From Collinsella aerofaciens (GTDB taxonomy: Bacteria; Actinomycetota; Coriobacteriia; Coriobacteriales; Coriobacteriaceae): a DNA stretch of 64,000 bases. This document shows positions 1 to 64,000 of this stretch, piece by piece. The notes beneath the pieces are model-generated. The model had not been told where the DNA came from and did not search any database. It saw only the letters and a program-made list of their open reading frames with translations. Each line of letters starts with the position of its first letter. Positions within the stretch are counted from its first letter, which is position 1. The position numbers and the translations under genes were made by a program. The stretch spans positions 1 through 64,000 of the forward strand of contig NZ_JADPCH010000013.1 of NCBI RefSeq assembly GCF_015670745.1, written 5' to 3'.

Positions 1-150
1 CGTATCGCTTTCTTCTTTGGGCCATCTTGAACACCTTTCGCTCTTAACTAGGTGTCCAATTCATCATACCCACTCCACTGTCTCCCATTTCTCATGTCCA
101 AGTTTTGGGACGCGTTTCACAATGTCGAGTGGGACTCCTGGACAGTCGGA
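1..150. other. Window edge, no gene seen
   Basis: This segment lies downstream of the sensor kinase, which ends at 151 on the minus strand. I see no convincing reading frame, terminator hairpin or repeat. Any neighbouring gene lies outside the window. Confidence 0.5.
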
Positions 151-1290
151 TCACGTGGTGGCCCCCTTTGAGAGGGTCACGAGCATCACGGTTCCGTTCT
201 CGGAATTTGCTTCGACCTCTACCGTGCCACCGTGAAGCGCTGCAATCTCCCAAACAAGCGCTAGCCCGAGTCCTGCGCCGCCGTATGCCCTGCTGCGGGA
301 TTTATCCAGGCGAAAGAACGGTTGGAAGATGCTCTCACGGTACTGCTTGGGTATTCCCGGGCCCTGGTCCTCGACTCTCAGGAACACGTGGCTGTCGTTG
401 TCGCAGATGGAGACGTTGACAGTCGAGCCGGGGCGGCTGTAATGGATGGCATTTTCGACCAGGTTAAACACCAGCCGATAGAGGAGCGTGTCGCTCCCGA
501 TTACTAAAGCGTCTCCAGCACAATTGAGGGCTACGCCCTTATTCTCGGCAAGTGGCGCAAGGTCGGTGAGGACCTCTTCGGACAGGGGGCCGAGTTCAAC
601 AGCGTCCCCGCAAGGGACACTGCGGAGCTCACTCATCTCGAGCAATACCTTGGTCATTCGAGACATGCGCTCAGTTTGTTCTTGTAGCAGGCCGAGCAGC
701 TCGGCTGTTTCGGCTTGCAAACCGGAGTGCTCGGAGATGAATAGTTCAATCTGTGCTTGCATAAGGGCGAGCGGGGTGCGCAGCTCGTGTGCGGCGTTGC
801 CGGTAAACTGACGCTGTGCAGAGAACCCTTCGCCAAGACGGGCGATCATGTCGTTGAAAGAGGCGCTGCATCGTTGTAGCTCGGTGGGCACATCTTCGCT
901 GAGTCTGATTTCGCTTAGGTTGTCAGGCTGCACACGCTCAACCTGGGCGGCAAAAGCTCGTAGTGGTTTGAGCGCACGGCCGCTCACAAAGTATGCCAGC
1001 ACGCCGCCAAGGAGTGTGACTCCGGCCGTGATGCACCAGGTTGTCGTGCCAAAAGACTCCTGTGCGTCGTTTACGACGATCGTGACCTTGTCATCGGGGG
1101 TCGCTTTCGTTGGGTCGAACGCCTGGGGCGAATTTTCGCCGGTTGCGTTAAAGGCCGAGATGTTACTGCCGATGGCATCCATGTAGCGCATGCCCGTATA
1201 GCCGACCAGGCAGTTCGTCAGCACGCATGCCGCACACGTGAGCAGTGCCGTCGTAATCGTTATGCGCCATTGCAGCGAAAGCCTTTTCAT
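151..1290 (-). CDS. Two-component sensor histidine kinase
   Basis: A 379-residue membrane kinase that would autophosphorylate on His and pass phosphate to the regulator encoded just upstream. Hydrophobic segments at about residues 11-33 and 85-104 bracket a short extracytoplasmic loop. A HAMP-like linker follows, then the HisKA box AAHELRTPLALM with the phospho-acceptor His168. The ATPase domain shows the N box (VFNLVENAIHYS), DQGPGIP and GGAGLGLALV. Its ATG overlaps the regulator's stop by four bases (ATGA) and follows GGAGGATAGCGA, so the two genes are translationally coupled. The pair diverges from the CXXC-peptide/polyferredoxin/TlpA genes, which suggests but does not prove a redox or envelope-thiol signal. 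Confidence 0.95.
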   Translation of the reverse strand: MKRLSLQWRITITTALLTCAACVLTNCLVGYTGMRYMDAIGSNISAFNATGENSPQAFDPTKATPDDKVTIVVNDAQESFGTTTWCITAGVTLLGGVLAYFVSGRALKPLRAFAAQVERVQPDNLSEIRLSEDVPTELQRCSASFNDMIARLGEGFSAQRQFTGNAAHELRTPLALMQAQIELFISEHSGLQAETAELLGLLQEQTERMSRMTKVLLEMSELRSVPCGDAVELGPLSEEVLTDLAPLAENKGVALNCAGDALVIGSDTLLYRLVFNLVENAIHYSRPGSTVNVSICDNDSHVFLRVEDQGPGIPKQYRESIFQPFFRLDKSRSRAYGGAGLGLALVWEIAALHGGTVEVEANSENGTVMLVTLSKGATT

Positions 1291-1961
1291 TCGCTATCCT
1301 CCATAACGTAGCCCTCTCCAATCCGATTGCGAATCGGGTCGTATCCCAAAGCGCTGCGTAGCTTTTTGCGGAGTGACGAGATGTGAACGCGGGTCGCGTT
1401 GCTAAAGCTGTTCACGCTGCTATCCCAAACGTGCTCTATAAGCTCCTCTTGGCTTACCGGTCGCCCCTGATTAAGCATCAGGTATTCCAAGATTCCCGTT
1501 TCCTTGCGCGTAAGAGATAGGGCCTCGCTGTCTACGGAAGCGATGCACGCCTTGGTGTCAAAGCGGAGCTTTCCACAGGTTAATACTATGTCGCTTTGTG
1601 CAAAGCGCCTGAGGGTAAGGCTGCGGATCCTTGCCGCAAGCTCGTCAAGATGAAACGGCTTGGTAAGGTAATCGTTGGCGCCGGCATCGAGTCCGGCGAC
1701 CTTGTCGGCGACCTCGCCGCGTGCGGACAGAATCAGTACCTTGGTCTCGCAGTCGGTTTTCCTAAGTTCCCTGAGCACGGTCATGCCATCGATACGGGGA
1801 AGGTTGAGGTCGAGTACCACGAGGTCAAAGACTTCGACGCCCAGCAGGTCGAGCGCCTCCTGTCCGTCGTGGCAGCAGTCGACGCTGTACGCCAAGTTTC
1901 GCAAGCTGCGCGCGATTGCATCGCACAGCGCTCGCTCGTCTTCGACGATCAAAATACGCAT
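1287..1961 (-). CDS. OmpR-family response regulator
   Basis: A 224-residue regulator with an N-terminal receiver domain (acidic pocket ED at residues 8-9, phospho-acceptor Asp51 in LVVLDLNLP, conserved Lys in YLTKPF) and a C-terminal winged-helix DNA-binding domain (RKETGILEYLMLNQG through RVHISSLRKKL). The start was set at 1961 because AAGGAGACTGTT precedes ATGCGTATTTTG; an upstream in-frame ATG would add six residues without a comparable ribosome site. It is the first gene of a two-gene operon with the kinase. Targets are unknown, but the divergent redox operon at 2052-4094 is the nearest candidate. Confidence 0.95.
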   Translation of the reverse strand: MRILIVEDERALCDAIARSLRNLAYSVDCCHDGQEALDLLGVEVFDLVVLDLNLPRIDGMTVLRELRKTDCETKVLILSARGEVADKVAGLDAGANDYLTKPFHLDELAARIRSLTLRRFAQSDIVLTCGKLRFDTKACIASVDSEALSLTRKETGILEYLMLNQGRPVSQEELIEHVWDSSVNSFSNATRVHISSLRKKLRSALGYDPIRNRIGEGYVMEDSE

Positions 1962-2051
1962 AACAGTCTCCTTGCACATTCCAAATCGCGCTTAACACGG
2001 ATTTTATAGTCGATATGGTCCAATGGTCGCGTAACGAAAGGAGTGGTCGAG

Positions 2052-2198
2052 TTGTTTAAAGCGGTAAAACCCATGGTACAGGTCGCTTTGTTGATCGTCG
2101 GAATTGCCATGGTGTGCTTTGGTGTTATGCGTGGCGAGGCGGATGCCGTGCTGGCCAAAGCGATTAGGCTGTGCTTGGAGTGTATCGGAATTGGATAA
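2052..2198 (+). CDS. CD1871A-family CXXC membrane micropeptide
   Basis: A 48-residue peptide starting at TTG 2052, eight bases after AAGGAG. One hydrophobic segment (VALLIVGIAMVCFGVM) is followed by a short charged stretch and the C-terminal signature IRLCLECIGIG, which carries a CXXC pair. The pattern of one membrane helix plus a terminal CLEC motif matches the small CD1871A family as I recall it, whose function is not established. Its stop (2196-2198) lies inside the start region of the next gene (TTG at 2191), so the two are probably coupled. The CXXC may exchange electrons or disulfides with the neighbouring polyferredoxin and TlpA protein; that is inference. Confidence 0.75.
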   Translation: MFKAVKPMVQVALLIVGIAMVCFGVMRGEADAVLAKAIRLCLECIGIG

Positions 2199-3093
2199 AA
2201 GAGAAAACACTGCGTCGCATGTTTTGGCCCGATTTCGCGGATTCATTCAGGCGGCGGCGACGCTGGTCACCAACATTCACCTGCCAAACTTTGCCAAAGG
2301 AAGCATCTATCAGGGCGCGGGAAAAACAGTCTGCGTACCTGGACTTAACTGCTATTCGTGCCCCGCGGCATCGGGTGCGTGCCCCATCGGGTCGTTCCAG
2401 TCGGTGGTAGGTTCATCCAAGTTCAACTTTTCTTACTATGTTACCGGTACGCTCATTTTGCTCGGCGTGCTGCTGGGACGCTTTGTATGCGGCTTTCTGT
2501 GCCCGTTTGGCTGGCTGCAGGAGCTGCTTCATAAGATTCCCGGAAAAAAGTTCTCCACGAAAAAGCTTAAGCCGCTCACGTACATCAAGTACGTCGTGCT
2601 GCTGTTTGCCGTGGTGCTGCTGCCCGTCTTGGTGGTTAACGACGTGGGCATGGGCGATCCGTTCTTTTGTAAGTACATCTGTCCGCAGGGCGTGCTCGAG
2701 GGCGCCATTCCGCTGGCCATTGCCAATGCCGGCATTCGATCTGCGTTGGGACATCTCTTTACTTGGAAACTTGCCGTTCTCATTGCCGTGGTAGTGCTGA
2801 GCGTTTTGTTCTACCGCCCCTTCTGCAAATGGATTTGTCCACTCGGCGCATTCTATGCGCTCATGAATAAGGTGTCCTTGTTGGGGATTCAGGTCGACGC
2901 GTGCAAATGCGTCTCGTGCGGCAAGTGTTTAAGGGTTTGTCAGATGGACGTTGATGTGGTCCGCGCGCCCAATCATGCCGAATGTATCCGGTGCGGAAAG
3001 TGCATCGGGGCCTGTCCCGTCGATGCCATCAGCTATCGCTATGGCCTGGATGTGTCGGCGGAAAAGCTCCCCTTGACCGCCGATAAAAAGTAA
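2191..3093 (+). CDS. Membrane 4Fe-4S polyferredoxin (NapH/CcoG-like)
   Basis: About 300 residues beginning at TTG 2191, which overlaps the upstream stop by eight bases and has GGAG ten bases before it. The longer upstream frame would run through the micropeptide gene and was not used. The protein has around four membrane helices, NapH-type cysteine clusters between them (GFLCPFGWLQE, CKYICPQGVLE, CKWICPLGAFY), and two C-terminal ferredoxin motifs (CKCVSCGKCLRVCQ and CIRCGKCIGACPVD). Such proteins carry electrons across or along the membrane. With the CXXC peptide and the thioredoxin-like lipoprotein it probably forms a reductive pathway to extracytoplasmic thiols; the electron donor is not visible. 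Confidence 0.88.
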   Translation: MDKRENTASHVLARFRGFIQAAATLVTNIHLPNFAKGSIYQGAGKTVCVPGLNCYSCPAASGACPIGSFQSVVGSSKFNFSYYVTGTLILLGVLLGRFVCGFLCPFGWLQELLHKIPGKKFSTKKLKPLTYIKYVVLLFAVVLLPVLVVNDVGMGDPFFCKYICPQGVLEGAIPLAIANAGIRSALGHLFTWKLAVLIAVVVLSVLFYRPFCKWICPLGAFYALMNKVSLLGIQVDACKCVSCGKCLRVCQMDVDVVRAPNHAECIRCGKCIGACPVDAISYRYGLDVSAEKLPLTADKK

Positions 3094-3122
3094 ACAAGCT
3101 TCGACAAAACGGAGGAATGACC

Positions 3123-4094
3123 ATGAAGCTTTCTAAGATTGCGGCCCTGTTTATGGTGCCGGTGCTGGCCTTGTGTCTTGTGGCGTGTTCGGCGCCTGGT
3201 GGCAATGCGAGCGAATCTGCGGGCTCCGATCCTGAGATCGCAGAACTCACTGCGCAGAAGCCGACCAATGCCGACGAGGCCGCCGAGCTGTATGCGAAGC
3301 TCATGCAGAAGGAGAACGAGATCTTTTCGAGTGATAACGCGCTGTGGGAAAAGGTATTCAATGCGGCAAATAAAGATTCGGCAATGATTGAGGACGGCAG
3401 CAATTACGGCGATTTCCTGCTCAAGACCATCGACGGTGCCAAGGATGAGTTCACGGCGGATGAGCTTAAGACGCTCAAGGCCGGTGCACAGCAGATCAAG
3501 GAGATCGAGGACAAGCTCGAGAGCTTGGAGAAGGAGTTCCCCGGCTGTGGAAGCACGCCGAGCGCAGGCGAGAGCGTCGATGCTTCGGCCGCTGGCATGA
3601 CGGCTGGTGCCAATGCTTCGAGCGAGGCGACGAAGTTCCCCAGCTTTACGGGCAGAGACCTGGATGGCAACGACGTGAGCAGCGACGAGCTGTTCTCTAA
3701 GAACAAGGTCACCGTCATGAACTTCTGGTTCACTACTTGCAAGCCGTGCGTGGGCGAGCTGGGCGATCTTGAGAAGCTGAATCAGGAGCTTGCCGAGAAG
3801 GGCGGCCAGGTCGTGGGCGTCAATTCCTTTACGCTCGATGGCAACAAGGGCGAGATCGCAGATGCCAAGGACGTGCTGAGCAAGAAGGGCGTGACGTATA
3901 AGAACATCTGGTTCAAGTCGGATAGCGAGGCCGGTAAGTTCACGTCAAATTTGTTCTCGTTCCCGACAACGTATGTCATCGATCAGAATGGCAACATCGT
4001 AGGGGAGCCCATCGTGGGAGCCATTAGCTCAGCCGAGCAGCGCGCAGCACTCGACAAGCTTATCGACCAGGCGATTGCGAATAGCGAGCAGTAA
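3123..4094 (+). CDS. TlpA-like thioredoxin-fold lipoprotein
   Basis: A 323-residue exported lipoprotein. The start is ATG 3123, seven bases after GGAGG; an in-frame ATG at 3117 sits too close to that site. The signal peptide ends in the lipobox LVAC with the lipidated Cys near residue 22. A charged, Lys/Glu-rich helical region (about 35-150) is followed by a TlpA/AhpC-type thioredoxin domain with the active site TTCKPC (Cys206 and Cys209) and a cis-Pro loop in SFPTTYVID. TlpA-family proteins reduce or isomerise disulfides outside the membrane. It is the last gene of the micropeptide-polyferredoxin operon. The long N-terminal helical insert is unusual for TlpA. Confidence 0.88.
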   Translation: MKLSKIAALFMVPVLALCLVACSAPGGNASESAGSDPEIAELTAQKPTNADEAAELYAKLMQKENEIFSSDNALWEKVFNAANKDSAMIEDGSNYGDFLLKTIDGAKDEFTADELKTLKAGAQQIKEIEDKLESLEKEFPGCGSTPSAGESVDASAAGMTAGANASSEATKFPSFTGRDLDGNDVSSDELFSKNKVTVMNFWFTTCKPCVGELGDLEKLNQELAEKGGQVVGVNSFTLDGNKGEIADAKDVLSKKGVTYKNIWFKSDSEAGKFTSNLFSFPTTYVIDQNGNIVGEPIVGAISSAEQRAALDKLIDQAIANSEQ

Positions 4095-4174
4095 AAAACG
4101 CGTAAAGCATGGCGAGGATCGTGCGCCGCTGCGCGGAGTAGTCCGCTGCCTTTCAAGATAATCTCCACCATATA

Positions 4175-4201
4175 GAGGTCCCGCTCGGGGCCTCTTCTTT
4201 T
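4175..4201 (+). terminator. Intrinsic terminator after the redox operon
   Basis: A nine-base-pair stem (GAGGTCCCG / CGGGGCCTC, one G-U pair) with a two-base loop, followed by TTCTTTTA. It lies 80 bases beyond the lipoprotein stop. No further features are seen between it and the exporter gene. Confidence 0.75.
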
Positions 4202-4348
4202 AGGCGCCGTCCCGTTCGTTTTTTGGCGTGCTTCGTTACATTCCTCACTGGCGCCGGCAAAAAATGGGGATAGAGTAGGACAAACGCGTCGAATACGAAC
4301 GGCGGGGGAGAGCGGGCAAGTGCGCCCGCGTGGGAGAGGTTGCCGTCC

Positions 4349-7300
4349 ATGTTGGAGCTCAAGAGTATTTGCAAAAGGTACGTTACGCAGTCGTTTACGC
4401 AGGTGGCGCTCGATAGCGTAAGCCTGTCTTTTCGCGATAACGAGTTCGTGGCCATTCTGGGTCCCTCGGGCTCGGGCAAAACTACGATGCTCAACGTTAT
4501 CGGTGGGCTCGATCATTTCGATTCCGGTGACTTGCTGATCGACGGCATATCGACCAAGGACTTTCACGATCGCGATTGGGATGCCTACCGCAACAACCGC
4601 ATCGGCTTTGTGTTCCAAAGCTATAACCTCATCCCGCATCAGACCATTTTGGAAAACGTGGAGTTGGCGCTTACACTCACGGGCGTGGGCCATACCGAGC
4701 GCCGCGAGCGTGCGCGCAAGGCGTTGGAGAAAGTCGGCCTGGGCGAGCACGTTAACAAGCGCCCGAGCCAGCTTTCGGGCGGGCAGATGCAGCGTGTGGC
4801 CATCGCCCGCGCCCTGATTAATGATCCCGAGATTGTGCTGGCAGACGAGCCGACCGGCGCTTTGGATTCAACGACATCCGTACAGGTCATGGATCTGCTC
4901 AAGGACGTGGCGCGCGACCGTCTGGTTATTATGGTCACGCACAATCCCGAGCTGGCGTACCAGTACGCCACGCGCATCGTCAACCTGGCGGACGGCAAGA
5001 TCACCGACGATTCCGACCCCTTCGATGTTGCCAAGGCCACGCGCCGCGAGGCCAAGCCTACGCGCAAAACCTCGATGAGCTTTGTGACGGCGCTGGGGCT
5101 TTCTGCCCGCAACCTCATGACCAAGAAGGGCCGCACGGCCATGACTGCCTTTGCGGGCTCGATTGGCATTATCGGTATCGCGGCGATTCTGGCGCTGTCC
5201 AACGGCGTAAACGGCTACATCAAAAAGGTCGAGGAGGATACGCTCTCGAGCTACCCGCTCACCATCTCCAAGCAGGACTACGACCTGTCGTCCATGATGG
5301 GCGGACAGGGGGCTGTGGATGATGAGGCGTCCAACGGCGAGGATTTATCCGACGACGGCACCGACGGCAAGGCTCCGGGAACCGATAAGATTCCCGTGGT
5401 CACGGCCGTAAAGGATATGTTTGCAAGTGTTAAGTCCAACGACATGACGAGCTTTAAGGCATGGCTCGATGCCGGTGGCGACGGCATCGACAAAGAGGTC
5501 AACGCTATTCAGTACGGCTATGGCGTAACGCCGGTTGTCTATCGCGCGGGCAAGGGAGACGAGAAGCCCGTGCGTCTGGTGCCCAATGCCATGACCGAGG
5601 CCATGAGCGGCGGCGCGAGCTCGGCAGCAACGGTGAGCATGGAGTCCATGGGAACCTCGGTCTTCAACGAAATGATTGACGACCAGAGCCTGCTCGACAG
5701 CCAATACGACGTCGTGGCGGGGCATTGGCCTACGTCTGCTAACGAAGCCGTGATGGTGCTTTCGAGTCGCGGCACGGTGGGCGACTACACGCTCTACAGC
5801 ATCGGTGCGTTGGATATCAATGAACTCAACGATCTGGTTAACAGCGCCATGACGGCTGACGGTGGGGTCGAGACGCCCGAGACCGGCGCCGACTTTACCT
5901 ACGACGATGCGCTGTCCACGACGTTTAAGGTGTTGTCGCCGGCCGATGCCTATCGCAAAAACGAAGAGACCGGCATGTGGACTGACATGTCTGGCGACGC
6001 CGATTTTATGACGGCCAAGGTTGCCAACGGTATTGACGTGCACATTGTGGGCGTGGTGCGACCCAACGAGACGGCCAACGCGAGCGCGTTGTCCCCGGGC
6101 ATTGCCTACACGCATGCGCTGACTCGCCAGCTTATGGAGCGCGCCGCCGATTCGCAGATTGTGCAGGAGCAACTCGCCCACCCCGAGACGGATGTCTTTA
6201 CGGGCAAGTCTTTCGATGAGCTGCAAGGCGAGGCCAAACAAGGCGTGGACCTGGGCAGCATGTTCAGTGTGGACGAGGCGGCGCTCAAGAGTACGTTCTC
6301 GTTCGATACGTCTGCGCTCTCGGGTGCGGCTGGCGGCGGCATTGATCTAACGGGCGTCGATCTGTCGGGCCTGGATATTGATCTTTCGGGCGTTGGCAAG
6401 GACATCGACTTCGGTGACATCATGGCCAAAGCGCCGGCTCCAGATTTCTCGGGCATCTTTGACGGCCTGGAACTCACGCCCGAGCAAATGCAGCAGGTGG
6501 GAACGCTAGCCAACCAGCTGTTTGAGGGCTTTTTGCAGTCTGATCAGTTTAAGGCGCTGACACCCGATGATCTTAAGGACGCGTCAAAGCTTGCCGCCGC
6601 GTTCTCGACGTATCTTGAGAGTGATACGGCAGCCCAGCAAATCCTGGCCCAGCTCAAAGCGCTCGGCGGCGATGCCCTGGCCGAGCGCCTGCAGCAGGCG
6701 ATGACCGACTATGTGCAAAAGCAGCTGGCTCCGTATCTGCAGCAGGCTATGGATCAGGTGATGAAGTCGATCAGCGATCAGATTGCGGCGACGGTGTCAG
6801 CTCAGCTCAGGGCAGGCGCAGCAGGGCTCATGGGCCAGATGGCGACGCAGATGTCGTCGAGTTTTGCTAACCTGGCGAGCGCCATGCGCGTGGATGCGAG
6901 TGCCTTTGCTCATGCCATTCACTTCAACATGGACGCCGAGGACCTGAGTTCGCTCATGATGAGCTATGCCAAGGCGTCGAAGCTCACCTACGATAACAAT
7001 CTGACCACGTTGGGTTATGCGGACGAGGCCGACCCCATTTCGGTCAAGATTTTCCCGCGCGACTTTGAGGCCAAGGAGCGCGTACTCGATCACATCGATG
7101 CGTACAACAAGCAGGTCAAAGCCGCTGGCCATGATGATCGGGCAATTTCGTACACCGACTACATGGGCATCATCATGGGTTCGGTGACCGACATCGTGAA
7201 CACCATCAGCTTGGTGCTCATCGCATTCGTGAGTATCAGCCTGGTGGTGAGTTCCATCATGATCGGCATCATCACCTACATCAGCGTGCTGGAGCGCAAA

Positions 7301-7606
7301 AAGGAGATTGGCATCCTGCGCGCGATCGGCGCGTCGAAGCGCAACGTGGCCAACGTATTCAATGCCGAGACCTTTATTGAGGGGCTTATCGCCGGTGTCT
7401 TTGCCATTGTCGTCGTGGTGGCCGTGAGCTTCCCGGTTAATGCCTGGGCGCTTGCTGCCAAACAGGTGCCCAATCTGATGAGCCTGCCCGTGCAGGATGC
7501 GCTGGTGCTCATTGCGATTTCTGTGTTGCTAACGGTCGTTGCCGGCCTGCTGCCCGCTCGCAGCGCGTCCAAAAGGGATCCCGTCGAAGCCCTGCGCTCC
7601 GAATAA
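4349..7606 (+). CDS. Fused ABC exporter ATPase-FtsX permease
   Basis: A 1085-residue single-chain ABC exporter. Start ATG 4349 follows GAGAGG by nine bases. Residues 1-225 are a MacB/LolD-type ATPase: Walker A GPSGSGKT, signature LSGGQMQRVAIARAL, Walker B VLADEPTGALD, and switch His in VTHNPE. One helix (about 265-285) leads to an extracytoplasmic region of roughly 650 residues containing a Gly/Asp/Leu-rich stretch (DLSGLDIDLSG) and amphipathic Gln/Ala-rich helices. The last 160 residues hold three helices with the FtsX pattern ending LLPARSASKRDPVEALRSE. Family members export peptides or lipids or respond to envelope stress; the substrate cannot be told here. The ectodomain is far larger than MacB's. 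The stop overlaps a palindromic repeat. Confidence 0.9.
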   Translation: MLELKSICKRYVTQSFTQVALDSVSLSFRDNEFVAILGPSGSGKTTMLNVIGGLDHFDSGDLLIDGISTKDFHDRDWDAYRNNRIGFVFQSYNLIPHQTILENVELALTLTGVGHTERRERARKALEKVGLGEHVNKRPSQLSGGQMQRVAIARALINDPEIVLADEPTGALDSTTSVQVMDLLKDVARDRLVIMVTHNPELAYQYATRIVNLADGKITDDSDPFDVAKATRREAKPTRKTSMSFVTALGLSARNLMTKKGRTAMTAFAGSIGIIGIAAILALSNGVNGYIKKVEEDTLSSYPLTISKQDYDLSSMMGGQGAVDDEASNGEDLSDDGTDGKAPGTDKIPVVTAVKDMFASVKSNDMTSFKAWLDAGGDGIDKEVNAIQYGYGVTPVVYRAGKGDEKPVRLVPNAMTEAMSGGASSAATVSMESMGTSVFNEMIDDQSLLDSQYDVVAGHWPTSANEAVMVLSSRGTVGDYTLYSIGALDINELNDLVNSAMTADGGVETPETGADFTYDDALSTTFKVLSPADAYRKNEETGMWTDMSGDADFMTAKVANGIDVHIVGVVRPNETANASALSPGIAYTHALTRQLMERAADSQIVQEQLAHPETDVFTGKSFDELQGEAKQGVDLGSMFSVDEAALKSTFSFDTSALSGAAGGGIDLTGVDLSGLDIDLSGVGKDIDFGDIMAKAPAPDFSGIFDGLELTPEQMQQVGTLANQLFEGFLQSDQFKALTPDDLKDASKLAAAFSTYLESDTAAQQILAQLKALGGDALAERLQQAMTDYVQKQLAPYLQQAMDQVMKSISDQIAATVSAQLRAGAAGLMGQMATQMSSSFANLASAMRVDASAFAHAIHFNMDAEDLSSLMMSYAKASKLTYDNNLTTLGYADEADPISVKIFPRDFEAKERVLDHIDAYNKQVKAAGHDDRAISYTDYMGIIMGSVTDIVNTISLVLIAFVSISLVVSSIMIGIITYISVLERKKEIGILRAIGASKRNVANVFNAETFIEGLIAGVFAIVVVVAVSFPVNAWALAAKQVPNLMSLPVQDALVLIAISVLLTVVAGLLPARSASKRDPVEALRSE

Positions 7607-7637
7607 TGTGACAAAAGGGTTGTTCCTTTGTCACATT
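7605..7637. repeat. P1 palindrome, copy 1
   Basis: Arms AATGTGACAAAAGG and CCTTTGTCACATT around a six-base loop. The left arm overlaps the exporter stop codon (TAA at 7604-7606). Related copies are at 9457, 32730, 36456 and 37713. It could act as a terminator or mRNA-end stabiliser, although the T-tract is weak. Confidence 0.85.
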
Positions 7638-7652
7638 GAGGCACTTGCGAAA

Positions 7653-7836
7653 TCGGGGTCTAATACTTTTCCGAGAAGTGAACGAGTCAAAATGGACCCC
7701 CGAAGCATCGGCACTTTCGAGATGCAATTTCCTGCGGTTTTGCCAACCAAATCCTGCGGTTTTGGCGCCAGAAAATGTCGATGCTTCAGGGGTCCAAAAA
7801 CGGTCGTTCACTTCTTGGAAAAGTATTAGACCTCGA
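7653..7836. repeat. Long inverted repeat LIR-A
   Basis: A 184-bp imperfect inverted repeat. Outer arms GGTCTAATACTTTT and AAAAGTATTAGACC are exact complements. The stem continues through GAAGTGAACGA, TGGACCCC and GAAGCATCG. The loop contains two direct copies of CCTGCGGTTTT. It has no coding capacity of its own. A second copy with different outer arms and an inverted loop is at 9190-9371. Confidence 0.88.
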
Positions 7837-7878
7837 GATATAGACGATGTTCGCGAGCGGCAATTAGATCGAAAGCCT

Positions 7879-9012
7879 TTAGTTCTTCTTTGCAGAGAGC
7901 ATGAGCCTAATTTCCGGATGGGTGTATTCGTCGAATTCTTCTGCGGCCTCGGTGTCAAAGGTGTAGTACGACTTGATAGATTCGTCCTCCGTCTTGATGC
8001 TGATTTCTTCATATAGGGAGCCAGCTAAAAATGTCTGTTTAAATTCATCCGACAGGCTGCATGGCGTGAGGAGGCCCGGTGTGGCAACGGAAATGTCCAA
8101 CCCGTTGAGCGGGGCGCAGAGCGTCGCGATATCCTGCTCGGCGCGGGCGAGGTTGTCTGCGAGGCTTGCCTCGGGGTCGATCTGACTGACGTAATCGACG
8201 TCCGTGAGCATGCCGTCTGCATCGAAAGAAAGGTAGACATAGGCTGCTTGAGCGCCGAGGTCATTATCGCGCAGATAGCCGATAATGCGGTAGCCGTAGT
8301 CGTGATACGACTCGTATGGGTCGTCTGCCGCGACGCGTTCGCACGCGGGCTCCAAGGCATCTTGCGCGATGGCGAGCTGCTCGGCGGCTGCAGCCTTTCT
8401 TGCCTGAAGCTCGTTATTTCCCTGGACAAACTGCGGGATGTAGACGCCAAGCAGCACAATGGCGGGCACTGCGATGAGCGCGATAATCTGTTTCTTGGCG
8501 CTCGGAATCACAACGCCGTATGCGGCCGCCATGGCCTCGGCATTGCTCGAGGTTTCGGCCAGCACGTCTGCCGCCGTGGCGACTGCCCCTACGGCGCTGG
8601 CAACCTCAGCGGCACCGCCCAGGTTGCGTACGAGATCGTTGTCGCTGTTCTTGAGCAGGCGGCCGGCAGCTTGCGTGGCAAGCACGCCGGCGACCTCCGC
8701 GGAATGGTCCTTGTTGGTCTGGGCCACCGCAAGCCTGCTCTGCAGTTCCTTCCACTGTTTGCCCTGCATTCCAAAGCGCGGCGCAAGAGCGCAATAGCAA
8801 AAGATGGCGAGTTCGATTACGGTGAGTGCGATAGCGGTATATATGCCCGCGGGTTGGAATTCCTTTTGGTGGAACGCGATATCGTTGATCATTTGGAGCG
8901 GCAACATCAATAGGCATGCTACGAACGACATGACGAGTGCGGTCGCTGCGATTTTGGGGTATGTGCAGTACCGCTGGATGCGTTTCTGTTCTTGTTCGGT
9001 AAGCTGCTGCAT
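7879..9012 (-). CDS. Unknown membrane protein between inverted repeats
   Basis: I do not recognise this family. From ATG 9012 (GAGG five bases upstream) it is 377 residues. Two hydrophobic segments come early (about 20-45 and 55-78), followed by an Ala-rich cytoplasmic-looking stretch (about 85-175). A third helix, QIIALIAVPAIVLLGVYI, precedes a C-terminal soluble domain of about 170 residues with many acidic residues. In-frame ATGs upstream (9030, 9054) have no ribosome site. The gene stands alone, framed by LIR-A and LIR-B and, outside those, by two P1 palindromes, an arrangement that suggests a mobilised or swapped locus. Base composition is not obviously foreign. Confidence 0.7.
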   Translation of the reverse strand: MQQLTEQEQKRIQRYCTYPKIAATALVMSFVACLLMLPLQMINDIAFHQKEFQPAGIYTAIALTVIELAIFCYCALAPRFGMQGKQWKELQSRLAVAQTNKDHSAEVAGVLATQAAGRLLKNSDNDLVRNLGGAAEVASAVGAVATAADVLAETSSNAEAMAAAYGVVIPSAKKQIIALIAVPAIVLLGVYIPQFVQGNNELQARKAAAAEQLAIAQDALEPACERVAADDPYESYHDYGYRIIGYLRDNDLGAQAAYVYLSFDADGMLTDVDYVSQIDPEASLADNLARAEQDIATLCAPLNGLDISVATPGLLTPCSLSDEFKQTFLAGSLYEEISIKTEDESIKSYYTFDTEAAEEFDEYTHPEIRLMLSAKKN

Positions 9013-9189
9013 GGGGGCCTCGACTCTCATCGTTTTTTGGGGCGATGCGCACACGCTCTTGAGTATAGATGAGTGGAGGATGTCTGTTGTTCATACATAG
9101 CGGTCAACAGCGTGCTGTTGGTGATCGTTTGATCGCGAACGTCGTCTTTTGGAGCATGAAGCCGCTGTCGATGCCCACAAACAGCAAAT

Positions 9190-9371
9190 CGAAGGTGAAT
9201 GGTTTCCCGAGAAGTGAACGACCTAATTTGGACCCCTGAAGCACCCACATTTTTCGACGCTAAAACCGCAGGATTTGAGTGATAAAACCGCAGGAATTGG
9301 CCTTCCAAAAGTGTCGATGCATCGAGGGTCCGATTTCACTCGTTCACTTCGCGGAAAACCATTCACCTTCG
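9190..9371. repeat. Long inverted repeat LIR-B
   Basis: A 182-bp inverted repeat related to LIR-A. The inner stem is shared (CCGAGAAGTGAACGA, TTGGACCCC, TCGATGC). The outer arms are CGAAGGTGAATGGTTT and AAACCATTCACCTTCG, unrelated in sequence to LIR-A's arms but complementary to each other. The loop repeats read AAAACCGCAGG twice, the opposite orientation to LIR-A. Confidence 0.88.
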
Positions 9372-9456
9372 TTGCATGAGGCGCCGGATGGAAGGGTGAT
9401 TATCGTCAAGCTGCTGCCTCTGCCTTGTGAATCATCTGGAGCACAAGGCATAATGC

Positions 9457-9486
9457 ATGTAACAAGGGGGCGGTTCCTTTGTCACA
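9457..9486. repeat. P1 palindrome, copy 2 (degenerate)
   Basis: Left arm ATGTAACAAGG is decayed; right arm CCTTTGTCACAT is intact. It lies outside LIR-B, mirroring copy 1 outside LIR-A, and upstream of dus, so unlike the other copies it does not sit at a gene end. Confidence 0.7.
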
Positions 9487-9510
9487 TCCGTTGATATGAG
9501 AGAAGAGTAG

Positions 9511-10464
9511 ATGATTCTTTCGCTTGCCCCTATGGAGGGGATTACCGGGCATGTGTTCCGTCGCGTGCATGCGGAGTGCTTCGGCGCACTCGATTGCTAT
9601 TACACGCCGTTTTTGCCGCCGCCGCGGGTGGGCAACCGCTTTGGCGGCAAGGCGTTTAAGGAGATCGATCCTGCCAATAACCAGGGGCTTAACGTAGTGC
9701 CTCAGCTGATGTCCAAGAACGCGGACGAGTTTGTGTGGGCGGCACAGGTGCTCGCCGACATGGGCTATCGCGAGGTCAATCTCAACTTGGGTTGCCCCTC
9801 GGGGACGGTTGTCGCCAAGGGCAAGGGCTCGGGTTTCTTGCGTAATCTCGACGAACTTGAGGTGTTCTTGAGCGACGTGTGCGAACGCTCGCCGTTGCCG
9901 GTATCGGTCAAGACCAGGCTGGGGCTGGAGAGTGACGACGAATACGAGCGCGTGCTCGATCTGTATTGCCGCATACCGTTGGCAGAGCTGATCGTGCACC
10001 CGCGCGTACAAAAGGACCGCTATACGGGCACGCCGCGCAAGGAGTTTTATGGCGAGACGCTGGAGCGCGCGCCGTTTCCGGTCGCCTATAACGGTGACAT
10101 TTTTGATCTTGAGGATATGGACGCGCTGGTTGAGGCCTATCCCGGTACACGCCATGTGATGCTGGGGCGTGGCTTGCTTGCGAACCCCGCGTTGGCTCGC
10201 ATGGTCAAGGGCGGCCCTGCTGCAACGGCTGCTGAGCTGCAGCGCTTCCACGACACGCTGTTTGCGGCATATGCAGAAGAGATTGGCGGTAATGCGGTCT
10301 TTCGCATGAAGGAGTGGTGGTTCTACGCCAAATGCGCCTTCGCCGACCCCGCTACCGTCCACAAGCTCGTGCGCAAGACTAAAAAGGTCGACGAATACCG
10401 CGCCGCCGTCGATCGCGTCTTTCGCGAGCAGCCACTTGCGCCCATAGCCCGCTTCCACAGTTAG
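9511..10464 (+). CDS. dus: tRNA-dihydrouridine synthase
   Basis: A 317-residue FMN enzyme that reduces specific uridines in the tRNA D-loop. The family is clear from LAPMEGITGHVFRR at the N-terminus, the FMN-barrel motif NLNLGCPSG with the likely catalytic Cys95, the basic stretch VVAKGKGSG, SVKTRLGL, IVHPRVQKDRY and VAYNGDIF, and the C-terminal helical tRNA-binding region (KEWWFYAKCAF). Length is normal for the Dus superfamily. Whether it is DusA, B or C type cannot be settled by eye. ATG 9511 has only a weak purine-rich leader (AGAGAAGAG). The stop lies three bases before a P2 hairpin. Confidence 0.93.
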   Translation: MILSLAPMEGITGHVFRRVHAECFGALDCYYTPFLPPPRVGNRFGGKAFKEIDPANNQGLNVVPQLMSKNADEFVWAAQVLADMGYREVNLNLGCPSGTVVAKGKGSGFLRNLDELEVFLSDVCERSPLPVSVKTRLGLESDDEYERVLDLYCRIPLAELIVHPRVQKDRYTGTPRKEFYGETLERAPFPVAYNGDIFDLEDMDALVEAYPGTRHVMLGRGLLANPALARMVKGGPAATAAELQRFHDTLFAAYAEEIGGNAVFRMKEWWFYAKCAFADPATVHKLVRKTKKVDEYRAAVDRVFREQPLAPIARFHS

Positions 10465-10466
10465 CT

Positions 10467-10520
10467 AGTCATTGGGGACGTTCTTTAACGACTAGTCATT
10501 TAAGAACGTCCCCAACGACT
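10467..10520. repeat. P2 hairpin repeat, copy 1
   Basis: Arms AGTCATTGGGGACGTTCTT and AAGAACGTCCCCAACGACT with an internal ACGACTAGTCATT loop. A near-identical copy lies at 26907-26960. It begins three bases after the dus stop and ends just before the convergent glutaredoxin stop, so it may serve as a shared bidirectional terminator. Confidence 0.85.
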
Positions 10521-10528
10521 CTGTTGCA

Positions 10529-10774
10529 CTAGAGCAGGTTCTCCTGTGCCCATGCGATGATGTCGCTCGATTCGTAGAGTGGTTTGCCGTCGATGAACAG
10601 GCAGGGAACCTGGCGTTTTCCGCCGACGGCGATGAGTGTCTGCTCGGCTTCGGTATCGGTCGAGATATTGCGCTCGGGGATGGTCACACCGTTATCGGCA
10701 AGGAATCGCTTGACTTTTATGCAATACGGGCAGCCGGTCATAACGTACAGCGTGAGCTCATGATTAGTAGCCAT
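10529..10774 (-). CDS. Glutaredoxin-like protein
   Basis: An 81-residue thioredoxin-fold protein, starting at ATG 10774 with GGAG just upstream. The active site is TGCPYC (Cys15 and Cys18), followed by a helix and the cis-Pro motif RQVPCLFI and GKPLYESSDII, which together are typical of glutaredoxins and GST-like N-domains. It reduces disulfides or mixed glutathione-type disulfides in the cytoplasm; the reductant in this organism is uncertain. It lies downstream of, and is oriented with, the XRE/TipAS regulator gene, with about 50 bases between them, so co-transcription is possible. Confidence 0.9.
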   Translation of the reverse strand: MATNHELTLYVMTGCPYCIKVKRFLADNGVTIPERNISTDTEAEQTLIAVGGKRQVPCLFIDGKPLYESSDIIAWAQENLL

Positions 10775-10825
10775 GGGTCTCCAATCGGTTGAGGTTTCGA
10801 TTGAAATACCCAAAGCAGCCGCGGT

Positions 10826-11653
10826 CTATGCGCGCGTCAACGACGACTCGATGGCCTGGACCAGAAACGCCGTGGCTCCGGTGCCGCAGGGCTTGTCGTA
10901 GTAGTCAACAAAGCGCTGGTCGGCAAGATAACCGTGGGCGAGGCCCAGGTATGCTTCGTCTTGGGGCTCGTGTCCCCAGTTAAGGGCAATCCATCGACGG
11001 TGCATTGCGACAAGTTTGTGGGCCTCGTTGCTCTCTGGGTCGCCAATGCCCATGGCAATCGAAAGCTGGCCCAGAACAGCGCGTTCAAGTTCCTTCATGT
11101 CGTTCCATGTCTCGGGGTCCATGTCCAGCAGCGCTTCATCTGCTGCATCGATAGCCTCATCGCCATAGCGCGCCCGCGCTTCGGCGCCGTAGCGCTCCTC
11201 GTTTTCCTGCACGGCGCGCCAGCGTTCCAGTTGCGGCAAGACGGCGCCCATGAGCGAGACGGCTTCGTCGAGTGACATGCCGGTGTTTTGTGCCAGACGC
11301 GGGGCACAATCCTCGATCATCGCCTCCATGGTGGTGTCGTAGGTGTACTTGCCGTGGTCGTAGCACCACTTGCAGTAATGGTCGGTCGTGGCGCCCGTGG
11401 CGTCGGTGCCGCAGTCGTCGGGCGTGAGTATCATGCCGCAGCTCTGGCAATAATGCTCGGGCATTTCGAGCAGGTGGGGCAGCGGCTCTCCGGTTACGGC
11501 GGCAATGAGCTTCATCATGTCGATACCCGGGGTGACTTCGCCGCGCTCCCAACGGCTGACGGCTTGGCGTGTGACGAAGAGCTTGGCGGCGAGCTGCTCC
11601 TGGGTAAGGTGATGGGCGCGACGGATGGCAATGAGCTTTTCTGCAAAGGCCAT
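10826..11653 (-). CDS. XRE-HTH / zinc-ribbon / TipAS regulator
   Basis: A 275-residue three-part protein. Residues 1-65 form an XRE helix-turn-helix (LTQEQLAAKLFVTRQAVSRW). Residues 68-135 form a zinc ribbon with two CxxC pairs (YCQSCGMIL and YCKWCYDHG), of the kind annotated as a putative zinc-ribbon domain. Residues about 150-272 resemble the TipAS ligand-binding domain (HRRWIALNWG, YLGLAHGYLADQRFVDYYD, GATAFLVQAI). In TipA and SkgA the TipAS domain is normally fused to a MerR DNA-binding domain and captures thiopeptide or other drugs. Here the DNA-binding part is XRE instead. The ATG follows AAAGGAGCCGCT. Its target and ligand are unknown; the glutaredoxin gene next to it is a candidate target. 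Confidence 0.85.
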   Translation of the reverse strand: MAFAEKLIAIRRAHHLTQEQLAAKLFVTRQAVSRWERGEVTPGIDMMKLIAAVTGEPLPHLLEMPEHYCQSCGMILTPDDCGTDATGATTDHYCKWCYDHGKYTYDTTMEAMIEDCAPRLAQNTGMSLDEAVSLMGAVLPQLERWRAVQENEERYGAEARARYGDEAIDAADEALLDMDPETWNDMKELERAVLGQLSIAMGIGDPESNEAHKLVAMHRRWIALNWGHEPQDEAYLGLAHGYLADQRFVDYYDKPCGTGATAFLVQAIESSLTRA

Positions 11654-11781
11654 AGCGGCTCCTTTCTGCTGGTTGGCGGCTTAAGCATACGCGGCAGCAG
11701 GTGCCCTTCCAAGCAACCGTTGGTTGCACGACGGGGAACCGCGGCGAAGAATTGCGCGCAACGCCCCACACCTTCATGCCG

Positions 11782-11787
11782 TACAAT
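11782..11787 (+). promoter_or_regulatory. -10-like TACAAT of trmO
   Basis: TACAAT lies seven bases before ATG 11795, so the first transcribed base would be at or next to that ATG. No ribosome binding site is visible. A matching -35 was not identified. Confidence 0.4.
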
Positions 11788-11794
11788 GGCCGGC

Positions 11795-12532
11795 ATGGAA
11801 CCTATTGCATACATACATACCGATCTGCCGCAGAAGTTCGGCATTCCGCGCAACAGCTTTTTGGCGCCTCATCTGCAGGGACACATCGTCTTTGAGCCGG
11901 AATTTGCCTCCAATGCAGCGGTTGAGGGCCTGGACTCCTTCTCTCACCTATGGCTGTTGTGGCGCTTCGAAAACGGAACGCCCGGCGGCACGGCAAACGA
12001 CATAGCTGCCGATGCCAAGTCGCAGGACAGGTCTGGCACCAACGTCAAGTGGTCGAAGACCGTGCGTCCGCCGCGTCTGGGCGGAGCCGAGCGCGTGGGT
12101 GTCTTTGCCACGCGCAGTCCGTTTCGCCCTAATCCCATCGGGCTCACCTGCGTTAAGCTCGACCGCGTGGAGCTTACCGACGACGGCCCCATCATCCATG
12201 TGCTGGGGGCCGATCTGCGCGACGGCACGCCCATCTACGATATCAAGCCCTACATCCCGTTTGCGGACTGCCACCCGGATGCGACCGGCGGCTGGATTGA
12301 GGGTGCTCCGTGGCAAGAGCTCGATGTTGAGTTTCCACAAGCGCTGCAGGATATGGTCCCGCCCGCAAAGCTCCCCGGCTTGGTCGAGGTCCTTTGCCAA
12401 GATCCGCGCCGCGCGGGCAGCAAGCACGAGCCAAACCGCGTTTACCACTTAGCTTATGCTGGGCTCGACATATCTTTTACGGTCGATAAAACCCAGCTAA
12501 CCGTAGTCGCCGTCAACGACGCGCAAGACTAA
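11795..12532 (+). CDS. trmO: tRNA N6-methyltransferase TrmO
   Basis: A 245-residue TsaA/TrmO-family protein that methylates the t6A37 base of threonine tRNAs using S-adenosylmethionine. Family signatures include PIAYIHTDLPQKFGIPRN at the start, LWLLWRF, RPPRLGG, FATRSPFRPNPIGLTCVKL and GTPIYDIKPYIPFAD. A C-terminal extension (about 160-245) is usual for the longer bacterial forms. A -10-like TACAAT at 11782-11787 would place transcription initiation at or next to ATG 11795, so the message may be leaderless; an in-frame ATG at 11786 lies inside that hexamer. It is divergent from the XRE/TipAS gene. Confidence 0.92.
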   Translation: MEPIAYIHTDLPQKFGIPRNSFLAPHLQGHIVFEPEFASNAAVEGLDSFSHLWLLWRFENGTPGGTANDIAADAKSQDRSGTNVKWSKTVRPPRLGGAERVGVFATRSPFRPNPIGLTCVKLDRVELTDDGPIIHVLGADLRDGTPIYDIKPYIPFADCHPDATGGWIEGAPWQELDVEFPQALQDMVPPAKLPGLVEVLCQDPRRAGSKHEPNRVYHLAYAGLDISFTVDKTQLTVVAVNDAQD

Positions 12533-12642
12533 CCAGCCATTCGTCCGCACCCGTCAAATTAAGCGCCAAACCCATGCCAAAATCGCCCGTGCTGGTGGAC
12601 AATAACGCCTACCAAAACAATCACTTTGCACGGGAGTTCAGC

Positions 12643-13854
12643 ATGAAATACGACTTTAGCTCGCTTATCGACCGCCACGGCATGGATTCCATCGCCGTTG
12701 ACTCCTGGGGCGAGATCCCCGGTATGGCTCCGAACGCACCCGATGAGAGCTTCGATCGCATTCCCATGTGGGTGGCCGACATGAATTTTGCCACGGTGCC
12801 CACGGTCCAGGAACACATCATTCAGCGTGCCCAGCACCCCATGTTTGGCTATTTCAATCCGCGCCCCGAGTATTTCGACCGCATCATCGAATGGCAGAGC
12901 CGCCGTAATGGCGTCGAGGGCCTGGCACCTGAGCATATCGGCTACGAAAACGGCGTGCTGGGCGGTGTCGTGTCGACGTTGCGCGCGTATGTCCAGCCAG
13001 GCGATGCGGTGCTGGTCCACAGCCCTACTTACATCGGCTTTACCAAGTCTATCGAAGCCGCGGGCTATCGCATTGTCCACAGCCCGCTTAAGTTCGACGA
13101 CCAGGGCGTGTGGCGTATGGACTTTGAGGACATGGAGCACAAGCTCGCCCAAAACCACATCCATGCCGCGGTGTTCTGCTCGCCGCACAATCCCTGCGGC
13201 CGCGTATGGGAGCGCGACGAGATTGAGCGCGCCATGGACATCTATCGCCAGCACGATTGCGTGGTGATCTCGGACGAGATTTGGTCCGATATCATCCTGC
13301 CGGGGCACAAGCACATCCCGACGCAGTCGGTGAGCGAGGATGCCCGCATGCGCACGGTTGCCCTCTATGCGCCGAGCAAGACGTTTAACCTGGCGGGCCT
13401 GGTCGGCAGCTACCACATTGTCTACAACGAGACGCTGCGCGACCGCGTGTGCGCCGTGTCCAACAAGACCCACTACAACGAGATGAATGTCCTCTCCATG
13501 CATGCGCTGATCGGCGCCTACCAGCCGCAGGGCTACGAGTGGGTGGACGAGCTCAACCAGGTGCTTGCCGGCAATATCGAGTACTTCTGCACGTATGCAG
13601 AAAAACAATGGAAGGGCGTCGCGTTTTCGCGTCCGCAGGGCACGTACATGGTATTTCTGGACTGCACCGAGTGGTGTCGCGAGCATGGCCGTGATATTCA
13701 GTGGCTGCTCGACGAGGGCGCCCGCGTGGGCGTGGGGTATCAGGATGGCCGTCCGTTCCACGGGCCCTGCCACATTCGCGTGAATCTGGCGCTGCCGCTT
13801 TCGCGCGTAAAAGAGGCGTGCGACCGCCTAGACCGCTACGTTTTTGGGGTATAG
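12643..13854 (+). CDS. MalY/PatB-family PLP enzyme (C-S lyase type)
   Basis: A 403-residue fold-type I PLP enzyme. ATG 12643 follows GGGAG by six bases. Family marks are PMWVADMNFATVPTV, YFNPRPEYFDRIIEWQ, CSPHNPCGRVW, VVISDEIWSDIILPG and the PLP-lysine loop YAPSKTFNLAGL. The C-terminus carries HIRVNLALPLSRV, with the substrate-carboxylate Arg. PatB/MalY members cleave cystathionine or cysteine conjugates to thiol, pyruvate and ammonia, and MalY is also a regulator in E. coli. In gut bacteria such enzymes generate H2S or free thiols from cysteine S-conjugates. The exact substrate cannot be read from sequence. No operon partner is seen. Confidence 0.9.
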   Translation: MKYDFSSLIDRHGMDSIAVDSWGEIPGMAPNAPDESFDRIPMWVADMNFATVPTVQEHIIQRAQHPMFGYFNPRPEYFDRIIEWQSRRNGVEGLAPEHIGYENGVLGGVVSTLRAYVQPGDAVLVHSPTYIGFTKSIEAAGYRIVHSPLKFDDQGVWRMDFEDMEHKLAQNHIHAAVFCSPHNPCGRVWERDEIERAMDIYRQHDCVVISDEIWSDIILPGHKHIPTQSVSEDARMRTVALYAPSKTFNLAGLVGSYHIVYNETLRDRVCAVSNKTHYNEMNVLSMHALIGAYQPQGYEWVDELNQVLAGNIEYFCTYAEKQWKGVAFSRPQGTYMVFLDCTEWCREHGRDIQWLLDEGARVGVGYQDGRPFHGPCHIRVNLALPLSRVKEACDRLDRYVFGV

Positions 13855-13950
13855 GGGTCGCACGATTCGGGTACCGCGGCTTGCGCCCATGTCGTCAATG
13901 TGCGTGGGCGCATAGAGCGCAGAGGGTTGCGAGCGCGTTTTCCACGTTCG

Positions 13951-14430
13951 CTACTTTTCTTGAATTTGTTTGCCGCAAAGGTGCTCAATCGTAATTTCAT
14001 ACAGTTGGACGCCTCTGATACTTTGCTTGATTTCCTCTTCGACCTCTTCGGCAGAAGGATAGTACTTGAGGGCAAACTGTCGGACTTTGTCTTCGACAAA
14101 CGCCGGGTCATCGTTCACGAGGCGGCAACGGCCAAAAACCACGGTGCTCTGAACATAGGGTGCCCAGTCGTCGTCTTTATACCAATCGTTGCCATAGACG
14201 GTAAAGCAGACTTTGTCGCTGCGTTTGAGTGCATCGACCTTATGCCCCGCCTTGGCTCCATGAAAGTAAATTTTGTTGTGCTCGGGGTCAAAGTAGTAGT
14301 TAACGGGAATGGCGTAAGGATAGCCGTCGTCTCCGTTGACGGCAAAAATGCCGCGTTTGCAATTAACGAGCAGCTCTCGTGCCTCTTGATCGGTGATAGC
14401 GCGCTTCTTCCTGCGAAGAGGTCTAAACAT
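13951..14430 (-). CDS. Pyridoxamine 5'-phosphate oxidase-like flavoprotein
   Basis: A 159-residue split-barrel flavin-binding protein. It begins with a basic stretch, then RGIFAVNGDDGYPYAIPVNYYFDPEHNKIYFHG and KVDALKRSDKVCFTVYG, the usual core of the PPOX/NimA-like family. Some members reduce nitroimidazoles or F420/FMN substrates; many are uncharacterised. The ATG follows AAGGAAG. The C-terminal tail (about 110-159) is helical and acidic. The gene is convergent with the aminotransferase and divergent from the ion channel. Confidence 0.85.
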   Translation of the reverse strand: MFRPLRRKKRAITDQEARELLVNCKRGIFAVNGDDGYPYAIPVNYYFDPEHNKIYFHGAKAGHKVDALKRSDKVCFTVYGNDWYKDDDWAPYVQSTVVFGRCRLVNDDPAFVEDKVRQFALKYYPSAEEVEEEIKQSIRGVQLYEITIEHLCGKQIQEK

Positions 14431-14690
14431 CGTGGGCTTCCTTTCTTTCCGCGTGTTGCGTGCACGATGGTGGGCGGTGTGTCTATATCACGATACTAGT
14501 TCAGGCTGCGAGTTCGATGGGAACGCCCCGTTTTCCGCAGATTGAAACGTCCTTCGTTTTGTCGTGGGAGGATTGTCCCTCACAACCCGTCGTTTAGAAG
14601 CGTTCTTAATGATTGGTTCCGTTTGCAGGGGAGGCGTGGGACAATACCGACCAAAAGCGATTGATTGTCCTGAAAAAAAAGGGGGTCTCG

Positions 14691-15116
14691 ATGAAAAAGC
14701 TGAGGACGCTGGCCGATGTGTTGCGTCAGGCCGGTTTCGTGCGTATCACGGGCCTATTTCTCGTCTTTTATCTTCTGTGTTCAACGGCCGTCTGGCTCTC
14801 TGAGCCCACGACCCTAACGTTTGGCGATGGACTTTGGTTTAGCTTTGAGACGGTCTCGACCATCGGCTTTGGTGACATTCCGGCCGAGACACCGGTCGCC
14901 CGTGCCATCACGGTCGTCCTGAGCGTTATTAGCATTTTTTACATCGCCATGCTCACGGGCGTGGCGGTGAGCTACTGCAATACGCTCATCAAGATGCGCC
15001 AAAAGGACACCATGGCGCGCTTTATGGACGATCTTGAGCGCTTGGAAGAGCTTGACCGCGATGAACTTGCCGATTTGTCGCGACGCGTGCGCGAGTACCG
15101 TCGTCGGCAGCGCTAA
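14691..15116 (+). CDS. Two-helix potassium channel
   Basis: A 141-residue membrane protein with the Ion_trans_2 layout: helix one (about 17-37), a pore loop with the selectivity filter TIGFGD, helix two (about 70-95), then a charged cytoplasmic tail (LERLEELDRDELADLSRRV) that may form a coiled coil. TIGFGD is a recognised variant of the K+ filter TVGYGD. No RCK or cyclic-nucleotide domain is attached. ATG 14691 follows a GGGGG-rich run and a poly-A stretch. It sits 36 bases before the LOG gene, so the two may be transcribed together. Confidence 0.85.
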   Translation: MKKLRTLADVLRQAGFVRITGLFLVFYLLCSTAVWLSEPTTLTFGDGLWFSFETVSTIGFGDIPAETPVARAITVVLSVISIFYIAMLTGVAVSYCNTLIKMRQKDTMARFMDDLERLEELDRDELADLSRRVREYRRRQR

Positions 15117-15152
15117 GACGAACGTCGCGCGTCACGATGAGGGGGACTGAAC

Positions 15153-15686
15153 ATGAATATCACCGTGTATCTGGGTGCCAGTGCCGGCAACGACCCGGCG
15201 TTTCTGCCCGCGGTGCAGGAGCTGGGCGACTGGATTGGCGCCAATGGGCACGCGCTGGTATACGGCGGGTCCAAGTCGGGACTGATGGGCGCGCTCGCCG
15301 ATAGCGTACTTAATGCCGACGGGCACGTGACGGGTGTGGAGCCGAGCTTTTTTATCGAGGCCGAGTTTCAACATGACGGTATCGACGACCTCATCGTGAC
15401 GAGCGATATGGCGGAGCGTAAAGCAAAGATGATCGAGCTCGGCGATGCGTTCATTGCCTTTCCCGGCGGCACGGGAACGCTCGAGGAGATTGCCGAGGTT
15501 ATGTCCGCGGTGTCGTTGGGGCACCTGAGTGCTCCGTGCATCCTGTATAACCTGGACGGTTACTACAACGACCTCAAGGCACTGCTCGGACACATGATCG
15601 ATAAGGGCCTATCGAGCCCGCGGCGCCAACAGGGCATCTACTTTGCCGAGGACCTGCACGAGATTGCCTCGATTATCAACGGATGA
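15153..15686 (+). CDS. LOG-family phosphoribohydrolase
   Basis: A 177-residue Rossmann-like protein of the LOG/TIGR00730 family. The hallmark is FPGGTGTLEEIAEV, matching PGGxGTxxE, together with VYLGASAGNDP, LVYGGSKSGLMGALAD and AERKAKMIELGDAFI. LOG enzymes release the base from cytokinin-type or purine nucleoside monophosphates; bacterial members are often annotated as lysine decarboxylases by mistake. The true substrate here is likely a nucleoside 5'-monophosphate. The ribosome site is GAGGGGG before ATG. Confidence 0.9.
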   Translation: MNITVYLGASAGNDPAFLPAVQELGDWIGANGHALVYGGSKSGLMGALADSVLNADGHVTGVEPSFFIEAEFQHDGIDDLIVTSDMAERKAKMIELGDAFIAFPGGTGTLEEIAEVMSAVSLGHLSAPCILYNLDGYYNDLKALLGHMIDKGLSSPRRQQGIYFAEDLHEIASIING

Positions 15687-15811
15687 GCCTTGAGCCTGTC
15701 CCGCCGTGCTTCCCGTTGGCGCCGTTTGCAGCGCGGATGGTTGGCTTGTCTGGGCCACATTCGCTCTAAAATAAAACCTATCTTTGTCGATTTTGGCCAC
15801 GGGAGGACCCG

Positions 15812-17116
15812 ATGGATAGCCTTGCAAAACCCAAAAACCGTGCGCTGTTTTTAGTTAGCGTTGCCGTGACCGGTACGTTCGCAGGCGCCGCGGTCTGGCT
15901 GTTCTTTTTTGCGATGGAGCACGGTATCGACTATCTATGGACCGAGATTCCGCACGCGCTGGGCGTTGCTTCGCCCGAGCTTGCCAGCGGCCCGTTTGGC
16001 TTTTTGCCGTACCCGTTTTTTGTCTGCCTGCTGGGCGGCTTGGTGATTGGCCTGTACGAAAAGATGACAGGCACCAAGACCGATGACCTCAACCAGGTGA
16101 TGGCTAAGGTAAAGCAAGACGGGTGCTACCCGTACGACAACCTGGGCAAGCTTTCGCTCGCGGCATTGCTGCCGCTGCTGTTTGGCGGAAGTATTGGACC
16201 GGAGGCCGGTCTGACCGGCGTCATCGCGGGCCTGTGCAGCTGGGTCGGCAACCGCATGCGCCGCTTTGGTGCCGAGTTTAGGGAGCTTACGCTGCTGGGT
16301 GCCCAGGCTGCCCTGACGGCGCTCTTTACCGCGCCTGTCTTTGGCTTTGTGGCTCCGCTCGCCGGTAGCGCCGACAGCCATGGTGCCAATGATGCTGAGG
16401 ACCCCGCATCCGTCGAAATCACCATCAAGCTGCCCAAGGCGCAAAAGACGGTGGTCTACGGCATTGCGATTGCCGGCGGTCTGGGCGCCTACCTGCTGCT
16501 TGGCCAGCTTGTGGGCGGCGGCATGGGCATGCCCAGATTTGAGTCCGCCGAGGTGGGCAACCTGGAACTTGCCTGGCTCATCCCGCTGGCGTTGGTCGGC
16601 ACCGTATGCGGCTGGCTGTACTTTGTCTCCGAGCACGCAAGCGAGGCACTGTCCCATGCAATAGGGGAGCGCCCCGTCGCCAAGGCCATGCTGGCCGGTC
16701 TGGTACTTGCCGCCTGCGGTACGGCTCTGCCCTTCACCATGTTTGCCGGCGAGACGCAGGCCGACGTGCTCATGGAAACCTATCTGACCATCCCCGCCGG
16801 TGTGCTCATCGCGACCGGTCTTGTTAAGGCCATGCTGACCCCCGCCCTCATCAACATGGGCTGGCGCGGCGGCCACTTCTTCCCCGTTATCTTCTCGGGC
16901 GTGAGCCTGGGCTACGGCTTTGCTATCCTCACTGGCGCTGATCCGGTCTTTTGCGTCGCCGTCTGCACGGCATCGACGATGGGTGCGGTCATGCGTCAGC
17001 CGGTCATGGTCGTGGGCCTGCTGCTCATGTGCTTCCCACTCAAGGGTATCGTCTGCATGATCATCGCCGCAGCCATCGCCGCCGGCATTCCGCTGCCCAA
17101 GCCGCTGCGCAAGTAG
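15812..17116 (+). CDS. ClC-family chloride channel or antiporter
   Basis: A 434-residue polytopic protein with ClC signatures: GGSIGPEAGLTG near residue 130 (GxxxGPxx), an early membrane segment FLVSVAVTGTFAGAAVWLFF, and a late GWRGGHFFPVIFSGVSLGYG segment that corresponds to the third anion-site region. GPEA retains the glutamate equivalent to the gating Glu, which favours transport activity. It is shorter than CBS-containing members and has no CBS domains. It could also be a fluoride or voltage-gated-type ClC; sequence by eye does not separate them. It begins after GGGAGGACCCG and is monocistronic. Confidence 0.88.
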   Translation: MDSLAKPKNRALFLVSVAVTGTFAGAAVWLFFFAMEHGIDYLWTEIPHALGVASPELASGPFGFLPYPFFVCLLGGLVIGLYEKMTGTKTDDLNQVMAKVKQDGCYPYDNLGKLSLAALLPLLFGGSIGPEAGLTGVIAGLCSWVGNRMRRFGAEFRELTLLGAQAALTALFTAPVFGFVAPLAGSADSHGANDAEDPASVEITIKLPKAQKTVVYGIAIAGGLGAYLLLGQLVGGGMGMPRFESAEVGNLELAWLIPLALVGTVCGWLYFVSEHASEALSHAIGERPVAKAMLAGLVLAACGTALPFTMFAGETQADVLMETYLTIPAGVLIATGLVKAMLTPALINMGWRGGHFFPVIFSGVSLGYGFAILTGADPVFCVAVCTASTMGAVMRQPVMVVGLLLMCFPLKGIVCMIIAAAIAAGIPLPKPLRK

Positions 17117-17206
17117 TACGGTGGCGCACGCCGGGGACATACCGTTTGCCACGGATTTGCGGGAAGGGGCGGCGATCGTGCCCTTCGTGGATTGAGGCTC
17201 GCGTGG

Positions 17207-17905
17207 TTACAGATCGCGTGCTCGATAGACCTTGGTGCTGACAGTGCAGCTGATTGCACATAGCGCGAGGGCCAGTACGGCAATTCCTGCACACAGACAG
17301 CCAAGGACGGCAGGATCGGGATTCGCCCCGGCAATCGACATAAGCCAGTTGCTGATGGGGTTGGAGGAGCTCAGCGCTGCCATGGCAAGGCATCCGAGCA
17401 GGGCAAACAGGCCGACGGAAAGGCGCAGCGCCTCCATGTGTCCAAATCGAAAGAACAGCGGCTGTGCCAAAAACACCATCATGAGGGAAATGAGCATGGA
17501 CGCGGTCGAAGCGATTGTGATCTCAAAGACGGTCTGTCCCGTCGAGGGGATACCCGCGCTGTTGAAGAGCGGGATAGAGACGATGCTCAGAAGCGCGGCG
17601 GCGCACGCCATGACAGCCGAGAAGACAATGATGCTCAGGTAGCGTGCACAGATGATGTCTTTGCGCGAGATGGGCAGCGTTGCCCGATAGCGCTCCCATC
17701 CGTTTTGATTATCGAAGCCGGCCAGCGAACTCATGACCATGATGGGCGACATGGCACTTACCGCGCAGGCGCCGGCGCTCATACCAGAGTCACCGTCCGA
17801 TGCGTTGGCGAGGGTCAACACGACGAATATGAACAGGCCGACACCCGCGATGCTCGGGACGAGCGTGCGAACGATGGCGAGCTCGGACATAAAGGCGCGT
17901 TTCAT
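17207..17905 (-). CDS. ABC-2 type permease
   Basis: A 232-residue protein with about six hydrophobic segments (for example VPSIAGVGLFIFVVLTLA and ISLMMVFLAQPLFFRF) of the ABC-2 permease kind. Its ATG overlaps the stop of the upstream ATPase gene by four bases (ATGA), and it ends the GntR-ATPase-permease operon. The layout matches YtrA/YtrB/YtrC-like envelope-stress transporters. The substrate is unknown. The GluSer-poor extracytoplasmic loops carry no recognisable domain. Confidence 0.85.
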   Translation of the reverse strand: MKRAFMSELAIVRTLVPSIAGVGLFIFVVLTLANASDGDSGMSAGACAVSAMSPIMVMSSLAGFDNQNGWERYRATLPISRKDIICARYLSIIVFSAVMACAAALLSIVSIPLFNSAGIPSTGQTVFEITIASTASMLISLMMVFLAQPLFFRFGHMEALRLSVGLFALLGCLAMAALSSSNPISNWLMSIAGANPDPAVLGCLCAGIAVLALALCAISCTVSTKVYRARDL

Positions 17906-18783
17906 TTCGAAGCTCCTTTCAGCATGAGGCGCAGATAGTCATCAATGGTTGCCCGATCGCAGGGAATCTCGGGAAAGGCTTCGAGCGTATCGCGACGGTT
18001 GGGCACGAGCACGTCCACGCTATAGGCGTGGTGGGCGGCACGGGCGCCTTCGACGCAAGCCATGAGCTCGGACGCCTGTGCTTGGGTGCAGTGGGCGATG
18101 CCGGCGCGGTCGGTAATGTCCTCGCGCGGCAGGTCAAACACAATCGAGCCGTTATCGATGCAGATGACGCGGTCGGCGGCGCGATCGAGGTCGGACGTAA
18201 TATGGCTCGAGAGCAGCACGCTGCGCTGGCCGTCGGAAACAAAGGCGAGCAGCTCATCGAGCAGCTCCTCGCGCGCCATGGGATCGAGGCCCGCGGTGGC
18301 TTCGTCCAAAACGAGCAGCTTGGCATTGTGGCTGAGCGCGCAGGCGAGCTGCAGCTTCATGCCCATGCCGCGGGAGAGGTCCTTGACCTTCGTCTTGGGA
18401 TTGAGGCCAAATCGGTCGATGAATCCGGCGAACGTTTCGCAGCTCCACGTGGGATATGCCGGGCCTACGAGCCTCTCGACCTGGCCCACCTTGAGCGTGG
18501 AGGGGAAGGGACACGTGTCCAGGACGAGGCCGATGCGGGAGCGCAGGTGGCGCTGAGTCTCGTCGGGCGCGTCGGCGCCATAGCACTGCCCAAACAGGTG
18601 CACCTCGCCGGCATCGAGCTTTATAAGCCCGAGCGCGGCGCGAATGGTCGTTGTCTTGCCGGCGCCGTTTGCGCCCACAAAGCCGACGATCTGGCCGGGC
18701 TCTACGGCAAGCGTGACATCGCGTAGCGAAAAGCGGTCGCTCACGCGGCGCGATACACCTTTGAGTTCTAGCAAGGTTTGCAT
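17902..18783 (-). CDS. ABC transporter ATP-binding protein
   Basis: A 293-residue ATPase starting at ATG 18783 (AAAGG seven bases upstream). It has Walker A GANGAGKTTT, a Q-loop segment, the signature LSRGMGMKLQLACAL (degenerate LSGGQ), Walker B LLVLDEATAGLD and a switch His in SSHITSDLDRAAD. The LSRGM variant is common in bacitracin/ABC-2 exporters. The C-terminal 70 residues form a small extra domain. It pairs with the permease at 17207-17905 and lies 23 bases after the GntR regulator gene. Confidence 0.93.
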   Translation of the reverse strand: MQTLLELKGVSRRVSDRFSLRDVTLAVEPGQIVGFVGANGAGKTTTIRAALGLIKLDAGEVHLFGQCYGADAPDETQRHLRSRIGLVLDTCPFPSTLKVGQVERLVGPAYPTWSCETFAGFIDRFGLNPKTKVKDLSRGMGMKLQLACALSHNAKLLVLDEATAGLDPMAREELLDELLAFVSDGQRSVLLSSHITSDLDRAADRVICIDNGSIVFDLPREDITDRAGIAHCTQAQASELMACVEGARAAHHAYSVDVLVPNRRDTLEAFPEIPCDRATIDDYLRLMLKGASK

Positions 18784-18806
18784 GGCATAGCCTTTCTTGC
18801 AGATGG

Positions 18807-19187
18807 TTACTGCATGGTTTCGGGGGCTACAAGGTCGAGCATCTCGTGTAGTTTGCCGCGCGTGACGCCCAAGGCTTCGGCTTGGCTCGCCGCTTTCGCA
18901 AGCAGCTCCTCGATATGGCAGAGCTGGTTTTCGCGCAAGAGCTCCTGGTTGCCCTCGGCGACAAAACAGCCCTTGCCCTGCACGGTGCAGATAAACCCGA
19001 GCTGCTCCAGATCGGCGTAGGCGCGCTTGGTGGTGATGACGCTCACACCAAGATCGCTCGCGAGTGCACGGATGCTGGGGAGTTTGGCCCCCGCCGCGAG
19101 CGTGCCCGAAAGGATCTGAGCTTTGACTTGCGAGGCTATTTGCTCGTAGATGGGCTTGTCGCTCGAATTGGATAGGATGATGTCCAC
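18807..19187 (-). CDS. GntR/YtrA-family repressor
   Basis: A 126-residue regulator with an N-terminal GntR winged helix (KPIYEQIASQVKAQILSG, KLPSIRALASDLGVSVITTKRAY) and a short C-terminal helical tail, as in the YtrA subgroup. It is the first gene of the operon with an ABC ATPase and permease. A strong inverted repeat at 19215-19248, overlapping the likely -10, fits autoregulation. YtrA-type repressors typically respond to cell-wall antibiotics, but the inducer here is unknown. Confidence 0.92.
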   Translation of the reverse strand: MDIILSNSSDKPIYEQIASQVKAQILSGTLAAGAKLPSIRALASDLGVSVITTKRAYADLEQLGFICTVQGKGCFVAEGNQELLRENQLCHIEELLAKAASQAEALGVTRGKLHEMLDLVAPETMQ

Positions 19188-19214
19188 AGCGGCTCCTTAG
19201 CTGTTGGGCTATAC

Positions 19215-19248
19215 GTGTATATAACCGGTAAGCACAGTATATATACAC
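19215..19248 (-). promoter_or_regulatory. GntR-type operator and promoter
   Basis: Inverted repeat GTGTATATA and TATATATACAC separated by 14 bases, just upstream of the GntR start. On the minus strand a -10-like TATACT lies within it, 18 bases after TTGCGT. This is the expected position for YtrA-type autorepression. Confidence 0.7.
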
Positions 19249-19401
19249 TATGCACAGTTACGCAAGAGACAAATTCGGATTGGGCCGGCTGCCCGGCCCT
19301 GACTGATGAATTTGTCCTGATAGGTGCCCTAGATCGGGATTTCGCGGCTACAATAGTGCGGTTACAACGACGTAATGCACTCAATGCAAGAAAGGATCCG
19401 C

Positions 19402-21015
19402 ATGGCAAGCCTGTCGGATGAAATCTCGTCGCGCCGCACATTCGCGATCATCAGCCACCCGGACGCCGGTAAGACCACACTTACCGAGAAGCTGCTGCTC
19501 TATACCGGCAGCATCCAGACCGCCGGCTCGGTCAAGGGCAAGAGCTCGGCCAAGCATGCCGTCTCGGACTGGATGGACATCGAGAAGGAGCGCGGTATTT
19601 CCGTTACCTCCTCGGTGCTGCAGTTCACCTACAACGGCGCCTGCGTCAATATCCTCGATACCCCCGGCCACCAGGACTTCTCGGAGGATACCTACCGTAC
19701 CCTTATGGCCGCCGACGCCGCGGTCATGGTCGTCGATGGCGCCAAGGGCGTCGAGGCCCAGACCAAAAAGCTCTTTAAGGTCTGTACGCTGCGCCACATT
19801 CCCATCTTCACCTTTGTGAACAAGCTCGACCACGAGGCTCGCGATCCGTTTGAGCTCATGGAAGAGATCGAGAACGTCCTGGGCATCAATACGTATCCCA
19901 TGAACTGGCCGATCGGCAGCGGTCGCAACTTCCGCGGCGTGTTCGATCGTCAGACCCGTCGCGTTATCGCCTTTGAGGGCGACGGCCACGCCAACGCCAC
20001 CAAGAAGGTCGCCGAGATCGAGGCCGAGCTGGGCGATCCTGCCATGGATGAGCTCATCGGCGAGGAGAACCACAAGAACCTGATGGACGACATCGAGCTG
20101 CTCGATGGTGCCGGCGACGAGCTCGACTTGGATGCCGTGGCCTGCGGCAAGCTGAGCCCGGCGTTCTTTGGCTCGGCGCTCACCAACTTTGGCGTGGAGC
20201 CCTTCCTTAAGGAGTTCCTGCGTCTGGCCCCGACGCCGCGCGCCTATACCGATACGCTCACCAGCGAGCCGGTCGATCCCTGCCGCGATGACTTTAGCGG
20301 CTTTGTGTTTAAGATCCAGGCCAATATGGACAAGAACCACCGCGACCGCATCGCCTTTGTGCGCATTTGCTCGGGCAAGTTCGAGCGTGGCATGGACGCC
20401 TTCCACGTGCAGGGCAACCGCAAGCTCAAGCTTGCTACGGGCACGTCGATGATGGCCGATGACCGCGCCATCGTGGACGAGGCGTACGCGGGCGATATCG
20501 TGGGCCTGTTCGATCCGGGTATCTTTAGCATCGGCGACACCGTGTGTTCCGGCAAGCGCCACGTGCAGTATCCGCAGATTCCGACGTTTGCCCCCGAGAT
20601 GTTCGCCCGCATTACGCAGGTCGACACGCTCAAGCGCAAGCAGTTTGTCAAGGGTATGGAGGAGCTTGCCCAGGAGGGCGCCATCCAGATTTTCCGCGAG
20701 CTGGGTGCCGGCATGGAGAGCGTCATCGTGGGCGTGGTCGGCGTGCTGCAGTTTGAGGTGCTCGAGCGCCGTCTCAAGGCCGAGTACCGTGTTGAGGTTC
20801 GTCGCCAGCCGCTGCCCTATACGGACATCCGCTGGATCCAGAATGACCCCGACACCATCGATATCCCGGGCCTTTCGCTCACGCGCGACACCCTGCGCGT
20901 CGAGGACATGCGCGGCGGTAAGCTGCTGCTGTTCACGAGCCCGTGGAACGTGGATTGGGCAACTGACCACAACCCCGACCTTATCCTGTCGGAGTTTGGC
21001 AACGTGGCCTTTTAA
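19402..21015 (+). CDS. prfC: Peptide chain release factor 3
   Basis: A 537-residue translational GTPase that recycles RF1/RF2 from the ribosome after termination. Start ATG 19402 follows AAAGGATCCGC. G1 is SHPDAGKTTLTEK, followed by the RF3-specific stretch SVKGKSSAKHAVSDWMDIEKERGISV, G3 DTPGHQDFSEDTYRTL, G4 FVNKLD and the C-terminal region ADEFLxxF-type PYTDIRWI and GKLLLFTSPWNVDW. The RF3-type C-terminus (ending in a divergent domain rather than the EF-G domain IV) distinguishes it from EF-G. It is full length and appears monocistronic. Confidence 0.97.
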   Translation: MASLSDEISSRRTFAIISHPDAGKTTLTEKLLLYTGSIQTAGSVKGKSSAKHAVSDWMDIEKERGISVTSSVLQFTYNGACVNILDTPGHQDFSEDTYRTLMAADAAVMVVDGAKGVEAQTKKLFKVCTLRHIPIFTFVNKLDHEARDPFELMEEIENVLGINTYPMNWPIGSGRNFRGVFDRQTRRVIAFEGDGHANATKKVAEIEAELGDPAMDELIGEENHKNLMDDIELLDGAGDELDLDAVACGKLSPAFFGSALTNFGVEPFLKEFLRLAPTPRAYTDTLTSEPVDPCRDDFSGFVFKIQANMDKNHRDRIAFVRICSGKFERGMDAFHVQGNRKLKLATGTSMMADDRAIVDEAYAGDIVGLFDPGIFSIGDTVCSGKRHVQYPQIPTFAPEMFARITQVDTLKRKQFVKGMEELAQEGAIQIFRELGAGMESVIVGVVGVLQFEVLERRLKAEYRVEVRRQPLPYTDIRWIQNDPDTIDIPGLSLTRDTLRVEDMRGGKLLLFTSPWNVDWATDHNPDLILSEFGNVAF

Positions 21016-21171
21016 CGCATCGGCGCGGTGGCCCTGCGGGGCTGCCGCGCCATTTACTTGCCTGATGCCGTGTGAGCGGCTATCATACCCACCGTCGTCT
21101 CAAGACCGTGACGTCCGAGCAGTTCGGGTCCGATATCCTGCTCGTTAAACCTAAAACCAAAGGAGTACATA

Positions 21172-21894
21172 ATGATCAAGAAGGTCATGGAGGACTACAA
21201 GGTCCTGTTGCGGAGCATTCCCGCGGCAACGGTTTCGCTGTTTTTCGTGAGCGTCATCATGATGAACCTGCTGGCCAACAAAGAGCTCATCAGCCTGCCG
21301 TATCTGGCACTCGATTGCGGCTTTGTGGTGAGCTGGGTTTCGTTTTTGTGCCAGGACATGATCTGTAAGCGCTTTGGCGCCAAGGCATCCATCAAAATCT
21401 CTATCCTCGCGCTGTTGGTCAACCTGGCCGTGAGCCTGTGCTTTTGGGCATGCTCGCTCACGCCTGGCATGTGGGGCGCCTACTACGACACGGGTATGAT
21501 CGAGGTCAACACCGCCCTTAACGCCACCATCGGCGGCACCTGGTACGTGGTGCTGGGCTCTTCGTTGGCAATGCTCGTTTCTGCCGTGGTTAACTCCACG
21601 CTCAACCAGTCGCTCGGCCGCATGCTCAAAAAGAATAACTTTGCGAGCTTCGCCTTCCGCTCCTATGTGTCCACGGGTGTTGGCCAGTTTATCGACAACT
21701 TGGTCTTTGCCATTGTGGTGAGCCACACGTTCTTTGGTTGGACCTGGGTGCAGGTCCTTATGTGCTCGCTGACCGGCGCTGTTGCCGAGCTGCTGTGCGA
21801 GGTTTTCCTGAGCCCCGTGGGCTACAAGGTCGTGCGCGGCTGGGAGCGCGAGAATGTGGGCTCCGAGTACCTCGAGCGCCACGCAACCGCCTAA
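21172..21894 (+). CDS. VUT-family (QueT/YhhQ-like) transporter
   Basis: A 240-residue, six-helix membrane protein of the VUT family (COG1738). Diagnostic parts are MMNLLANKELISLPYLALD, WVSFLCQDMICKRFGAKAS, and the late FIDNLVFAIVVSH. Relatives import queuosine precursors such as preQ1 or preQ0; others may carry other vitamins. The start has AAAGGAG upstream. The SDR gene follows nine bases after the stop, so the two are probably one transcript. The 5' leader can form a six-base-pair stem (GAGCAG/CTGCTC) at about 21117-21146, but I cannot match it to a known preQ1 riboswitch. Confidence 0.85.
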   Translation: MIKKVMEDYKVLLRSIPAATVSLFFVSVIMMNLLANKELISLPYLALDCGFVVSWVSFLCQDMICKRFGAKASIKISILALLVNLAVSLCFWACSLTPGMWGAYYDTGMIEVNTALNATIGGTWYVVLGSSLAMLVSAVVNSTLNQSLGRMLKKNNFASFAFRSYVSTGVGQFIDNLVFAIVVSHTFFGWTWVQVLMCSLTGAVAELLCEVFLSPVGYKVVRGWERENVGSEYLERHATA

Positions 21895-21903
21895 GGAGCA
21901 AGT

Positions 21904-22584
21904 ATGCGGGTTTTGATCACGGGTGCTTCGGGCGGTATCGGAGCCGCATGCGTGCAACGATTTTTGGACGAGGGCCACGAGGTCGTGGGCTTTGATTTGC
22001 TACCGGCGGCGATCAAACACGAGCGCTACCGCCATCTGATCGTTGATGTTCGCAAGCCGGACGCGTTTCCAGACGATCTTGAACCCCAGGTGATCGTGAA
22101 CGTTGCCGGTACGCAGGATTCGGCTGACGACATCGCCGCCAACCTGTATGGCACCATCAACGTGACCGAGCGCTACGCCTTTGCGGGGGAGGGGCTTGCC
22201 GCCAAGCCGGCGCCGGCTATCAAATCCGTGGTCAATGTGGGGTCGGCGAGCGGGCATACGGGATCGGAGTTTCCTGCCTATGCTGCCAGCAAGGGCGGCG
22301 TTATCGCCTACACCAAGAACCTTGCAAACCGCCTGGCACCGCAGGCCATTGCCAACAGTGTGGACCCGGGCGGCGTTATCACGCCGCTCAACCGTTGCGT
22401 GATGGAAGACGAACACCTGTGGAACCAGATTATGGAGCTCACGCCGCTTAAGCGCTGGGCCACCGCCCAAGAGATCGCCGAGTGGATCTACTTTGTGGGC
22501 GTGACCAACCGGTTTATGACCGGGCAGAGTCTGCTAATCGATGGCGGCGAGGCCGGCCGCACACAATTTATTTGGCCCGAATAG
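21904..22584 (+). CDS. Short-chain dehydrogenase/reductase
   Basis: A 226-residue classical SDR. The cofactor-binding glycine motif is TGASGGIG (residues 7-14), the NAG-equivalent is VNVAG, the active site is Ser in NVGSASGHTG and YAASKGG (Tyr/Lys), followed by VDPGGVITPL and the C-terminal LIDGGEAG. It reduces or oxidises a hydroxyl/keto substrate with NAD(P); the substrate is not evident. In gut Coriobacteria such enzymes include hydroxysteroid dehydrogenases, but nothing here identifies it as one. The ATG follows AAGGAGCAAGT, nine bases after the VUT gene's stop. Confidence 0.88.
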   Translation: MRVLITGASGGIGAACVQRFLDEGHEVVGFDLLPAAIKHERYRHLIVDVRKPDAFPDDLEPQVIVNVAGTQDSADDIAANLYGTINVTERYAFAGEGLAAKPAPAIKSVVNVGSASGHTGSEFPAYAASKGGVIAYTKNLANRLAPQAIANSVDPGGVITPLNRCVMEDEHLWNQIMELTPLKRWATAQEIAEWIYFVGVTNRFMTGQSLLIDGGEAGRTQFIWPE

Positions 22585-22587
22585 GAA

Positions 22588-22621
22588 ATGCGCCCGATGG
22601 AAAGCCGTCGGGCGCATTTTT
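22588..22621. terminator. Bidirectional intrinsic terminator
   Basis: A perfect ten-base-pair stem (ATGCGCCCGA / TCGGGCGCAT) followed by a T run on the plus strand, between the convergent SDR and uracil-DNA glycosylase genes. Confidence 0.9.
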
Positions 22622-22634
22622 GATGTATCGATTG

Positions 22635-23360
22635 TTAGCCGAGGCAAGTCCAGTTGACGGGGGTCGAGTCGTGCTGTTCGAGTAGCCGATTGGCTGCCGA
22701 GAAGGGGCGTGATCCCATAAAGGCGGGGAGTACTGCCGTGGCACGGTTGGCCGAAAGCGGCGAGGGGTGCGTGGATGCCAGGCAGAACTTGCCGGTTGCC
22801 TTGCCCGCACCGATCGCGGCGAGCTTGCCTTCGACCATCTGCTGGGCAAAGCGGCCCCATGCCAAAAAGACAACCGACTGGGGCAGCCTACAGCAGCGCT
22901 CGATGATGTAGTCGGTGAGTGTGCTCCAGCCCAGCTTGGCGTGCGAGTTCGCGGCATGCTCGCGCACGGTGAGCGTAGTGTTGAGAAGCAGGACGCCCTG
23001 TTGTGCCCATGGTGTTAGATCTCCCGTGGCGGGAATGGGACAACCCAGATCAGCTTTGAGTTCCTTATAGATGTTGCGCAGGCTCGGCGGCAACTTGGTT
23101 TGCGTCGCGGGGACCGAGAACGACAGTCCCATTGCCTGGTTGGGTCCGTGATAGGGGTCCTGACCCAAGATGACAACTTTGACCTGGTCGGCCGGCGTGT
23201 AGGCGAGGGCATTGAGGATGTCGTCTTGTGCCGGGTAGATGGTCTGCTCGGCACGCAAAAGGGCGATACGCTCGAGCAGCTGGTTCGTAGTGTCACGTAC
23301 CGGCAGCGGCGCATCGCCCAACCAAGTTGCTATGTTGCGGTCGCGGGTCGCGGCGTCCAT
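22635..23360 (-). CDS. ung: Uracil-DNA glycosylase
   Basis: A 241-residue family-1 uracil-DNA glycosylase that excises uracil from DNA. Catalytic motif one is GQDPYHGPNQAMGLSFSV (Asp activates water), the uracil-binding motif LLLNTTLTVREH, and the DNA-intercalation loop HPSPLSANRA (catalytic His). Length is normal for Ung. The ATG follows AAAGGAGCCCC. It ends at a bidirectional terminator. Confidence 0.97.
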   Translation of the reverse strand: MDAATRDRNIATWLGDAPLPVRDTTNQLLERIALLRAEQTIYPAQDDILNALAYTPADQVKVVILGQDPYHGPNQAMGLSFSVPATQTKLPPSLRNIYKELKADLGCPIPATGDLTPWAQQGVLLLNTTLTVREHAANSHAKLGWSTLTDYIIERCCRLPQSVVFLAWGRFAQQMVEGKLAAIGAGKATGKFCLASTHPSPLSANRATAVLPAFMGSRPFSAANRLLEQHDSTPVNWTCLG

Positions 23361-23448
23361 GGGGCTCCTTTACGTCAGATGCTCTGCTGGCATCTATTGT
23401 AAAGGCGCACCGGTTGCCTTTATGCCGCGGCTGTATGAAGAGTGGGGT

Positions 23449-24351
23449 CTACGAGACGTGCTCGGGCGCTCCTGCCATGCGAGCCTGTCCATGTGCGCGG
23501 AGGCGCGGAAGCTCGACGGTTGCCACCATGACGCCGGTGAGGATGAGGGCGGCGCCAAAGAAGGCGATGGGGCTCAGGACCTCGCCGACCAGGAAGAACG
23601 AAAAGACGGCGGAGCATACCGGCTCGAGCGAGAAGGCGAAACCGGTGGTCTCGGCAGGCACGTGGGGCTGCACGAGTGTCTGGGTGATAAAGCCGTAGGC
23701 AGAGCAGATGAGTGCGAGCGCGACGACGACCGCGATTTCGCCCGGCGTGCTGGGAAGCGTGAAGCCGCCAAAGGTGAATGCCGCGACGCCCGAGAACAAA
23801 CCGCCAAAGCCTAGCTGCCAAACGCCCAGAGCCAGCGGATCGACTTCTTCGACAAAGCGCTTGGCCACGATAATGTGGCTGGCATAGATAAAGGCCGAGA
23901 GCAGCATGATGATCGCGCCGGGATTCAGGCTGGTAAAGTCGGCGCCCGAGAGCAGCAGCATGCCGCAGGTGACGATAGTCGTGCCGATGAGCACCTTGCG
24001 CTCGGGGGCGCGGCGCAGCAGGGCGGCGTTGGCAAACGGCACGATCACGACCGTCAGGCTCTGCAAAAAGCCGGCAGTGGAGGCAGAAGTGAGGCTGGAG
24101 CCCAGACACATGCAGGTGAGCTCGGTTGCCATAATGGCGCCGATGATGGCGGCACGGACCATAAGGTCGCGGTTAATGCGCAACGCGTGCTTGTGGAAGA
24201 GCAGCAGGCAGACCACAAAGGCGATGATGCAGCGTAGCGCGACGATGCTCGTGGCGTTCATGCTGTCCATGCCGATCTTCATGAGGGGATACGAAAAGCC
24301 CCATGCGACGGGAACGGAAAATGAGAGCGCGATTGCTTTTTTGCGATCCAT
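23449..24351 (-). CDS. DMT/EamA-family transporter
   Basis: A 300-residue protein with ten predicted membrane helices in two EamA repeats (VAWGFSYPLMKIGMD; FVVCLLLFHK; and FSLEPVCSAVFSFFLVGEVLSPIAFFGAALIL). Such drug/metabolite transporters export amino acids or related metabolites. The start follows AAGGAGTCCC. It diverges from a LysR regulator (24510-25376), a common arrangement in which the regulator controls the exporter. A second LysR/DMT pair with the same layout lies at 58265-60152. Confidence 0.9.
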   Translation of the reverse strand: MDRKKAIALSFSVPVAWGFSYPLMKIGMDSMNATSIVALRCIIAFVVCLLLFHKHALRINRDLMVRAAIIGAIMATELTCMCLGSSLTSASTAGFLQSLTVVIVPFANAALLRRAPERKVLIGTTIVTCGMLLLSGADFTSLNPGAIIMLLSAFIYASHIIVAKRFVEEVDPLALGVWQLGFGGLFSGVAAFTFGGFTLPSTPGEIAVVVALALICSAYGFITQTLVQPHVPAETTGFAFSLEPVCSAVFSFFLVGEVLSPIAFFGAALILTGVMVATVELPRLRAHGQARMAGAPEHVS

Positions 24352-24431
24352 GGGACTCCTTTTGTTACAGAACGGTTACGCAAAAAGGATTCTGCTCCCA
24401 GATGTGGATGTAGTAAAGCGAATGTATCTTC

Positions 24432-24450
24432 AGTATGATTAAGAAATACT
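24432..24450. promoter_or_regulatory. Candidate LysR box between DMT and LysR genes
   Basis: AGTAT and ATACT separated by nine bases (outer dyad of 19), in the divergent intergenic region. The dyad is consistent with a LysR-type site, but it is short. Confidence 0.4.
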
Positions 24451-24509
24451 AATGTAGGCAGAAAAAGCGCTGGCAAAACGTTTTACGGCTGCATTGATGT
24501 GGAGGCACG

Positions 24510-25376
24510 ATGGCATCGCGGTATCAGATTGTTTGTATGGTGGTCGATTGCGGCAGCCTGAAACGTGCGGCCGACGAGCTGGGCTATACGCAAAGCGCGG
24601 TGAGCCAGGCCGTCAAGGCGCTCGAGCGCGAGCTGGGCACCACGCTTATCGAGCGCGGTAAGCAGGGTGTTTCGCTTACGCGCGACGGTAAACAATATCT
24701 GCCGTACCTGCGCCAGATTGTGACTGCCGAGGCCGAGCTCGAGGGCAAGCGCCAGGAGCTGCTGGGACTTTCGTCGACTGATATTCGCATCGCGACGTTT
24801 ACCAACGTGAGTCGAACCGTGTTGCCGCGTGTGATCCGCGACTTTGGGGCCTTGCACCCGGGCGTACGTTTTACCCTCAAGCAGGGCGATTACACGCGCA
24901 ACGCTCAATGGGTGCACGACGGCGTAGTGGATTTTTGCTTTACGGCACGCGGGTTTACCGCGGGGCTCGAGAAGCGCGTGGTCTATCACGACGAGCTGGT
25001 GGCGCTGTTGCCTGTCGCGCATCCGCTGACGGCAAAGGAAAAGGTGACACTCGCCGACCTGGCGTCCGAGCCGTTTGTGCTGCTGGATGAGGGCGAACAG
25101 AGCCTAGTGCTCGATGCGTTTGCGGCGCATGGGCTGTCGCCGCACGTGACGAGCGAGGTCACTGACGACTACACCATCATGGCGATGGTGGAGGAGGGCC
25201 TAGGCGTGAGCATGCTCTACCGTCGTACTGTGGAGGGCATGCGGGCCGATATTCGCGTACGTCCCATCGTGCACGCCCCCTCGCGCGACGTAGTGGCAGC
25301 TTGGCGCAGTTGGGACACCATGCCCATCGCCACGAGGCACTTTATCGACTATATGAGCTCGCATATTGTCAATTAA
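24510..25376 (+). CDS. LysR-family regulator
   Basis: A 288-residue LysR-type protein: N-terminal helix-turn-helix (LKRAADELGYTQSAVSQAVKALE), a linker helix, and a periplasmic-binding-protein-like effector domain (ADLASEPFVLLDEG, DDYTIMAMVEEGLGVSML). The effector-domain motif is nearly repeated in the second LysR at 59295 (DDYAIMAMVEDGLGVSIL), so the two are paralogs. It starts with GTGGAGGCACG before ATG. It is divergent from the DMT transporter, its likely target. Confidence 0.92.
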   Translation: MASRYQIVCMVVDCGSLKRAADELGYTQSAVSQAVKALERELGTTLIERGKQGVSLTRDGKQYLPYLRQIVTAEAELEGKRQELLGLSSTDIRIATFTNVSRTVLPRVIRDFGALHPGVRFTLKQGDYTRNAQWVHDGVVDFCFTARGFTAGLEKRVVYHDELVALLPVAHPLTAKEKVTLADLASEPFVLLDEGEQSLVLDAFAAHGLSPHVTSEVTDDYTIMAMVEEGLGVSMLYRRTVEGMRADIRVRPIVHAPSRDVVAAWRSWDTMPIATRHFIDYMSSHIVN

Positions 25377-25403
25377 TGACTGGCGTGGCGTTGAGTGCGG
25401 TGT

Positions 25404-26786
25404 TTAGCGGGCTGTCGCTTTGGCTTGGGTGGCGCGATAGGTGCGTGCCGGGTGGCAAAGTAGCACCGCCACGACCATAAAGAACGCCGTGGTGCCCAGG
25501 CTGATGGGGTAGACCATCATGATGTTCGCAAAGGTGCGGAAGTGCGGGAACACGCAGAACACCCAATAGAAGCGGATGCCGCAGACGCAGATCATGGTGA
25601 TGAGGGCGGGCGTGAGCGAGATACCAAAGCCACGCAGGTAGCCCGACATGTTTTCGTAGAACATGCTAAAGGCGTACGCCGGGAAGATCGAGCACACGCG
25701 GATATAGCCGATCGAGACGATGTTGGGATCGCTGTTAAAGAGCGACAAGATCTCGCGCCCCAGGCCGACAATAACGATAATTGTGGTGAGCGCGACGATA
25801 CCGCCTTCGACCAGGCAGACCTTGAGCGTTTTGGTGCAGCGGTCGATCTGGCGGGCACCGTGGTTTTGTCCCACAAAGGTGGTGCAAGCCTGGCTAAAGC
25901 TGTTGAGCAGGTTGTAGCACACGTACTCCAGGCTCATGGCGGCGCTCGAGGCTGCCATGACTTCGGTGCCCAGACTGTTGATGGCAGACTGGATGATGAT
26001 GTTGGCGACGGCAAAGACAGCGCTTTGGATGCCGGCGGGCAGGCCGATCTTGACGATGCGCTTGAGGGCGACGGGGTCGATAGCCAGGTCGCGCGGGGTG
26101 ACGCGGACGACGGAGTCGGTCTTGAGCAGGCGGATAAAGAGCGTAGCGGCGCTGACGGTGTAGGCGATGGCGGTGGCGATGGCGACGCCCGCGACGCCCC
26201 AGTGGAGTACGGGGACAAAGATGAGGTCCAGGCCAATGTTGAGGACGGTGGACACGGCAAGCGCCTGCAGCGGCATGCGGGTGATGCCGACGGAGCGGAA
26301 GATCGCGGCCTCAAAGTTGTAGAGCAAGATCGAGGGCATGCTGAGCAAAAAGACGCGCAGGTAGAGCGAAGCGAGCGGCATGGTCTCGGCGGGAATGTTG
26401 AGCGCGGCGAGCATGGGCTCGGCAAAGATCTCGCCCAGCGCGATGACGATAAAACCCACGAGCGCCATTAAAATCGAGGTATGGACGGCGCGGTTGACCA
26501 TATTCTGATCGTTGCGGCCGATAGCGTTGGCGATGACCACATTGGAGCCAAGCGACATGCCAATAAACAGGTTGAGCATAAGACTGGTAAGCGGAACATT
26601 GGAGCCGACCGCCGCCATGGCGAGGGTTCCCTGGTCGCCCGAGAAGTTACCGATAATGACCGTGGCGATGAGGTTCGACAGCTGCTCCAAGATGCTCGTG
26701 GCGGCCACGGGGAAGGCGAACAGGGGAATATTGCGCCACAGCGAGCCGATGGTCATATCGATGTGCTTAGATGCGGTATCAGCCAT
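25404..26786 (-). CDS. MATE-family efflux transporter
   Basis: A 460-residue multidrug and toxin extrusion protein with twelve helices in two similar halves. Typical stretches include IPLFAFPVAATSILEQLSNLIATVIIGNFSG at the N-terminus (split here: LEQLSNLIATVIIG) and TTFVGQNHGARQIDRC in the second half. It likely exports cationic compounds using Na+ or H+ gradients. The ATG has only a weak GAGAG upstream. It is convergent with the LysR gene, with 27 bases between them. Confidence 0.93.
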   Translation of the reverse strand: MADTASKHIDMTIGSLWRNIPLFAFPVAATSILEQLSNLIATVIIGNFSGDQGTLAMAAVGSNVPLTSLMLNLFIGMSLGSNVVIANAIGRNDQNMVNRAVHTSILMALVGFIVIALGEIFAEPMLAALNIPAETMPLASLYLRVFLLSMPSILLYNFEAAIFRSVGITRMPLQALAVSTVLNIGLDLIFVPVLHWGVAGVAIATAIAYTVSAATLFIRLLKTDSVVRVTPRDLAIDPVALKRIVKIGLPAGIQSAVFAVANIIIQSAINSLGTEVMAASSAAMSLEYVCYNLLNSFSQACTTFVGQNHGARQIDRCTKTLKVCLVEGGIVALTTIIVIVGLGREILSLFNSDPNIVSIGYIRVCSIFPAYAFSMFYENMSGYLRGFGISLTPALITMICVCGIRFYWVFCVFPHFRTFANIMMVYPISLGTTAFFMVVAVLLCHPARTYRATQAKATAR

Positions 26787-26906
26787 ACGCTCTCAATCTC
26801 TAACATGCTATATCGTGCTTATTTGCGCAGACGATGATACTCCTAATGCAACCAGTCGGCACTTAGGGACGTTCCTTTTCTGCCGGCAGCTGGGGACACT
26901 CCTTGT

Positions 26907-26960
26907 AGTCATTGGGGACGTCCTTAAACGACTAGTCATTCAAGAACGTCCCCAATGACT
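26907..26960. repeat. P2 hairpin repeat, copy 2
   Basis: Arms AGTCATTGGGGACGTCCTT and AAGAACGTCCCCAATGACT, nearly identical to the copy at 10467. Partial relatives of its left arm (TTAGGGACGTTCC at about 26863 and TGGGGACACTCC at about 26891) precede it in the same orientation, so this gap may hold a tandem remnant. Confidence 0.85.
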
Positions 26961-27018
26961 AGGTGGGGAAGGCGTGCGACAATGGTGTGCGTTGTGTTGT
27001 TCGCGCTAAGGAGTTGCC

Positions 27019-27834
27019 ATGTTGTTGTGTCCCGTTTGCCATGAGCCGTTGGTGGACAATGAACGCGGTGCTGCATGCGCGAGCGGACACCGGTTTGACC
27101 GTGCGCGCGAGGGCTATCTATATCTGCTGCGCTCGTCCAAGAGCGGCGACTCCATGGGCGATCCCAAGTCGCAGGCACGCAGCCGTCGTGACTTTCTGAA
27201 CCGCGGATACTACGCACCGTTGCGCGATGCGATGGTCGAGCTGGTGCGCAAGCAGGTGTCTGGGCGTGCTGCGTCTACGAGCGGCCCCATGACGCTGCTC
27301 GATATTTGCTGCGGCGAGGGCTATTACACGAGTGCCATGGGCGCGGTGCCGGGCGTGGGCGCTTACGGGTTCGACTTGGGCAAAGAGATGGTGCGCCTGG
27401 CCGCCAAGCGCGGCGATGCGACCTATTTCGTGGCCAACATGAAGGACATCCCCGTGGCGGACGGCGCCTTCGATATGGTGACCGAGCTCTTCGCTCCCTT
27501 TAACGAGCGTGAGTTTGCCCGCGTGCTGGCGCCAGAGGGCTCACTCTATACCGTGGTGCCGGGTGCCCGTCATTTGTTTGGGCTCAAGGAGGTGCTCTAC
27601 GACACGCCATATCTTAATGACGAGAAGCTGCCGCAGACCACCGAGCTCGAGTTGGTCGGAACGCAGCGGGTGTCTGCGAATATTACGCTTCAGACCCAGG
27701 CGGACATCGAGGCGGTGTTCCAGATGACGCCGTACTACTACCGCACGCGCCCCGCCGACAAAGAGCGCCTGGCAAACCTCGATACCCTTCAGACTGACAT
27801 CGACTTCATCATCGCCGAGTACCGCCACAGCTAA
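27019..27834 (+). CDS. RlmA-like 23S rRNA guanine methyltransferase
   Basis: A 271-residue methyltransferase. The N-terminal zinc-binding motif (CPVCHEPL, then C and H in CASGHRFD) plus REGYLYLL are the RlmA hallmark, and the SAM-binding core shows LLDICCGEGYYTSAM and FDLGKEMVRLAAKR, then NMKDIPVADGAFD. RlmA enzymes modify G745 or G748 in 23S rRNA, and RlmAII gives low-level tylosin resistance. Which guanosine is modified is unclear. The start has AAGGAGTTGCC. Its stop is two bases before a P3 hairpin. Confidence 0.88.
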   Translation: MLLCPVCHEPLVDNERGAACASGHRFDRAREGYLYLLRSSKSGDSMGDPKSQARSRRDFLNRGYYAPLRDAMVELVRKQVSGRAASTSGPMTLLDICCGEGYYTSAMGAVPGVGAYGFDLGKEMVRLAAKRGDATYFVANMKDIPVADGAFDMVTELFAPFNEREFARVLAPEGSLYTVVPGARHLFGLKEVLYDTPYLNDEKLPQTTELELVGTQRVSANITLQTQADIEAVFQMTPYYYRTRPADKERLANLDTLQTDIDFIIAEYRHS

Positions 27835-27835
27835 C

Positions 27836-27872
27836 AACCTGCCAAAAAGGGACAGGTTTATTTTGGTAGGTT
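27836..27872. repeat. P3 hairpin repeat, copy 1
   Basis: Arms AACCTGCCAAAA and TTTTGGTAGGTT around AGGGACAGGTTTA. A second copy lies at 48449. It begins two bases after the rlmA-like stop. Confidence 0.85.
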
Positions 27873-27891
27873 TTATCTGGGCAAACGTAAA

Positions 27892-27926
27892 GGGCCGACC
27901 GCGGAGATGCGCGATCGGCCCTTTTT
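27892..27926. terminator. Intrinsic terminator
   Basis: Stem GGGCCGA / TCGGCCC with inner CGCG pairs, followed by TTTTT, between the rlmA-like gene and the convergent membrane-protein gene. Confidence 0.88.
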
Positions 27927-27962
27927 AGCTGCTTGATAGCAGGGGCTATGGGAGACAGGTGC

Positions 27963-28364
27963 CTACAGGCGGTCCTTGTTCTCGGCCTTAACGGCGTGTG
28001 CCTGCTGAACAAAGAACAGGTCGTACACCACGATGACAAAGGCGCCAAAGTTGATGGCGTCGCCGCCAAACGCGGGAAGCGTGAGCACCGCTTGGGCAAG
28101 CGTGGCGACCGCGGCAACAATACCGAGCTTAAACGCGCCGTCCACCTGCGAAGGCTTGTTGGCGCCCTTGATACCGGCGACGCCTGCGGCAAGGTCGACG
28201 AGACCCTTGGCGATAAGCACAACCGCCGCGAGCGTGGCGTACGAACCGTACGTGGAATCGAGACCGCCCGTGGCGATACCGACGCCGGCGGTGACGAGGC
28301 TGGCGATACCCAAAACAAAGTAGATGAGAGCAAGGATTTTGAGAGTCTTGCGAGTGAAGCTCAT
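27963..28364 (-). CDS. Small four-helix membrane protein, unknown
   Basis: A 133-residue protein starting at ATG 28364 (AAAGGACCAGCC upstream). It begins with a short basic segment (SFTRKTLKILAL), then four hydrophobic helices separated by small loops, including VVLIAKGLVDLAAGVAGI and FGAFVIVVYDLFF. I do not recognise a named family, though the layout resembles small 4-TM proteins of unknown function in Actinobacteria. It appears monocistronic and ends before a shared terminator. Confidence 0.7.
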   Translation of the reverse strand: MSFTRKTLKILALIYFVLGIASLVTAGVGIATGGLDSTYGSYATLAAVVLIAKGLVDLAAGVAGIKGANKPSQVDGAFKLGIVAAVATLAQAVLTLPAFGGDAINFGAFVIVVYDLFFVQQAHAVKAENKDRL

Positions 28365-28597
28365 GGCTGGTCCTTTCGATACGAGTACGCCAACTTGGCG
28401 CACCCAATGTACTGCACATATGGTGAAGCACATTGTAGTTCAACGCAGCGATGCATGCGCCTGAAAGCGCTTTGAGCCCGCGCGGCCCAACCCAACCTTT
28501 CAAAAGGGAAAGCTGGACGTAAGCCAAATCGATGGCAGCTCATGTGCGGCGCTGAGATGATGAGGCCGTAACAAGGAGTTGGTCTCAAGGAGGAGCC

Positions 28598-28741
28598 ATG
28601 ATGTACGGAGCAGGGCAAGTGCGTGAGCCGCGGTCGTTGGGAAGGCGCATGGGTGATTCTGTGATCGCTGCCGTGTGCACGGGATTGATGGCGGTGCTTT
28701 GCATTGGGATGCTGTGGGCCATGTCGCATGTGGGACAATAG
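28598..28741 (+). CDS. Small single-helix membrane protein (47 aa)
   Basis: A 47-residue ORF with a strong ribosome site (AAGGAGGAGCC) at ATG 28598. A charged N-terminal half (VREPRSLGRRMGDS) is followed by one hydrophobic segment (VIAAVCTGLMAVLCIGMLW, about residues 22-40). It lies 64 bases before the rsmJ-like gene. I do not recognise it. The ribosome site and clean membrane segment make it likely to be translated. Confidence 0.6.
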   Translation: MMYGAGQVREPRSLGRRMGDSVIAAVCTGLMAVLCIGMLWAMSHVGQ

Positions 28742-28804
28742 CGGACGGTTGGGTGCCGGCATAAACGGCGCTCACGTATTCGTTTTGCTTGTTAAGGAGT
28801 ACCC

Positions 28805-29509
28805 ATGGGCGTCGTCGATCCCTTTTCTGTTGCTCGGGCCGCGGGGCTTGAGCTGACCGGGAAGCCCGAGGGCCTCACGCTCACTGACGGCACGATGGAG
28901 CTGCGCGCCGATTTTGACCGCATGCTGCCGCGGCTCAAGCAGGGCCGTCTGCGGCAAGAGCTGCTGGTAAAGGCTGCGCGCGCAAAAGGCATCGAGAGCC
29001 CATGGGCGATTGACGCCACGGCAGGCTTTGGCGAGGATTCGCTGCTGCTGGCGACCGCGGGCTTTACCGTCGATCTGTATGAACAGGATTGCGTGATCGC
29101 GGCGCTCCTCAAGGATGCCTTGGATCGTGCGGCAGATGATCCGGCGCTTGCGACAGCCGTGGCACGCATGCGCTTACATGCCGGCGAGGACAGCATTGCC
29201 GGTCTTCGCCATACAGCTGAGCTGATCGAGCAGGGCGAGCTCGCCGCTCCCGACGTGGTGTATCTGGACCCCATGTTTCCCGAGCGCACCAAGAGCGCGG
29301 CGGTTAAAAAGAAGTTCCAACTCTTGCATCATCTGGAACAGCCGTGCGCCGATGAGGAGACGTTGGTCGAAGCTGCGCTTGCGGTGCACCCGCGCAAGGT
29401 CGTTATCAAGCGACCGGTGAAGGGGCCACTGCTTGCCGGCGTTAAGCCGAGCTATCAACTTGCGGGCAAGGCCGTTCGTTACGATGTTTTGGTGCCGCCG
29501 CGCCCGTAG
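28805..29509 (+). CDS. rsmJ: RsmJ-like 16S rRNA methyltransferase
   Basis: A 234-residue SAM-dependent methyltransferase. The SAM site is AIDATAGFGEDSLLLA with LYEQDCVIAALL, and the RsmJ signature is VYLDPMFPERTKSAAVKKKFQLL. RsmJ methylates G1516 in 16S rRNA (E. coli numbering). N-terminal TLTDGTMELRADFDRMLPRLK is also characteristic. It follows AAGGAGTACCC at the ATG. It may be cotranscribed with the 47-residue membrane peptide upstream. Confidence 0.9.
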   Translation: MGVVDPFSVARAAGLELTGKPEGLTLTDGTMELRADFDRMLPRLKQGRLRQELLVKAARAKGIESPWAIDATAGFGEDSLLLATAGFTVDLYEQDCVIAALLKDALDRAADDPALATAVARMRLHAGEDSIAGLRHTAELIEQGELAAPDVVYLDPMFPERTKSAAVKKKFQLLHHLEQPCADEETLVEAALAVHPRKVVIKRPVKGPLLAGVKPSYQLAGKAVRYDVLVPPRP

Positions 29510-29557
29510 CTTGCGTGCGATGGCTGGCGCTCCGTCAATGCCGTGCCGATGCGGCGC

Positions 29558-29860
29558 CTATTTCCAAGGGTGCGACGTCAGGTGCCATCCGCCGCAGTAT
29601 TCGCATTTGTAGCAGGCCAAACCGCGCCGCCCGCGGTTTTCGCAGTCGGCCATAACGGCCTCGGCCTCGGCGCGCGTGTCGTAACGGTTTTTGCGCTCGC
29701 ACGACTTGTAGCGCCAGGCCTCATCGCGCTCGGCGTCCAGGGCGTCGCGGCGCTCGTCCTCGCGTGCAAACAGGTCGCTCATATCGCCGCCGGTGGCAGT
29801 GCTCAAAAACTCGCTTTTTGCTTTTGACCAGGCGGCTCGCTTTTTGCTCCCCATCTGCAT
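29558..29860 (-). CDS. Small CxxC-containing protein, unknown
   Basis: A 100-residue protein from ATG 29860 (GGAGAGG upstream). The N-terminal two-thirds is highly charged and helical (EDERRDALDAERDEAW); the C-terminus ends in YKCEYCGGWHLTSHP, a single CxxC with a nearby His that could bind a metal. This tail resembles small zinc-ribbon-like proteins. The central CERKNRYDTRAEAEAVM stretch suggests nucleic-acid contact. It diverges from the GNAT gene around a palindrome at 29879-29910. I cannot assign a function. Confidence 0.6.
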   Translation of the reverse strand: MQMGSKKRAAWSKAKSEFLSTATGGDMSDLFAREDERRDALDAERDEAWRYKSCERKNRYDTRAEAEAVMADCENRGRRGLACYKCEYCGGWHLTSHPWK

Positions 29861-29878
29861 CGCGCCCCTCTCCAAACG

Positions 29879-29910
29879 TTGGTATCATTGCTCAATCAAA
29901 GTGATACCAA
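29879..29910. promoter_or_regulatory. Palindrome between divergent genes
   Basis: Perfect nine-base arms TTGGTATCA and TGATACCAA separated by 14 bases, between the zinc-tail protein and the GNAT. The location suggests an operator for one or both genes. The core TTGGTAT also occurs in the direct repeats at 32766. Confidence 0.55.
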
Positions 29911-29928
29911 TAAACGTGAGGTCGCCGC

Positions 29929-30420
29929 GTGATGATCAGAAAAACTCTCGATACCGACATTCCCGCTGTCATGGCTATCTATGACGCGGCCCGCGCCTTT
30001 ATGCGCGCGCATGGCAACGCCACACAGTGGCCCGAGGGCACGCCTTCTGCCGAGCAACTGGCTGCCGATATCGCCGCCGGTGGCAGCTATGTGTGCGAAG
30101 TCGATGGCCGCGTGGTGGCGACGTTTGCCTTTTTGCCGGGCCCGGACGAGTGCTATGACGTAATTGAGGATGGTCAATGGCGCAGCGACACTCCGTACGC
30201 CGTGCTGCACCGTGTGGCGTCCGATGGCACCGTGCACGGTATCGCGGCTGCGATGTTTGCCTTTGCCAAGGAGCGTGCCGATCACCTGCGCATCGACACG
30301 CATCAGGACAACCTGCCCATGCAGGGAGCCATCGCCAAGGCCGGGTTTAAGCGCGCCGGTATCGTATATGTGTCGGACGGTACGCCGCGCGTCGCGTTTG
30401 ATTGGCTGCGCGAGGCATAG
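29929..30420 (+). CDS. GNAT acetyltransferase
   Basis: A 163-residue GCN5-related N-acetyltransferase. Its N-terminus IRKTLDTDIPAVMAIYDAARAFM and the late region HLRIDTHQDNLPMQGAIAKAGFKRAGIVYV match the acceptor and acetyl-CoA folds of this family, although the classical Q/RxxGxG/A loop is modified to DGTVHGIAA. The substrate is unknown. GTG 29929 and ATG 29932 are both possible starts; GAGG lies 7 to 10 bases upstream. A terminator hairpin follows at 30455. Confidence 0.85.
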   Translation: MMIRKTLDTDIPAVMAIYDAARAFMRAHGNATQWPEGTPSAEQLAADIAAGGSYVCEVDGRVVATFAFLPGPDECYDVIEDGQWRSDTPYAVLHRVASDGTVHGIAAAMFAFAKERADHLRIDTHQDNLPMQGAIAKAGFKRAGIVYVSDGTPRVAFDWLREA

Positions 30421-30732
30421 TGGCCGAGTCACATACCAGCGTTTCACCGAAATGAAAATGGCCCCGAGTGGGGCCATTTTTGGTAAAACGCGTTGTTGTG
30501 GGGCTCGCGTTGCTACCGTCCCAGATGACCCCGGGCAGACAAAAAAGGGAGGTGCCGGCTTTCGCAAGGCGCGAACCTACGAAAATCACCGCGCGGCAAC
30601 GCGGAGCGATGAGCTCGGTCGGGGGATAGGGCCCGCTTCGCCCGCCGGCTCGTAAATTGTATCATCCAGTGTGGAACGAGGACGCCCGTTGCCGCGTGCG
30701 ATGGGCTTGTAGCTTGTAATAAGAGGAGAGCC
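30421..30732. other. Structured gap upstream of TetM-like gene
   Basis: About 310 bases without a recognised gene. A terminator lies at 30455-30483. The rest is GC-rich with extensive self-complementarity: GCCGGC at both ends (about 30555 and 30646), TTCGC/GCGAA, and on the minus strand TTTTTT after CACCTCCC at 30541-30546. It may be a leader of the GTPase gene or a minus-strand small RNA. I could not match it to a named RNA family. A 34-codon plus-strand reading frame at 30526 has no ribosome site. Confidence 0.35.
30455..30483. terminator. Intrinsic terminator after the GNAT gene
   Basis: AAAATGGCCCC / GGGGCCATTTT stem with a GAGT loop and a T run on each strand, so it can terminate in both directions. 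Confidence 0.88.
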
Positions 30733-32736
30733 ATGTCGAAGCAGGCAGTCGTTGGAATCTTGGCGCATGTCGATGCCGGCAAGACCACGTTGGCCGAGGC
30801 CATGTTGTTCAACGCGGGTCGCATTCGCAAGCGCGGCCGCGTGGACGATGGCGATTCGCATCTGGACACTAACGCGATCGAGCGCGAGCGCGGCATTACG
30901 ATCTTCTCGTCGCAGGCCGTGCTCGACCACGGCGATACCCACGTCATGCTTGTGGATGCGCCCGGCCACGTCGATTTTTCGGCCGAGGCGGAGCGCACGC
31001 TGCGCGCGCTCGACTATGCGATTTTGGTTGTGGGTGCCAACGACGGCGTGCAGGGGCACACCGAAACCCTGTGGCGCCTGCTTGCGCGCTATGACATTCC
31101 GACGTTCATCTTTATCAACAAAATCGATTTGGAGAATCCCGGCCGCGATGTTTTGCTGGCACAGCTTGGGCAACGTCTTTCCGAGGGCTGCCTGGATGCC
31201 AGCGAACTGTTGGTGGGTGGTGCCGTTCAGGAGGACGCTGCTGCGTTGGACGAGGCGGCGCTCGAGGAGTTTCTCGACGCAGGGGAGCTTTCGACTGCCA
31301 CGCTTTCGCGGCTGGTCGCAGAGCGAAAGTTGTTTCCCTGCTTTGCGGGCTCGGCGCTCAAGGACCAGGGTGTGGCAGAGCTACTCGACGGCATATGCGC
31401 TTTGATGCGCGAGCGAATATGGCCCCAGGAGTTCGCCGCGCGAGTCTACCGCGTGAGTCGTGGAGACCGTGGCGAGCGTCTTGCCTGGGTCAAGGTGACG
31501 GGCGGTGTACTGCGTGCAAAGCAAGTTGTCGAGGGATGCTCTGGCGCCTCCACTTGGGAGCAAAAGATCGACCAGGTGCGCATCTATAACGGCGAGAAGT
31601 ATGAGCTTGCCCAAGAAGTTGCTGCTGGCGGTATTTGTGCCGTGACGGGCCTTGCGCACGTTCGCCCAGGGGATGCCTTGGGCGCGGAGCCCGTGGGCGA
31701 TGCGCCTGTCATCGCTCCGGTCCTCACCTATACGGTGCTTCCGGGCGAACACGATGTCCACGCGGTGTTCAAAGCACTGACAGAGTTGGCGGACGAAGAT
31801 CTCATGCTCGGCGTAAGCTGGAACACTCATCTTGAGCAGATTCATTTGCAGCTGATGGGCGCCGTGCAACTCGAGGTCGTGCAGCGGGTGTTGGCCGATC
31901 GCTTTGGCCTTTCGGTTGCGTTTGAGTCTGGCGGCATTCTCTATAAGGAGACTATTTCGCAGCCGGTCGAGGGCGTGGGCCACTTTGAGCCGCTGCGCCA
32001 CTATGCCGAGGTACATCTGCGCCTGGAGCCGTTGCCAGCGGGTTCGGGCGTGCAGTTTGGCACCGTGACCTCGACCGACGAACTCGATCTTAACTGGCAG
32101 CGTTTGGCACTCACCAACGCCATGGAGCGCGATCACCTGGGCGCGCTGACCGGCTCGCCCATCACCGATGTGTGCATTACGCTCACGGGCGGCCGTGCGC
32201 ATGCCAAACACACCGAGGGCGGCGATTTTCGCCAGGCCACGTACCGCGCGATTCGCCAGGGGCTCATGCAGGCGCGTGAGGCTGGCGCGGCGGTACTGTT
32301 GGAGCCGTGGTATCGCTTTGAGCTCGAGGTGCCGGGGGAGTGCGTGGGCCGGGCGCTCTCGGATGCCACGCGTATGGGTGCCGAGTACGAGCCGCCGACG
32401 ATAACAGGCGACCGGGCGAAGCTTGCGGGTCGCGTGCCGGCATCCGAAGTGCAGGATTATGCGCTGGAGGTGGCTGCCTACACGAGCGGTCGCGGTCATC
32501 TGTACCTGGAGTTCGCCGGCTATGCGGCTTGCCATGATGCCGAGCGCGTCATCGAGACGGCCGCCTATGAGCCAGAAGCCGATCTGCCCAACACGCCCGA
32601 CTCGGTCTTTTGCTCTCACAGCGCCGGTTACACGGTCAAATGGTACGACGTACCCGCCGCGGCGCACGTAAAGATCGATCCCGCCACCTTCCGCCCCTGG
32701 CGAGCAGCAGACGCCGAGTTTTTCGGCCACATGTGA
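30733..32736 (+). CDS. TetM-like translational GTPase
   Basis: A 667-residue EF-G-like GTPase of the TetM/TetO/TetS ribosomal-protection group. G motifs are AHVDAGKTTLAEA, the switch stretch DTNAIERERGITIFSS, DAPGHVDFSAEAERTL and INKIDL. Domain IV-like parts follow (QLEVVQRVLADRFGLSV; GGRAHAKHTEGGDFRQATYRAI). The C-terminus reads NTPDSVFCSHSAGYTVKW, a form I associate with chromosomal TetM-like GTPases, not with acquired tet(M). It may release drugs from ribosomes or act as a housekeeping factor; resistance should not be assumed. The stop TGA is inside a P1 palindrome, which supplies the last two codons. Confidence 0.88.
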   Translation: MSKQAVVGILAHVDAGKTTLAEAMLFNAGRIRKRGRVDDGDSHLDTNAIERERGITIFSSQAVLDHGDTHVMLVDAPGHVDFSAEAERTLRALDYAILVVGANDGVQGHTETLWRLLARYDIPTFIFINKIDLENPGRDVLLAQLGQRLSEGCLDASELLVGGAVQEDAAALDEAALEEFLDAGELSTATLSRLVAERKLFPCFAGSALKDQGVAELLDGICALMRERIWPQEFAARVYRVSRGDRGERLAWVKVTGGVLRAKQVVEGCSGASTWEQKIDQVRIYNGEKYELAQEVAAGGICAVTGLAHVRPGDALGAEPVGDAPVIAPVLTYTVLPGEHDVHAVFKALTELADEDLMLGVSWNTHLEQIHLQLMGAVQLEVVQRVLADRFGLSVAFESGGILYKETISQPVEGVGHFEPLRHYAEVHLRLEPLPAGSGVQFGTVTSTDELDLNWQRLALTNAMERDHLGALTGSPITDVCITLTGGRAHAKHTEGGDFRQATYRAIRQGLMQAREAGAAVLLEPWYRFELEVPGECVGRALSDATRMGAEYEPPTITGDRAKLAGRVPASEVQDYALEVAAYTSGRGHLYLEFAGYAACHDAERVIETAAYEPEADLPNTPDSVFCSHSAGYTVKWYDVPAAAHVKIDPATFRPWRAADAEFFGHM

Positions 32737-32762
32737 CAAAGGGACAGTTCCTTTGTCACATG
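32730..32762. repeat. P1 palindrome, copy 3
   Basis: CATGTGACAAAGG and CCTTTGTCACATG around a seven-base loop. The ATGTGA of the left arm supplies the GTPase's final Met codon and stop. Confidence 0.9.
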
Positions 32763-32765
32763 CTA

Positions 32766-32796
32766 TTGGTATAACTCGGTATAAGTTGGTATAACT
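32766..32796 (+). promoter_or_regulatory. Three 10-bp direct repeats upstream of AAA ATPase
   Basis: GGTATAA occurs at 32768, 32778 and 32788, so the period is exactly ten bases (one helical turn). Two copies are GGTATAACT, the middle GGTATAAGT. The TATAAC parts could overlap the -10 of the ATPase gene, 40 bases upstream of its start. This fits cooperative binding of a regulator on one face of the helix. Confidence 0.6.
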
Positions 32797-32829
32797 ATTA
32801 CCAGGGTTTGCCAATCCGAGGAGGCCGAC

Positions 32830-33948
32830 ATGAATCCAAATCCCTTTAAGCCCACGGCTGGCAAGCGGCCTCCGATACTCATCGGTCGCGAGTCGGTCAT
32901 CGGAGATTTTGAGGAAGGGCTCGATAACGGCGCCGGAGCGCCGGGTAGGCTCATGCTCATTACGGGAAACCGCGGCTGCGGCAAGACGGTTCTCCTGCGG
33001 GAGCTGCAGCGTTTAGCTAGCGAGCGCGGATGGGCGGTTGTCTCCGATTCCGCTTCGCTTGGCTTATGCGACCGATTGGCCGACGCGCTTCGCTCGAATA
33101 AACCCGTTGTGACGTCAATGGAGTTCGGTCCGTCGTTTGGTCGGATGTCGGTCGAGGCGGCGCGGGCAAAGGGCGAGATGTTGCGAGGGCTGGTCAACGA
33201 GCGCCTTAAGAAGCTCGGTCCAGGCAAAGGCATACTGTTTGCGATTGACGAGGCGCAATCGGCGTCTATCGAGGAGCTGGCGGCCCTTGCCGTTCTCTAT
33301 CAGCAGGTGCTCGGAGACCAGGATGCCACGGGCTTGCCCGATAGCGAGCAGCGCGGTCTTGCGCTGGTGTTCGCCGGCTTACCCAGTATGGTTGACGACC
33401 TGCTCGAAGAGCCGAGCGTGACGTTTTTGCGGCGTGCCCAGCAGCGTACGCTGGGGGCGATATCCTTGCCCAAGGTGCGTGATTCATATATCCAGGCGGT
33501 CAAAGATGCTGGTCTTTACGTTGACGCGGAGACGGCGGACCTTGCGGCGCGCAAGAGCATGGGGCATCCCTATATGGTTCAGCTGGTGGGATATTACATG
33601 TGGCGGTCTGCTGTCCGGCGTAGCTCGCAGGTCATCGAAAGGCGCGATGTCGAGGATGGCCATGCGGATGCCGTCTCCGAGTTCTACGAAGCGGTTGACG
33701 CGCCTCTGTATTACGGGCTGCGCAGTCCACAGCGCCTCTTTATCGAGGCCATGGCGGTTGACGAGGGCAAACCGACTCGCATGGCGGATATCATTGAGCG
33801 CTGCGATCGCACCCAGAGCTGGGCGAGCAAATATCGCGCAAGCCTGATTCGCGAGCGTGTCATCGAGGCTGCCGGATACGGCCTCGTCCGATTTACCGTG
33901 CCCATGCTGGGCGCGTACATTCGCGATCGAGTTTTATGGCATGAGTAG
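32830..33948 (+). CDS. AAA/STAND-type ATPase with C-terminal winged helix
   Basis: A 372-residue ATPase. N-terminal FKPTAGKRPPILIGRESV and Walker A ITGNRGCGKTVLL (residues about 45-57) precede Walker B GILFAIDEAQ and a sensor-like LVFAGLPSMVDDLL, then FLRRAQQ. The C-terminal 80 residues resemble a winged helix (TRMADIIERCDRTQSWASKYRASL). This layout is that of Orc1/Cdc6-like or MalT/STAND-like bacterial ATP-binding proteins of unknown role. A paralog at 36495-37595 shares AGLP..FLRRAQQ and the C-terminal domain. ATG 32830 follows GAGGCCGAC. Its stop overlaps the start of the UvrA-like gene. Confidence 0.82.
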   Translation: MNPNPFKPTAGKRPPILIGRESVIGDFEEGLDNGAGAPGRLMLITGNRGCGKTVLLRELQRLASERGWAVVSDSASLGLCDRLADALRSNKPVVTSMEFGPSFGRMSVEAARAKGEMLRGLVNERLKKLGPGKGILFAIDEAQSASIEELAALAVLYQQVLGDQDATGLPDSEQRGLALVFAGLPSMVDDLLEEPSVTFLRRAQQRTLGAISLPKVRDSYIQAVKDAGLYVDAETADLAARKSMGHPYMVQLVGYYMWRSAVRRSSQVIERRDVEDGHADAVSEFYEAVDAPLYYGLRSPQRLFIEAMAVDEGKPTRMADIIERCDRTQSWASKYRASLIRERVIEAAGYGLVRFTVPMLGAYIRDRVLWHE

Positions 33949-36454
33949 GGTGATAAAGGTGACGGAACAGAAGATGAGCCCGCAGGCTATCGAGGTGCGT
34001 GGCGCGCGCGTTCATAACCTTAAAGACATCGATATCGATATTCCGCTGGGAAAGCTTGTGGGCATTGCCGGCGTGTCGGGTTCGGGCAAGAGTTCGCTGG
34101 CGCTGGGGGTTCTTTATGCCGAGGGCTCGCGCCGTTACCTGGAGGCGCTCAGCACCTATACCCGCCGTCGCCTGACGCAGGCCGAGCACGCTCAGGTGGA
34201 TGAGGTGCTGCACGTGCCGGCGGCACTCGCATTGCATCAGCGCCCCAGCGTGCCGGGCGTGCGGTCCACTTTTGGCACCATGACTGAACTCAACAATAGC
34301 CTGCGTCTGCTCTTTAGCCGTTGCGCCCATCATGTGTGCCCGCATTGCGGGGCGCGTGTGGAGCCGAGCCTTAACGTTGCCGCAGGCCTGTCGCTCGCGT
34401 GCCCTGCATGCGGTCGTGAGTTCTACGCGCCGAGCGCCGAGGACCTTGCGTTTAACAGCGGCGGTGCGTGTCCCACCTGCGGCGGCACCGGTGCCATGCG
34501 CGAGGTGGACGAGGCGAGCTTGGTACCCGACGAGTCAAAGACTATCAACGAGGGCGCGGTGCTTCCTTGGGGCACGCTCATGTGGGATCTGATGAAGCAG
34601 GTGGCCGGCGAGATGGGCGTGCGCACCGACGTGCCGTTTAACCAGCTCACGCCTCAAGAGCGCGACATCGTGTTTCATGGTTCGGCGGTTAAGAAGCACA
34701 TTCTCTACGTCCCCAAAAACGGCGAGGGCGCCACGCCGCTCGACTTTACCTATTACAACGCCGTCTATACCGTCGAGAATGCGCTCGCCAAGGTTAAGGA
34801 CGATAAGGGTTTAAAACGCGTTGCGCGCTTTTTGCGCGAGGGGCCATGCCGCGATTGCGGCGGCACGCGTCTCTCCGAGGCTGCGCGCCTGCCTCAGGTG
34901 CGCGGTATCAATTTGGCGCAGGCCGCGGCCATGACGCTAGGCGAGGCGATTGAGTGGGTGCGCGGGGTGCCTGCATCCTTGCCGACTGAGATGCAGCCCA
35001 TGGCAGCGGATATCTGCGATTCGTATTTGAGTGCGGCCCGTCGCCTGGTCGACCTGGGTCTCGATTACCTTTCACTCGACCGCGCCGGTGCCACGCTCTC
35101 CACGGGTGAGCGCCAGCGCGTCCAGCTCGCCCGTGTGGTGCGCAACCGATCGACGGGCGTGCTCTATGTACTGGACGAGCCTTCGATCGGCTTGCACCCT
35201 GCCAATGTCGACGGCTTGGTGGGCGTAATGCGCGATCTGGTGGATGATGGCAACACCGTGGTTGTTGTCGACCACGATACACGTGTGCTGGCGGAGGCTG
35301 ATTATCTGGTCGAGATGGGCCCCGTTGCCGGAGCGGGCGGCGGCAGTGTAATCGCTGCGGGCACGGTGGACGAGGTCGAACAATTGCGGGGCAGCCGCAT
35401 CGCTCCGTTTTTGCGCGCAGAGCCCAAGCGCTTGCGTCCGCAGGTGACTGACGACGACATGTTCGACCGGGGACATATCCGCATGGCAACCGATACCATC
35501 CACACCGTCAAGCCGCTCGAAGTCGATATCCCGCGCGGTCGCCTTGTCGCGGTGACGGGCGTTTCGGGTTCGGGCAAGACGACATTGGTGCTCGAGACGC
35601 TCATTCCGGCACTCAAGGCGCAGGCAGCCAGTGGGCGCCTGCCAAAACATGTGCGTTGGGTCGACGCCGAGGGTATCGCCCGTGCCAACCTGATTGACGC
35701 CACGCCCATCGGCGCCAACGTGCGCTCGACGGTGGCGACTTATGCCGACATCCATGACGAACTGCGTCGCGCCTTCGCCCGTACGCCCGAGGCCAAGGCA
35801 GCCGGCTACAAGGCGGGTGCCTTTAGCTACAACACTGGCGCCTTGCGCTGCCCTACGTGCGATGGAACGGGCTCGATTTCGCTCGACGTGCAGTTTTTGC
35901 CCGACGTCGAGATCGTCTGCCCGGCATGCCGTGGTTCGCGCTACGCCGAGGCCGCCTCGCATATCCATCGCGAGGGCAAGGACGGGAGTCTGCTTACGCT
36001 GCCGCAGCTTATGGACATGAGTGTGGACGAGGCCATCGACGTCACACTGGGACTCAAGAAGGTTCAGACGCGCTTACAGACTTTGCACGACCTGGGCCTG
36101 GGTTATCTCACGCTTGGCGAGCCCACACCGGCGCTTTCGGGCGGCGAGGCGCAGCGTCTTAAGCTTGCGAGCGAGATGGGCCGTGTGCAGGACGATGCCG
36201 TATTCGTGTTCGACGAGCCCACGATCGGCCTGCATCCGCTCGATGTTCAGGTGCTGTTGAACGTGTTTGACGGCCTCGTTGCCAAGGGCGCCACAGTTAT
36301 CGTGATCGAGCATGACCTCGACCTTATCCGTAACGCCGATTACGTGATTGACATGGGCCCGGGCGGTGGCGATGCGGGCGGGCAAATCGTCTGCGCCGGT
36401 ACGCCAGGCGACATCGCAGTCTGCTCCAAGAGCATCACCGGTCGCTACCTATAG
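33941..36454 (+). CDS. UvrA-like protein without UvrB-binding domain
   Basis: About 837 residues from ATG 33941, which overlaps the upstream stop by eight bases; ATG 33974 is an equally plausible start. Two ABC modules show Walker A GVSGSGKSS and GVSGSGKTT, signatures LSTGERQRVQLARVV and LSGGEAQRLKLASEM, and Walker B VLDEPSIGLHP and VFDEPTIGLHP. Zinc modules are CPHCG..CPACG near residue 133 and CPTC..CPAC near 650. In standard UvrA the first zinc module follows a 130-residue UvrB-binding domain; here only 80 residues separate Walker A from it, so that domain is missing. Such UvrA2/drug-type proteins protect against DNA-binding drugs. It lies between two AAA ATPase genes. Confidence 0.88.
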   Translation: MSRVIKVTEQKMSPQAIEVRGARVHNLKDIDIDIPLGKLVGIAGVSGSGKSSLALGVLYAEGSRRYLEALSTYTRRRLTQAEHAQVDEVLHVPAALALHQRPSVPGVRSTFGTMTELNNSLRLLFSRCAHHVCPHCGARVEPSLNVAAGLSLACPACGREFYAPSAEDLAFNSGGACPTCGGTGAMREVDEASLVPDESKTINEGAVLPWGTLMWDLMKQVAGEMGVRTDVPFNQLTPQERDIVFHGSAVKKHILYVPKNGEGATPLDFTYYNAVYTVENALAKVKDDKGLKRVARFLREGPCRDCGGTRLSEAARLPQVRGINLAQAAAMTLGEAIEWVRGVPASLPTEMQPMAADICDSYLSAARRLVDLGLDYLSLDRAGATLSTGERQRVQLARVVRNRSTGVLYVLDEPSIGLHPANVDGLVGVMRDLVDDGNTVVVVDHDTRVLAEADYLVEMGPVAGAGGGSVIAAGTVDEVEQLRGSRIAPFLRAEPKRLRPQVTDDDMFDRGHIRMATDTIHTVKPLEVDIPRGRLVAVTGVSGSGKTTLVLETLIPALKAQAASGRLPKHVRWVDAEGIARANLIDATPIGANVRSTVATYADIHDELRRAFARTPEAKAAGYKAGAFSYNTGALRCPTCDGTGSISLDVQFLPDVEIVCPACRGSRYAEAASHIHREGKDGSLLTLPQLMDMSVDEAIDVTLGLKKVQTRLQTLHDLGLGYLTLGEPTPALSGGEAQRLKLASEMGRVQDDAVFVFDEPTIGLHPLDVQVLLNVFDGLVAKGATVIVIEHDLDLIRNADYVIDMGPGGGDAGGQIVCAGTPGDIAVCSKSITGRYL

Positions 36455-36455
36455 G

Positions 36456-36490
36456 CAATGTGACAAAGGGGCTGCCTCTTTGTCACATTG
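36456..36490. repeat. P1 palindrome, copy 4
   Basis: CAATGTGACAAAG and CTTTGTCACATTG with nine bases between. It begins two bases after the uvrA-like stop and separates it from the convergent second AAA gene. Confidence 0.9.
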
Positions 36491-36494
36491 ATTT

Positions 36495-37595
36495 CTATTT
36501 CACGCATTGAGCCGCGAGATAGTCGCGGAAGAATGGCAATTCAAATGCGACGAGCCCTCGTCCTCGTTCTCCGATGATGCCGGCATCTATCATGCGGCGT
36601 CGGTAGCGGGAGACCTGCTGCGGCGAACGCTTAAGGCGCTCGACAAGGTCAGCGGTGGTGGACTCTTCCTCGTCATCGAGCATGGCGATGAGGAATCGCT
36701 TGTCCTCTGCAGTGAGTTCCCGATAGGTTGCCGCGAGGATTCGGTCGTCCATCTCGTCGCGCGCGATTTTGATTCCCAGGTCAAAGTCGCGTGACGAGAT
36801 TTCCTTCGAATCGCTTGTGAGATCCCAGGCACGGTAGCCTACGAGTTGCAATAGGAAGGGAAAACCAGAGATCGAGCGAACGGCTCTATCGATTCCCTCA
36901 GCATCTGCCAGGCGATCGTTTTCCTGGATTGTGCGAATCAAGGCCTCGCGTACGTCATAGTCGGCAATGCGACCCAGATGATATTGTTGGGCGCGGCGAA
37001 GGAACGAGACCGTCTTGTGGTTCAGCAACGTCGAGACGTTGTTGGGAAGCCCCGCCATGAGCAGCGCGACGCGTTTCCCATCGGTCACAAAGTGCTGATA
37101 CGTCGCTGCGAGCTGAATCATCTCGTCGAGTGTCGGGTCTACCTCGTCAACCGTGACGAGCAGACCGGTGCCCGCCTCGTTGAGCTGGTCGATGATGTCG
37201 CTCATGCGATAACGCCAGGTTGAGGCATCGTGAACGCGATTGACCTCGATACTGCCGAGCGGTGCAATTCCGAGACCGGTGACTTCGAAGTTCTTAGACG
37301 GGTCGATAAGATGGCCGGCAGCACGTTTCGCCCCGAACTCGATTTCCTCAAGCATTCCCGGGAGCGCGGTTGTCTTTACGGCAATCCAGCCGTGGGATTC
37401 CGCCCTTGTCGCGAGCGACGACATGAGAGCGGTTTTACCGGTTCCACGCGCGCCTGAGAAGATCGAGGTCAATTCTGGGCGCCTGCGCTGGCTCAAGAAG
37501 GCACGGTCCAAATCCCGAATAATCTGTTGTCTGCCAGCGAGATGGGCAGGAACCTCACCAAAACTGGGGGTAAACGGGTTCTCGAGATATTTCAC
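36495..37595 (-). CDS. AAA/STAND-type ATPase, paralog
   Basis: A 366-residue ATPase paralogous to the protein at 32830-33948. Walker A is FSGARGTGKTALM, Walker B GLLVTVDEVD, and the shared block is LLMAGLPNNVSTLL then FLRRAQQYHLGRI. The C-terminus is a winged helix (STTADLVERLKRSPQQVSRYRRRMIDAGIIGERGRG split over two helices). It is convergent with the UvrA-like gene. The start follows AAAGGAGAGTCTT. Upstream lies a TTAACT/AGTTAA palindrome at 37620. Function is unknown; ATP-dependent switching with DNA binding is likely. Confidence 0.82.
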   Translation of the reverse strand: MKYLENPFTPSFGEVPAHLAGRQQIIRDLDRAFLSQRRRPELTSIFSGARGTGKTALMSSLATRAESHGWIAVKTTALPGMLEEIEFGAKRAAGHLIDPSKNFEVTGLGIAPLGSIEVNRVHDASTWRYRMSDIIDQLNEAGTGLLVTVDEVDPTLDEMIQLAATYQHFVTDGKRVALLMAGLPNNVSTLLNHKTVSFLRRAQQYHLGRIADYDVREALIRTIQENDRLADAEGIDRAVRSISGFPFLLQLVGYRAWDLTSDSKEISSRDFDLGIKIARDEMDDRILAATYRELTAEDKRFLIAMLDDEEESTTADLVERLKRSPQQVSRYRRRMIDAGIIGERGRGLVAFELPFFRDYLAAQCVK

Positions 37596-37619
37596 AAGAC
37601 TCTCCTTTCACACCGCCGT

Positions 37620-37643
37620 TTAACTTCATTTTACTTTAGTTAA
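37620..37643 (-). promoter_or_regulatory. Operator-like palindrome upstream of second AAA gene
   Basis: TTAACT and AGTTAA separated by 12 AT-rich bases that contain a -10-like TAAAAT on the minus strand. Located about 25 to 48 bases upstream of the ATG. Confidence 0.5.
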
Positions 37644-37712
37644 TTCTGATTAAAAGTGAGGGCCTTTATCTAGAGCATCAATTAGGCGTGTGTGCCATCG
37701 ACGTGGCGCTCG

Positions 37713-37745
37713 AATGTGGCAAAAGGATAGTCCCTTTGTCACATT
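37713..37745. repeat. P1 palindrome, copy 5
   Basis: AATGTGGCAAAAGG and CCCTTTGTCACATT arms around five bases. On the minus strand its ATGTGA supplies the last Met and the stop codon of trmL. Confidence 0.88.
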
Positions 37746-38338
37746 CCCGGAAAGCCTGCCTGGCGTAGGGCCTCGTAGAGGACGATGGCGGCGCTGTTGG
37801 AGAGGTTGAGGGCGCTGATGCGGTAGTCGTCGGGGTTAACGAAGTTGCCGCAGATATCCTGCTGCAGGATGGCCTCGTGGCTGTCCTCGGTATGCCCGAG
37901 CGATTCCTCGTGAGCTTCCCAAGTCTCGGCGTTATCGAGTGAGTCGCAATCGCGCAGCATGGGGATGCGCTCGCAGCGCTCGGGCGCCGCGGCGAGCAGC
38001 TCCTCGGGAATGCCCGAGCTCTCGCTGCCAAAGACCAAGTAGTCACCGTCACGGTAGGTGCTTTGCGCATAGGTCCTGCGCGCCTTTTTGGTCAGCAGAT
38101 GCAGACGCTCGTCGGTAGGGGAGAGGCCGTTACGCGCAAGGAAATCCTCCCAGCTGGCATAGGTCGTCACGTCCAAGTTTTGCCAGTAGCCCAGTCCGGC
38201 GCGACGCACCGTCTTGTCGTCGAGCGAAAACCCCAGCGGCTCCACCAGATGCAGGCGGGCGCCGGTAACCACGCAGGTGCGGCCGATATTGCCCGTATTG
38301 GCCGGAATCTCGGGCGCATACAGCACAATGTTGAACAT
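37739..38338 (-). CDS. trmL: tRNA 2'-O-methyltransferase TrmL
   Basis: A 199-residue SPOUT methyltransferase that methylates the ribose of the wobble base in some leucine tRNAs. The start NIVLYAPEIPANTGNIGRTC is diagnostic, with LVEPLGFSLDDKTVRRAGL, the knot motifs FGSESSGIPEELL and SALNLSNSAAIVLYEALRQ. It carries an insertion of about 30 residues between the last two motifs relative to E. coli TrmL. ATG 38338 follows AAGGAGATTC. The stop codon comes from a P1 palindrome, so the C-terminal Met is repeat-derived. Confidence 0.93.
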   Translation of the reverse strand: MFNIVLYAPEIPANTGNIGRTCVVTGARLHLVEPLGFSLDDKTVRRAGLGYWQNLDVTTYASWEDFLARNGLSPTDERLHLLTKKARRTYAQSTYRDGDYLVFGSESSGIPEELLAAAPERCERIPMLRDCDSLDNAETWEAHEESLGHTEDSHEAILQQDICGNFVNPDDYRISALNLSNSAAIVLYEALRQAGFPGM

Positions 38339-38361
38339 GAATCTCCTTGGCTCAGAACGAA

Positions 38362-38394
38362 AAACCACCACGAAGGGCACCTTCGTGGTGGTTT
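38362..38394 (-). terminator. Intrinsic terminator
   Basis: A perfect 15-base-pair stem (AAACCACCACGAAGG and its complement) with a three-base loop and a T run on the minus strand. It ends the COG0523 GTPase gene's transcript, just upstream of trmL. Confidence 0.9.
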
Positions 38395-38433
38395 GGCGGT
38401 TACGTAAGCGGAAAAATACCCGCTTGGATAAAC

Positions 38434-39564
38434 CTAGGCGCGGTGCCAGTCGGTCAGGCAGGCATCGAGGGAGGCGATGAGCGCATCCTTGTCCATGTGA
38501 CGGCCGATGATGCACAGGCTCGTCATACGGTCGCCCGTCTCGTCGTCCCAAATCTGCATGATCTCGGGGTTCTCGTCGATGATCTTCTGTTTCTCGCCCT
38601 CGGGCGCCGAGTCGACAAACAGGCCGTTCTCCATCAGGCGCATCTGGTGGCCGGCCTGCTCAAACATGTAGCACATGTCCGGATCGCCGGTCTGCCACAG
38701 CGGGCCTTTGACGCGAATGACCTCGTCGGGCCACTCCTGCTCAACAAAATCGGTGAACTTCTGCAGGTCAAACGGCTTACGGCGCGAGTACACAAAGGTC
38801 TCGATGTCGTACTCGAGCACCTCGGGGTCGTCGTGCTCCTCGGGATGCTCCATGGCCTCGATCCAAGCGGCGGAGTTGTAGGCGCGCATAAAGTCGAAGC
38901 GGTCGGTATCGAGCAGCTCCTCCATGGGGACCTCGCCGTTTTGGGCCTCGACGATCACGGCGTCTTTCTGCAGGCTGCGCACGATGGCCTTGAGCTCGGC
39001 GATCTGCTCAGGGCTCACGGTATCGGTCTTGTTGAGGATCAGCGTGGAGCAGAACTCGATCTGCTGGATGAGCAGGCTCTCGATGTCGTCCTCGTCGATA
39101 TCCTCAGCCAGCAGGTCGCGACCGCCGTTGAACTCGTCGTACATGCGGGCACAGTCGACCACGGCCACGATGTTGTCGAGCGCGAGCTTAGGCTCGCCGC
39201 CCACCTTGGCCTCGTCGCAGAAGCTCGAGATGGTGTAGGCGATGGGGATGGGCTCGCAAATGCCCGAGGCCTCGATGATGATGTAATCGAAGTTGCCCGA
39301 ATCGGCGATGCCCTGCAGCTGGTTAGCAAGGTCGTCCGAAAGCGTGCAGCAAATGCAGCCGTTGGTGAGCGGGATGAGGTCGTCGGTCTCGGAAAGGCCG
39401 CCGTCGGCGATGAGGCTGGCGTCCACATTGATCTCGCCAATATCGTTGACGATCACGGCGGCGCGGATACCGCCGTCGTTAGCGAGGATGTGGTTGAGCA
39501 GCGTGGTCTTGCCGGCACCGAGGTATCCGGTAAGCATGATGATTTTCACGGGTTTGTTGGGCAT
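38434..39564 (-). CDS. CobW/COG0523 metallochaperone GTPase
   Basis: A 376-residue P-loop GTPase of the G3E family. The P-loop is TGYLGAGKTTLLNHIL, the metal-binding motif GCICC (NGCICCTLSDDL), and G-domain residues VNDIGEINVDASLI, ILNKTD. A C-terminal CobW_C domain follows. GCICC is typical of zinc/cobalt metallochaperones such as ZNG1/YeiR or CobW. ATG 39564 follows AAAGGAGGGCAC. There is no adjacent zinc or cobalamin gene to say which metal is used. It is upstream of a strong terminator. Confidence 0.92.
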   Translation of the reverse strand: MPNKPVKIIMLTGYLGAGKTTLLNHILANDGGIRAAVIVNDIGEINVDASLIADGGLSETDDLIPLTNGCICCTLSDDLANQLQGIADSGNFDYIIIEASGICEPIPIAYTISSFCDEAKVGGEPKLALDNIVAVVDCARMYDEFNGGRDLLAEDIDEDDIESLLIQQIEFCSTLILNKTDTVSPEQIAELKAIVRSLQKDAVIVEAQNGEVPMEELLDTDRFDFMRAYNSAAWIEAMEHPEEHDDPEVLEYDIETFVYSRRKPFDLQKFTDFVEQEWPDEVIRVKGPLWQTGDPDMCYMFEQAGHQMRLMENGLFVDSAPEGEKQKIIDENPEIMQIWDDETGDRMTSLCIIGRHMDKDALIASLDACLTDWHRA

Positions 39565-39650
39565 GTGCCCTCCTTTGTTAGACATGGCTTACAGTTGAAT
39601 CATATGCCAAACGCCTGCTCTTATACCCACGCGCCGGCAAATAACACAGG

Positions 39651-39992
39651 CTACTCCCAGGCTCCCCATACATCGGGGCAATAACCGACGGTGGCCTTTT
39701 TGCCGTTGCGCACGATGGGCTCGGCCAAGACCTGCTGGTTCTCGAGCAGCTTGTCGAAGCGCTGGCTAGGGGTGAGGTGCTGGATGAGCGCGAGCGTCTC
39801 CTCGTCCTTAGCCTTGGGGTTGAGCAGCTTGTCGATGCCGCCGACCGCCTGCATCACGCTCGTGAGCTCGCCCTTGCTCATCTCCTTTTCCTTAAGGTCA
39901 ATAAACTGCACCTTAATGCGGCGCTCCTTAAAATAGCGCTGGGCCTTCTTGGTATCGAAGGACTTTTTGGTGCCAAAAATCTGCACGTTCAT
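39651..39992 (-). CDS. Spx/ArsC-like protein lacking the catalytic Cys
   Basis: A 113-residue thioredoxin-fold protein of the ArsC/Spx/YffB group, starting at ATG 39992. The N-terminus MNVQIFGTKKSFDTKKAQRYF aligns with the arsenate-reductase active-site loop, but the expected Cys is Ser/Phe (typical: KNCDTVKKA). The basic helix RRIKVQFIDLKEKEMSKGEL and the arsenate/Spx-style RNGKKATVGYCPDVW follow. The only Cys is at the C-terminus. It may be an inactive or regulatory relative, not an arsenate reductase. It overlaps no neighbour and lies 17 bases after the flavodoxin-family gene. Confidence 0.85.
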   Translation of the reverse strand: MNVQIFGTKKSFDTKKAQRYFKERRIKVQFIDLKEKEMSKGELTSVMQAVGGIDKLLNPKAKDEETLALIQHLTPSQRFDKLLENQQVLAEPIVRNGKKATVGYCPDVWGAWE

Positions 39993-40009
39993 GTATTTGT
40001 TCCGCCGTT

Positions 40010-40633
40010 CTACCTGATGAAGTTGGTGCGCTCGCGATCGGCTTCGGGGGCTTCGATGCCGGCGGCCTGTCCTGCCTCGATACAATGCAGGAGCCAGGCC
40101 ATGTTCTTGCCGATGTTGCGCATGGTGGCCAGGCCCTCGGCGTCTTGGGCGGCCTCGCCCGGCATGGCGCCAAACACGTTGTTCCAGTACGTGGAAGCAA
40201 CCACGGGCATCTGGTTGATGGTGAAGTACTTATTGAGCACGTCGAAGGTGGTCGACGTGCCGCCGCGACGGGCAACGGCGACGGCAGCGCCCGGCTTGTG
40301 TGCAAAGGCTTTGCTGCCGGCATAGAAGGCGCGATCGAGGGCCGAAAGGATGCGTCCGCTGGGGTGCGCATAGTAGACGGGCGAGCCAAAGACAAAACCA
40401 TCTGCCTGCTCGGCGGCAGCGATCAGCTCGTTCACCACGTCATCGTTAAAGGTGCAGCGGCAATCGAGCTTGCCGCACTGACCACAGCCAATGCAGTCGC
40501 GAATGGGCTTGGTGCCCAGCTGAAACACCTCGGTATCAATGTCTTCTGCATTGAGCTGCTCGGCGACCTCGGCGAGTGCACGGGCGGTGTTGCCGTTTGC
40601 CTTGGGGCTGCCATTGACCAAAAGAACCTTCAT
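40010..40633 (-). CDS. Flavodoxin-family NAD(P)H oxidoreductase
   Basis: A 207-residue flavoprotein with the FMN phosphate loop GSPKANGNTARAL and FGSPVYYAHPSGRILSALDRAF. Between them is a four-cysteine stretch CIGCGQCGKLDCRC of the ferredoxin-like or iron-sulfur flavoprotein type. It is likely an NADPH-dependent FMN reductase or iron-sulfur flavoprotein. The ATG at 40633 follows GAGGGAG; a GTG three bases earlier is possible. It may be cotranscribed with the ArsC-like gene. Confidence 0.85.
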   Translation of the reverse strand: MKVLLVNGSPKANGNTARALAEVAEQLNAEDIDTEVFQLGTKPIRDCIGCGQCGKLDCRCTFNDDVVNELIAAAEQADGFVFGSPVYYAHPSGRILSALDRAFYAGSKAFAHKPGAAVAVARRGGTSTTFDVLNKYFTINQMPVVASTYWNNVFGAMPGEAAQDAEGLATMRNIGKNMAWLLHCIEAGQAAGIEAPEADRERTNFIR

Positions 40634-40707
40634 CACAAACTCCCTCTGCTTTTGGTGACTTCTGCAGAGGATTATCGCACGATGGGGGAGGCGGCGCGGG
40701 CGCGGCG

Positions 40708-42237
40708 CTAATCCAGTTTGGTGCCTGGCACCTGCACGGCTTTTCCGAGCAACGCTTTGAGCTCGTTCAAAATGGAAACGGGCTGACGGTCGACGCCGTC
40801 CAGATGGAGCGTGGCCACGCGAATGGGTGGCTGATATTCAAATGGGCCAAAGAGCACGGGCGAACCCAGGAACCGCTCGATTTCCTCTGCAATCGCATCG
40901 GTTTCTTCGGGATCAAAGTCGTCGAAAAGAGCCACGAACATCGGCCCCGTCGAGCGGAACATACGACCCTTACCGCGCGAGCATTCCACCAGACAGGCGG
41001 CACATTCTGCCAAAACGCGGTCGCCCGCATCAAAGCCAAAGCGGGCATTGACCTGAGCGATATCGTCGATTTTGATGGCGATCAAACCAGTCTTGCGCGC
41101 CACGCGACGCATTTCACCAATGGCGTTGACCAGGGCGTGAATATCGCCCAGGCCGGTCACGGAATCAGTCGTATCTGCCAAGCTTCGGTTGATGATAATG
41201 CCCACATACATGCTGGGCTCGGTATCGGTGCCGTCCAAGCGGTAGCCTGTGCAGTCGCAAAGCGCGTACGCTCCGGTGGCATCCATTACACGATACTGCA
41301 TGTAGTGGAAGTGCCACGTGCCGTTTATCACCATGTCGAGCTCGGCGCGTACGTTGTCGCGGTCCTCGGGGTGTACGCGGGCAAGCCACATATCGACCGA
41401 GTTAAAAGGGTGCTGGGAGGGCAGGTCAAAATCGCGTACGGCGTTGACCGACCATTGCGATTCGCCCGTATCGAGATTGAGGATAAACGGATAGCACGTC
41501 TTGGAGCTCATAGAGATCGCTTGGAATACGCGGTCGTTGCACGGAAGCTGCTCGGCAATTGGGTGCTGCGGCGCGTCATTGTCTTTCGGCTGCTGCACGC
41601 GATGCATAAGCTTATAGCGATACATCTTGCGATCGGCATCCATCGTCATCTGGCGACGCGTGTCGCCGGCAAGTGGATTGACGCGCGAGCAGCCAAAGCT
41701 AAAGCTACCGATCATGGGCGCCTTGCCGCCCGAGCTCGCCTCGATTAGTCCGGTACGTACCTGCTCCAAGCGCTGCTCGAGTTCAGTCTCGTTTGCGGAG
41801 GGCGAGATAAACACAAACTCGTCTCCACCGATACGGAACAGCATCTCATCGTGCTCCATGGTTTCGGAGAGCGTGCGGCAGATGCTCAGAATATAGCGGT
41901 TGCCTTCGGCGTGGCCGAACCTATCATTGCAATGCTTGAGATGGTCGATGTCAATATAGGCGCAGGTAAAGGGTTCGCCTTTGCGCCAGAGTTGCTCGAC
42001 GTGACGGTCGAATCCGTTGCGGTTGCCCAAGTTGGTGAGCGGATCGATATAGGCGTTGCGCTCAAGCAGCTGGCGCTCTTGTTGCAGGATGGCATGCGTC
42101 TTTTGCAGTTGCTCGCCAACGGCGCGTAGCCCAGCAGGCAGCGCGGCAACATCGAGTTCGGCGGTCGAGACGCCGTTCGCAAGTCGCTGAAGATAGGCAA
42201 TAATCGATTGCTCGCCCAGGCGATACGACTCGTTCAT
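40708..42237 (-). CDS. GGDEF-PAS-GGDEF diguanylate cyclase
   Basis: A 509-residue cytoplasmic protein from ATG 42237 (AAGGAGG upstream). Domain order: N-terminal helical/coiled segment (1-70); active GGDEF (about 75-225) with RIGGDEFVFI and the expected NLGNRNGF start; a PAS fold (about 255-360); and a degenerate second GGDEF (FRSTGPMFVALF in place of GGDEF). The second copy may bind GTP or regulate the first. It would make cyclic di-GMP. No signal peptide or helix is seen. It lies next to a GGDEF/EAL gene with the same N-terminal architecture. Confidence 0.88.
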   Translation of the reverse strand: MNESYRLGEQSIIAYLQRLANGVSTAELDVAALPAGLRAVGEQLQKTHAILQQERQLLERNAYIDPLTNLGNRNGFDRHVEQLWRKGEPFTCAYIDIDHLKHCNDRFGHAEGNRYILSICRTLSETMEHDEMLFRIGGDEFVFISPSANETELEQRLEQVRTGLIEASSGGKAPMIGSFSFGCSRVNPLAGDTRRQMTMDADRKMYRYKLMHRVQQPKDNDAPQHPIAEQLPCNDRVFQAISMSSKTCYPFILNLDTGESQWSVNAVRDFDLPSQHPFNSVDMWLARVHPEDRDNVRAELDMVINGTWHFHYMQYRVMDATGAYALCDCTGYRLDGTDTEPSMYVGIIINRSLADTTDSVTGLGDIHALVNAIGEMRRVARKTGLIAIKIDDIAQVNARFGFDAGDRVLAECAACLVECSRGKGRMFRSTGPMFVALFDDFDPEETDAIAEEIERFLGSPVLFGPFEYQPPIRVATLHLDGVDRQPVSILNELKALLGKAVQVPGTKLD

Positions 42238-42275
42238 GATGGATAACCTCCTTGGGCGGAACAACGGTTTGTATC

Positions 42276-42306
42276 ATATCCCCAATTCGGTTTGAATTGG
42301 GGATAT
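42276..42306. promoter_or_regulatory. 13-bp palindrome in the cyclase leader
   Basis: Arms ATATCCCCAATTC and GAATTGGGGATAT with a five-base loop, between two c-di-GMP genes. There is no T run, so it is probably an operator or a translation-affecting hairpin. A half site ATATCCCC recurs at 42327. Confidence 0.6.
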
Positions 42307-42364
42307 AAGTTAGCTAATGGAGACAAATATCCCCTTCGACGGTGGCGTTTTGCGCGCGAGCGTA

Positions 42365-45082
42365 TCAGTTGTTATTGCCGCCATCGAGCAATGCCTCAAA
42401 ATCCTTCGCCTGCATGGGGCGGTAGTAGAGGAAGCCCTGAGCGTAGCGGGCGCCCATTTGTCGTAGCATGTTCGCCTGCTCATTTGTCTCGACGCCTTCG
42501 ACCACGACGGGCAGATGGAGCGACTGCGCCATTTCGAGCATCGATGAAATGATTTGCGTGCTGCGGCCTTGATCGCGGTCGGTGGGCACAAAGGTGCGGT
42601 CGAGCTTGATGACGTCGACGTTGACGTTCTTGAGCATCGCGAGCGTGGACTGGCCGGTGCCAAAATCGTCCATGTAGGTCGAGAAGCCACGGGTGTGCAG
42701 ATCCGCGGTCAGCTTATCCACGGCCTCGGACTCTCCGGTATAGGCGGTCTCGGTGATCTCGATGTGCATGAGTTCGGGCGGCAGGTTGTACTGGGCGGCG
42801 AGCGACCCCATATGCTCGGCGACATCGCAGGCAAGAATGTCTACGCGCGACACATTGAGGGAAATCGGAACCACGCGAAGTCCTCGATTGAGGCGCTCGC
42901 GGAGCCACATGGCGACGCCCTGCCAAACATATTTGTCGAGCGTCACTACAAAGCCGCTTTCCTCGAGTGCGGGGATAAACGTTGCGGGCGAAATGAGAGA
43001 GCCGTCCTTGTTAATCCAGCGGGTGAGTGCTTCGGCGCCAATAATCTCGCCGGTTTCCATATCGACCTGGGGCTGAAGATAGTACGTGATGCGACCATTT
43101 GACAGCGCGTACTGGAATTCGGTCAGCGTGCGGTTGAACACGATTTCGCGCTTGTACTCCTCGGGGCAAAAAATGGCAATGCGCTCCTTAAAGTCGTTTT
43201 TTGCGCGCCGATTGGTAAACATGGCCTTTGCCTGCGCATCGATGGTGATCTCCTCATTGGAATCGATGGGGTAAACGCCCATGGACGGCCAAAAACCTAC
43301 GCCGCCATCATACCTGGCTACTGCCTCGCGAACGCGGTTGTAGATTTGATGGACGGTGATGTGCTTAAAGGGGATGAGTACGCAAAAGTCATCTTGGCCC
43401 CAGTACCCTGCGACGCCCATGTCGGCATTCTCGATGTCCTTGAGGACCGTGCCCACATCGGCAAGCAGGCGGTCGCCTTCGGCCTGTCCATACCATTCGT
43501 TAAACAGGCGCATGTGGCCCATGTCGACCGTGGCGATGCACCAGGCGCCGTCGCGTCTTGCCTCGAGAAAATCGTTGGCGCGCCGCATAAACTCGCTGGG
43601 TCGATAGAGACCCGTGAGCGAGTCGATACGTTCGGCGATGGCGCTTTTGCGCTCAGCCTCGGGTATGGGGAGGCTGTCGTTGGGAACAAGCCCGCCGGCC
43701 GTGCGAAGGCGACGGTTGAGTTCGCCTAAAACGGCGGTCGCTTGATGGGTTAAGTGCTCGTAAAAGGCCGGGACGACAAGGCAGACGGGAGTAATGGTGT
43801 CGCCTGCGATTCGAACAGGAGCGAAAACGGCCTCTTTAAGGTGGCGGGTCAGTTGCTCGAATGCCTCGTGGTCTAGGTCGTTGCTGAGCACGACGAACTG
43901 AACGCTTCGTGAACGGTAGACCCGGCTCCTGCCGCGAGTGATCGACAGCATACGGCCTGCGTATTCGGCAAGCATGTTGTCGACGGCCTCGGCCCCGTAG
44001 AGCTCGTTGAGCTTTGTCGTGCCACGAACGCGCACCGCTATAAGCCCTGTCTCGCAACGATCGCGGCGGCAGGCGTCGATGGCGTTGGCCAGCATGCGCT
44101 GCGTTCCGAGGCCTGTGGCGGCGTCGACGGTTTCGGCAAGTGAGTGGTTGACGAGCTCGCCGACATAGAGCGAGGGGACATTTCCGTCGCCGTCGATACG
44201 AAACCCGCGAGCACGGCAAAGGACGTAGTCGCCGACGGCGTTGCGCACACGATACTGCATGACGCGACGGTGCTTGGTGCCGTTGTAGACTTGGTCGATG
44301 TCGTTGATGCAGGCCTCAAGGTCGTCGGGATGGACGCGCGTTTTCCAGTAATCGCGACAGTTGTCTATGTGCTCCGAGGGAAGGCCAAGATCGCGCAAGG
44401 CACCTTGTGACCAAAGGGTGCGATGTTTGTCCAAGTTCTCGATAAAGAAATATCGGCCCTCATTGAGCATCGAAAAGGCGTCAAAAATTCGATCGCTTAT
44501 TTCGAAGTCGTCGGCGTGAACTTGCGTGATATTGCGTCGATCGAGGTGCATGGCATGACGTAGCTTGTAGTCGTACATGCGATGGTCGGCATCGAGCGTC
44601 ATGCGATTGGAAGCTTCGCCCAGGGCGGGGTCGGCATGTGACACTCCGTAGCTAAACGAGTGGGGCATCTCGGAATCGTTGTTTTTGAGCAGAACCGTTC
44701 GGCAGTGTTTCAGACGTTCGGCGAGGTCGTCCTCGGTTGCAATCGTAGATAGGATGGCAAACTCGTCGCCGCCTATGCGAAACGCCGCTTCGCCCACCTT
44801 CATATACAGATTAAGATAGAGACTTACCTGCAAGATATAGCGGTTGCCCTCGTCATGTCCAAAGACGTCGTTGCAGTGCTTGAGATTGTCGATATCGATG
44901 AACGCCATGGTAACGGGGGCGTCCTGCTCCCAGAGCTCCTCGAGGGAACGGGCAAAGCCGCCACGGTTGCCAAGTCCGGTAAGCTGGTCGGTAAAGGCGG
45001 TCCTGATCAGATCCTCCTGCCGCTCGAGAAGGTCGCGGACGGTCTTTTCGAGCGTTTCGGTGTAATTGCTGACAGTTTCCAT
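42365..45082 (-). CDS. GGDEF-PAS-GGDEF-GGDEF-EAL cyclic-di-GMP enzyme
   Basis: A 905-residue cytoplasmic protein. First GGDEF (about 28-180) has RIGGDEFAIL and should be active. A PAS domain follows (about 205-315), then two degenerate GGDEF domains (YRSRSVQFVVL; YWGQDDFCVLI). The EAL domain (about 640-895) keeps GAEALTRW, NVSR, EITETAY, DDFGTGQS, KLDRTF, EGVET and AQGF, so phosphodiesterase activity is likely. The start overlaps no gene; METVSNYTETLEKTVRDLL at the N-terminus is helical. Being adjacent to 40708-42237 suggests duplication and paired control of cyclic di-GMP. Confidence 0.88.
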   Translation of the reverse strand: METVSNYTETLEKTVRDLLERQEDLIRTAFTDQLTGLGNRGGFARSLEELWEQDAPVTMAFIDIDNLKHCNDVFGHDEGNRYILQVSLYLNLYMKVGEAAFRIGGDEFAILSTIATEDDLAERLKHCRTVLLKNNDSEMPHSFSYGVSHADPALGEASNRMTLDADHRMYDYKLRHAMHLDRRNITQVHADDFEISDRIFDAFSMLNEGRYFFIENLDKHRTLWSQGALRDLGLPSEHIDNCRDYWKTRVHPDDLEACINDIDQVYNGTKHRRVMQYRVRNAVGDYVLCRARGFRIDGDGNVPSLYVGELVNHSLAETVDAATGLGTQRMLANAIDACRRDRCETGLIAVRVRGTTKLNELYGAEAVDNMLAEYAGRMLSITRGRSRVYRSRSVQFVVLSNDLDHEAFEQLTRHLKEAVFAPVRIAGDTITPVCLVVPAFYEHLTHQATAVLGELNRRLRTAGGLVPNDSLPIPEAERKSAIAERIDSLTGLYRPSEFMRRANDFLEARRDGAWCIATVDMGHMRLFNEWYGQAEGDRLLADVGTVLKDIENADMGVAGYWGQDDFCVLIPFKHITVHQIYNRVREAVARYDGGVGFWPSMGVYPIDSNEEITIDAQAKAMFTNRRAKNDFKERIAIFCPEEYKREIVFNRTLTEFQYALSNGRITYYLQPQVDMETGEIIGAEALTRWINKDGSLISPATFIPALEESGFVVTLDKYVWQGVAMWLRERLNRGLRVVPISLNVSRVDILACDVAEHMGSLAAQYNLPPELMHIEITETAYTGESEAVDKLTADLHTRGFSTYMDDFGTGQSTLAMLKNVNVDVIKLDRTFVPTDRDQGRSTQIISSMLEMAQSLHLPVVVEGVETNEQANMLRQMGARYAQGFLYYRPMQAKDFEALLDGGNNN

Positions 45083-45406
45083 GTTCTAAGTGGCTTTCTG
45101 AGGTCGGGGCGGATTGCGTCGGGCGAGCTCGTTGTGTACACGCGTCGTTGCTCAGCGCTTTGCATGTATCCAGGCCCCCGCCTTGCCGCGTTGTTGAGTT
45201 AATTTGCCGGCTAATGTTCGCTGTTGATAACAGCTGAGTAGTGTAAACAATAGTGCACAATTATATATGGGTGCACATGCTGTGGGCGGCTATTGTTCGA
45301 CAAGCGGTAGCGCGACGATGCGATGTTCGATAAAAATGCGACTGGGACGATATATGTTGACGGGTATACTTGTCCCGTTTGAATTTGTGGGGACGGAGAT
45401 GGTCGC
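45083..45406. other. Promoter-bearing gap upstream of EAL gene
   Basis: About 320 bases with no gene. On the minus strand a -10-like TATAAT at 45260-45265 is flanked by two GTGCAC boxes (45253-45258 and 45271-45276), as though an operator covers the promoter. Beyond that I see no repeat or hairpin of note. Confidence 0.45.
45253..45276 (-). promoter_or_regulatory. GTGCAC boxes flanking TATAAT
   Basis: Two GTGCAC palindromes 12 bases apart around a minus-strand TATAAT. The likely target is the EAL/GGDEF gene. No clear -35 was found. Confidence 0.4.
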
Positions 45407-46276
45407 ATGGCACAGTCAAATACGACGCGCACGGTGGGGCTGGCACTCGAGGGAGGCGGCTACCGCGGTATGTATACGGCGGGCGTGCTCGACGTTTGGA
45501 TGGAGCACGGCTTAACTTGCGACCATATGGTGGGTGTCTCGGCGGGCGCGGCGTTTGGCTACAACTTTAAATCGCGCCAGATCGGCCGCGCCATTCGCTA
45601 TAACAAGGCCTATTGTGCCGACAAGCGCTACGCAAGCGTGACCAGCTGGCTGCGGACCGGCGATATGTTCAATGCCGATTTTGCCTATCACGAGGTGCCC
45701 ATCGAGCGCGATCCCATCGATTTGGAGACATATCGCGCCTGCCCCATGCGGTTTACGTGCGTGTGTACCGATATCGAGACGGGCAAGGCCGTCTATCACG
45801 ATCTGCCGTATGGCGACGAGCGCGATATCGAGTGGATCCGGGCGTCGTCGGCAATTCCCGTGGCGACGCGTCCTGTCGCCATTGAGGGCCGCAAGTACCT
45901 GGATGGCGGCGTGGCTGATTCTATTCCCAGTGCATGGCTGTTTGCGCAGGGGTATGACCGCAATATCGTGGTGCTCACGCAGCCGGCGGGCTTTGTGAAG
46001 CAGCCCAACAGCGTGATGCCTATGCTGAGTCGCGTGTTCCGTCACTATCCGGAGTTTGTCGCAGCGCTTGAGCATCGGCATGAGGTCTACAATGCCACGC
46101 TCGATGATTTGGCACGTCGTGAGGCCGCCGGCGATATCTTTGTGGTGCGTCCGAGCGAATCGGTGAAAGTGCCGTCGCTGTGCCGCGAGCCCGATGAGCT
46201 CGAGCGCATCTATCAGATTGGTCGTCGCGATGCTGAGGCGACCTTGCCGGCACTGGAGACATATCTGGCAGGGTAG
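45407..46276 (+). CDS. Patatin-like phospholipase
   Basis: A 289-residue patatin-fold acyl hydrolase. The oxyanion motif is EGGGYRGMYTAG, the nucleophile elbow GVSAGAAFG (Ser near 44), and the catalytic Asp is in DGGVADS. It acts on phospholipids or other lipids in the cytoplasm, as no signal peptide is visible. The start follows GGGACGGAGATGGTCGC. A terminator hairpin follows at 46299. Confidence 0.92.
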   Translation: MAQSNTTRTVGLALEGGGYRGMYTAGVLDVWMEHGLTCDHMVGVSAGAAFGYNFKSRQIGRAIRYNKAYCADKRYASVTSWLRTGDMFNADFAYHEVPIERDPIDLETYRACPMRFTCVCTDIETGKAVYHDLPYGDERDIEWIRASSAIPVATRPVAIEGRKYLDGGVADSIPSAWLFAQGYDRNIVVLTQPAGFVKQPNSVMPMLSRVFRHYPEFVAALEHRHEVYNATLDDLARREAAGDIFVVRPSESVKVPSLCREPDELERIYQIGRRDAEATLPALETYLAG

Positions 46277-46298
46277 AGGCCGCTGCCGCCATCTCGGC

Positions 46299-46344
46299 GG
46301 AAAGCGCATCCCGGAATGGAGGTCCAAACTGGGATGCGCTTTCC
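46299..46344. terminator. Hairpin between convergent genes
   Basis: GGAAAGCGCATCCC / GGGATGCGCTTTCC arms (14 bp) with an 18-base loop, between the convergent patatin and thiE genes. The T run is short. Confidence 0.65.
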
Positions 46345-46388
46345 ATTGCTGAAGATGTGAGGCTGCGGATCAGCTGCTCGGCTTATGC

Positions 46389-47084
46389 CTATGCCTGCTG
46401 CCAAGTGTCGACGAGCTCCTTGGCCGCGGCGTAGGGGTCATCGGCGCTGCAGACGGCACTCACCACAAAGAAGCCGTCGACGCCGGTGGCCTTAAGCTGC
46501 GGCAGGTCGGCCGTCTTGACGCCGCCGCCCACCACGATGGGCACGGGGCTTGCTGCGTGGAGTGCGGCCAGGTCCTCAAAGCTCTTGGTGATGATAGAGC
46601 CGTCGGCCGCGCGTCCGCAGTCGCGCTTGGTCTCGGTCTCGTGGAGCGGGCCGATGCCCAGGTAGTCGACCAGGCTCATGTCGGCGGTCTTGACGTACTC
46701 GAGCATCTCCTCGCAACGGGCCGAAAGGCCCACAATGGCATCGGGGCCCAGCAGCTTGCGGCAGACCTCGACGGGAATGTCGCTCTGGCCTACGTGCACG
46801 CCGTCGACGGCAATGCCCTGCTCGCGCGCGGCGAGTACACAATCCAGACGGTCGTCGATTAACAGGGCGACCTGACCGGTCTTGCCAGCCTGTGCGATTG
46901 CCTGCGCGGCGTCGCCGGTCAGTGCAATGATCTCGCGGGCGCTTGCCACCTTGGAGCGCACCTGGATGCAGGTAAAGCCGGCGTCGAGCGCCTGGGCCAC
47001 CACATCGCCCACGGGACGCCCGAGCGTGTTTTCGGGGCCGAGTACCAGATAGGCCGAGATATCAAGGTTGTCGCGGATGCTCAT
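46389..47084 (-). CDS. thiE: Thiamine-phosphate synthase
   Basis: A 231-residue TIM-barrel enzyme that joins hydroxymethylpyrimidine diphosphate and thiazole phosphate. Motifs: FTCIQVRSKV, LLIDDRLDCVLA, DGVHVGQSDIPVE, VGLSARCEEM, LGIGPLHETETK and PIVVGGGVKTADL. The last gene of a riboswitch-controlled operon with thiM and a thiamine-binding protein; its ATG overlaps the preceding stop (ATGA). Together they salvage thiazole alcohol to thiamine phosphate; no de novo thiamine genes are present in this window. Confidence 0.95.
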   Translation of the reverse strand: MSIRDNLDISAYLVLGPENTLGRPVGDVVAQALDAGFTCIQVRSKVASAREIIALTGDAAQAIAQAGKTGQVALLIDDRLDCVLAAREQGIAVDGVHVGQSDIPVEVCRKLLGPDAIVGLSARCEEMLEYVKTADMSLVDYLGIGPLHETETKRDCGRAADGSIITKSFEDLAALHAASPVPIVVGGGVKTADLPQLKATGVDGFFVVSAVCSADDPYAAAKELVDTWQQA

Positions 47085-47422
47085 CGTGCTTCCTCCTGCT
47101 TTTTGATCTGCGCTTCCATGCGCTCGAGCTTGCCGGTCATGGTGTCGGTAAATCCGGGCCGAATATCGGCTTTGAGCACGACTTCGGTGCGGATGCCCTT
47201 GCTCGCCAACACAAAGGTTGCGTCGCGCACGACCTGCATGACCTCGTCCCAGTCGCCCTCGATCTCGGTGAACATCGAGGTGGTGCGGTTGGGAAGGCCG
47301 CTCTCGCGAATGACGCGCACGACCTCGGCGACCTCGGCGGACAGCTCATCGCCGGTGCCGCACGGGGCGATGGCCACAGCGATGAGCGTGTTCATGCCGG
47401 CATTGGTTGCGGGCTCGGACAT
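47081..47422 (-). CDS. Thiamine-binding protein (MTH1187/YkoF-like)
   Basis: A 113-residue member of the COG0011/PF01910 family, with NTLIAVAIAPCGTGDELS, the RVIRESGLPNRTTSMFTEIEGDWDEVM core and a Lys/Glu tail. These small ferredoxin-fold oligomers bind thiamine or its pyrimidine. Within the thiM-thiE operon it probably holds thiamine or HMP intermediates. The start follows GAGGAGGCATAGGCC near the thiM stop. Confidence 0.9.
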   Translation of the reverse strand: MSEPATNAGMNTLIAVAIAPCGTGDELSAEVAEVVRVIRESGLPNRTTSMFTEIEGDWDEVMQVVRDATFVLASKGIRTEVVLKADIRPGFTDTMTGKLERMEAQIKKQEEAR

Positions 47423-47425
47423 GGC

Positions 47426-48265
47426 CTATGCCTCCTCGAGGTCGAGCTGGTTGTTGGCGATGTCCTGGGCGGTTGCGCGGTAGAGCTCGTCGATAAAGGC
47501 GACCTTAAAGCTTGCCGGGGCGTCGGCGACAGCAGCGGCACGCGAGCCGGCAACGTTGTAGACGGCGGTGCCGCAGACGGCGGCCGTAAACGGGTCGGCA
47601 GCGCAGGCGTACACAGCCAGCACGCCGCCTTGCGAGCAGCCGCAACCGGTGATCTTGGACATGAGCGGGCTGCCGCCGTGGGACTTGGCCACGGTCGTGC
47701 CGTCGGTGATCAGGTCGACTTCGCCCGAGACCACAACGGCGCCGCCGGTGTAGCGGGCGAGCGCCACGGCGGCATCGCGGGCGGCGTCTACTGTGTCGGT
47801 GGTATCGACACCGCGCACGCGGCTCAGATCGGCCGCCTCGCCCTCAAGACCCCACAGGCCGGCGAGCGCGATAATCTCGGAGGCGTTGCCGCGCACGATG
47901 GCGGGCTTGTACTGCTTGAGCTCGTTTACCAGCTGGGTGCGCAGGCTGCCGATACCCAGGCCCACCGGATCGAGCACCCAGGGCTTGCCGGCGTCGTGTG
48001 CCGCCTTCGCCGCGCGGGGAATCGTCTGCTCGTAGATAGGGAAGAGCGTGCCCATGTTGAGATAGATGGCGCCGCCGCCGGCAACGAGCGCTTCGCCCTC
48101 GTCGGGCAGATAGACCATGGCGGCCGATCCGCCCACGGCGAGCTGCGCGTTGGCGACAAAGTCGATCGTCACCGTGTTGGTGATGGAGCCGGCCATCGGA
48201 TTGGTGGCGCGAATTTCCTCTACGGCCTTGACCATATGTTGCTTAAGCTGTTCCGAATCAATCAC
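47426..48265 (-). CDS. thiM: Hydroxyethylthiazole kinase
   Basis: A 279-residue ribokinase-fold kinase that phosphorylates hydroxyethylthiazole. GTG 48265 follows AAGGAGG by eight bases. Motifs: ATNPMAGSITNTVTIDFVAN (ATP/thiazole region), GGSAAM, VLDPVGLG, IVRGNASEI, and ITGCGCSQGG, the last being the conserved ATP-binding/catalytic loop of ThiM. The gene is preceded by a TPP riboswitch with a terminator, so it is repressed when thiamine pyrophosphate is high. Confidence 0.95.
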   Translation of the reverse strand: MIDSEQLKQHMVKAVEEIRATNPMAGSITNTVTIDFVANAQLAVGGSAAMVYLPDEGEALVAGGGAIYLNMGTLFPIYEQTIPRAAKAAHDAGKPWVLDPVGLGIGSLRTQLVNELKQYKPAIVRGNASEIIALAGLWGLEGEAADLSRVRGVDTTDTVDAARDAAVALARYTGGAVVVSGEVDLITDGTTVAKSHGGSPLMSKITGCGCSQGGVLAVYACAADPFTAAVCGTAVYNVAGSRAAAVADAPASFKVAFIDELYRATAQDIANNQLDLEEA

Positions 48266-48291
48266 TGCACATGCCTCCTTGGCATAGAAAA

Positions 48292-48317
48292 GGGGCGCTG
48301 TGCATAGACAGCGCCCC
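48292..48317 (-). terminator. Riboswitch terminator
   Basis: GGGGCGCTGT and ACAGCGCCCC stem on the minus strand with a six-base loop, followed by TTTT. It lies between the TPP aptamer and thiM and is presumably formed when TPP is bound. Confidence 0.85.
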
Positions 48318-48333
48318 TGTAAAGGCGGCATGC

Positions 48334-48420
48334 TCCCTACGCCAGCATTAACTGACAGGTTCAAAGGATTGGGCCCCATGCCCTCTCAGCCTTGTGGTTT
48401 GCACCGCCGGCACTCCCGCA
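48334..48420 (-). promoter_or_regulatory. TPP riboswitch aptamer
   Basis: On the minus strand the Thi-box pieces appear in order: GGGAGTGC, then GGCTGAGAG, then CCTTTGAACCTG, then GCTGGCGTAGGGA. The order matches the TPP aptamer (P1, P2/P3, pyrimidine-binding GCUGAGA, P4/P5). It precedes the terminator at 48292 and the thiM-thiE operon. Confidence 0.93.
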
Positions 48421-48448
48421 TCGAATCTGTTGTTCCCTATACTAGCGC

Positions 48449-48483
48449 ACCTGCCAAAAAGGGACAGGTTTATTTTGGCAGGT
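48449..48483. repeat. P3 hairpin repeat, copy 2
   Basis: ACCTGCCAAAA and TTTTGGCAGGT arms, with AGGGACAGGTTTA between. It lies just upstream of the TPP-riboswitch transcript and of the HAD gene, unlike copy 1 at a gene end. Confidence 0.85.
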
Positions 48484-48520
48484 CGTTACAATAGGTAGGA
48501 CCGATACGAATGGGGGCCTT

Positions 48521-49429
48521 ATGATTAAACTTGTGCTGACCGATATGGACGATACGCTGATTCCAGCCGGGCATGACGGCGCCAGCGACTACGCCATTGA
48601 GGGTATTCATGCCATGCAGGCGGCGGGTCTGCACTTTGGGCCGGTTTCGGGTCGTCAGCCGTCCGCGATGGGCTGGATGTTCAAAAACCGTTCCGAGTGT
48701 TTTTCGACCGGTGCGTTCTGTAACGGCCAGGTGATGTTTGTCGACGGCGAAGTAGTCGCTTCGCGCGCAATCGACAACGATGCTCTGATACGTTTGGCTG
48801 ACTATCTGGAGCAAGAAACCGACGATACATTTCTAAAAGTCTACAGCCTGGGCGATGACTTTTGGGGTAACGATGCCTATTGCGTGACGAGCAATCCCGA
48901 GCGTGTACGTCGCGCTATGGAGTCGGGCGGCAATGCGTGGCTCAAAGGCGAAGAGGCCCCGTGCCGTCCCGTCGTCGATGACGCGCCGGTGTTTAAGGCG
49001 AATATCTGGAGTGCCCGTTCGCGTGAGGAGCTCGCGGAGCTACGCGAGCGCGTTGCCGTTGAGATGCCGGAACTCTCGCTTGTGTTTCCCAACAACCGAG
49101 TGCGCCTGTTCGACATCCTTCCGGATGGTTGGGACAAGGGCTGCGCTGCGCTGGAGCTGGCGCGCGCCTTGGGCCTGACGCCCGACGAGGTGGCCGTATT
49201 TGGCGATTCCGATAACGATCTGCCCATGATCGATGCCGTTCCCAACTCCGTTGCAGTCGCCAATGCCAACGAGGCCGTCACGGCTGCCGCGCGCTGGCAT
49301 ATCGGCGCCGCGGCAGATGATGCGGTCGCCGGGGCTCTGCATCAGATTGCCGCCTGCGCCGCGACGGGGGAGATGCCGCCGTTTATGCGTCAGGAGGGTG
49401 CAGCCGACGCGAATCTCGCGAACAGCTAA
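48521..49429 (+). CDS. Cof-type HAD-family phosphatase
   Basis: A 302-residue class IIB HAD hydrolase. Motif I is LTDMDDTLIP (nucleophile Asp), motif II in SGRQ, motif III a Lys in DKGCAALELA, and motif IV GDSDNDLPMIDAV. Such enzymes dephosphorylate sugar phosphates or vitamin intermediates, and those of the Cof group also act on HMP-PP in thiamine synthesis. Neighbourhood with the thiamine operon is only suggestive, since the gene is on the other strand. A LysR gene follows ten bases later, so the two are likely co-transcribed. Confidence 0.9.
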   Translation: MIKLVLTDMDDTLIPAGHDGASDYAIEGIHAMQAAGLHFGPVSGRQPSAMGWMFKNRSECFSTGAFCNGQVMFVDGEVVASRAIDNDALIRLADYLEQETDDTFLKVYSLGDDFWGNDAYCVTSNPERVRRAMESGGNAWLKGEEAPCRPVVDDAPVFKANIWSARSREELAELRERVAVEMPELSLVFPNNRVRLFDILPDGWDKGCAALELARALGLTPDEVAVFGDSDNDLPMIDAVPNSVAVANANEAVTAAARWHIGAAADDAVAGALHQIAACAATGEMPPFMRQEGAADANLANS

Positions 49430-49439
49430 GGAGACAGCC

Positions 49440-50336
49440 ATGAAGCTCCAGCAGCTCAGATATGTCGTCAAAGTTGCCGAATGCGGCAGCATTACCGAGG
49501 CCTCGCGCCGTCTCTTTGTGTCGCAGCCTTCGATTACCGCGTCGATTCGCGATCTTGAAAACGAGATGGGTGTGCACATCTTTGAGCGCACCAACAAGGG
49601 CGTCATTGTGTCCGAGGAAGGCGAGACCTTCTTGGGCTATGCGCGCCAGGTACTCGACCAGGCCGACCTGCTCGAGGGTAAGTACAAGGGCGCATCCGAG
49701 CAGGTGCCGCACTTTAGTGTGAGCTGCCAGCATTATTCCTTTGCCGTCAACGCGTTTGTCGACGTGATTCGCGAGTTCGATGCCGCGCGTTACGACTTCA
49801 CCCTGCGCGAGGAGCAGACTCACGAGATTATCGAGGATGTCGCGCATATGAAAAGCGAACTGGGCATCCTGTACTTATCCGAGCATAACCGCGAGGTCAT
49901 CGAGCGCATGCTGGTGGCCAACGAGCTCGTGTTCGAAGGACTCTTCTGCGCCACGCCGCATGTCTTCGTCTGCGCCGACCATCCGCTGGCGGACCGCTCC
50001 AGCGTGACGCTCGAGGATCTGGAAGACTACCCGTTCCTGTCCTACGAGCAGGGCAGCTACAACTCGTTTTACTATTCCGAGGAGCTGACCTCGACGTTCG
50101 AGCGTCGCAAAAATATCCGCGTGCGCGACCGTGCGACGTTGTTCAATTTGGCCATGGGCCTCAACGGCTACACGGTATGCTCGGGCGTGATCAGCCACGA
50201 GCTCAACGGTCCCGGCATTATCTCGATTCCGCTCGACGTGGACGAGTATATGGAGATTGGCATCATCACGCGCAAGAACACGACGCTCACGCGCTACGGT
50301 CGGGCCTATATCGACGCGATTCGTCAGCATATCTAG
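49440..50336 (+). CDS. LysR-family regulator
   Basis: A 298-residue LysR protein (ATG 49440, AAGGAGACAGCC upstream). Helix-turn-helix SITEASRRLFVSQPSITASIRDLE and effector domain with YDFTLREEQTHEIIEDVAHMKSELGILYL. A shape resembling CysL/CynR regulators of sulfur or amino-acid metabolism fits the downstream methionine-synthase-like gene. A perfect dyad at 50383-50405 lies between the two genes and may be its operator. It follows a HAD gene in the same direction. Confidence 0.9.
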   Translation: MKLQQLRYVVKVAECGSITEASRRLFVSQPSITASIRDLENEMGVHIFERTNKGVIVSEEGETFLGYARQVLDQADLLEGKYKGASEQVPHFSVSCQHYSFAVNAFVDVIREFDAARYDFTLREEQTHEIIEDVAHMKSELGILYLSEHNREVIERMLVANELVFEGLFCATPHVFVCADHPLADRSSVTLEDLEDYPFLSYEQGSYNSFYYSEELTSTFERRKNIRVRDRATLFNLAMGLNGYTVCSGVISHELNGPGIISIPLDVDEYMEIGIITRKNTTLTRYGRAYIDAIRQHI

Positions 50337-50382
50337 GCCGCTGTACTCCGCACGGTTCAAGTCTCTTTATGGCAGTCCAGAC

Positions 50383-50405
50383 TGATATAGGAAGCATCTA
50401 TATCA
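50383..50405. promoter_or_regulatory. Candidate LysR operator
   Basis: TGATATAG and CTATATCA separated by seven bases, a perfect 23-bp dyad that contains the T-N11-A core typical of LysR sites. It lies downstream of the lysR gene and about 90 bases before the MetE-like start. Confidence 0.6.
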
Positions 50406-50491
50406 AACTGTTATAAACATATATTTTACGATGACCATATGAGCGCTCATACTCTGTCCCAGTAAAGCAACCAATGCAAAGGGAGATATCC

Positions 50492-51625
50492 ATGAGCACT
50501 TCGATTCAACCGAACGCGCCGTTTCGCGCCGATATCGTCGGCAGTTTTCTTCGTCCGCAGGCCGTGAAGGACGCCCGTGCCGCCTACGCCGCGGGTACGC
50601 TCGATGACGACGGCCTTAAGGCCGTCGAGGATGAGGCCATTCGCGATTTGGTGGCAAAGCAGAAGGCGGCCGGCCTGCAGGTCATCACCGATGGCGAGTT
50701 TCGCCGCAGCTACTGGCACCTCGACTTTATGTGGGGGCTGAACGGCGTCGAGCGTCGCACCTCGCGTACGGGCTATATGTTCCACGACGAGGAGACCACG
50801 GCCGATACCGCCGTGGTGACCGGCCCCATCAGCGGCGAGAACCACCCCTTCGTCGAGCACTTTAAGTTTGTCAAGGCGCTTGAGGGCGAGGGCCACGTTG
50901 CACGCCAGACCATCCCGGCGCCGATTCAGACGTTCTCCGAAGTCACGCTCGACCGCTGCGATGGCCAGCAGGAGAGCTTGCGTGCTGTCTATAAGACCGA
51001 CGAAGATCTCGCCGATGCCATCGCCGCAGCATACCGCACCGTGATTGCCGACCTGTATGCCGCAGGCTGCCGCAATATCCAGTTTGATGACTGTACCTGG
51101 GGAATCTATTGCGATACCGATTTTGTGGCAAAGACCGGCATGAGCCCGGTTGATCTGCAAAAGGTGAGCGAGCTGGGTGTGGCGCTCAACAATGCCGCCA
51201 TCGCGGGCAAGCCCGACGATCTGGTCATCAACACGCATGTATGCCGCGGCAACTACCACTCCACCTACGCTTTTGAGGGCGGCTACGACCCCATCGCGCC
51301 GTACCTGTTTGCGCATGAGGACGTCGATGCGTTCTATCTGGAGTTCGATACGCCGCGCGCCGGTGGCTTTGAGCCGCTCAAGTACGTTGCCCCCGGCAAG
51401 AAGGTCGTGTTGGGCCTGGTGACCACCAAGGCGGCAGAGCTCGAGAACGAGGATGTTATTGTCGAGCGCATCCGCGAGGCGGCAAAGTACGTGCCGCTCG
51501 AGAACCTGTATCTGTCTCCGCAGTGTGGCTTTGCCAGCTGCGAGATTGGCAACAAGCTGACCGAGGACGAGCAGTGGGCAAAGATTGCGCTGGTCAGGCG
51601 CGTTGCCGAGCGCGTTTGGAAGTAA
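50492..51625 (+). CDS. MetE C-domain-like methionine synthase (YxjG/YxjH type)
   Basis: A 377-residue cobalamin-independent methionine-synthase-family protein. RADIVGSFLRPQAVKDAR at the start, DGEFRRSYWHLDFMWGL, the zinc ligands in NTHVCRGNYHS and a late SPQCGFASC support the family, as does DDCTWGI. Members use methyl donors such as methyltetrahydropteroyl-glutamate or methylated sulfur compounds with homocysteine. ATG 50492 follows GGGAG. Length is that of YxjG/YxjH, not full MetE. Likely regulated by the adjacent LysR. Confidence 0.92.
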   Translation: MSTSIQPNAPFRADIVGSFLRPQAVKDARAAYAAGTLDDDGLKAVEDEAIRDLVAKQKAAGLQVITDGEFRRSYWHLDFMWGLNGVERRTSRTGYMFHDEETTADTAVVTGPISGENHPFVEHFKFVKALEGEGHVARQTIPAPIQTFSEVTLDRCDGQQESLRAVYKTDEDLADAIAAAYRTVIADLYAAGCRNIQFDDCTWGIYCDTDFVAKTGMSPVDLQKVSELGVALNNAAIAGKPDDLVINTHVCRGNYHSTYAFEGGYDPIAPYLFAHEDVDAFYLEFDTPRAGGFEPLKYVAPGKKVVLGLVTTKAAELENEDVIVERIREAAKYVPLENLYLSPQCGFASCEIGNKLTEDEQWAKIALVRRVAERVWK

Positions 51626-51748
51626 CACTACCGTTCGCAGGTGACGGCGCGTGCGAGAAATTACATATCGCGTACAATGGTTCGGATCGTATCGTTCGGG
51701 CAGGTAATCCGCTATGCTCGAGCGCCCTTCCATTCTGAAAGGGCATCC

Positions 51749-51850
51749 GTGTCCCAGTCTTTGACGCCCGCCGTCACCGATGCCATCTACGATGCGTCAT
51801 CGCTCGGCCGCCCGCGCATGTTTTTGCTCGGCCTACATATGCGCGTGGGC
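51749..51850 (+). pseudogene. Remnant of an NCS2 nucleobase permease N-terminus
   Basis: A GTG at 51749 with AAAGGG upstream begins VSQSLTPAVTDAIYDASS then LGRPRMFLLGLHM. The DAxxLGxPKMxLLGLQHM pattern is how uracil/xanthine permeases of the NCS2 family start. After about 33 codons the similarity stops and the frame runs into the 3' end of the divergent esterase gene. An upstream TACAAT (51673-51678) may be its former -10. I infer a deletion that removed the rest of the permease. Confidence 0.55.
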
Positions 51851-51857
51851 ACCATTT

Positions 51858-52523
51858 TTAATGCGTCAGTATCCAGTGGATGCCACGCGCCATTCGTAGA
51901 TCGGTTTGGGCAAAGTGGTTGCCGGGGTTGAGCTCCAGCGTTGTTGGAATGCCGCGATCGACAAGCAACGCTTCCATGGCGCGTGTGCCTTCGAGGACGT
52001 GTCGCATCATGCGGTTGGGCGTCTTGGTTTCTTTTTTGCCGAGTGACAGGTAGACGGCGCCGGGCGCGTTCGGCATCCTGTGCTCGTGCGCATAGTCGAT
52101 AAAGCCAGGAAACCAAAGGGACCCCGATGCGCTTGCGGCGCGGTCAAAGGCATCGGTTTGCCAGAGGGCCCAAAGCGAAAAGAGACCCGCCAGCGAATAG
52201 CCGGCAATGCCACGCCAGGCAGGTGGCTGTGGGAGTGATAATTCGACCTTTGGGATTATCCGGTTCAGCAGTTCATCGAGAAATCCGGACGCCTGACCGC
52301 CAAAGGGTTCGGCATCGCGTACAGTTCCGTCGCATTCCCAAGGGCTCAGCTCGCGATTCCAGTTGAGGCCGCCAATGGCGACAAGGGTAAACGGTGGGCA
52401 GTCGAGCTCTCGGCAGCACTTATATACCTCGATGCCGTCGCCCATGACCACGGGAAGGTAGATGATCGGTGCGCTTTCGGCATGCATTGAATGAACGGTT
52501 ATCTGCTTTTGGCACGCTTCCAT
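51858..52523 (-). CDS. Alpha/beta-hydrolase esterase
   Basis: A 221-residue serine hydrolase with nucleophile elbow GYSLAGLFS, similar to esterase D / enterochelin-esterase-like proteins (LDELLNRIIPKVE before the elbow; SASGSLWFPGF after). The catalytic His is probably in NPGNHFAQTD. The first 30 residues hold no signal peptide. ATG 52523 has a weak ribosome site. Its 3' end abuts the permease remnant, so it is likely the survivor of a deletion event. Confidence 0.85.
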   Translation of the reverse strand: MEACQKQITVHSMHAESAPIIYLPVVMGDGIEVYKCCRELDCPPFTLVAIGGLNWNRELSPWECDGTVRDAEPFGGQASGFLDELLNRIIPKVELSLPQPPAWRGIAGYSLAGLFSLWALWQTDAFDRAASASGSLWFPGFIDYAHEHRMPNAPGAVYLSLGKKETKTPNRMMRHVLEGTRAMEALLVDRGIPTTLELNPGNHFAQTDLRMARGIHWILTH

Positions 52524-52598
52524 GACGGGCTTCTCTCGGCGTTGTGATATCGACAGCCCCAATTGTCGCACGCCGACGCATACGCGCTACCGAAAAGA

Positions 52599-52633
52599 AA
52601 AGCGCGGAGCCGCTCGATGCGACTCCGCGCTTT
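52599..52633 (-). terminator. Intrinsic terminator after the permease gene
   Basis: AAAGCGCGGAG / CTCCGCGCTTT stem with a T run on the minus strand, 27 bases beyond the permease stop. Confidence 0.88.
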
Positions 52634-52659
52634 GGTGTTCTGCTTTGGCAGCTTTGCCG

Positions 52660-53970
52660 CTATGCTACAAAGAAGTAGACGAGGAAGGCAAGGGCTGCGA
52701 TCCACATGAGCGGCTTGATCTTGGAGGCCTCGCCCTTAAAGAGTGCGACGATCACGTAGGCGATAAAGCCCAGGCCAATGCCGGCAGAGATGGAGTAGGT
52801 GAAGGGCACGCCGGCGACAATCATGAACGCCGGGAAACCCTGCGACACGTCGGACCAGTCGATCTCGGAGGCCTCGCTCATCATGAGGTAGCCGACGTAG
52901 ACCAGAGCACCGCAGGTGGCGGCGCTGGAAACGATGGTGACGATGGGGGAGAAGAACGCGGCGAGAATGAACAGCATGCCGGTGGTGACGGAGGTGAGAC
53001 CCGTGCGGCCACCGTCGGCAGCGCCAGAGGTGGACTCGACGAAGGTGGTGATGGAGGAGACGCCCATGAAACCGCCCACAGCGGCGGCGGCGGAGTCGAC
53101 GATCAGGATCTCCTTGATATTCTCGACGTTGCCGTCGTCGGTGAGGAACTCGCCCTGCTTGGCCACGGCCATCGCGGTGCCCATGGTGTCGAAGAAGTCA
53201 CTCATGAGCAGCGAGAACGAGATGACGAGGAGCGCGGGGTCGGTAAGGACCTTGACGATGGCAGGCACGCCGCCGGCGTCGGCGATGGGGCCACCGATGC
53301 TCGAGAAATCGAGCGGGGCGATGATACCGGTCGGAGCCTGGGTCACACCTAGGGGGATACCGGCGATGACGGCGACGACGATGCCGATGAGCAGCGAGCC
53401 GGGGACGTTGCGGCAGGCGAGGGCGACTGTCACCAGGATGGAGATGATGCCGACGATGAAGGTGGGGGAGGTGATGTCGCCCAGACCGACGAGTGTACCG
53501 GCGCCAGCGGTGATAATGCCGGCATCGCACAGGCCAATCATGGCGATGAACAGGCCCAGACCCACCGAGATGGCGTGACGCAGGACAACCGGGATGGCGT
53601 CCATGATGGCCTCGCGCAGGCCACAAAGCACGAGCAGCAAGATGACGACGCCCTCAAGGAAGATGACGCTCATGGCCACGTGCCAGTCACCGCCGCAGAC
53701 GGTGGTGGTGATTCCAGCGATCATCGCGTTGACGCCTAAGCCCGACGCGCAGGCGAGCGGGCGGTTGGCGAAGATGCCCATGCAGATGGTCATGATGCCG
53801 GCGCCCAGGCAGGTGGCGCAGGCGAGCGCTCCCGCATCGATGCCGGCGCCCGAGAGCACCGCAGGGTTGACGGCGATGATGTAGGCCATCGCCAGGAATG
53901 TTGTCAGTCCAGCGCGAAGTTCGGTCCCGATTGTGGACTTGCGCTCACTGACGTGAAAAAGTTCGTCCAT
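52660..53970 (-). CDS. AzgA-type NCS2 purine permease
   Basis: A 436-residue permease with about 13 helices. Starting at ATG 53970 (AAGGAAAGGG upstream), it carries ERKSTIGTELRAGLTTFLAMAYII, LACASGLGVNAM and FDTMGTAMAVAKQGEFL, all typical of the AzgA/PurP-like hypoxanthine/guanine/adenine transporters. It likely imports purines by proton symport. No purine riboswitch was found in its leader. It ends at a strong terminator. Confidence 0.92.
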   Translation of the reverse strand: MDELFHVSERKSTIGTELRAGLTTFLAMAYIIAVNPAVLSGAGIDAGALACATCLGAGIMTICMGIFANRPLACASGLGVNAMIAGITTTVCGGDWHVAMSVIFLEGVVILLLVLCGLREAIMDAIPVVLRHAISVGLGLFIAMIGLCDAGIITAGAGTLVGLGDITSPTFIVGIISILVTVALACRNVPGSLLIGIVVAVIAGIPLGVTQAPTGIIAPLDFSSIGGPIADAGGVPAIVKVLTDPALLVISFSLLMSDFFDTMGTAMAVAKQGEFLTDDGNVENIKEILIVDSAAAAVGGFMGVSSITTFVESTSGAADGGRTGLTSVTTGMLFILAAFFSPIVTIVSSAATCGALVYVGYLMMSEASEIDWSDVSQGFPAFMIVAGVPFTYSISAGIGLGFIAYVIVALFKGEASKIKPLMWIAALAFLVYFFVA

Positions 53971-54163
53971 GCATACCCTTTCCTTGTTCGGCCCCGAGTT
54001 TAGGCCGATTGACACGAACTCACCCACTATATCGCCTTTGTGAAGTTGGTGTTCCTCACATGTTGATGTTCGGCGGTTTGTAACGGACGGGCGGTATCTT
54101 TCGCATGAAATTGTGTAGGTACCGTATACTTAAGCGGTTACAACGACCCCTATGGAGGAACGT

Positions 54164-54583
54164 ATGATTAAAGAGCTCTGCCGCGACGAGGCTATCCTGT
54201 CTCAGCGTTGCGAGGTTGCGACTGTCGAGGACGAGTCGGTCGCTCAGGATCTGATTGATACCATCAAGTCGCTCGATGATGCCGGCTGCCTTGCCGCCAA
54301 CCAGATCGGCGTCACCAAGAAGGTCTGCGTCTATCTGGACGACGCCGGCGAGCCCCATGTGCTCTACAACCCCCGTCTGGTGTTTGGCCTGGGTGCCAGC
54401 AAGATGGAGGAGAGCTGCCTGACGCACGAGGAGGTCACCAAGTCCACGCGCTATATCAAGTGCAAGGTTGCCTTTGACCAGATCGTCGACGGCAAGATGA
54501 AGGAGTGCCGCCGCGACTACGCGGGCTTTGAGGCACAGATGATCCAGCATATGATCGATCACTGTCTTGGAAAGTTGGTCTAA
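54164..54583 (+). CDS. Peptide deformylase paralog lacking catalytic Glu
   Basis: A 139-residue deformylase-family protein. ATG 54164 has TGGAGGAACGT upstream. The Gln motif GCLAANQIG and the Cys motif EESCLTHEE are visible, but the zinc-binding and catalytic HExxH is IQHMIDHCLG: Met replaces the catalytic Glu. In true deformylases that Glu polarises the water, so activity is doubtful. The related gene at 61911 keeps QHEIDH. The stop TAA is the start of a 105-bp inverted repeat. Confidence 0.88.
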   Translation: MIKELCRDEAILSQRCEVATVEDESVAQDLIDTIKSLDDAGCLAANQIGVTKKVCVYLDDAGEPHVLYNPRLVFGLGASKMEESCLTHEEVTKSTRYIKCKVAFDQIVDGKMKECRRDYAGFEAQMIQHMIDHCLGKLV

Positions 54584-54684
54584 GGGGACCAAAGCACCGC
54601 ACCTTGCCGCTCAATCGTCGCTCGCGTACCTTAAGTACGCTTCGCTCCTCTTTCGTGGCAATCTGCGGCACTTTGACCCCTTAG
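54580..54684. repeat. 105-bp inverted repeat at deformylase stop
   Basis: CTAAGGGG at the left pairs with CCCCTTAG at the right; the stem continues (CCAAAGCACCGCA / TGCGGCACTTTG) to a central GCGTAC / GTACGC palindrome. The deformylase stop codon is inside the left arm. It may act as terminator. Confidence 0.8.
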
Positions 54685-54728
54685 ACGACCTGCGGGGTTA
54701 ACTTGGTTGAGTTTATCCTGTTTGAATA

Positions 54729-54764
54729 GTCCGGGCGTGACATTGTTGTCATGTCCGGGCTTTT
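54729..54764 (+). terminator. Intrinsic terminator
   Basis: Fourteen-pair hairpin (GTCCGGGCGTGACA / TGTCATGTCCGGGC, with G-U pairs) followed by TTTT, upstream of the bile salt hydrolase gene. Confidence 0.8.
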
Positions 54765-54827
54765 GTGTTTAGCGCCTTTTTGTTTGGAGACAATGAAATT
54801 AGCAAGAACGTAAAGCTAGGAGGCGCT

Positions 54828-55793
54828 ATGTGTACGAGTATTCGATTTACCGATAATTCTGGCCACATGTATCTGGGCCGCAATCTCGACTGGAGCTTTG
54901 ACTACGGCCAACAGGTTCGCGTGATGCCGCGCGGGTTTCACATTCCGTATTCGTTTATCGACGACGCGACAGCGGCGCACGCGGTGATCGGTATGTGCAT
55001 CGATTACAGGAACTACCCTATGTTCTTCGATTGCGGCAACGATGCGGGCCTCGCCGTGGCGGGTCTCAATTTCCCGGGTTATGCCGAGTATGCCGAGGGC
55101 CCTGTCGACGGCAAGACCAATATCGCGGCCTATGAGTTTCCCCTGTGGGTGGCAGCGACGTTCTCGACGGTCGATGAGGTCGAGGCCGCGCTGCGCGACA
55201 CGGTGATTGTCGCCAAATCTGCCGGAGAGGGGCTGGGCGTGTCGCTGCTCCATTGGATTATCGGCGACAGCCAGCGCAGCATCGTGGTCGAGATGATGGC
55301 TGACGGCCTGCATGTATACGACGATCCGGTCGACACCCTTGCCAACCAGCCGACCTTCCCGTGGCACATGGAAAACCTGCGCACCTATATCACCGCCACA
55401 AGCGATTTTCCGCAGACGGCGACATGGCGTGGCGCCGAGCTCAAGCCCTATGGCGCGGGTGCCGGCATGCGCGGTATTCCGGGTGACTGCTATTCGCCGA
55501 GCCGTTTTGTAAAGGCGGCGTACCTCAATGCCAATTACCCGCAAAAGGAGAGCGAGACCGAAAACGTCGTCCGCATGTTCCGTTCACTCGAGGGCGTGGT
55601 GATGATTGAGGGGGCGTCCAGGATGGGCGATGGCAAATTCGAGAAGACTATCTATACCGGATGCTTTAGCGCGCGCACGGGCAATTATTACTACGCGATG
55701 TATGGGGATCCGTCGATTCGCTACGTGAGCCTGATGGATGCCGAGGGCGCGAGCCCCGATAGGCTCGTGGTTCCCGAGCCGCGTCGTTCGTAG
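54828..55793 (+). CDS. bsh: Bile salt hydrolase / choloylglycine hydrolase
   Basis: A 321-residue N-terminal nucleophile hydrolase, likely cytoplasmic, that cleaves glycine or taurine from conjugated bile acids. Met is followed directly by Cys2 (CTSIRF), the nucleophile after Met removal. Other conserved sites are GRNLDW (Arg/Asp), GLNFPGYA (Asn), DPVDTLANQPTFPWHMENL (Asn), and GIPGDCYSPSRFVKAA (Arg). This combination indicates BSH over penicillin V acylase, though some relatives differ in substrate. AGGAGG lies six bases before the ATG. A terminator follows. BSH is a known trait of Collinsella-type gut bacteria. Confidence 0.93.
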   Translation: MCTSIRFTDNSGHMYLGRNLDWSFDYGQQVRVMPRGFHIPYSFIDDATAAHAVIGMCIDYRNYPMFFDCGNDAGLAVAGLNFPGYAEYAEGPVDGKTNIAAYEFPLWVAATFSTVDEVEAALRDTVIVAKSAGEGLGVSLLHWIIGDSQRSIVVEMMADGLHVYDDPVDTLANQPTFPWHMENLRTYITATSDFPQTATWRGAELKPYGAGAGMRGIPGDCYSPSRFVKAAYLNANYPQKESETENVVRMFRSLEGVVMIEGASRMGDGKFEKTIYTGCFSARTGNYYYAMYGDPSIRYVSLMDAEGASPDRLVVPEPRRS

Positions 55794-55818
55794 CCGTTAG
55801 CTTTACTGCAATGCAAAG

Positions 55819-55850
55819 CGGTCCCGCATCTCCCATGAGATGCGGGACCG
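55819..55850. terminator. Hairpin between bsh and kup
   Basis: Perfect 14-bp stem CGGTCCCGCATCTC / GAGATGCGGGACCG with a four-base loop, between convergent genes. Confidence 0.8.
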
Positions 55851-55874
55851 TTGTCGTCAATGGCTGGTGGCGTG

Positions 55875-58106
55875 TTAGAAGTTGGCGTCGTTGAGCTGGG
55901 TGCTTTCGAGTCCGTCGAGTTGCTGTTGCTCGGGCGTATCGGCGACGCTCTCGAGCAGCTCGGTGGGATCGACGTTCATGTCCTTACCGGCTTCGTTGCC
56001 GTTGACCAGGTCGTCCGAGAAGATGTCGACTTCCATTTCCTCGGCCTCTTCGATCAGGATCTCGAGCGGCACCTGGGTGCGAATGAGTTTGACTGCCGGA
56101 CGCATGCGGGCAAAGAGCGGTACGTACTCAATGATGATGGCCGAGTTCTCGAGACCATACCAACGTGCCGGGCTTCCGCAGGCGCGGCGGACGGCGTACT
56201 TGATGGCCATCACACGGTGGTCGTTGCGGTTGATGTCCGTTTCGGGGGCAAGCATCTTGCGCAGCATGCAAAAACGGAAGTCGCCCACGTTGCCGCGGGT
56301 CTCGTAGATAGAGTAGGTGTGATGCTGCGGCGGCAACTCACCCGATGCCATCAGGTCGCCAACGATCTGGCGCAGGTAGGCGTTGATGCGCTGATTGACC
56401 TTAAAGCCCAGGTCCAAGCGCACCCGGAACAGGAAGTCCGTGCCAAAGGTCTCAACGGAATATTCGTGCGTATAGGGCTCGTCGGTAACGTGCACGTTGA
56501 TGAACCAATATGCCTTGGCGCGCTTGGGGTGCTTGTCCAGGATGGAATAAAGCACGTCGCGGTCGAGCGTGAGCGGGTCGGGGCTGTTGGTGAGAAATAC
56601 CAGATTGTCAGCGAGCACGGGATAGGTCTCGTCGTTGCGCAGGCGGTTGAGCTGATCGATGTACTTGGAGACGGGCAGCAGAATCGTCTGTGTGCGCTCG
56701 ATGGCGGTGCCGCGGCGCCACACGTACATAAGGCCAAACAGCAGTGCGGCCAGGAAGATCATGACGTAGCCGCCGTCAAAGAACATGGTGAGGCACGAGG
56801 CGAAGAAGCACAGCTCAATGGCACCAAAGAGCAGGGCGAAGACGCAGGCACCCAGCTTGTGCTTGAGGATGCCAGCGATGTAGCTCGTCAAAAGCGTCGT
56901 GGTCATGAGCATGGTCACGGTAATGGCGAGGCCGTAGGCGCTCTCCATGCGCTCGGAGTTTTGGAACAGCAGCACGATGAAGATGCAGCCGACCCACATG
57001 ATGTTGTTGACGAGCGGAATATAGAGCTGCCCCTTGGTGTCGCTGGGGTAGTGGATGCGCAGATGCGGCATAAGGTTGAGACGCGTTGCCTCGGATACCA
57101 GCGAGAACGAGCCGGTGATGAGCGCCTGCGAGGCGATGATGGCCGCCACGGCCGAAAGCACGATGGCAAAGGGGCGCAGGGGCTCGGGGAGCATCATATA
57201 GAACGGGTTGACGATATCCATCGCGAGCATCTGGGGATTGGAATTGTTGGCGAGCAGCCAAGCGCCCTGACCCAGGTAGTTAAGGATAAGCGCCGCCTTA
57301 ACAAACGGCCAGGATGCGTAGATGTTGGCCTTGCCCACGTGGCCCATGTCTGAATAGAGCGCCTCGGCGCCGGTCGTCGACAGGAAGACGAAGCCGAGCA
57401 CCATGATGCCCGAGTGGTTGATGGGCGAGAACAGAAACATGACGCCGCGGATGGGGTTGAGCGCGCGCAAGATGGACAGGTTGCCGAGCATGTTGAACAG
57501 ACCGGCGCCTGCCAGGAACAGGAACCATAGCGTCATGAGCGGACCGAAGAGCTTGCCGATTGACGAGGTGCCGGCGCGCTGCATGGCAAACAGACCGCAG
57601 ATAATGATGATGGTAATGATGATGACGTTGGTCTGGCCGTCGCCCAGCAGCGCATGGCCCCATTCGATGGTGCGCAGACCCTCGATGGCCGTGGTAACCG
57701 TGACGGCGGGGGTGAGGATGCCGTCGGCAAGCAGTGCCGCACCGCCGATCATAGCGGGCAGAATCAGCCATGGTGCCACCTTGCGTACGAGGCTGAACAG
57801 GGCGAAGATGCCGCCTTCGTTGTGGTTATCGGCCTTCATGGCGATTAACACGTACTTGACCGTGGTCACGAGCGTCATGGTCCAGATAACGAGCGAGAGC
57901 GCGCCCAAGATCATGTCCTCGCTGACGGTACCGATGCCGCCGTTGTTGGCGACGATTGATTTCATGGTGTACATGGGGCTCGTGCCGATGTCGCCATAGA
58001 CGACGCCGAGTGTTACGAGCAGCATGCCAGCGGAGAGGGGGATGGCGCCATGTCCGCTCTGACTACGCTGGTCTTGGAGGCTTGCCTCCAGCTTGTTGTG
58101 TGCCAC
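55875..58106 (-). CDS. kup: Kup potassium uptake protein
   Basis: A 743-residue Kup/HAK-type K+ transporter. Start GTG 58106 was chosen because AAGGGAG lies six bases before it; ATG 58124 would add six residues but has no ribosome site. The first helix bears VTLGVVYGDIGTSPMY, the classic Kup motif, with about twelve helices to residue 450, and a long soluble C-terminus. It imports K+ by proton symport. Two palindromes precede it (58127-58151 and 58207-58230), probably regulatory. Confidence 0.92.
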   Translation of the reverse strand: MAHNKLEASLQDQRSQSGHGAIPLSAGMLLVTLGVVYGDIGTSPMYTMKSIVANNGGIGTVSEDMILGALSLVIWTMTLVTTVKYVLIAMKADNHNEGGIFALFSLVRKVAPWLILPAMIGGAALLADGILTPAVTVTTAIEGLRTIEWGHALLGDGQTNVIIITIIIICGLFAMQRAGTSSIGKLFGPLMTLWFLFLAGAGLFNMLGNLSILRALNPIRGVMFLFSPINHSGIMVLGFVFLSTTGAEALYSDMGHVGKANIYASWPFVKAALILNYLGQGAWLLANNSNPQMLAMDIVNPFYMMLPEPLRPFAIVLSAVAAIIASQALITGSFSLVSEATRLNLMPHLRIHYPSDTKGQLYIPLVNNIMWVGCIFIVLLFQNSERMESAYGLAITVTMLMTTTLLTSYIAGILKHKLGACVFALLFGAIELCFFASCLTMFFDGGYVMIFLAALLFGLMYVWRRGTAIERTQTILLPVSKYIDQLNRLRNDETYPVLADNLVFLTNSPDPLTLDRDVLYSILDKHPKRAKAYWFINVHVTDEPYTHEYSVETFGTDFLFRVRLDLGFKVNQRINAYLRQIVGDLMASGELPPQHHTYSIYETRGNVGDFRFCMLRKMLAPETDINRNDHRVMAIKYAVRRACGSPARWYGLENSAIIIEYVPLFARMRPAVKLIRTQVPLEILIEEAEEMEVDIFSDDLVNGNEAGKDMNVDPTELLESVADTPEQQQLDGLESTQLNDANF

Positions 58107-58126
58107 GTGGACTCCCTTAGACATCC

Positions 58127-58151
58127 GGTTATCTGTCTAGGACAGATAACC
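58127..58151 (-). promoter_or_regulatory. Palindrome in kup leader
   Basis: Eleven-base perfect arms GGTTATCTGTC / GACAGATAACC with a three-base TAG loop, starting just upstream of ATG 58124. It may be an operator or a leader hairpin. Confidence 0.6.
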
Positions 58152-58206
58152 TTTATGCCGTCTTTATACATACAAGAGCAGTTTGGCACATCAGGTTATT
58201 TTAGAC

Positions 58207-58230
58207 AATAATCCCCAGCTGGAGATTATT
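58207..58230 (-). promoter_or_regulatory. Second palindrome upstream of kup
   Basis: AATAATCCCCAG / CTGGAGATTATT, one mismatch, about 100 bases upstream of the kup start, in the gap to the convergent or tandem DMT gene. Confidence 0.5.
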
Positions 58231-58264
58231 TATGTACGCAGGTAGCATTTCAAAGCAGGGGCTT

Positions 58265-59176
58265 TTAAGCGCGTGCTGCCTGAGCGATGCCGGTCTTGGC
58301 ACCTGCGCGTTTGCCGGCGAGTTCGCAAAAGATCGCGCCGCCGATGATAAGTGCGGCACCCATCAGACGGACCGGTGTTATGGCTTCGCCCAAAAGGACG
58401 GTCGAGAACACGACCGCCGAAAGCGGCTCAAGGTAGCCGACGACGGCGACGGTCTGCACGGGTAGTTTGGCGACAGCACTAAAGTAGAGCAGACAACCGA
58501 GTCCGGTGTTGACAATGCCGAGCATGGCAACGGCGCGCCAATCGATGCCTGCGGCGACGCCGGCGGACAGGAATGAGGGTGCACCCTGCGTGTTGAGCGT
58601 GAGGACCAGCGCGGTCACAAAGGCGGCACTCACCTGGAGCGTGGAGTTCTCGAGGCCTTCGATGTGTGGCGCGCCCTTGCTAGCGATGACCATCAGCGCA
58701 TAGCAAAATGCCGAGGCGATGCCGCAGGCGATACCTGCAATGGGCATATTGCCGCCTAGACCTTGCGCTGCAATGAGAAAAGCACCGCAAGCAACGGCGA
58801 TAAAGCCGGCGATTTTGCCGCCGGTCAGCTTTTCGCCAAAGATGAGCGGGGAGAGTGCCATGACAATGATGGGGCCGCAGTAGTACAGCAGCGAGGATAC
58901 GCCGACGCCGACCGTCTGGTAGGCGCGGAACAGAAAAATCCAGCTGGCGCCCAGCGCAGCTCCCGAGAGGAGGAGGGCTGCGGCTTCGCGGGGGCGAGAT
59001 GGCGCCTGCAACTTATGGCGTTGGGTGATGGCGAGAATGGTGACAAGCGAGAGTGCGCCCAAAAACGTGCGTAGTAGCACGATATCCGAGCTCGGCAGCG
59101 CGATGGCGGCGGCGATGATGCCGTTGGAGCCAAACAATAGCAATGCTGCTAAGTACGTAAACAGTCCGTTGTTCAT
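58265..59176 (-). CDS. DMT/EamA-family transporter, second copy
   Basis: A 303-residue, ten-helix drug/metabolite transporter (LLLFGSNGIIAAAIA; GVSSLLYYCGPIIVMALSPLIFGEKL; VAVVGYLEPLSAVVFSTVLLGEAITPV). It is divergent from a LysR gene at 59295, with a dyad between them. The pair mirrors the one at 23449-25376. Substrates are unknown. Confidence 0.9.
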   Translation of the reverse strand: MNNGLFTYLAALLLFGSNGIIAAAIALPSSDIVLLRTFLGALSLVTILAITQRHKLQAPSRPREAAALLLSGAALGASWIFLFRAYQTVGVGVSSLLYYCGPIIVMALSPLIFGEKLTGGKIAGFIAVACGAFLIAAQGLGGNMPIAGIACGIASAFCYALMVIASKGAPHIEGLENSTLQVSAAFVTALVLTLNTQGAPSFLSAGVAAGIDWRAVAMLGIVNTGLGCLLYFSAVAKLPVQTVAVVGYLEPLSAVVFSTVLLGEAITPVRLMGAALIIGGAIFCELAGKRAGAKTGIAQAARA

Positions 59177-59205
59177 GCGCTTCCGTCCCTTCTATATCCG
59201 AGCAT

Positions 59206-59222
59206 GTTCACTATGGGTGAAC
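59206..59222. promoter_or_regulatory. Candidate LysR operator, second module
   Basis: GTTCAC and GTGAAC separated by five bases (17-bp perfect dyad), in the divergent region between the DMT gene and its LysR. A TATAAT for the LysR gene lies at 59244. Confidence 0.6.
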
Positions 59223-59294
59223 TGGCTTTAGAAGAAAAGCGAATATAATGCATGGATAACATGACAAAAACTCATGCAAAGGTGGAGGGGTGCC

Positions 59295-60152
59295 GTGGAA
59301 ACGAATATTCAAAAGATGCAGGTGCTGCTCGAGACCGTGCGCGCCGGCAGTTTTACGCGCGCCGCCGAGCGCCTGAGCTATTCGCAGTCGGGCGTGAGCC
59401 GCATGGTGGGCGACCTTGAGGCAGACTGGGGTTTTAAGGTGCTTGATCGCAGCCGCGAGGGCGTGGTGCTTTCTGCCGACGGGCGGCAGGTCATGCCGGC
59501 AGTCGAGGCGTTATGCGAAGAGTTTGGCCGCCTGCAGCGACGCGTGGATGAGATGCGTGGGCTCATGCGCGGCAAAATCTGCATCGGTACGTTTTCGAGT
59601 GTGGCGACCCACGTGCTGCCGCCGGTGATTGCGCGCTTTCGCGCCGATCACCCGGACGTCGACTATGAGTTGCTGATGGGCGATTACTCAGAGATTGAAC
59701 AATGGGTGGCTGAGGGTCGTTGTGACCTGGGCTTTATTCCGCGCGAGCCACGCGGCGCCGGCATGGCGTCGCGGCCGTTGGTGCAAGACGAGCTGATGGC
59801 CGTGGTGCCAGCGGACTCCTCGCTTGCCACCGCGGAGGTCGTTTCCCTTGCCGATTTGGCCAACGAGCAGTTTATTCTGCTGGAACGCGGTGGTGACGAC
59901 GAGATTACGCCGCTGTTTCGCCGCGCGGGCCTGACGGTGCGCTCAAAACTGTCGACCTGGGATGACTATGCGATTATGGCCATGGTCGAGGACGGTCTGG
60001 GCGTGAGCATTCTTCCGGCGCTCATCTTGCGCCGCTGCCAGTTCGATATTGCCGTGCGCCCGCTCGAGGGACATCCTCATCGGCAGATCAACGCCATATA
60101 TCGAACGGCCGACGTTTCGCTTGCCGCTGCTCGATTCCTTGAATACCTCTAA
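59295..60152 (+). CDS. LysR-family regulator, second module
   Basis: A 285-residue LysR protein beginning at GTG 59295 (GGAGGGG upstream). HTH: FTRAAERLSYSQSGVSRMVGDLE; effector domain includes DDYAIMAMVEDGLGVSIL, closely similar to the LysR at 24510. It likely controls the divergent DMT gene. Confidence 0.92.
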   Translation: METNIQKMQVLLETVRAGSFTRAAERLSYSQSGVSRMVGDLEADWGFKVLDRSREGVVLSADGRQVMPAVEALCEEFGRLQRRVDEMRGLMRGKICIGTFSSVATHVLPPVIARFRADHPDVDYELLMGDYSEIEQWVAEGRCDLGFIPREPRGAGMASRPLVQDELMAVVPADSSLATAEVVSLADLANEQFILLERGGDDEITPLFRRAGLTVRSKLSTWDDYAIMAMVEDGLGVSILPALILRRCQFDIAVRPLEGHPHRQINAIYRTADVSLAAARFLEYL

Positions 60153-60212
60153 ACGCGTGCATGTCATTGTCCGCTTTGGGCAAATCTCGGAGTTCGGTAC
60201 GTTTTCTTATGA

Positions 60213-60293
60213 AATTGAACTTTCGAATGAGGCGCCGCGCTATACTGCTGCCTAAATTGAACTCAGGTTCAATTCGTGTTCTATAAATTGAAC
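60213..60293 (+). promoter_or_regulatory. TTGAAC operator cluster
   Basis: AATTGAAC occurs at 60213, 60255 and 60286 (same strand), with the inverted GTTCAATT at 60267, so the middle pair is a perfect 20-bp palindrome. Spacings of 42 and 31 bases are close to whole helical turns. The cluster precedes the HTH-aminotransferase gene, so its own HTH domain may bind here. Confidence 0.6.
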
Positions 60294-60314
60294 TTTGCCA
60301 GCAAGGAGGTTCTA

Positions 60315-61835
60315 GTGGCCCAAGAGACGTTTAGCAATCGCCTGCGACAGACTATGTCCGATCGCGACGTTCGCCAGTCGGACGTAATCCGCGCATCGGA
60401 GATGCTCGGCAAAAAACTCGGCAAGAGTCAGATGAGCCAATATGTGAGCGGCAAGACGATCCCGCGGCGCGATGTGGCAGAGCTGCTCGCCCGCATTTTG
60501 GAGGTCGATGTTACCTGGCTGCTTGCCGGTGACGCCGATCAAGGCGAGACATCATCGCCTCGCAACGACTCCAAGCCCGAACCCCATCCCTCAGCTCAAA
60601 TTCCAAGGAGCACCACCATGCGTACTTTTTCTAAATCCACCAAGCTTGATAACGTCCTGTATGATGTGCGCGGTCCCGTCGTCGACGAGGCCGCCCGTAT
60701 GGAGGACGAGGGCGAGCGCATCCTCAAGCTCAATATCGGCAACCCGGCGCCCTTCGGTTTCCGCACGCCCGACGAGATTATCAAGGACATGCGCCAGCAG
60801 CTGCCCGACTGCGAAGGCTATTCCAACTCGCGCGGTCTGTTCTCTGCGCGCAAGGCGATTATGCAGTACTCGCAGATCAAGGGCTTGCCCAACGTTCAGA
60901 TGGAGCACATCTACACGGGCAACGGCGTGTCCGAGCTCATTCAGCTTTCGATGAACGCGCTGCTCGACAATGGCGACGAGATTCTGATCCCCAGCCCCGA
61001 CTATCCGCTCTGGACGGCGTGCGCAACCCTTGCCGGCGGTCATCCCGTGCACTATCTGTGCGATGAACAGGCGGATTGGTATCCCGACCTGGAAGATATG
61101 GAGTCCAAGATCACGAGTGCGACCAAGGCCCTCGTCATCATCAACCCCAACAACCCCACGGGCTCCGTTTACCCGCGTGAGGTGCTCGAGGGCATCGTCG
61201 AGGTTGCGCGCAGACACCAGCTCATGATTTTTGCCGATGAGATCTACGACCGCCTGTGCATGGACGGCTACGAGCACGTCTCGATTGCCTCGCTTGCCCC
61301 CGATCTGCCCTGCGTCACCTTTAGCGGCCTTTCCAAGTCGCACATGATTGCGGGCTATCGTATTGGCTGGATGGTGCTTTCGGGCAACCAGCGCTGCATG
61401 AGCGACTTCATCATGGGCGTCAACATGCTCTCGAACATGCGCCTGTGCTCCAACGTCCCGGCCCAGTCGATCGTCCAGACGGCGCTCGGCGGCCATCAGT
61501 CGGTCAACGACTACATCCGCCCCGGCGGCCGTGTCTACGAGCAGCGCAACTTTGTGTATGAGGCACTCAACAAGATCGACGGCATCTCGGTGGTTAAGCC
61601 GCGCGCGGCGTTCTACATCTTCCCCAAGATGGATGTGAAGAAATTCAACATCACCGATGACGAGCAGTTTGCCCTCGACCTGCTGCACGAGAAGAAGATT
61701 CTAATCACGCGCGGCGGCGGCTTTAACTGGGGTGAGCCCGACCACTTCCGCATCGTGTACCTGCCGCGCATGGAAGTACTCAAGGAGTCGCTCGAAGACC
61801 TCGCCGATTTCTTTGACCATTACCGCCAGAGCTAG
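60315..61835 (+). CDS. XRE-HTH fused to AlaA-type aminotransferase
   Basis: A 506-residue protein from GTG 60315 (AAGGAGG upstream). Residues 1-75 are an XRE helix-turn-helix (FSNRLRQTMSDRDVRQSDV; KSQMSQYVSGKTIPRRDV). A 25-residue Ser/Pro-rich linker follows. From residue 102 it is an alanine/glutamate-pyruvate type aminotransferase of the AlaA kind: NPAPFGFRTPDEIIKDM, IINPNNPTGS, FADEIYDRL, PLP-lysine loop FSGLSKSHMIAGYRIGW. AAGGAG lies seven bases before an internal ATG at 60618, giving a free 405-residue enzyme of normal AlaA length. So a DNA-bound and a free form could be made. This architecture differs from MocR (GntR-type) regulators. Confidence 0.88.
   Translation: MAQETFSNRLRQTMSDRDVRQSDVIRASEMLGKKLGKSQMSQYVSGKTIPRRDVAELLARILEVDVTWLLAGDADQGETSSPRNDSKPEPHPSAQIPRSTTMRTFSKSTKLDNVLYDVRGPVVDEAARMEDEGERILKLNIGNPAPFGFRTPDEIIKDMRQQLPDCEGYSNSRGLFSARKAIMQYSQIKGLPNVQMEHIYTGNGVSELIQLSMNALLDNGDEILIPSPDYPLWTACATLAGGHPVHYLCDEQADWYPDLEDMESKITSATKALVIINPNNPTGSVYPREVLEGIVEVARRHQLMIFADEIYDRLCMDGYEHVSIASLAPDLPCVTFSGLSKSHMIAGYRIGWMVLSGNQRCMSDFIMGVNMLSNMRLCSNVPAQSIVQTALGGHQSVNDYIRPGGRVYEQRNFVYEALNKIDGISVVKPRAAFYIFPKMDVKKFNITDDEQFALDLLHEKKILITRGGGFNWGEPDHFRIVYLPRMEVLKESLEDLADFFDHYRQS
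60605..60620 (+). promoter_or_regulatory. Internal ribosome site and start within the fusion
   Basis: AAGGAG at 60605-60610, seven bases before ATG 60618 (MRTFSKS). The site is optimal and the downstream product equals a stand-alone aminotransferase, so it is likely used. Confidence 0.65.
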
Positions 61836-61859
61836 TGGGATAGAAGCTCCGCACTATGA

Positions 61860-61898
61860 AAAGCTCCCTGCAGTTGTTTTGCTGCAGGGAGCTTTCTT
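61860..61898. terminator. Intrinsic terminator
   Basis: AAAGCTCCCTGCAG / CTGCAGGGAGCTTT stem (14 bp) with an eight-base loop and T run, between the convergent aminotransferase and deformylase genes. Confidence 0.9.
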
Positions 61899-61910
61899 GA
61901 ATCGGCGGAA

Positions 61911-62321
61911 CTATATAACAATCCCGTTGCAGTGGTCGATTTCGTGCTGGATGATCTCGGCGGTGTAGCCCGAGAAGTTTTTGATGCGGTGGACGAAGTT
62001 CTCGTCCAAATACTCAACCTTAATGCGGCGATAGCGGGTACAGGGACGCTCGCCGATCAGCGAGAGGCATCCTTCGCTCGTTTGATAGGCATTGACCTGC
62101 TCAAGAATTTGCGGGTTGTACATGAGCAGCGCCCTGTTGCCGTCCTTTACGCAGATGATGCGCTTGCGAACGCCGATCATGTTGGCGGCGAGGCCTACGC
62201 ACTCGTGCTCATGCTCGTGGAGCGTATCCAGGAGGTCCTGCCCGGTCGCGGTATCGTCGGGCCCCGCGTCTTCGGAAGGCAGGCGCAAAAAGAACTCGGA
62301 TTTCATGATGGGCTTAATCAT
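61911..62321 (-). CDS. def: Peptide deformylase
   Basis: A 136-residue deformylase with intact metal site QHEIDHCNG and Cys motif SEGCLSLIGERP; the Gln motif reads GLAANMIGV, with Met for Gln. ATG 62321 has GAGGAGCCCGCC upstream. It removes the formyl group from new proteins. Compared with the paralog at 54164, which reads HMxxH, this one is the likely active enzyme, although the altered first motif means it may be a variant (class III-like) form. Confidence 0.9.
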   Translation of the reverse strand: MIKPIMKSEFFLRLPSEDAGPDDTATGQDLLDTLHEHEHECVGLAANMIGVRKRIICVKDGNRALLMYNPQILEQVNAYQTSEGCLSLIGERPCTRYRRIKVEYLDENFVHRIKNFSGYTAEIIQHEIDHCNGIVI

Positions 62322-62525
62322 GGCGGGCTCCTCATGTCTTATGCTTTCATGGACTTTTAATAATAGCGCGGAAGGAAAGCTGCGCGTCCGCGTTACAATC
62401 TTTCGACGTTGGACCATGTTGCCAGATTTGTCGTGTACGGCGTCTGGCGTAAGTCTAGGGCTCATTTTCGCCCTGGACCGTTCCTCTGGGGCGATGCGAT
62501 TGTCGTTCTAAGAGGAAGGAATTTC

Positions 62526-63938
62526 ATGGGGACCAAATCCCAAAAGCGAACTCAATCACCGTCGACAGCCTCGGCGATTCTCGTCGTAATGTATATTGCG
62601 GCCTTTGTTGCCGCGTTTAACGAGAACATCATTAACGTGGCGTTGCACGACATTATGGCGGCCTTTTCGGTGAGTGCCACCACGGCGCAGTGGCTCGTTT
62701 CGGGCTACATGATCGTGACGTCGATCTTTACGGCCATCATGGCCTTTCTGTCCGGCCGTTTCTCGACGCGCAAGCTGCTGTTTTTCGCATGCGGATGCAT
62801 GGTCGCCGGCGAAGTTCTGTGCCTAGTCGCTCCGTCGTTTAGCGTTTTGCTGCCAAGTCGTATTTTGCAGGCTGCGGGTTCGGGCGTCTTGTTCCCGCTC
62901 ATGATGAACGTTGTGCTGTCTTGCGCTCCGCGCGAGAAGCTCGGCCTGTATCTGAGCCTGGGCGGTGCCTGCATTACGCTGGGGCCGGCGTTTGGACCCG
63001 TGGTCAGCGGTCTTATGTGCACGTTGTTTGGCTGGAGGGCGGTGTTCGTAGTGCCGCTGGTGGGCGGCATTGTGGTCGCTGCGGCGGGCGTAAAGCATGT
63101 TCAGAATGTCGGAGAGCGCTCGAACACCACGCTTGATATTCTGTCGGTTGTTTTGCTCGCCGCCGGCATTACGGCATTTGTGTATTCCGTAGGCGAGTTC
63201 TCGACCAATCTGATTGCCGGCATCGTGACGCTTATCGCCGCCATTGTGCTGCTCGGCCTGTTTGCGGCCCGCCAGCTCAAGCTCGAGCATCCGGTGCTTA
63301 ACGTGCGTCCCATGGCGAGCGTTCGTTTTTGGCCTGCGTGTCTGCTTGTGGTGGTGTCGATGATGACGACGTTTTCGATGAGCGTATTGTTGCCGCTCTA
63401 TTTTGAGGGCGCATACGGCATGACCGCACTTGTTGCGGGCTTGCTCATTTTGCCGGCGATTGCCTGCAACGCCGTGACCTCGATTGTGGGCGGACGCGTG
63501 ATGGACGCCCGTGGTGCATGGCCGCTGCTGCCGGTCGGCTTTGCCCTGATTGCCGTGGGGCAGACTGCAATCTCGATGACGGCGGCAAGCATGAACATCG
63601 GCGTTGTCGTGGCACTGACCGTTGCAGTGTATGCCGGAGTCGGTTTGGTGCTGAGCCCCTCGCAGACGGCCGGCTTGGAGACGCTACCTGCCGCTGAGCA
63701 TCCTCACGGAACGGCATTGCTCAACACGTGGAACATGATTGCCGCATCGTTTGGTCCGTCGCTGTTTATCGGTCTGCTCTCGAGCTCTGCGGCGACTGCC
63801 GGTGCCGCTGGCGTTGCGACGGACGTTGCCCAGGCGATTGGATTTGCAGCTGCCGTGCGTGTGGCGGCTGTAATTGCCGTGGTCGGGTTCGTGGCGTCGC
63901 TGGTGTACGCTCGTCGCGAGTCGCACATGTCGCATTAA
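62526..63938 (+). CDS. MFS multidrug transporter (DHA2/EmrB type)
   Basis: A 470-residue major facilitator with about 14 helices. Start ATG 62526 follows AGAGGAAGGA. Motifs: FNENIINVALHDIM, TTAQWLVSGYMI, motif A LSGRFSTRKLL, motif C-like GGACITLGPAFGPVVSG. Proton-driven export of drugs or metabolites is likely. The stop at 63938 is followed by only 62 bases of window. A small upstream frame (31 codons, 62415-62510) ends just before its ribosome site and could be a leader peptide, but has no ribosome site of its own. Confidence 0.92.
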   Translation: MGTKSQKRTQSPSTASAILVVMYIAAFVAAFNENIINVALHDIMAAFSVSATTAQWLVSGYMIVTSIFTAIMAFLSGRFSTRKLLFFACGCMVAGEVLCLVAPSFSVLLPSRILQAAGSGVLFPLMMNVVLSCAPREKLGLYLSLGGACITLGPAFGPVVSGLMCTLFGWRAVFVVPLVGGIVVAAAGVKHVQNVGERSNTTLDILSVVLLAAGITAFVYSVGEFSTNLIAGIVTLIAAIVLLGLFAARQLKLEHPVLNVRPMASVRFWPACLLVVVSMMTTFSMSVLLPLYFEGAYGMTALVAGLLILPAIACNAVTSIVGGRVMDARGAWPLLPVGFALIAVGQTAISMTAASMNIGVVVALTVAVYAGVGLVLSPSQTAGLETLPAAEHPHGTALLNTWNMIAASFGPSLFIGLLSSSAATAGAAGVATDVAQAIGFAAAVRVAAVIAVVGFVASLVYARRESHMSH

Positions 63939-64000
63939 TGTGTGCACATAGATTCTGCAGCTAGATTAGCGGGCGACACCATAAACTAATGGACGTTTTG
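63939..64000. other. Window end, nothing recognised
   Basis: The last 62 bases after the MFS gene show no hairpin or reading frame worth calling. Confidence 0.5.

Follow-up and report, generated by a model that had tools for sequence, protein, structure and literature searches.

REPINs, hairpin-forming doublets of REP sequences, are associated with RAYT transposases (Bertels and Rainey 2011, PMC3116915). Their hairpins are of fixed length, and compensatory changes have been reported in them (PMC3116915). Template switching between the arms of inverted repeats has been described as a source of both arm matching and loop inversion (PMC8794818, PMC8604942). A list of palindromic RNA candidates has also been published (PMC8040213), in the main text of which Collinsella appears only for a ribosomal leader; our search of the literature for palindromes or MITEs of Collinsella found no papers. 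Here we describe two long inverted repeats, LIR-A and LIR-B, which belong to an unreported family of palindromic intergenic repeats in one Collinsella group. A first-pass annotation had held that no described element behaves as these two do, a statement that is too strong in view of the template-switch matching and the compensated REPIN hairpins cited above.

The window, a 64,000-nucleotide stretch of a Collinsella aerofaciens contig (NZ_JADPCH010000013.1, positions 1 to 64,000), contains both of the long inverted repeats that had been annotated (Table 1), and both carry the reported common inner stem (GGACCC) and paired loop words (CCTGCGGTTTT). The claim that the outer ends each pair exactly holds only roughly: the 33-nt arms of LIR-A (7653-7685 and 7804-7836) are 94% complementary with 2 mismatches, and the 68-nt arms of LIR-B are 79% complementary and include a TTTTCCGC / TCGGGAAA mismatch zone. 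When folded as DNA, LIR-A and LIR-B gave z scores of -10.9 and -8.8, respectively, and none of 200 dinucleotide shuffles folded as well. LIR-A is located between convergent genes (an ABC/FtsX gene and a hypothetical gene at 7879-9054), and LIR-B between divergent genes (the hypothetical gene and dus, 9511-10464). Copies are present at the LIR-A site in nine other genomes and at the LIR-B site likewise in nine. The loop had also been described as inverted between the two; LIR-B does lie in the opposite orientation, and this amounts to two sites with opposite orientations.

Table 1. Coordinates of LIR-A, LIR-B, and their parts in the window
Feature	Position	Strand	Remark
LIR-A, complete palindromic element	7653..7836	+	type-1 outer arms, loop in + orientation
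LIR-A left outer arm, type-1 allele GGGTCTAATACTTTTCC	7656..7672	+	
LIR-A right outer arm, type-1 allele (AGGTCTAATACTTTTCC on - strand)	7817..7833	-	
LIR-A 140-bp core, GAAGTGAACGA ... TCGTTCACTTC	7675..7814	+	
LIR-A loop, two direct TCCTGCGGTTTTG words 22 bp apart	7729..7764	+	
LIR-B, complete palindromic element	9190..9371	-	type-2 outer arms, loop in - orientation
LIR-B arm, type-2 allele with one change (AAGGTGAATGGTTTCCC)	9192..9208	+	
LIR-B arm, type-2 allele (AAGGTGAATGGTTTTCC on - strand)	9353..9369	-	
LIR-B 140-bp core	9211..9350	-	
LIR-B loop, two direct CCTGCGGTTTT words	9261..9296	-	

The hypothetical gene that separates LIR-A from LIR-B (391 codons) has no Pfam match. It is missing in several relatives, and a version about 70% identical and without LIRs is present in G003 and G020. 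A second palindromic repeat, of 29 bp (TGTGACAAAGG...CCTTTGTCACA), occurs five times in the window (7607-7635, 9458-9486, 32732-32760, 36459-36487, and 37715-37743) and not at all in shuffles; six genomes that lack the whole block of LIR-A, gene, and LIR-B retain one copy of it there. The window also carries a TPP riboswitch (48317-48427, minus strand).

A complete LIR element is about 184 bp long, with an outer stem of about 22 bp enclosing a core. Five copies, LIR-A and LIR-B among them, are found in the genome of the window, and 71 complete copies are spread over 23 of 45 Collinsella genomes. The species that carry them belong to the Collinsella aerofaciens complex, and the named records with copies are labeled Collinsella aerofaciens or Collinsella sp. 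When 397 genomes of the order were scanned, the core pattern was recovered inside the genus and once outside it, in G246, where the spacer is different; no copies of the family were found elsewhere in the order. Among the non-Collinsella records listed in a genome-wide scan, single matches were scattered across unrelated bacteria, and we take these as chance. Carriage by phages was also considered; 3 viral contigs had a match to the 16-base pattern. One genome, G034, appears to hold the element in two halves 2.6 kb apart (L228, C8:5886-5973 and 8552-8624).

Clustering of the flanks resolved the copies into about ten orthologous sites, namely, A and B in the window, AB2, and C1 to C7. The sites are intergenic, in mixed gene contexts both convergent and divergent. 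Core identity tracks the site (0.84-0.98 within sites versus mostly 0.67-0.81 between them), and values as high as 0.87 were reached between sites in the related pairs A/AB2 and C1/C1b/C5. The orientation of the element at each site is constant across species, with the exceptions of C7 of G035 and AB2 of G032, and an invertible DNA switch was rejected on these grounds.

The outer arms proved to be bimodal, with 133 of 142 arms falling within one mismatch of AGGTCTAATACTTTTCC or AAGGTGAATRSTTTTCC. The annotation had called the outermost bases unrelated between copies. They are instead two common alleles that recur in many copies at other sites and that, in an ungapped alignment of CGAGGTCTAATACTTTTCC with CGAAGGTGAATGGTTTTCC, are identical at 13 of 19 positions and different at 6. 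Arm types are equal on both sides in 64 of the 71 copies; the 7 mixed copies are C6 in five species, C3 in G036, and C2 in G022. With each site-haplotype counted once, left and right arm types were associated (counts of 8, 6, 2, and 1; Fisher p = 0.015). At four of the roughly ten sites (C2, C3, C5, and C7), arm type varies between species, changing on both sides at C2, C5, and C7 and occurring with mixed partners and intermediates at C3. The coordinated change of the outer stem that the annotation had perceived is thus real. Its worry that other copies might share one fixed outer arm was half justified, in that the copies have two fixed arms in common.

Matching of the arms is not uniform. 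At the B site, the arms are perfectly matched in G013 and imperfectly matched in its relatives, and C4 and C6 retain mismatched arms across five or six species, which indicates that arm matching is slow or not required. Between sites, core identity was 0.760 for copies of the same arm type versus 0.745 for copies of different types (p = 0.30). Since arm type does not predict core similarity, the arms appear to move independently of the cores.

Of the 71 copies, 68 have a core (GAAGTGAACG...CGTTCACTTC) of exactly 140 bp. Its inner stem is followed by an A-rich symmetric internal loop and a second stem, and the loop contains two words. These words, of the form TCCTGCGGTTTTG, are near-invariant and 22 bp apart, and GAAGTGAACGA is near-invariant too. 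When the loop word was sought as a separate site genome-wide, only a few isolated near-matches were found in the element's own genome. Indels per substitution numbered 0.026 in the core versus 0.14-0.22 in the flanks (pairwise counts, in which the pairs are not independent). Indirect evidence therefore indicates that the 140-bp core length is constrained, and such a constraint makes a DNA-level role of the element, e.g., in protein binding or past transposition, likely. The palindrome could in particular be a protein-binding site in DNA, its loop words and inner stem being recognized and the arm alleles being two accepted variants under selection. The near-invariance and spacing of the conserved words, the scarcity of core indels, and the presence of two conserved arm alleles in place of free drift are consistent with this idea, but the element varies in presence between species, is lost recurrently, and is entirely absent from about half of the genus, so that we regard a binding site of this kind as quite unlikely.

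Covariation was pronounced in the outer stem, where 123 cells were doubly changed versus 132 broken, and slight in the inner stem (16 versus 211; the cells are not independent in either count). Outer-stem covariation exceeded that of shuffles and slid controls. The double changes fall in blocks (alignment columns 7, 9, 10, 11 and 15, 16), and there are few G-T intermediates. Together with the constrained core length, such covariation might be expected if selection kept a transcribed RNA hairpin paired via compensatory substitutions, and a hairpin maintained by selection was the first of two options offered by the annotation. Selection for RNA pairing should act on both stems, however, and the inner stem is little compensated, which argues against it. 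On the loop-oriented strand, distinct G-T and A-C cases were equally frequent in the core (49 versus 49) and in the outer arms (18 versus 18), a parity that favors a process acting on DNA and leaves room for a DNA hairpin role. The persistence of mixed-arm copies across species and the mixture of convergent and divergent gene contexts likewise speak against an RNA. No terminator-like or promoter-like sites were found within LIR-A or LIR-B, and neither contains an intrinsic terminator, defined as a G+C-rich stem followed by a T run. Rfam gave no family above threshold for either element, the only hit being mir-232, far below threshold, and a known RNA family was accordingly rejected. We therefore consider selection on a transcribed hairpin very unlikely; exchange of DNA and fold-back copying explain the matching arm versions better than a conserved RNA does. 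Covariation in a hairpin is by itself no proof of selection at the RNA level, as the outer stem covaries here with G·T and A·C equally common.

Empty and partly empty sites bear on how the elements came and went. At C5, most of 25 genomes have an identical empty junction. In filled copies, a 7-bp CGAGGGG repeat bounds the segment, away from the element ends (by about 30 bp, on one side); this comparison of empty and filled C5 sites revealed no target-site duplication at the element ends, and insertion with target duplication is not supported. Solo arms are present at C1 and C3, and a partial solo arm at B. Junctions occur at short shared words of 3 to 7 bp, namely, CCA (B), GTGG/GAA (C1), TTCCCG (C3), and CGAGGGG (C5), with a second, different junction at C3 in G006, and the solo-arm junctions also lack variable flanking DNA. 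Because palindrome deletions have junctions at repeats of this length, the solo arms and empty sites are most readily interpreted as putative palindrome deletions between short repeats. Core-less solo arms at C1, C3, and B could alternatively mean that the element enters a pre-existing palindrome, or copies one flank to the other side, so that its arms derive from the target. The same arms recur at unrelated sites, however, as would not be expected of target DNA, the clean C5 empty site contains no arm, and the solo-arm junctions are deletion-like, all of which leaves target-derived arms scarcely credible. The annotation had named a palindrome, for example a terminator, that predated insertion as evidence against its own reading; empty sites have neither at the insertion point, and insertion into a terminator or pre-existing palindrome was rejected from the clean C5 empty site and the arm alleles common to sites.

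The C5 site of G030 (L358 / L151) holds half an element, with a single outer arm and some of the stem. The Dus protein of G030 is only 68% identical, yet the C5 flank is 92% identical in DNA, a discrepancy which suggests that the region was transferred.

Some arm switches involve more than the arms. At C2, the right flank has been replaced as well (63% identity) and the core has diverged (81%), and at C5 the G006 copy combines type-2 arms with a core closest to the C3 copies; these two switches may for that reason represent whole-element replacement by recombination between lineages. At C7, where G022 and G033 have type-1 copies, G035 has at the identical position a copy with type-2 arms whose core is in the reverse orientation. 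This copy, C5 of G006, and the intergenic location of the elements would also fit two MITE-like mobile subfamilies that have different termini and insert independently, sometimes at the same preferred sites, with switching being replacement. Against such subfamilies, arm type is unlinked to core subfamily, and nearly all copies occupy orthologous sites and are not recent insertions. The filled C5 site has no end duplication, only the off-end 7-bp repeat; no transposase with the same ends was found in arm searches of the 45 genomes; and the sampled Y1 transposase neighborhoods are without the element. Independent insertion by two subfamilies thus seems unlikely, if worth some weight.

On balance, we lean toward an old non-autonomous palindromic repeat whose arms have been exchanged and matched by template switching and whose copies have been lost by deletion. 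LIR-A and LIR-B are old non-autonomous repeats of about 184 bp, MITE-like or REPIN-like, that occupy about ten intergenic sites, only in the Collinsella aerofaciens complex, and draw their outer arms from two alleles common to the sites. Recombination or gene conversion, acting via the conserved inner stem, would swap arms from one copy to another and so give rise to mixed-arm copies, whose arms would then come to match either through a second exchange or through fold-back switching of template at the fork during replication (quasipalindrome correction). Copies would be lost by deletion between 3-7-bp repeats, as the junctions suggest, leaving solo arms or empty sites. Fold-back copying was the second option of the annotation and fits better than its first, except that the flank would not be captured at each insertion, as the arms are drawn from two alleles. 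We think it highly improbable that the family is a dispersed system of DNA hairpins in which the arm alleles give two specificities, each recognized, for example, by its own variant of a protein from the host or a mobile element, and in which dedicated fold-back copying actively restores matching; if true, that would make it a self-correcting modular palindrome. With about ten orthologous palindromes in some 23 Collinsella species, in which both types of arm occur alongside frozen intermediates of mixed type, solo arms, and empty sites, the family offers a natural record for telling apart template-switch matching, exchange between dispersed copies, and palindrome deletion.

The LIR family resembles REPINs in being a short intergenic inverted doublet of constrained length with a long predicted single-stranded DNA hairpin, in showing the compensatory changes reported for them, and in having singlets interpreted as remnants; inverted doublets, fixed length, and a hairpin with compensatory changes are all present. 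Unlike REPINs, the family combines a conserved inner stem with outer arms that alternate between two alleles; its sites number about ten and not hundreds, its core is 140 bp, and the sampled copies have no RAYT gene next to them. The GTAG (or CGTC) REP tag is missing from the conserved arm or stem consensus, and 20 sampled Y1_Tnp (RAYT) gene neighborhoods contain no LIR copy; for these two reasons the family is not a REPIN, and mobilization of a REPIN by local Y1 transposases was rejected on the second. What seems to be a genuine REPIN-RAYT pair does occur in Collinsella: in G022 C33 (L385:2222-2403), an inverted doublet of the GTAG type (GGGTAGCTAATTTGGGACGGGGC...) adjoins a Y1 transposase gene.

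ERIC and other bacterial MITEs (PMC10969869) are similarly non-coding, intergenic, palindromic, 100-200 bp long, and limited to a clade. The LIR elements have terminal inverted repeats, are non-coding and intergenic, and are shorter than about 500 bp, as MITEs are. They differ from ERIC and MITEs in having two alternative termini and few copies, and no sequence relation was shown. No target-site duplication was seen, the repeats at C5 being off the element ends and the junctions at other sites being of the deletion type. Arm searches of the 45 genomes gave LIR copies and solo arms among the loci retrieved, in a form of search that a diverged parent insertion sequence would escape. The family looks like a MITE without target duplication where this can be tested.

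Quasipalindrome correction by template switching (PMC8794818, PMC8604942, PMC7202029) has in common with the LIR elements the matching of arms over multiple nucleotides, block changes without G-T steps, and a possible spacer inversion (C7 in G035). It is a mutational process and not an element family, and its substrate in the present case would be a dispersed repeat that draws on two arm alleles. We class the LIR elements as a new family among the palindromic intergenic repeats of bacteria, unusual in having two interchangeable arms to draw on.
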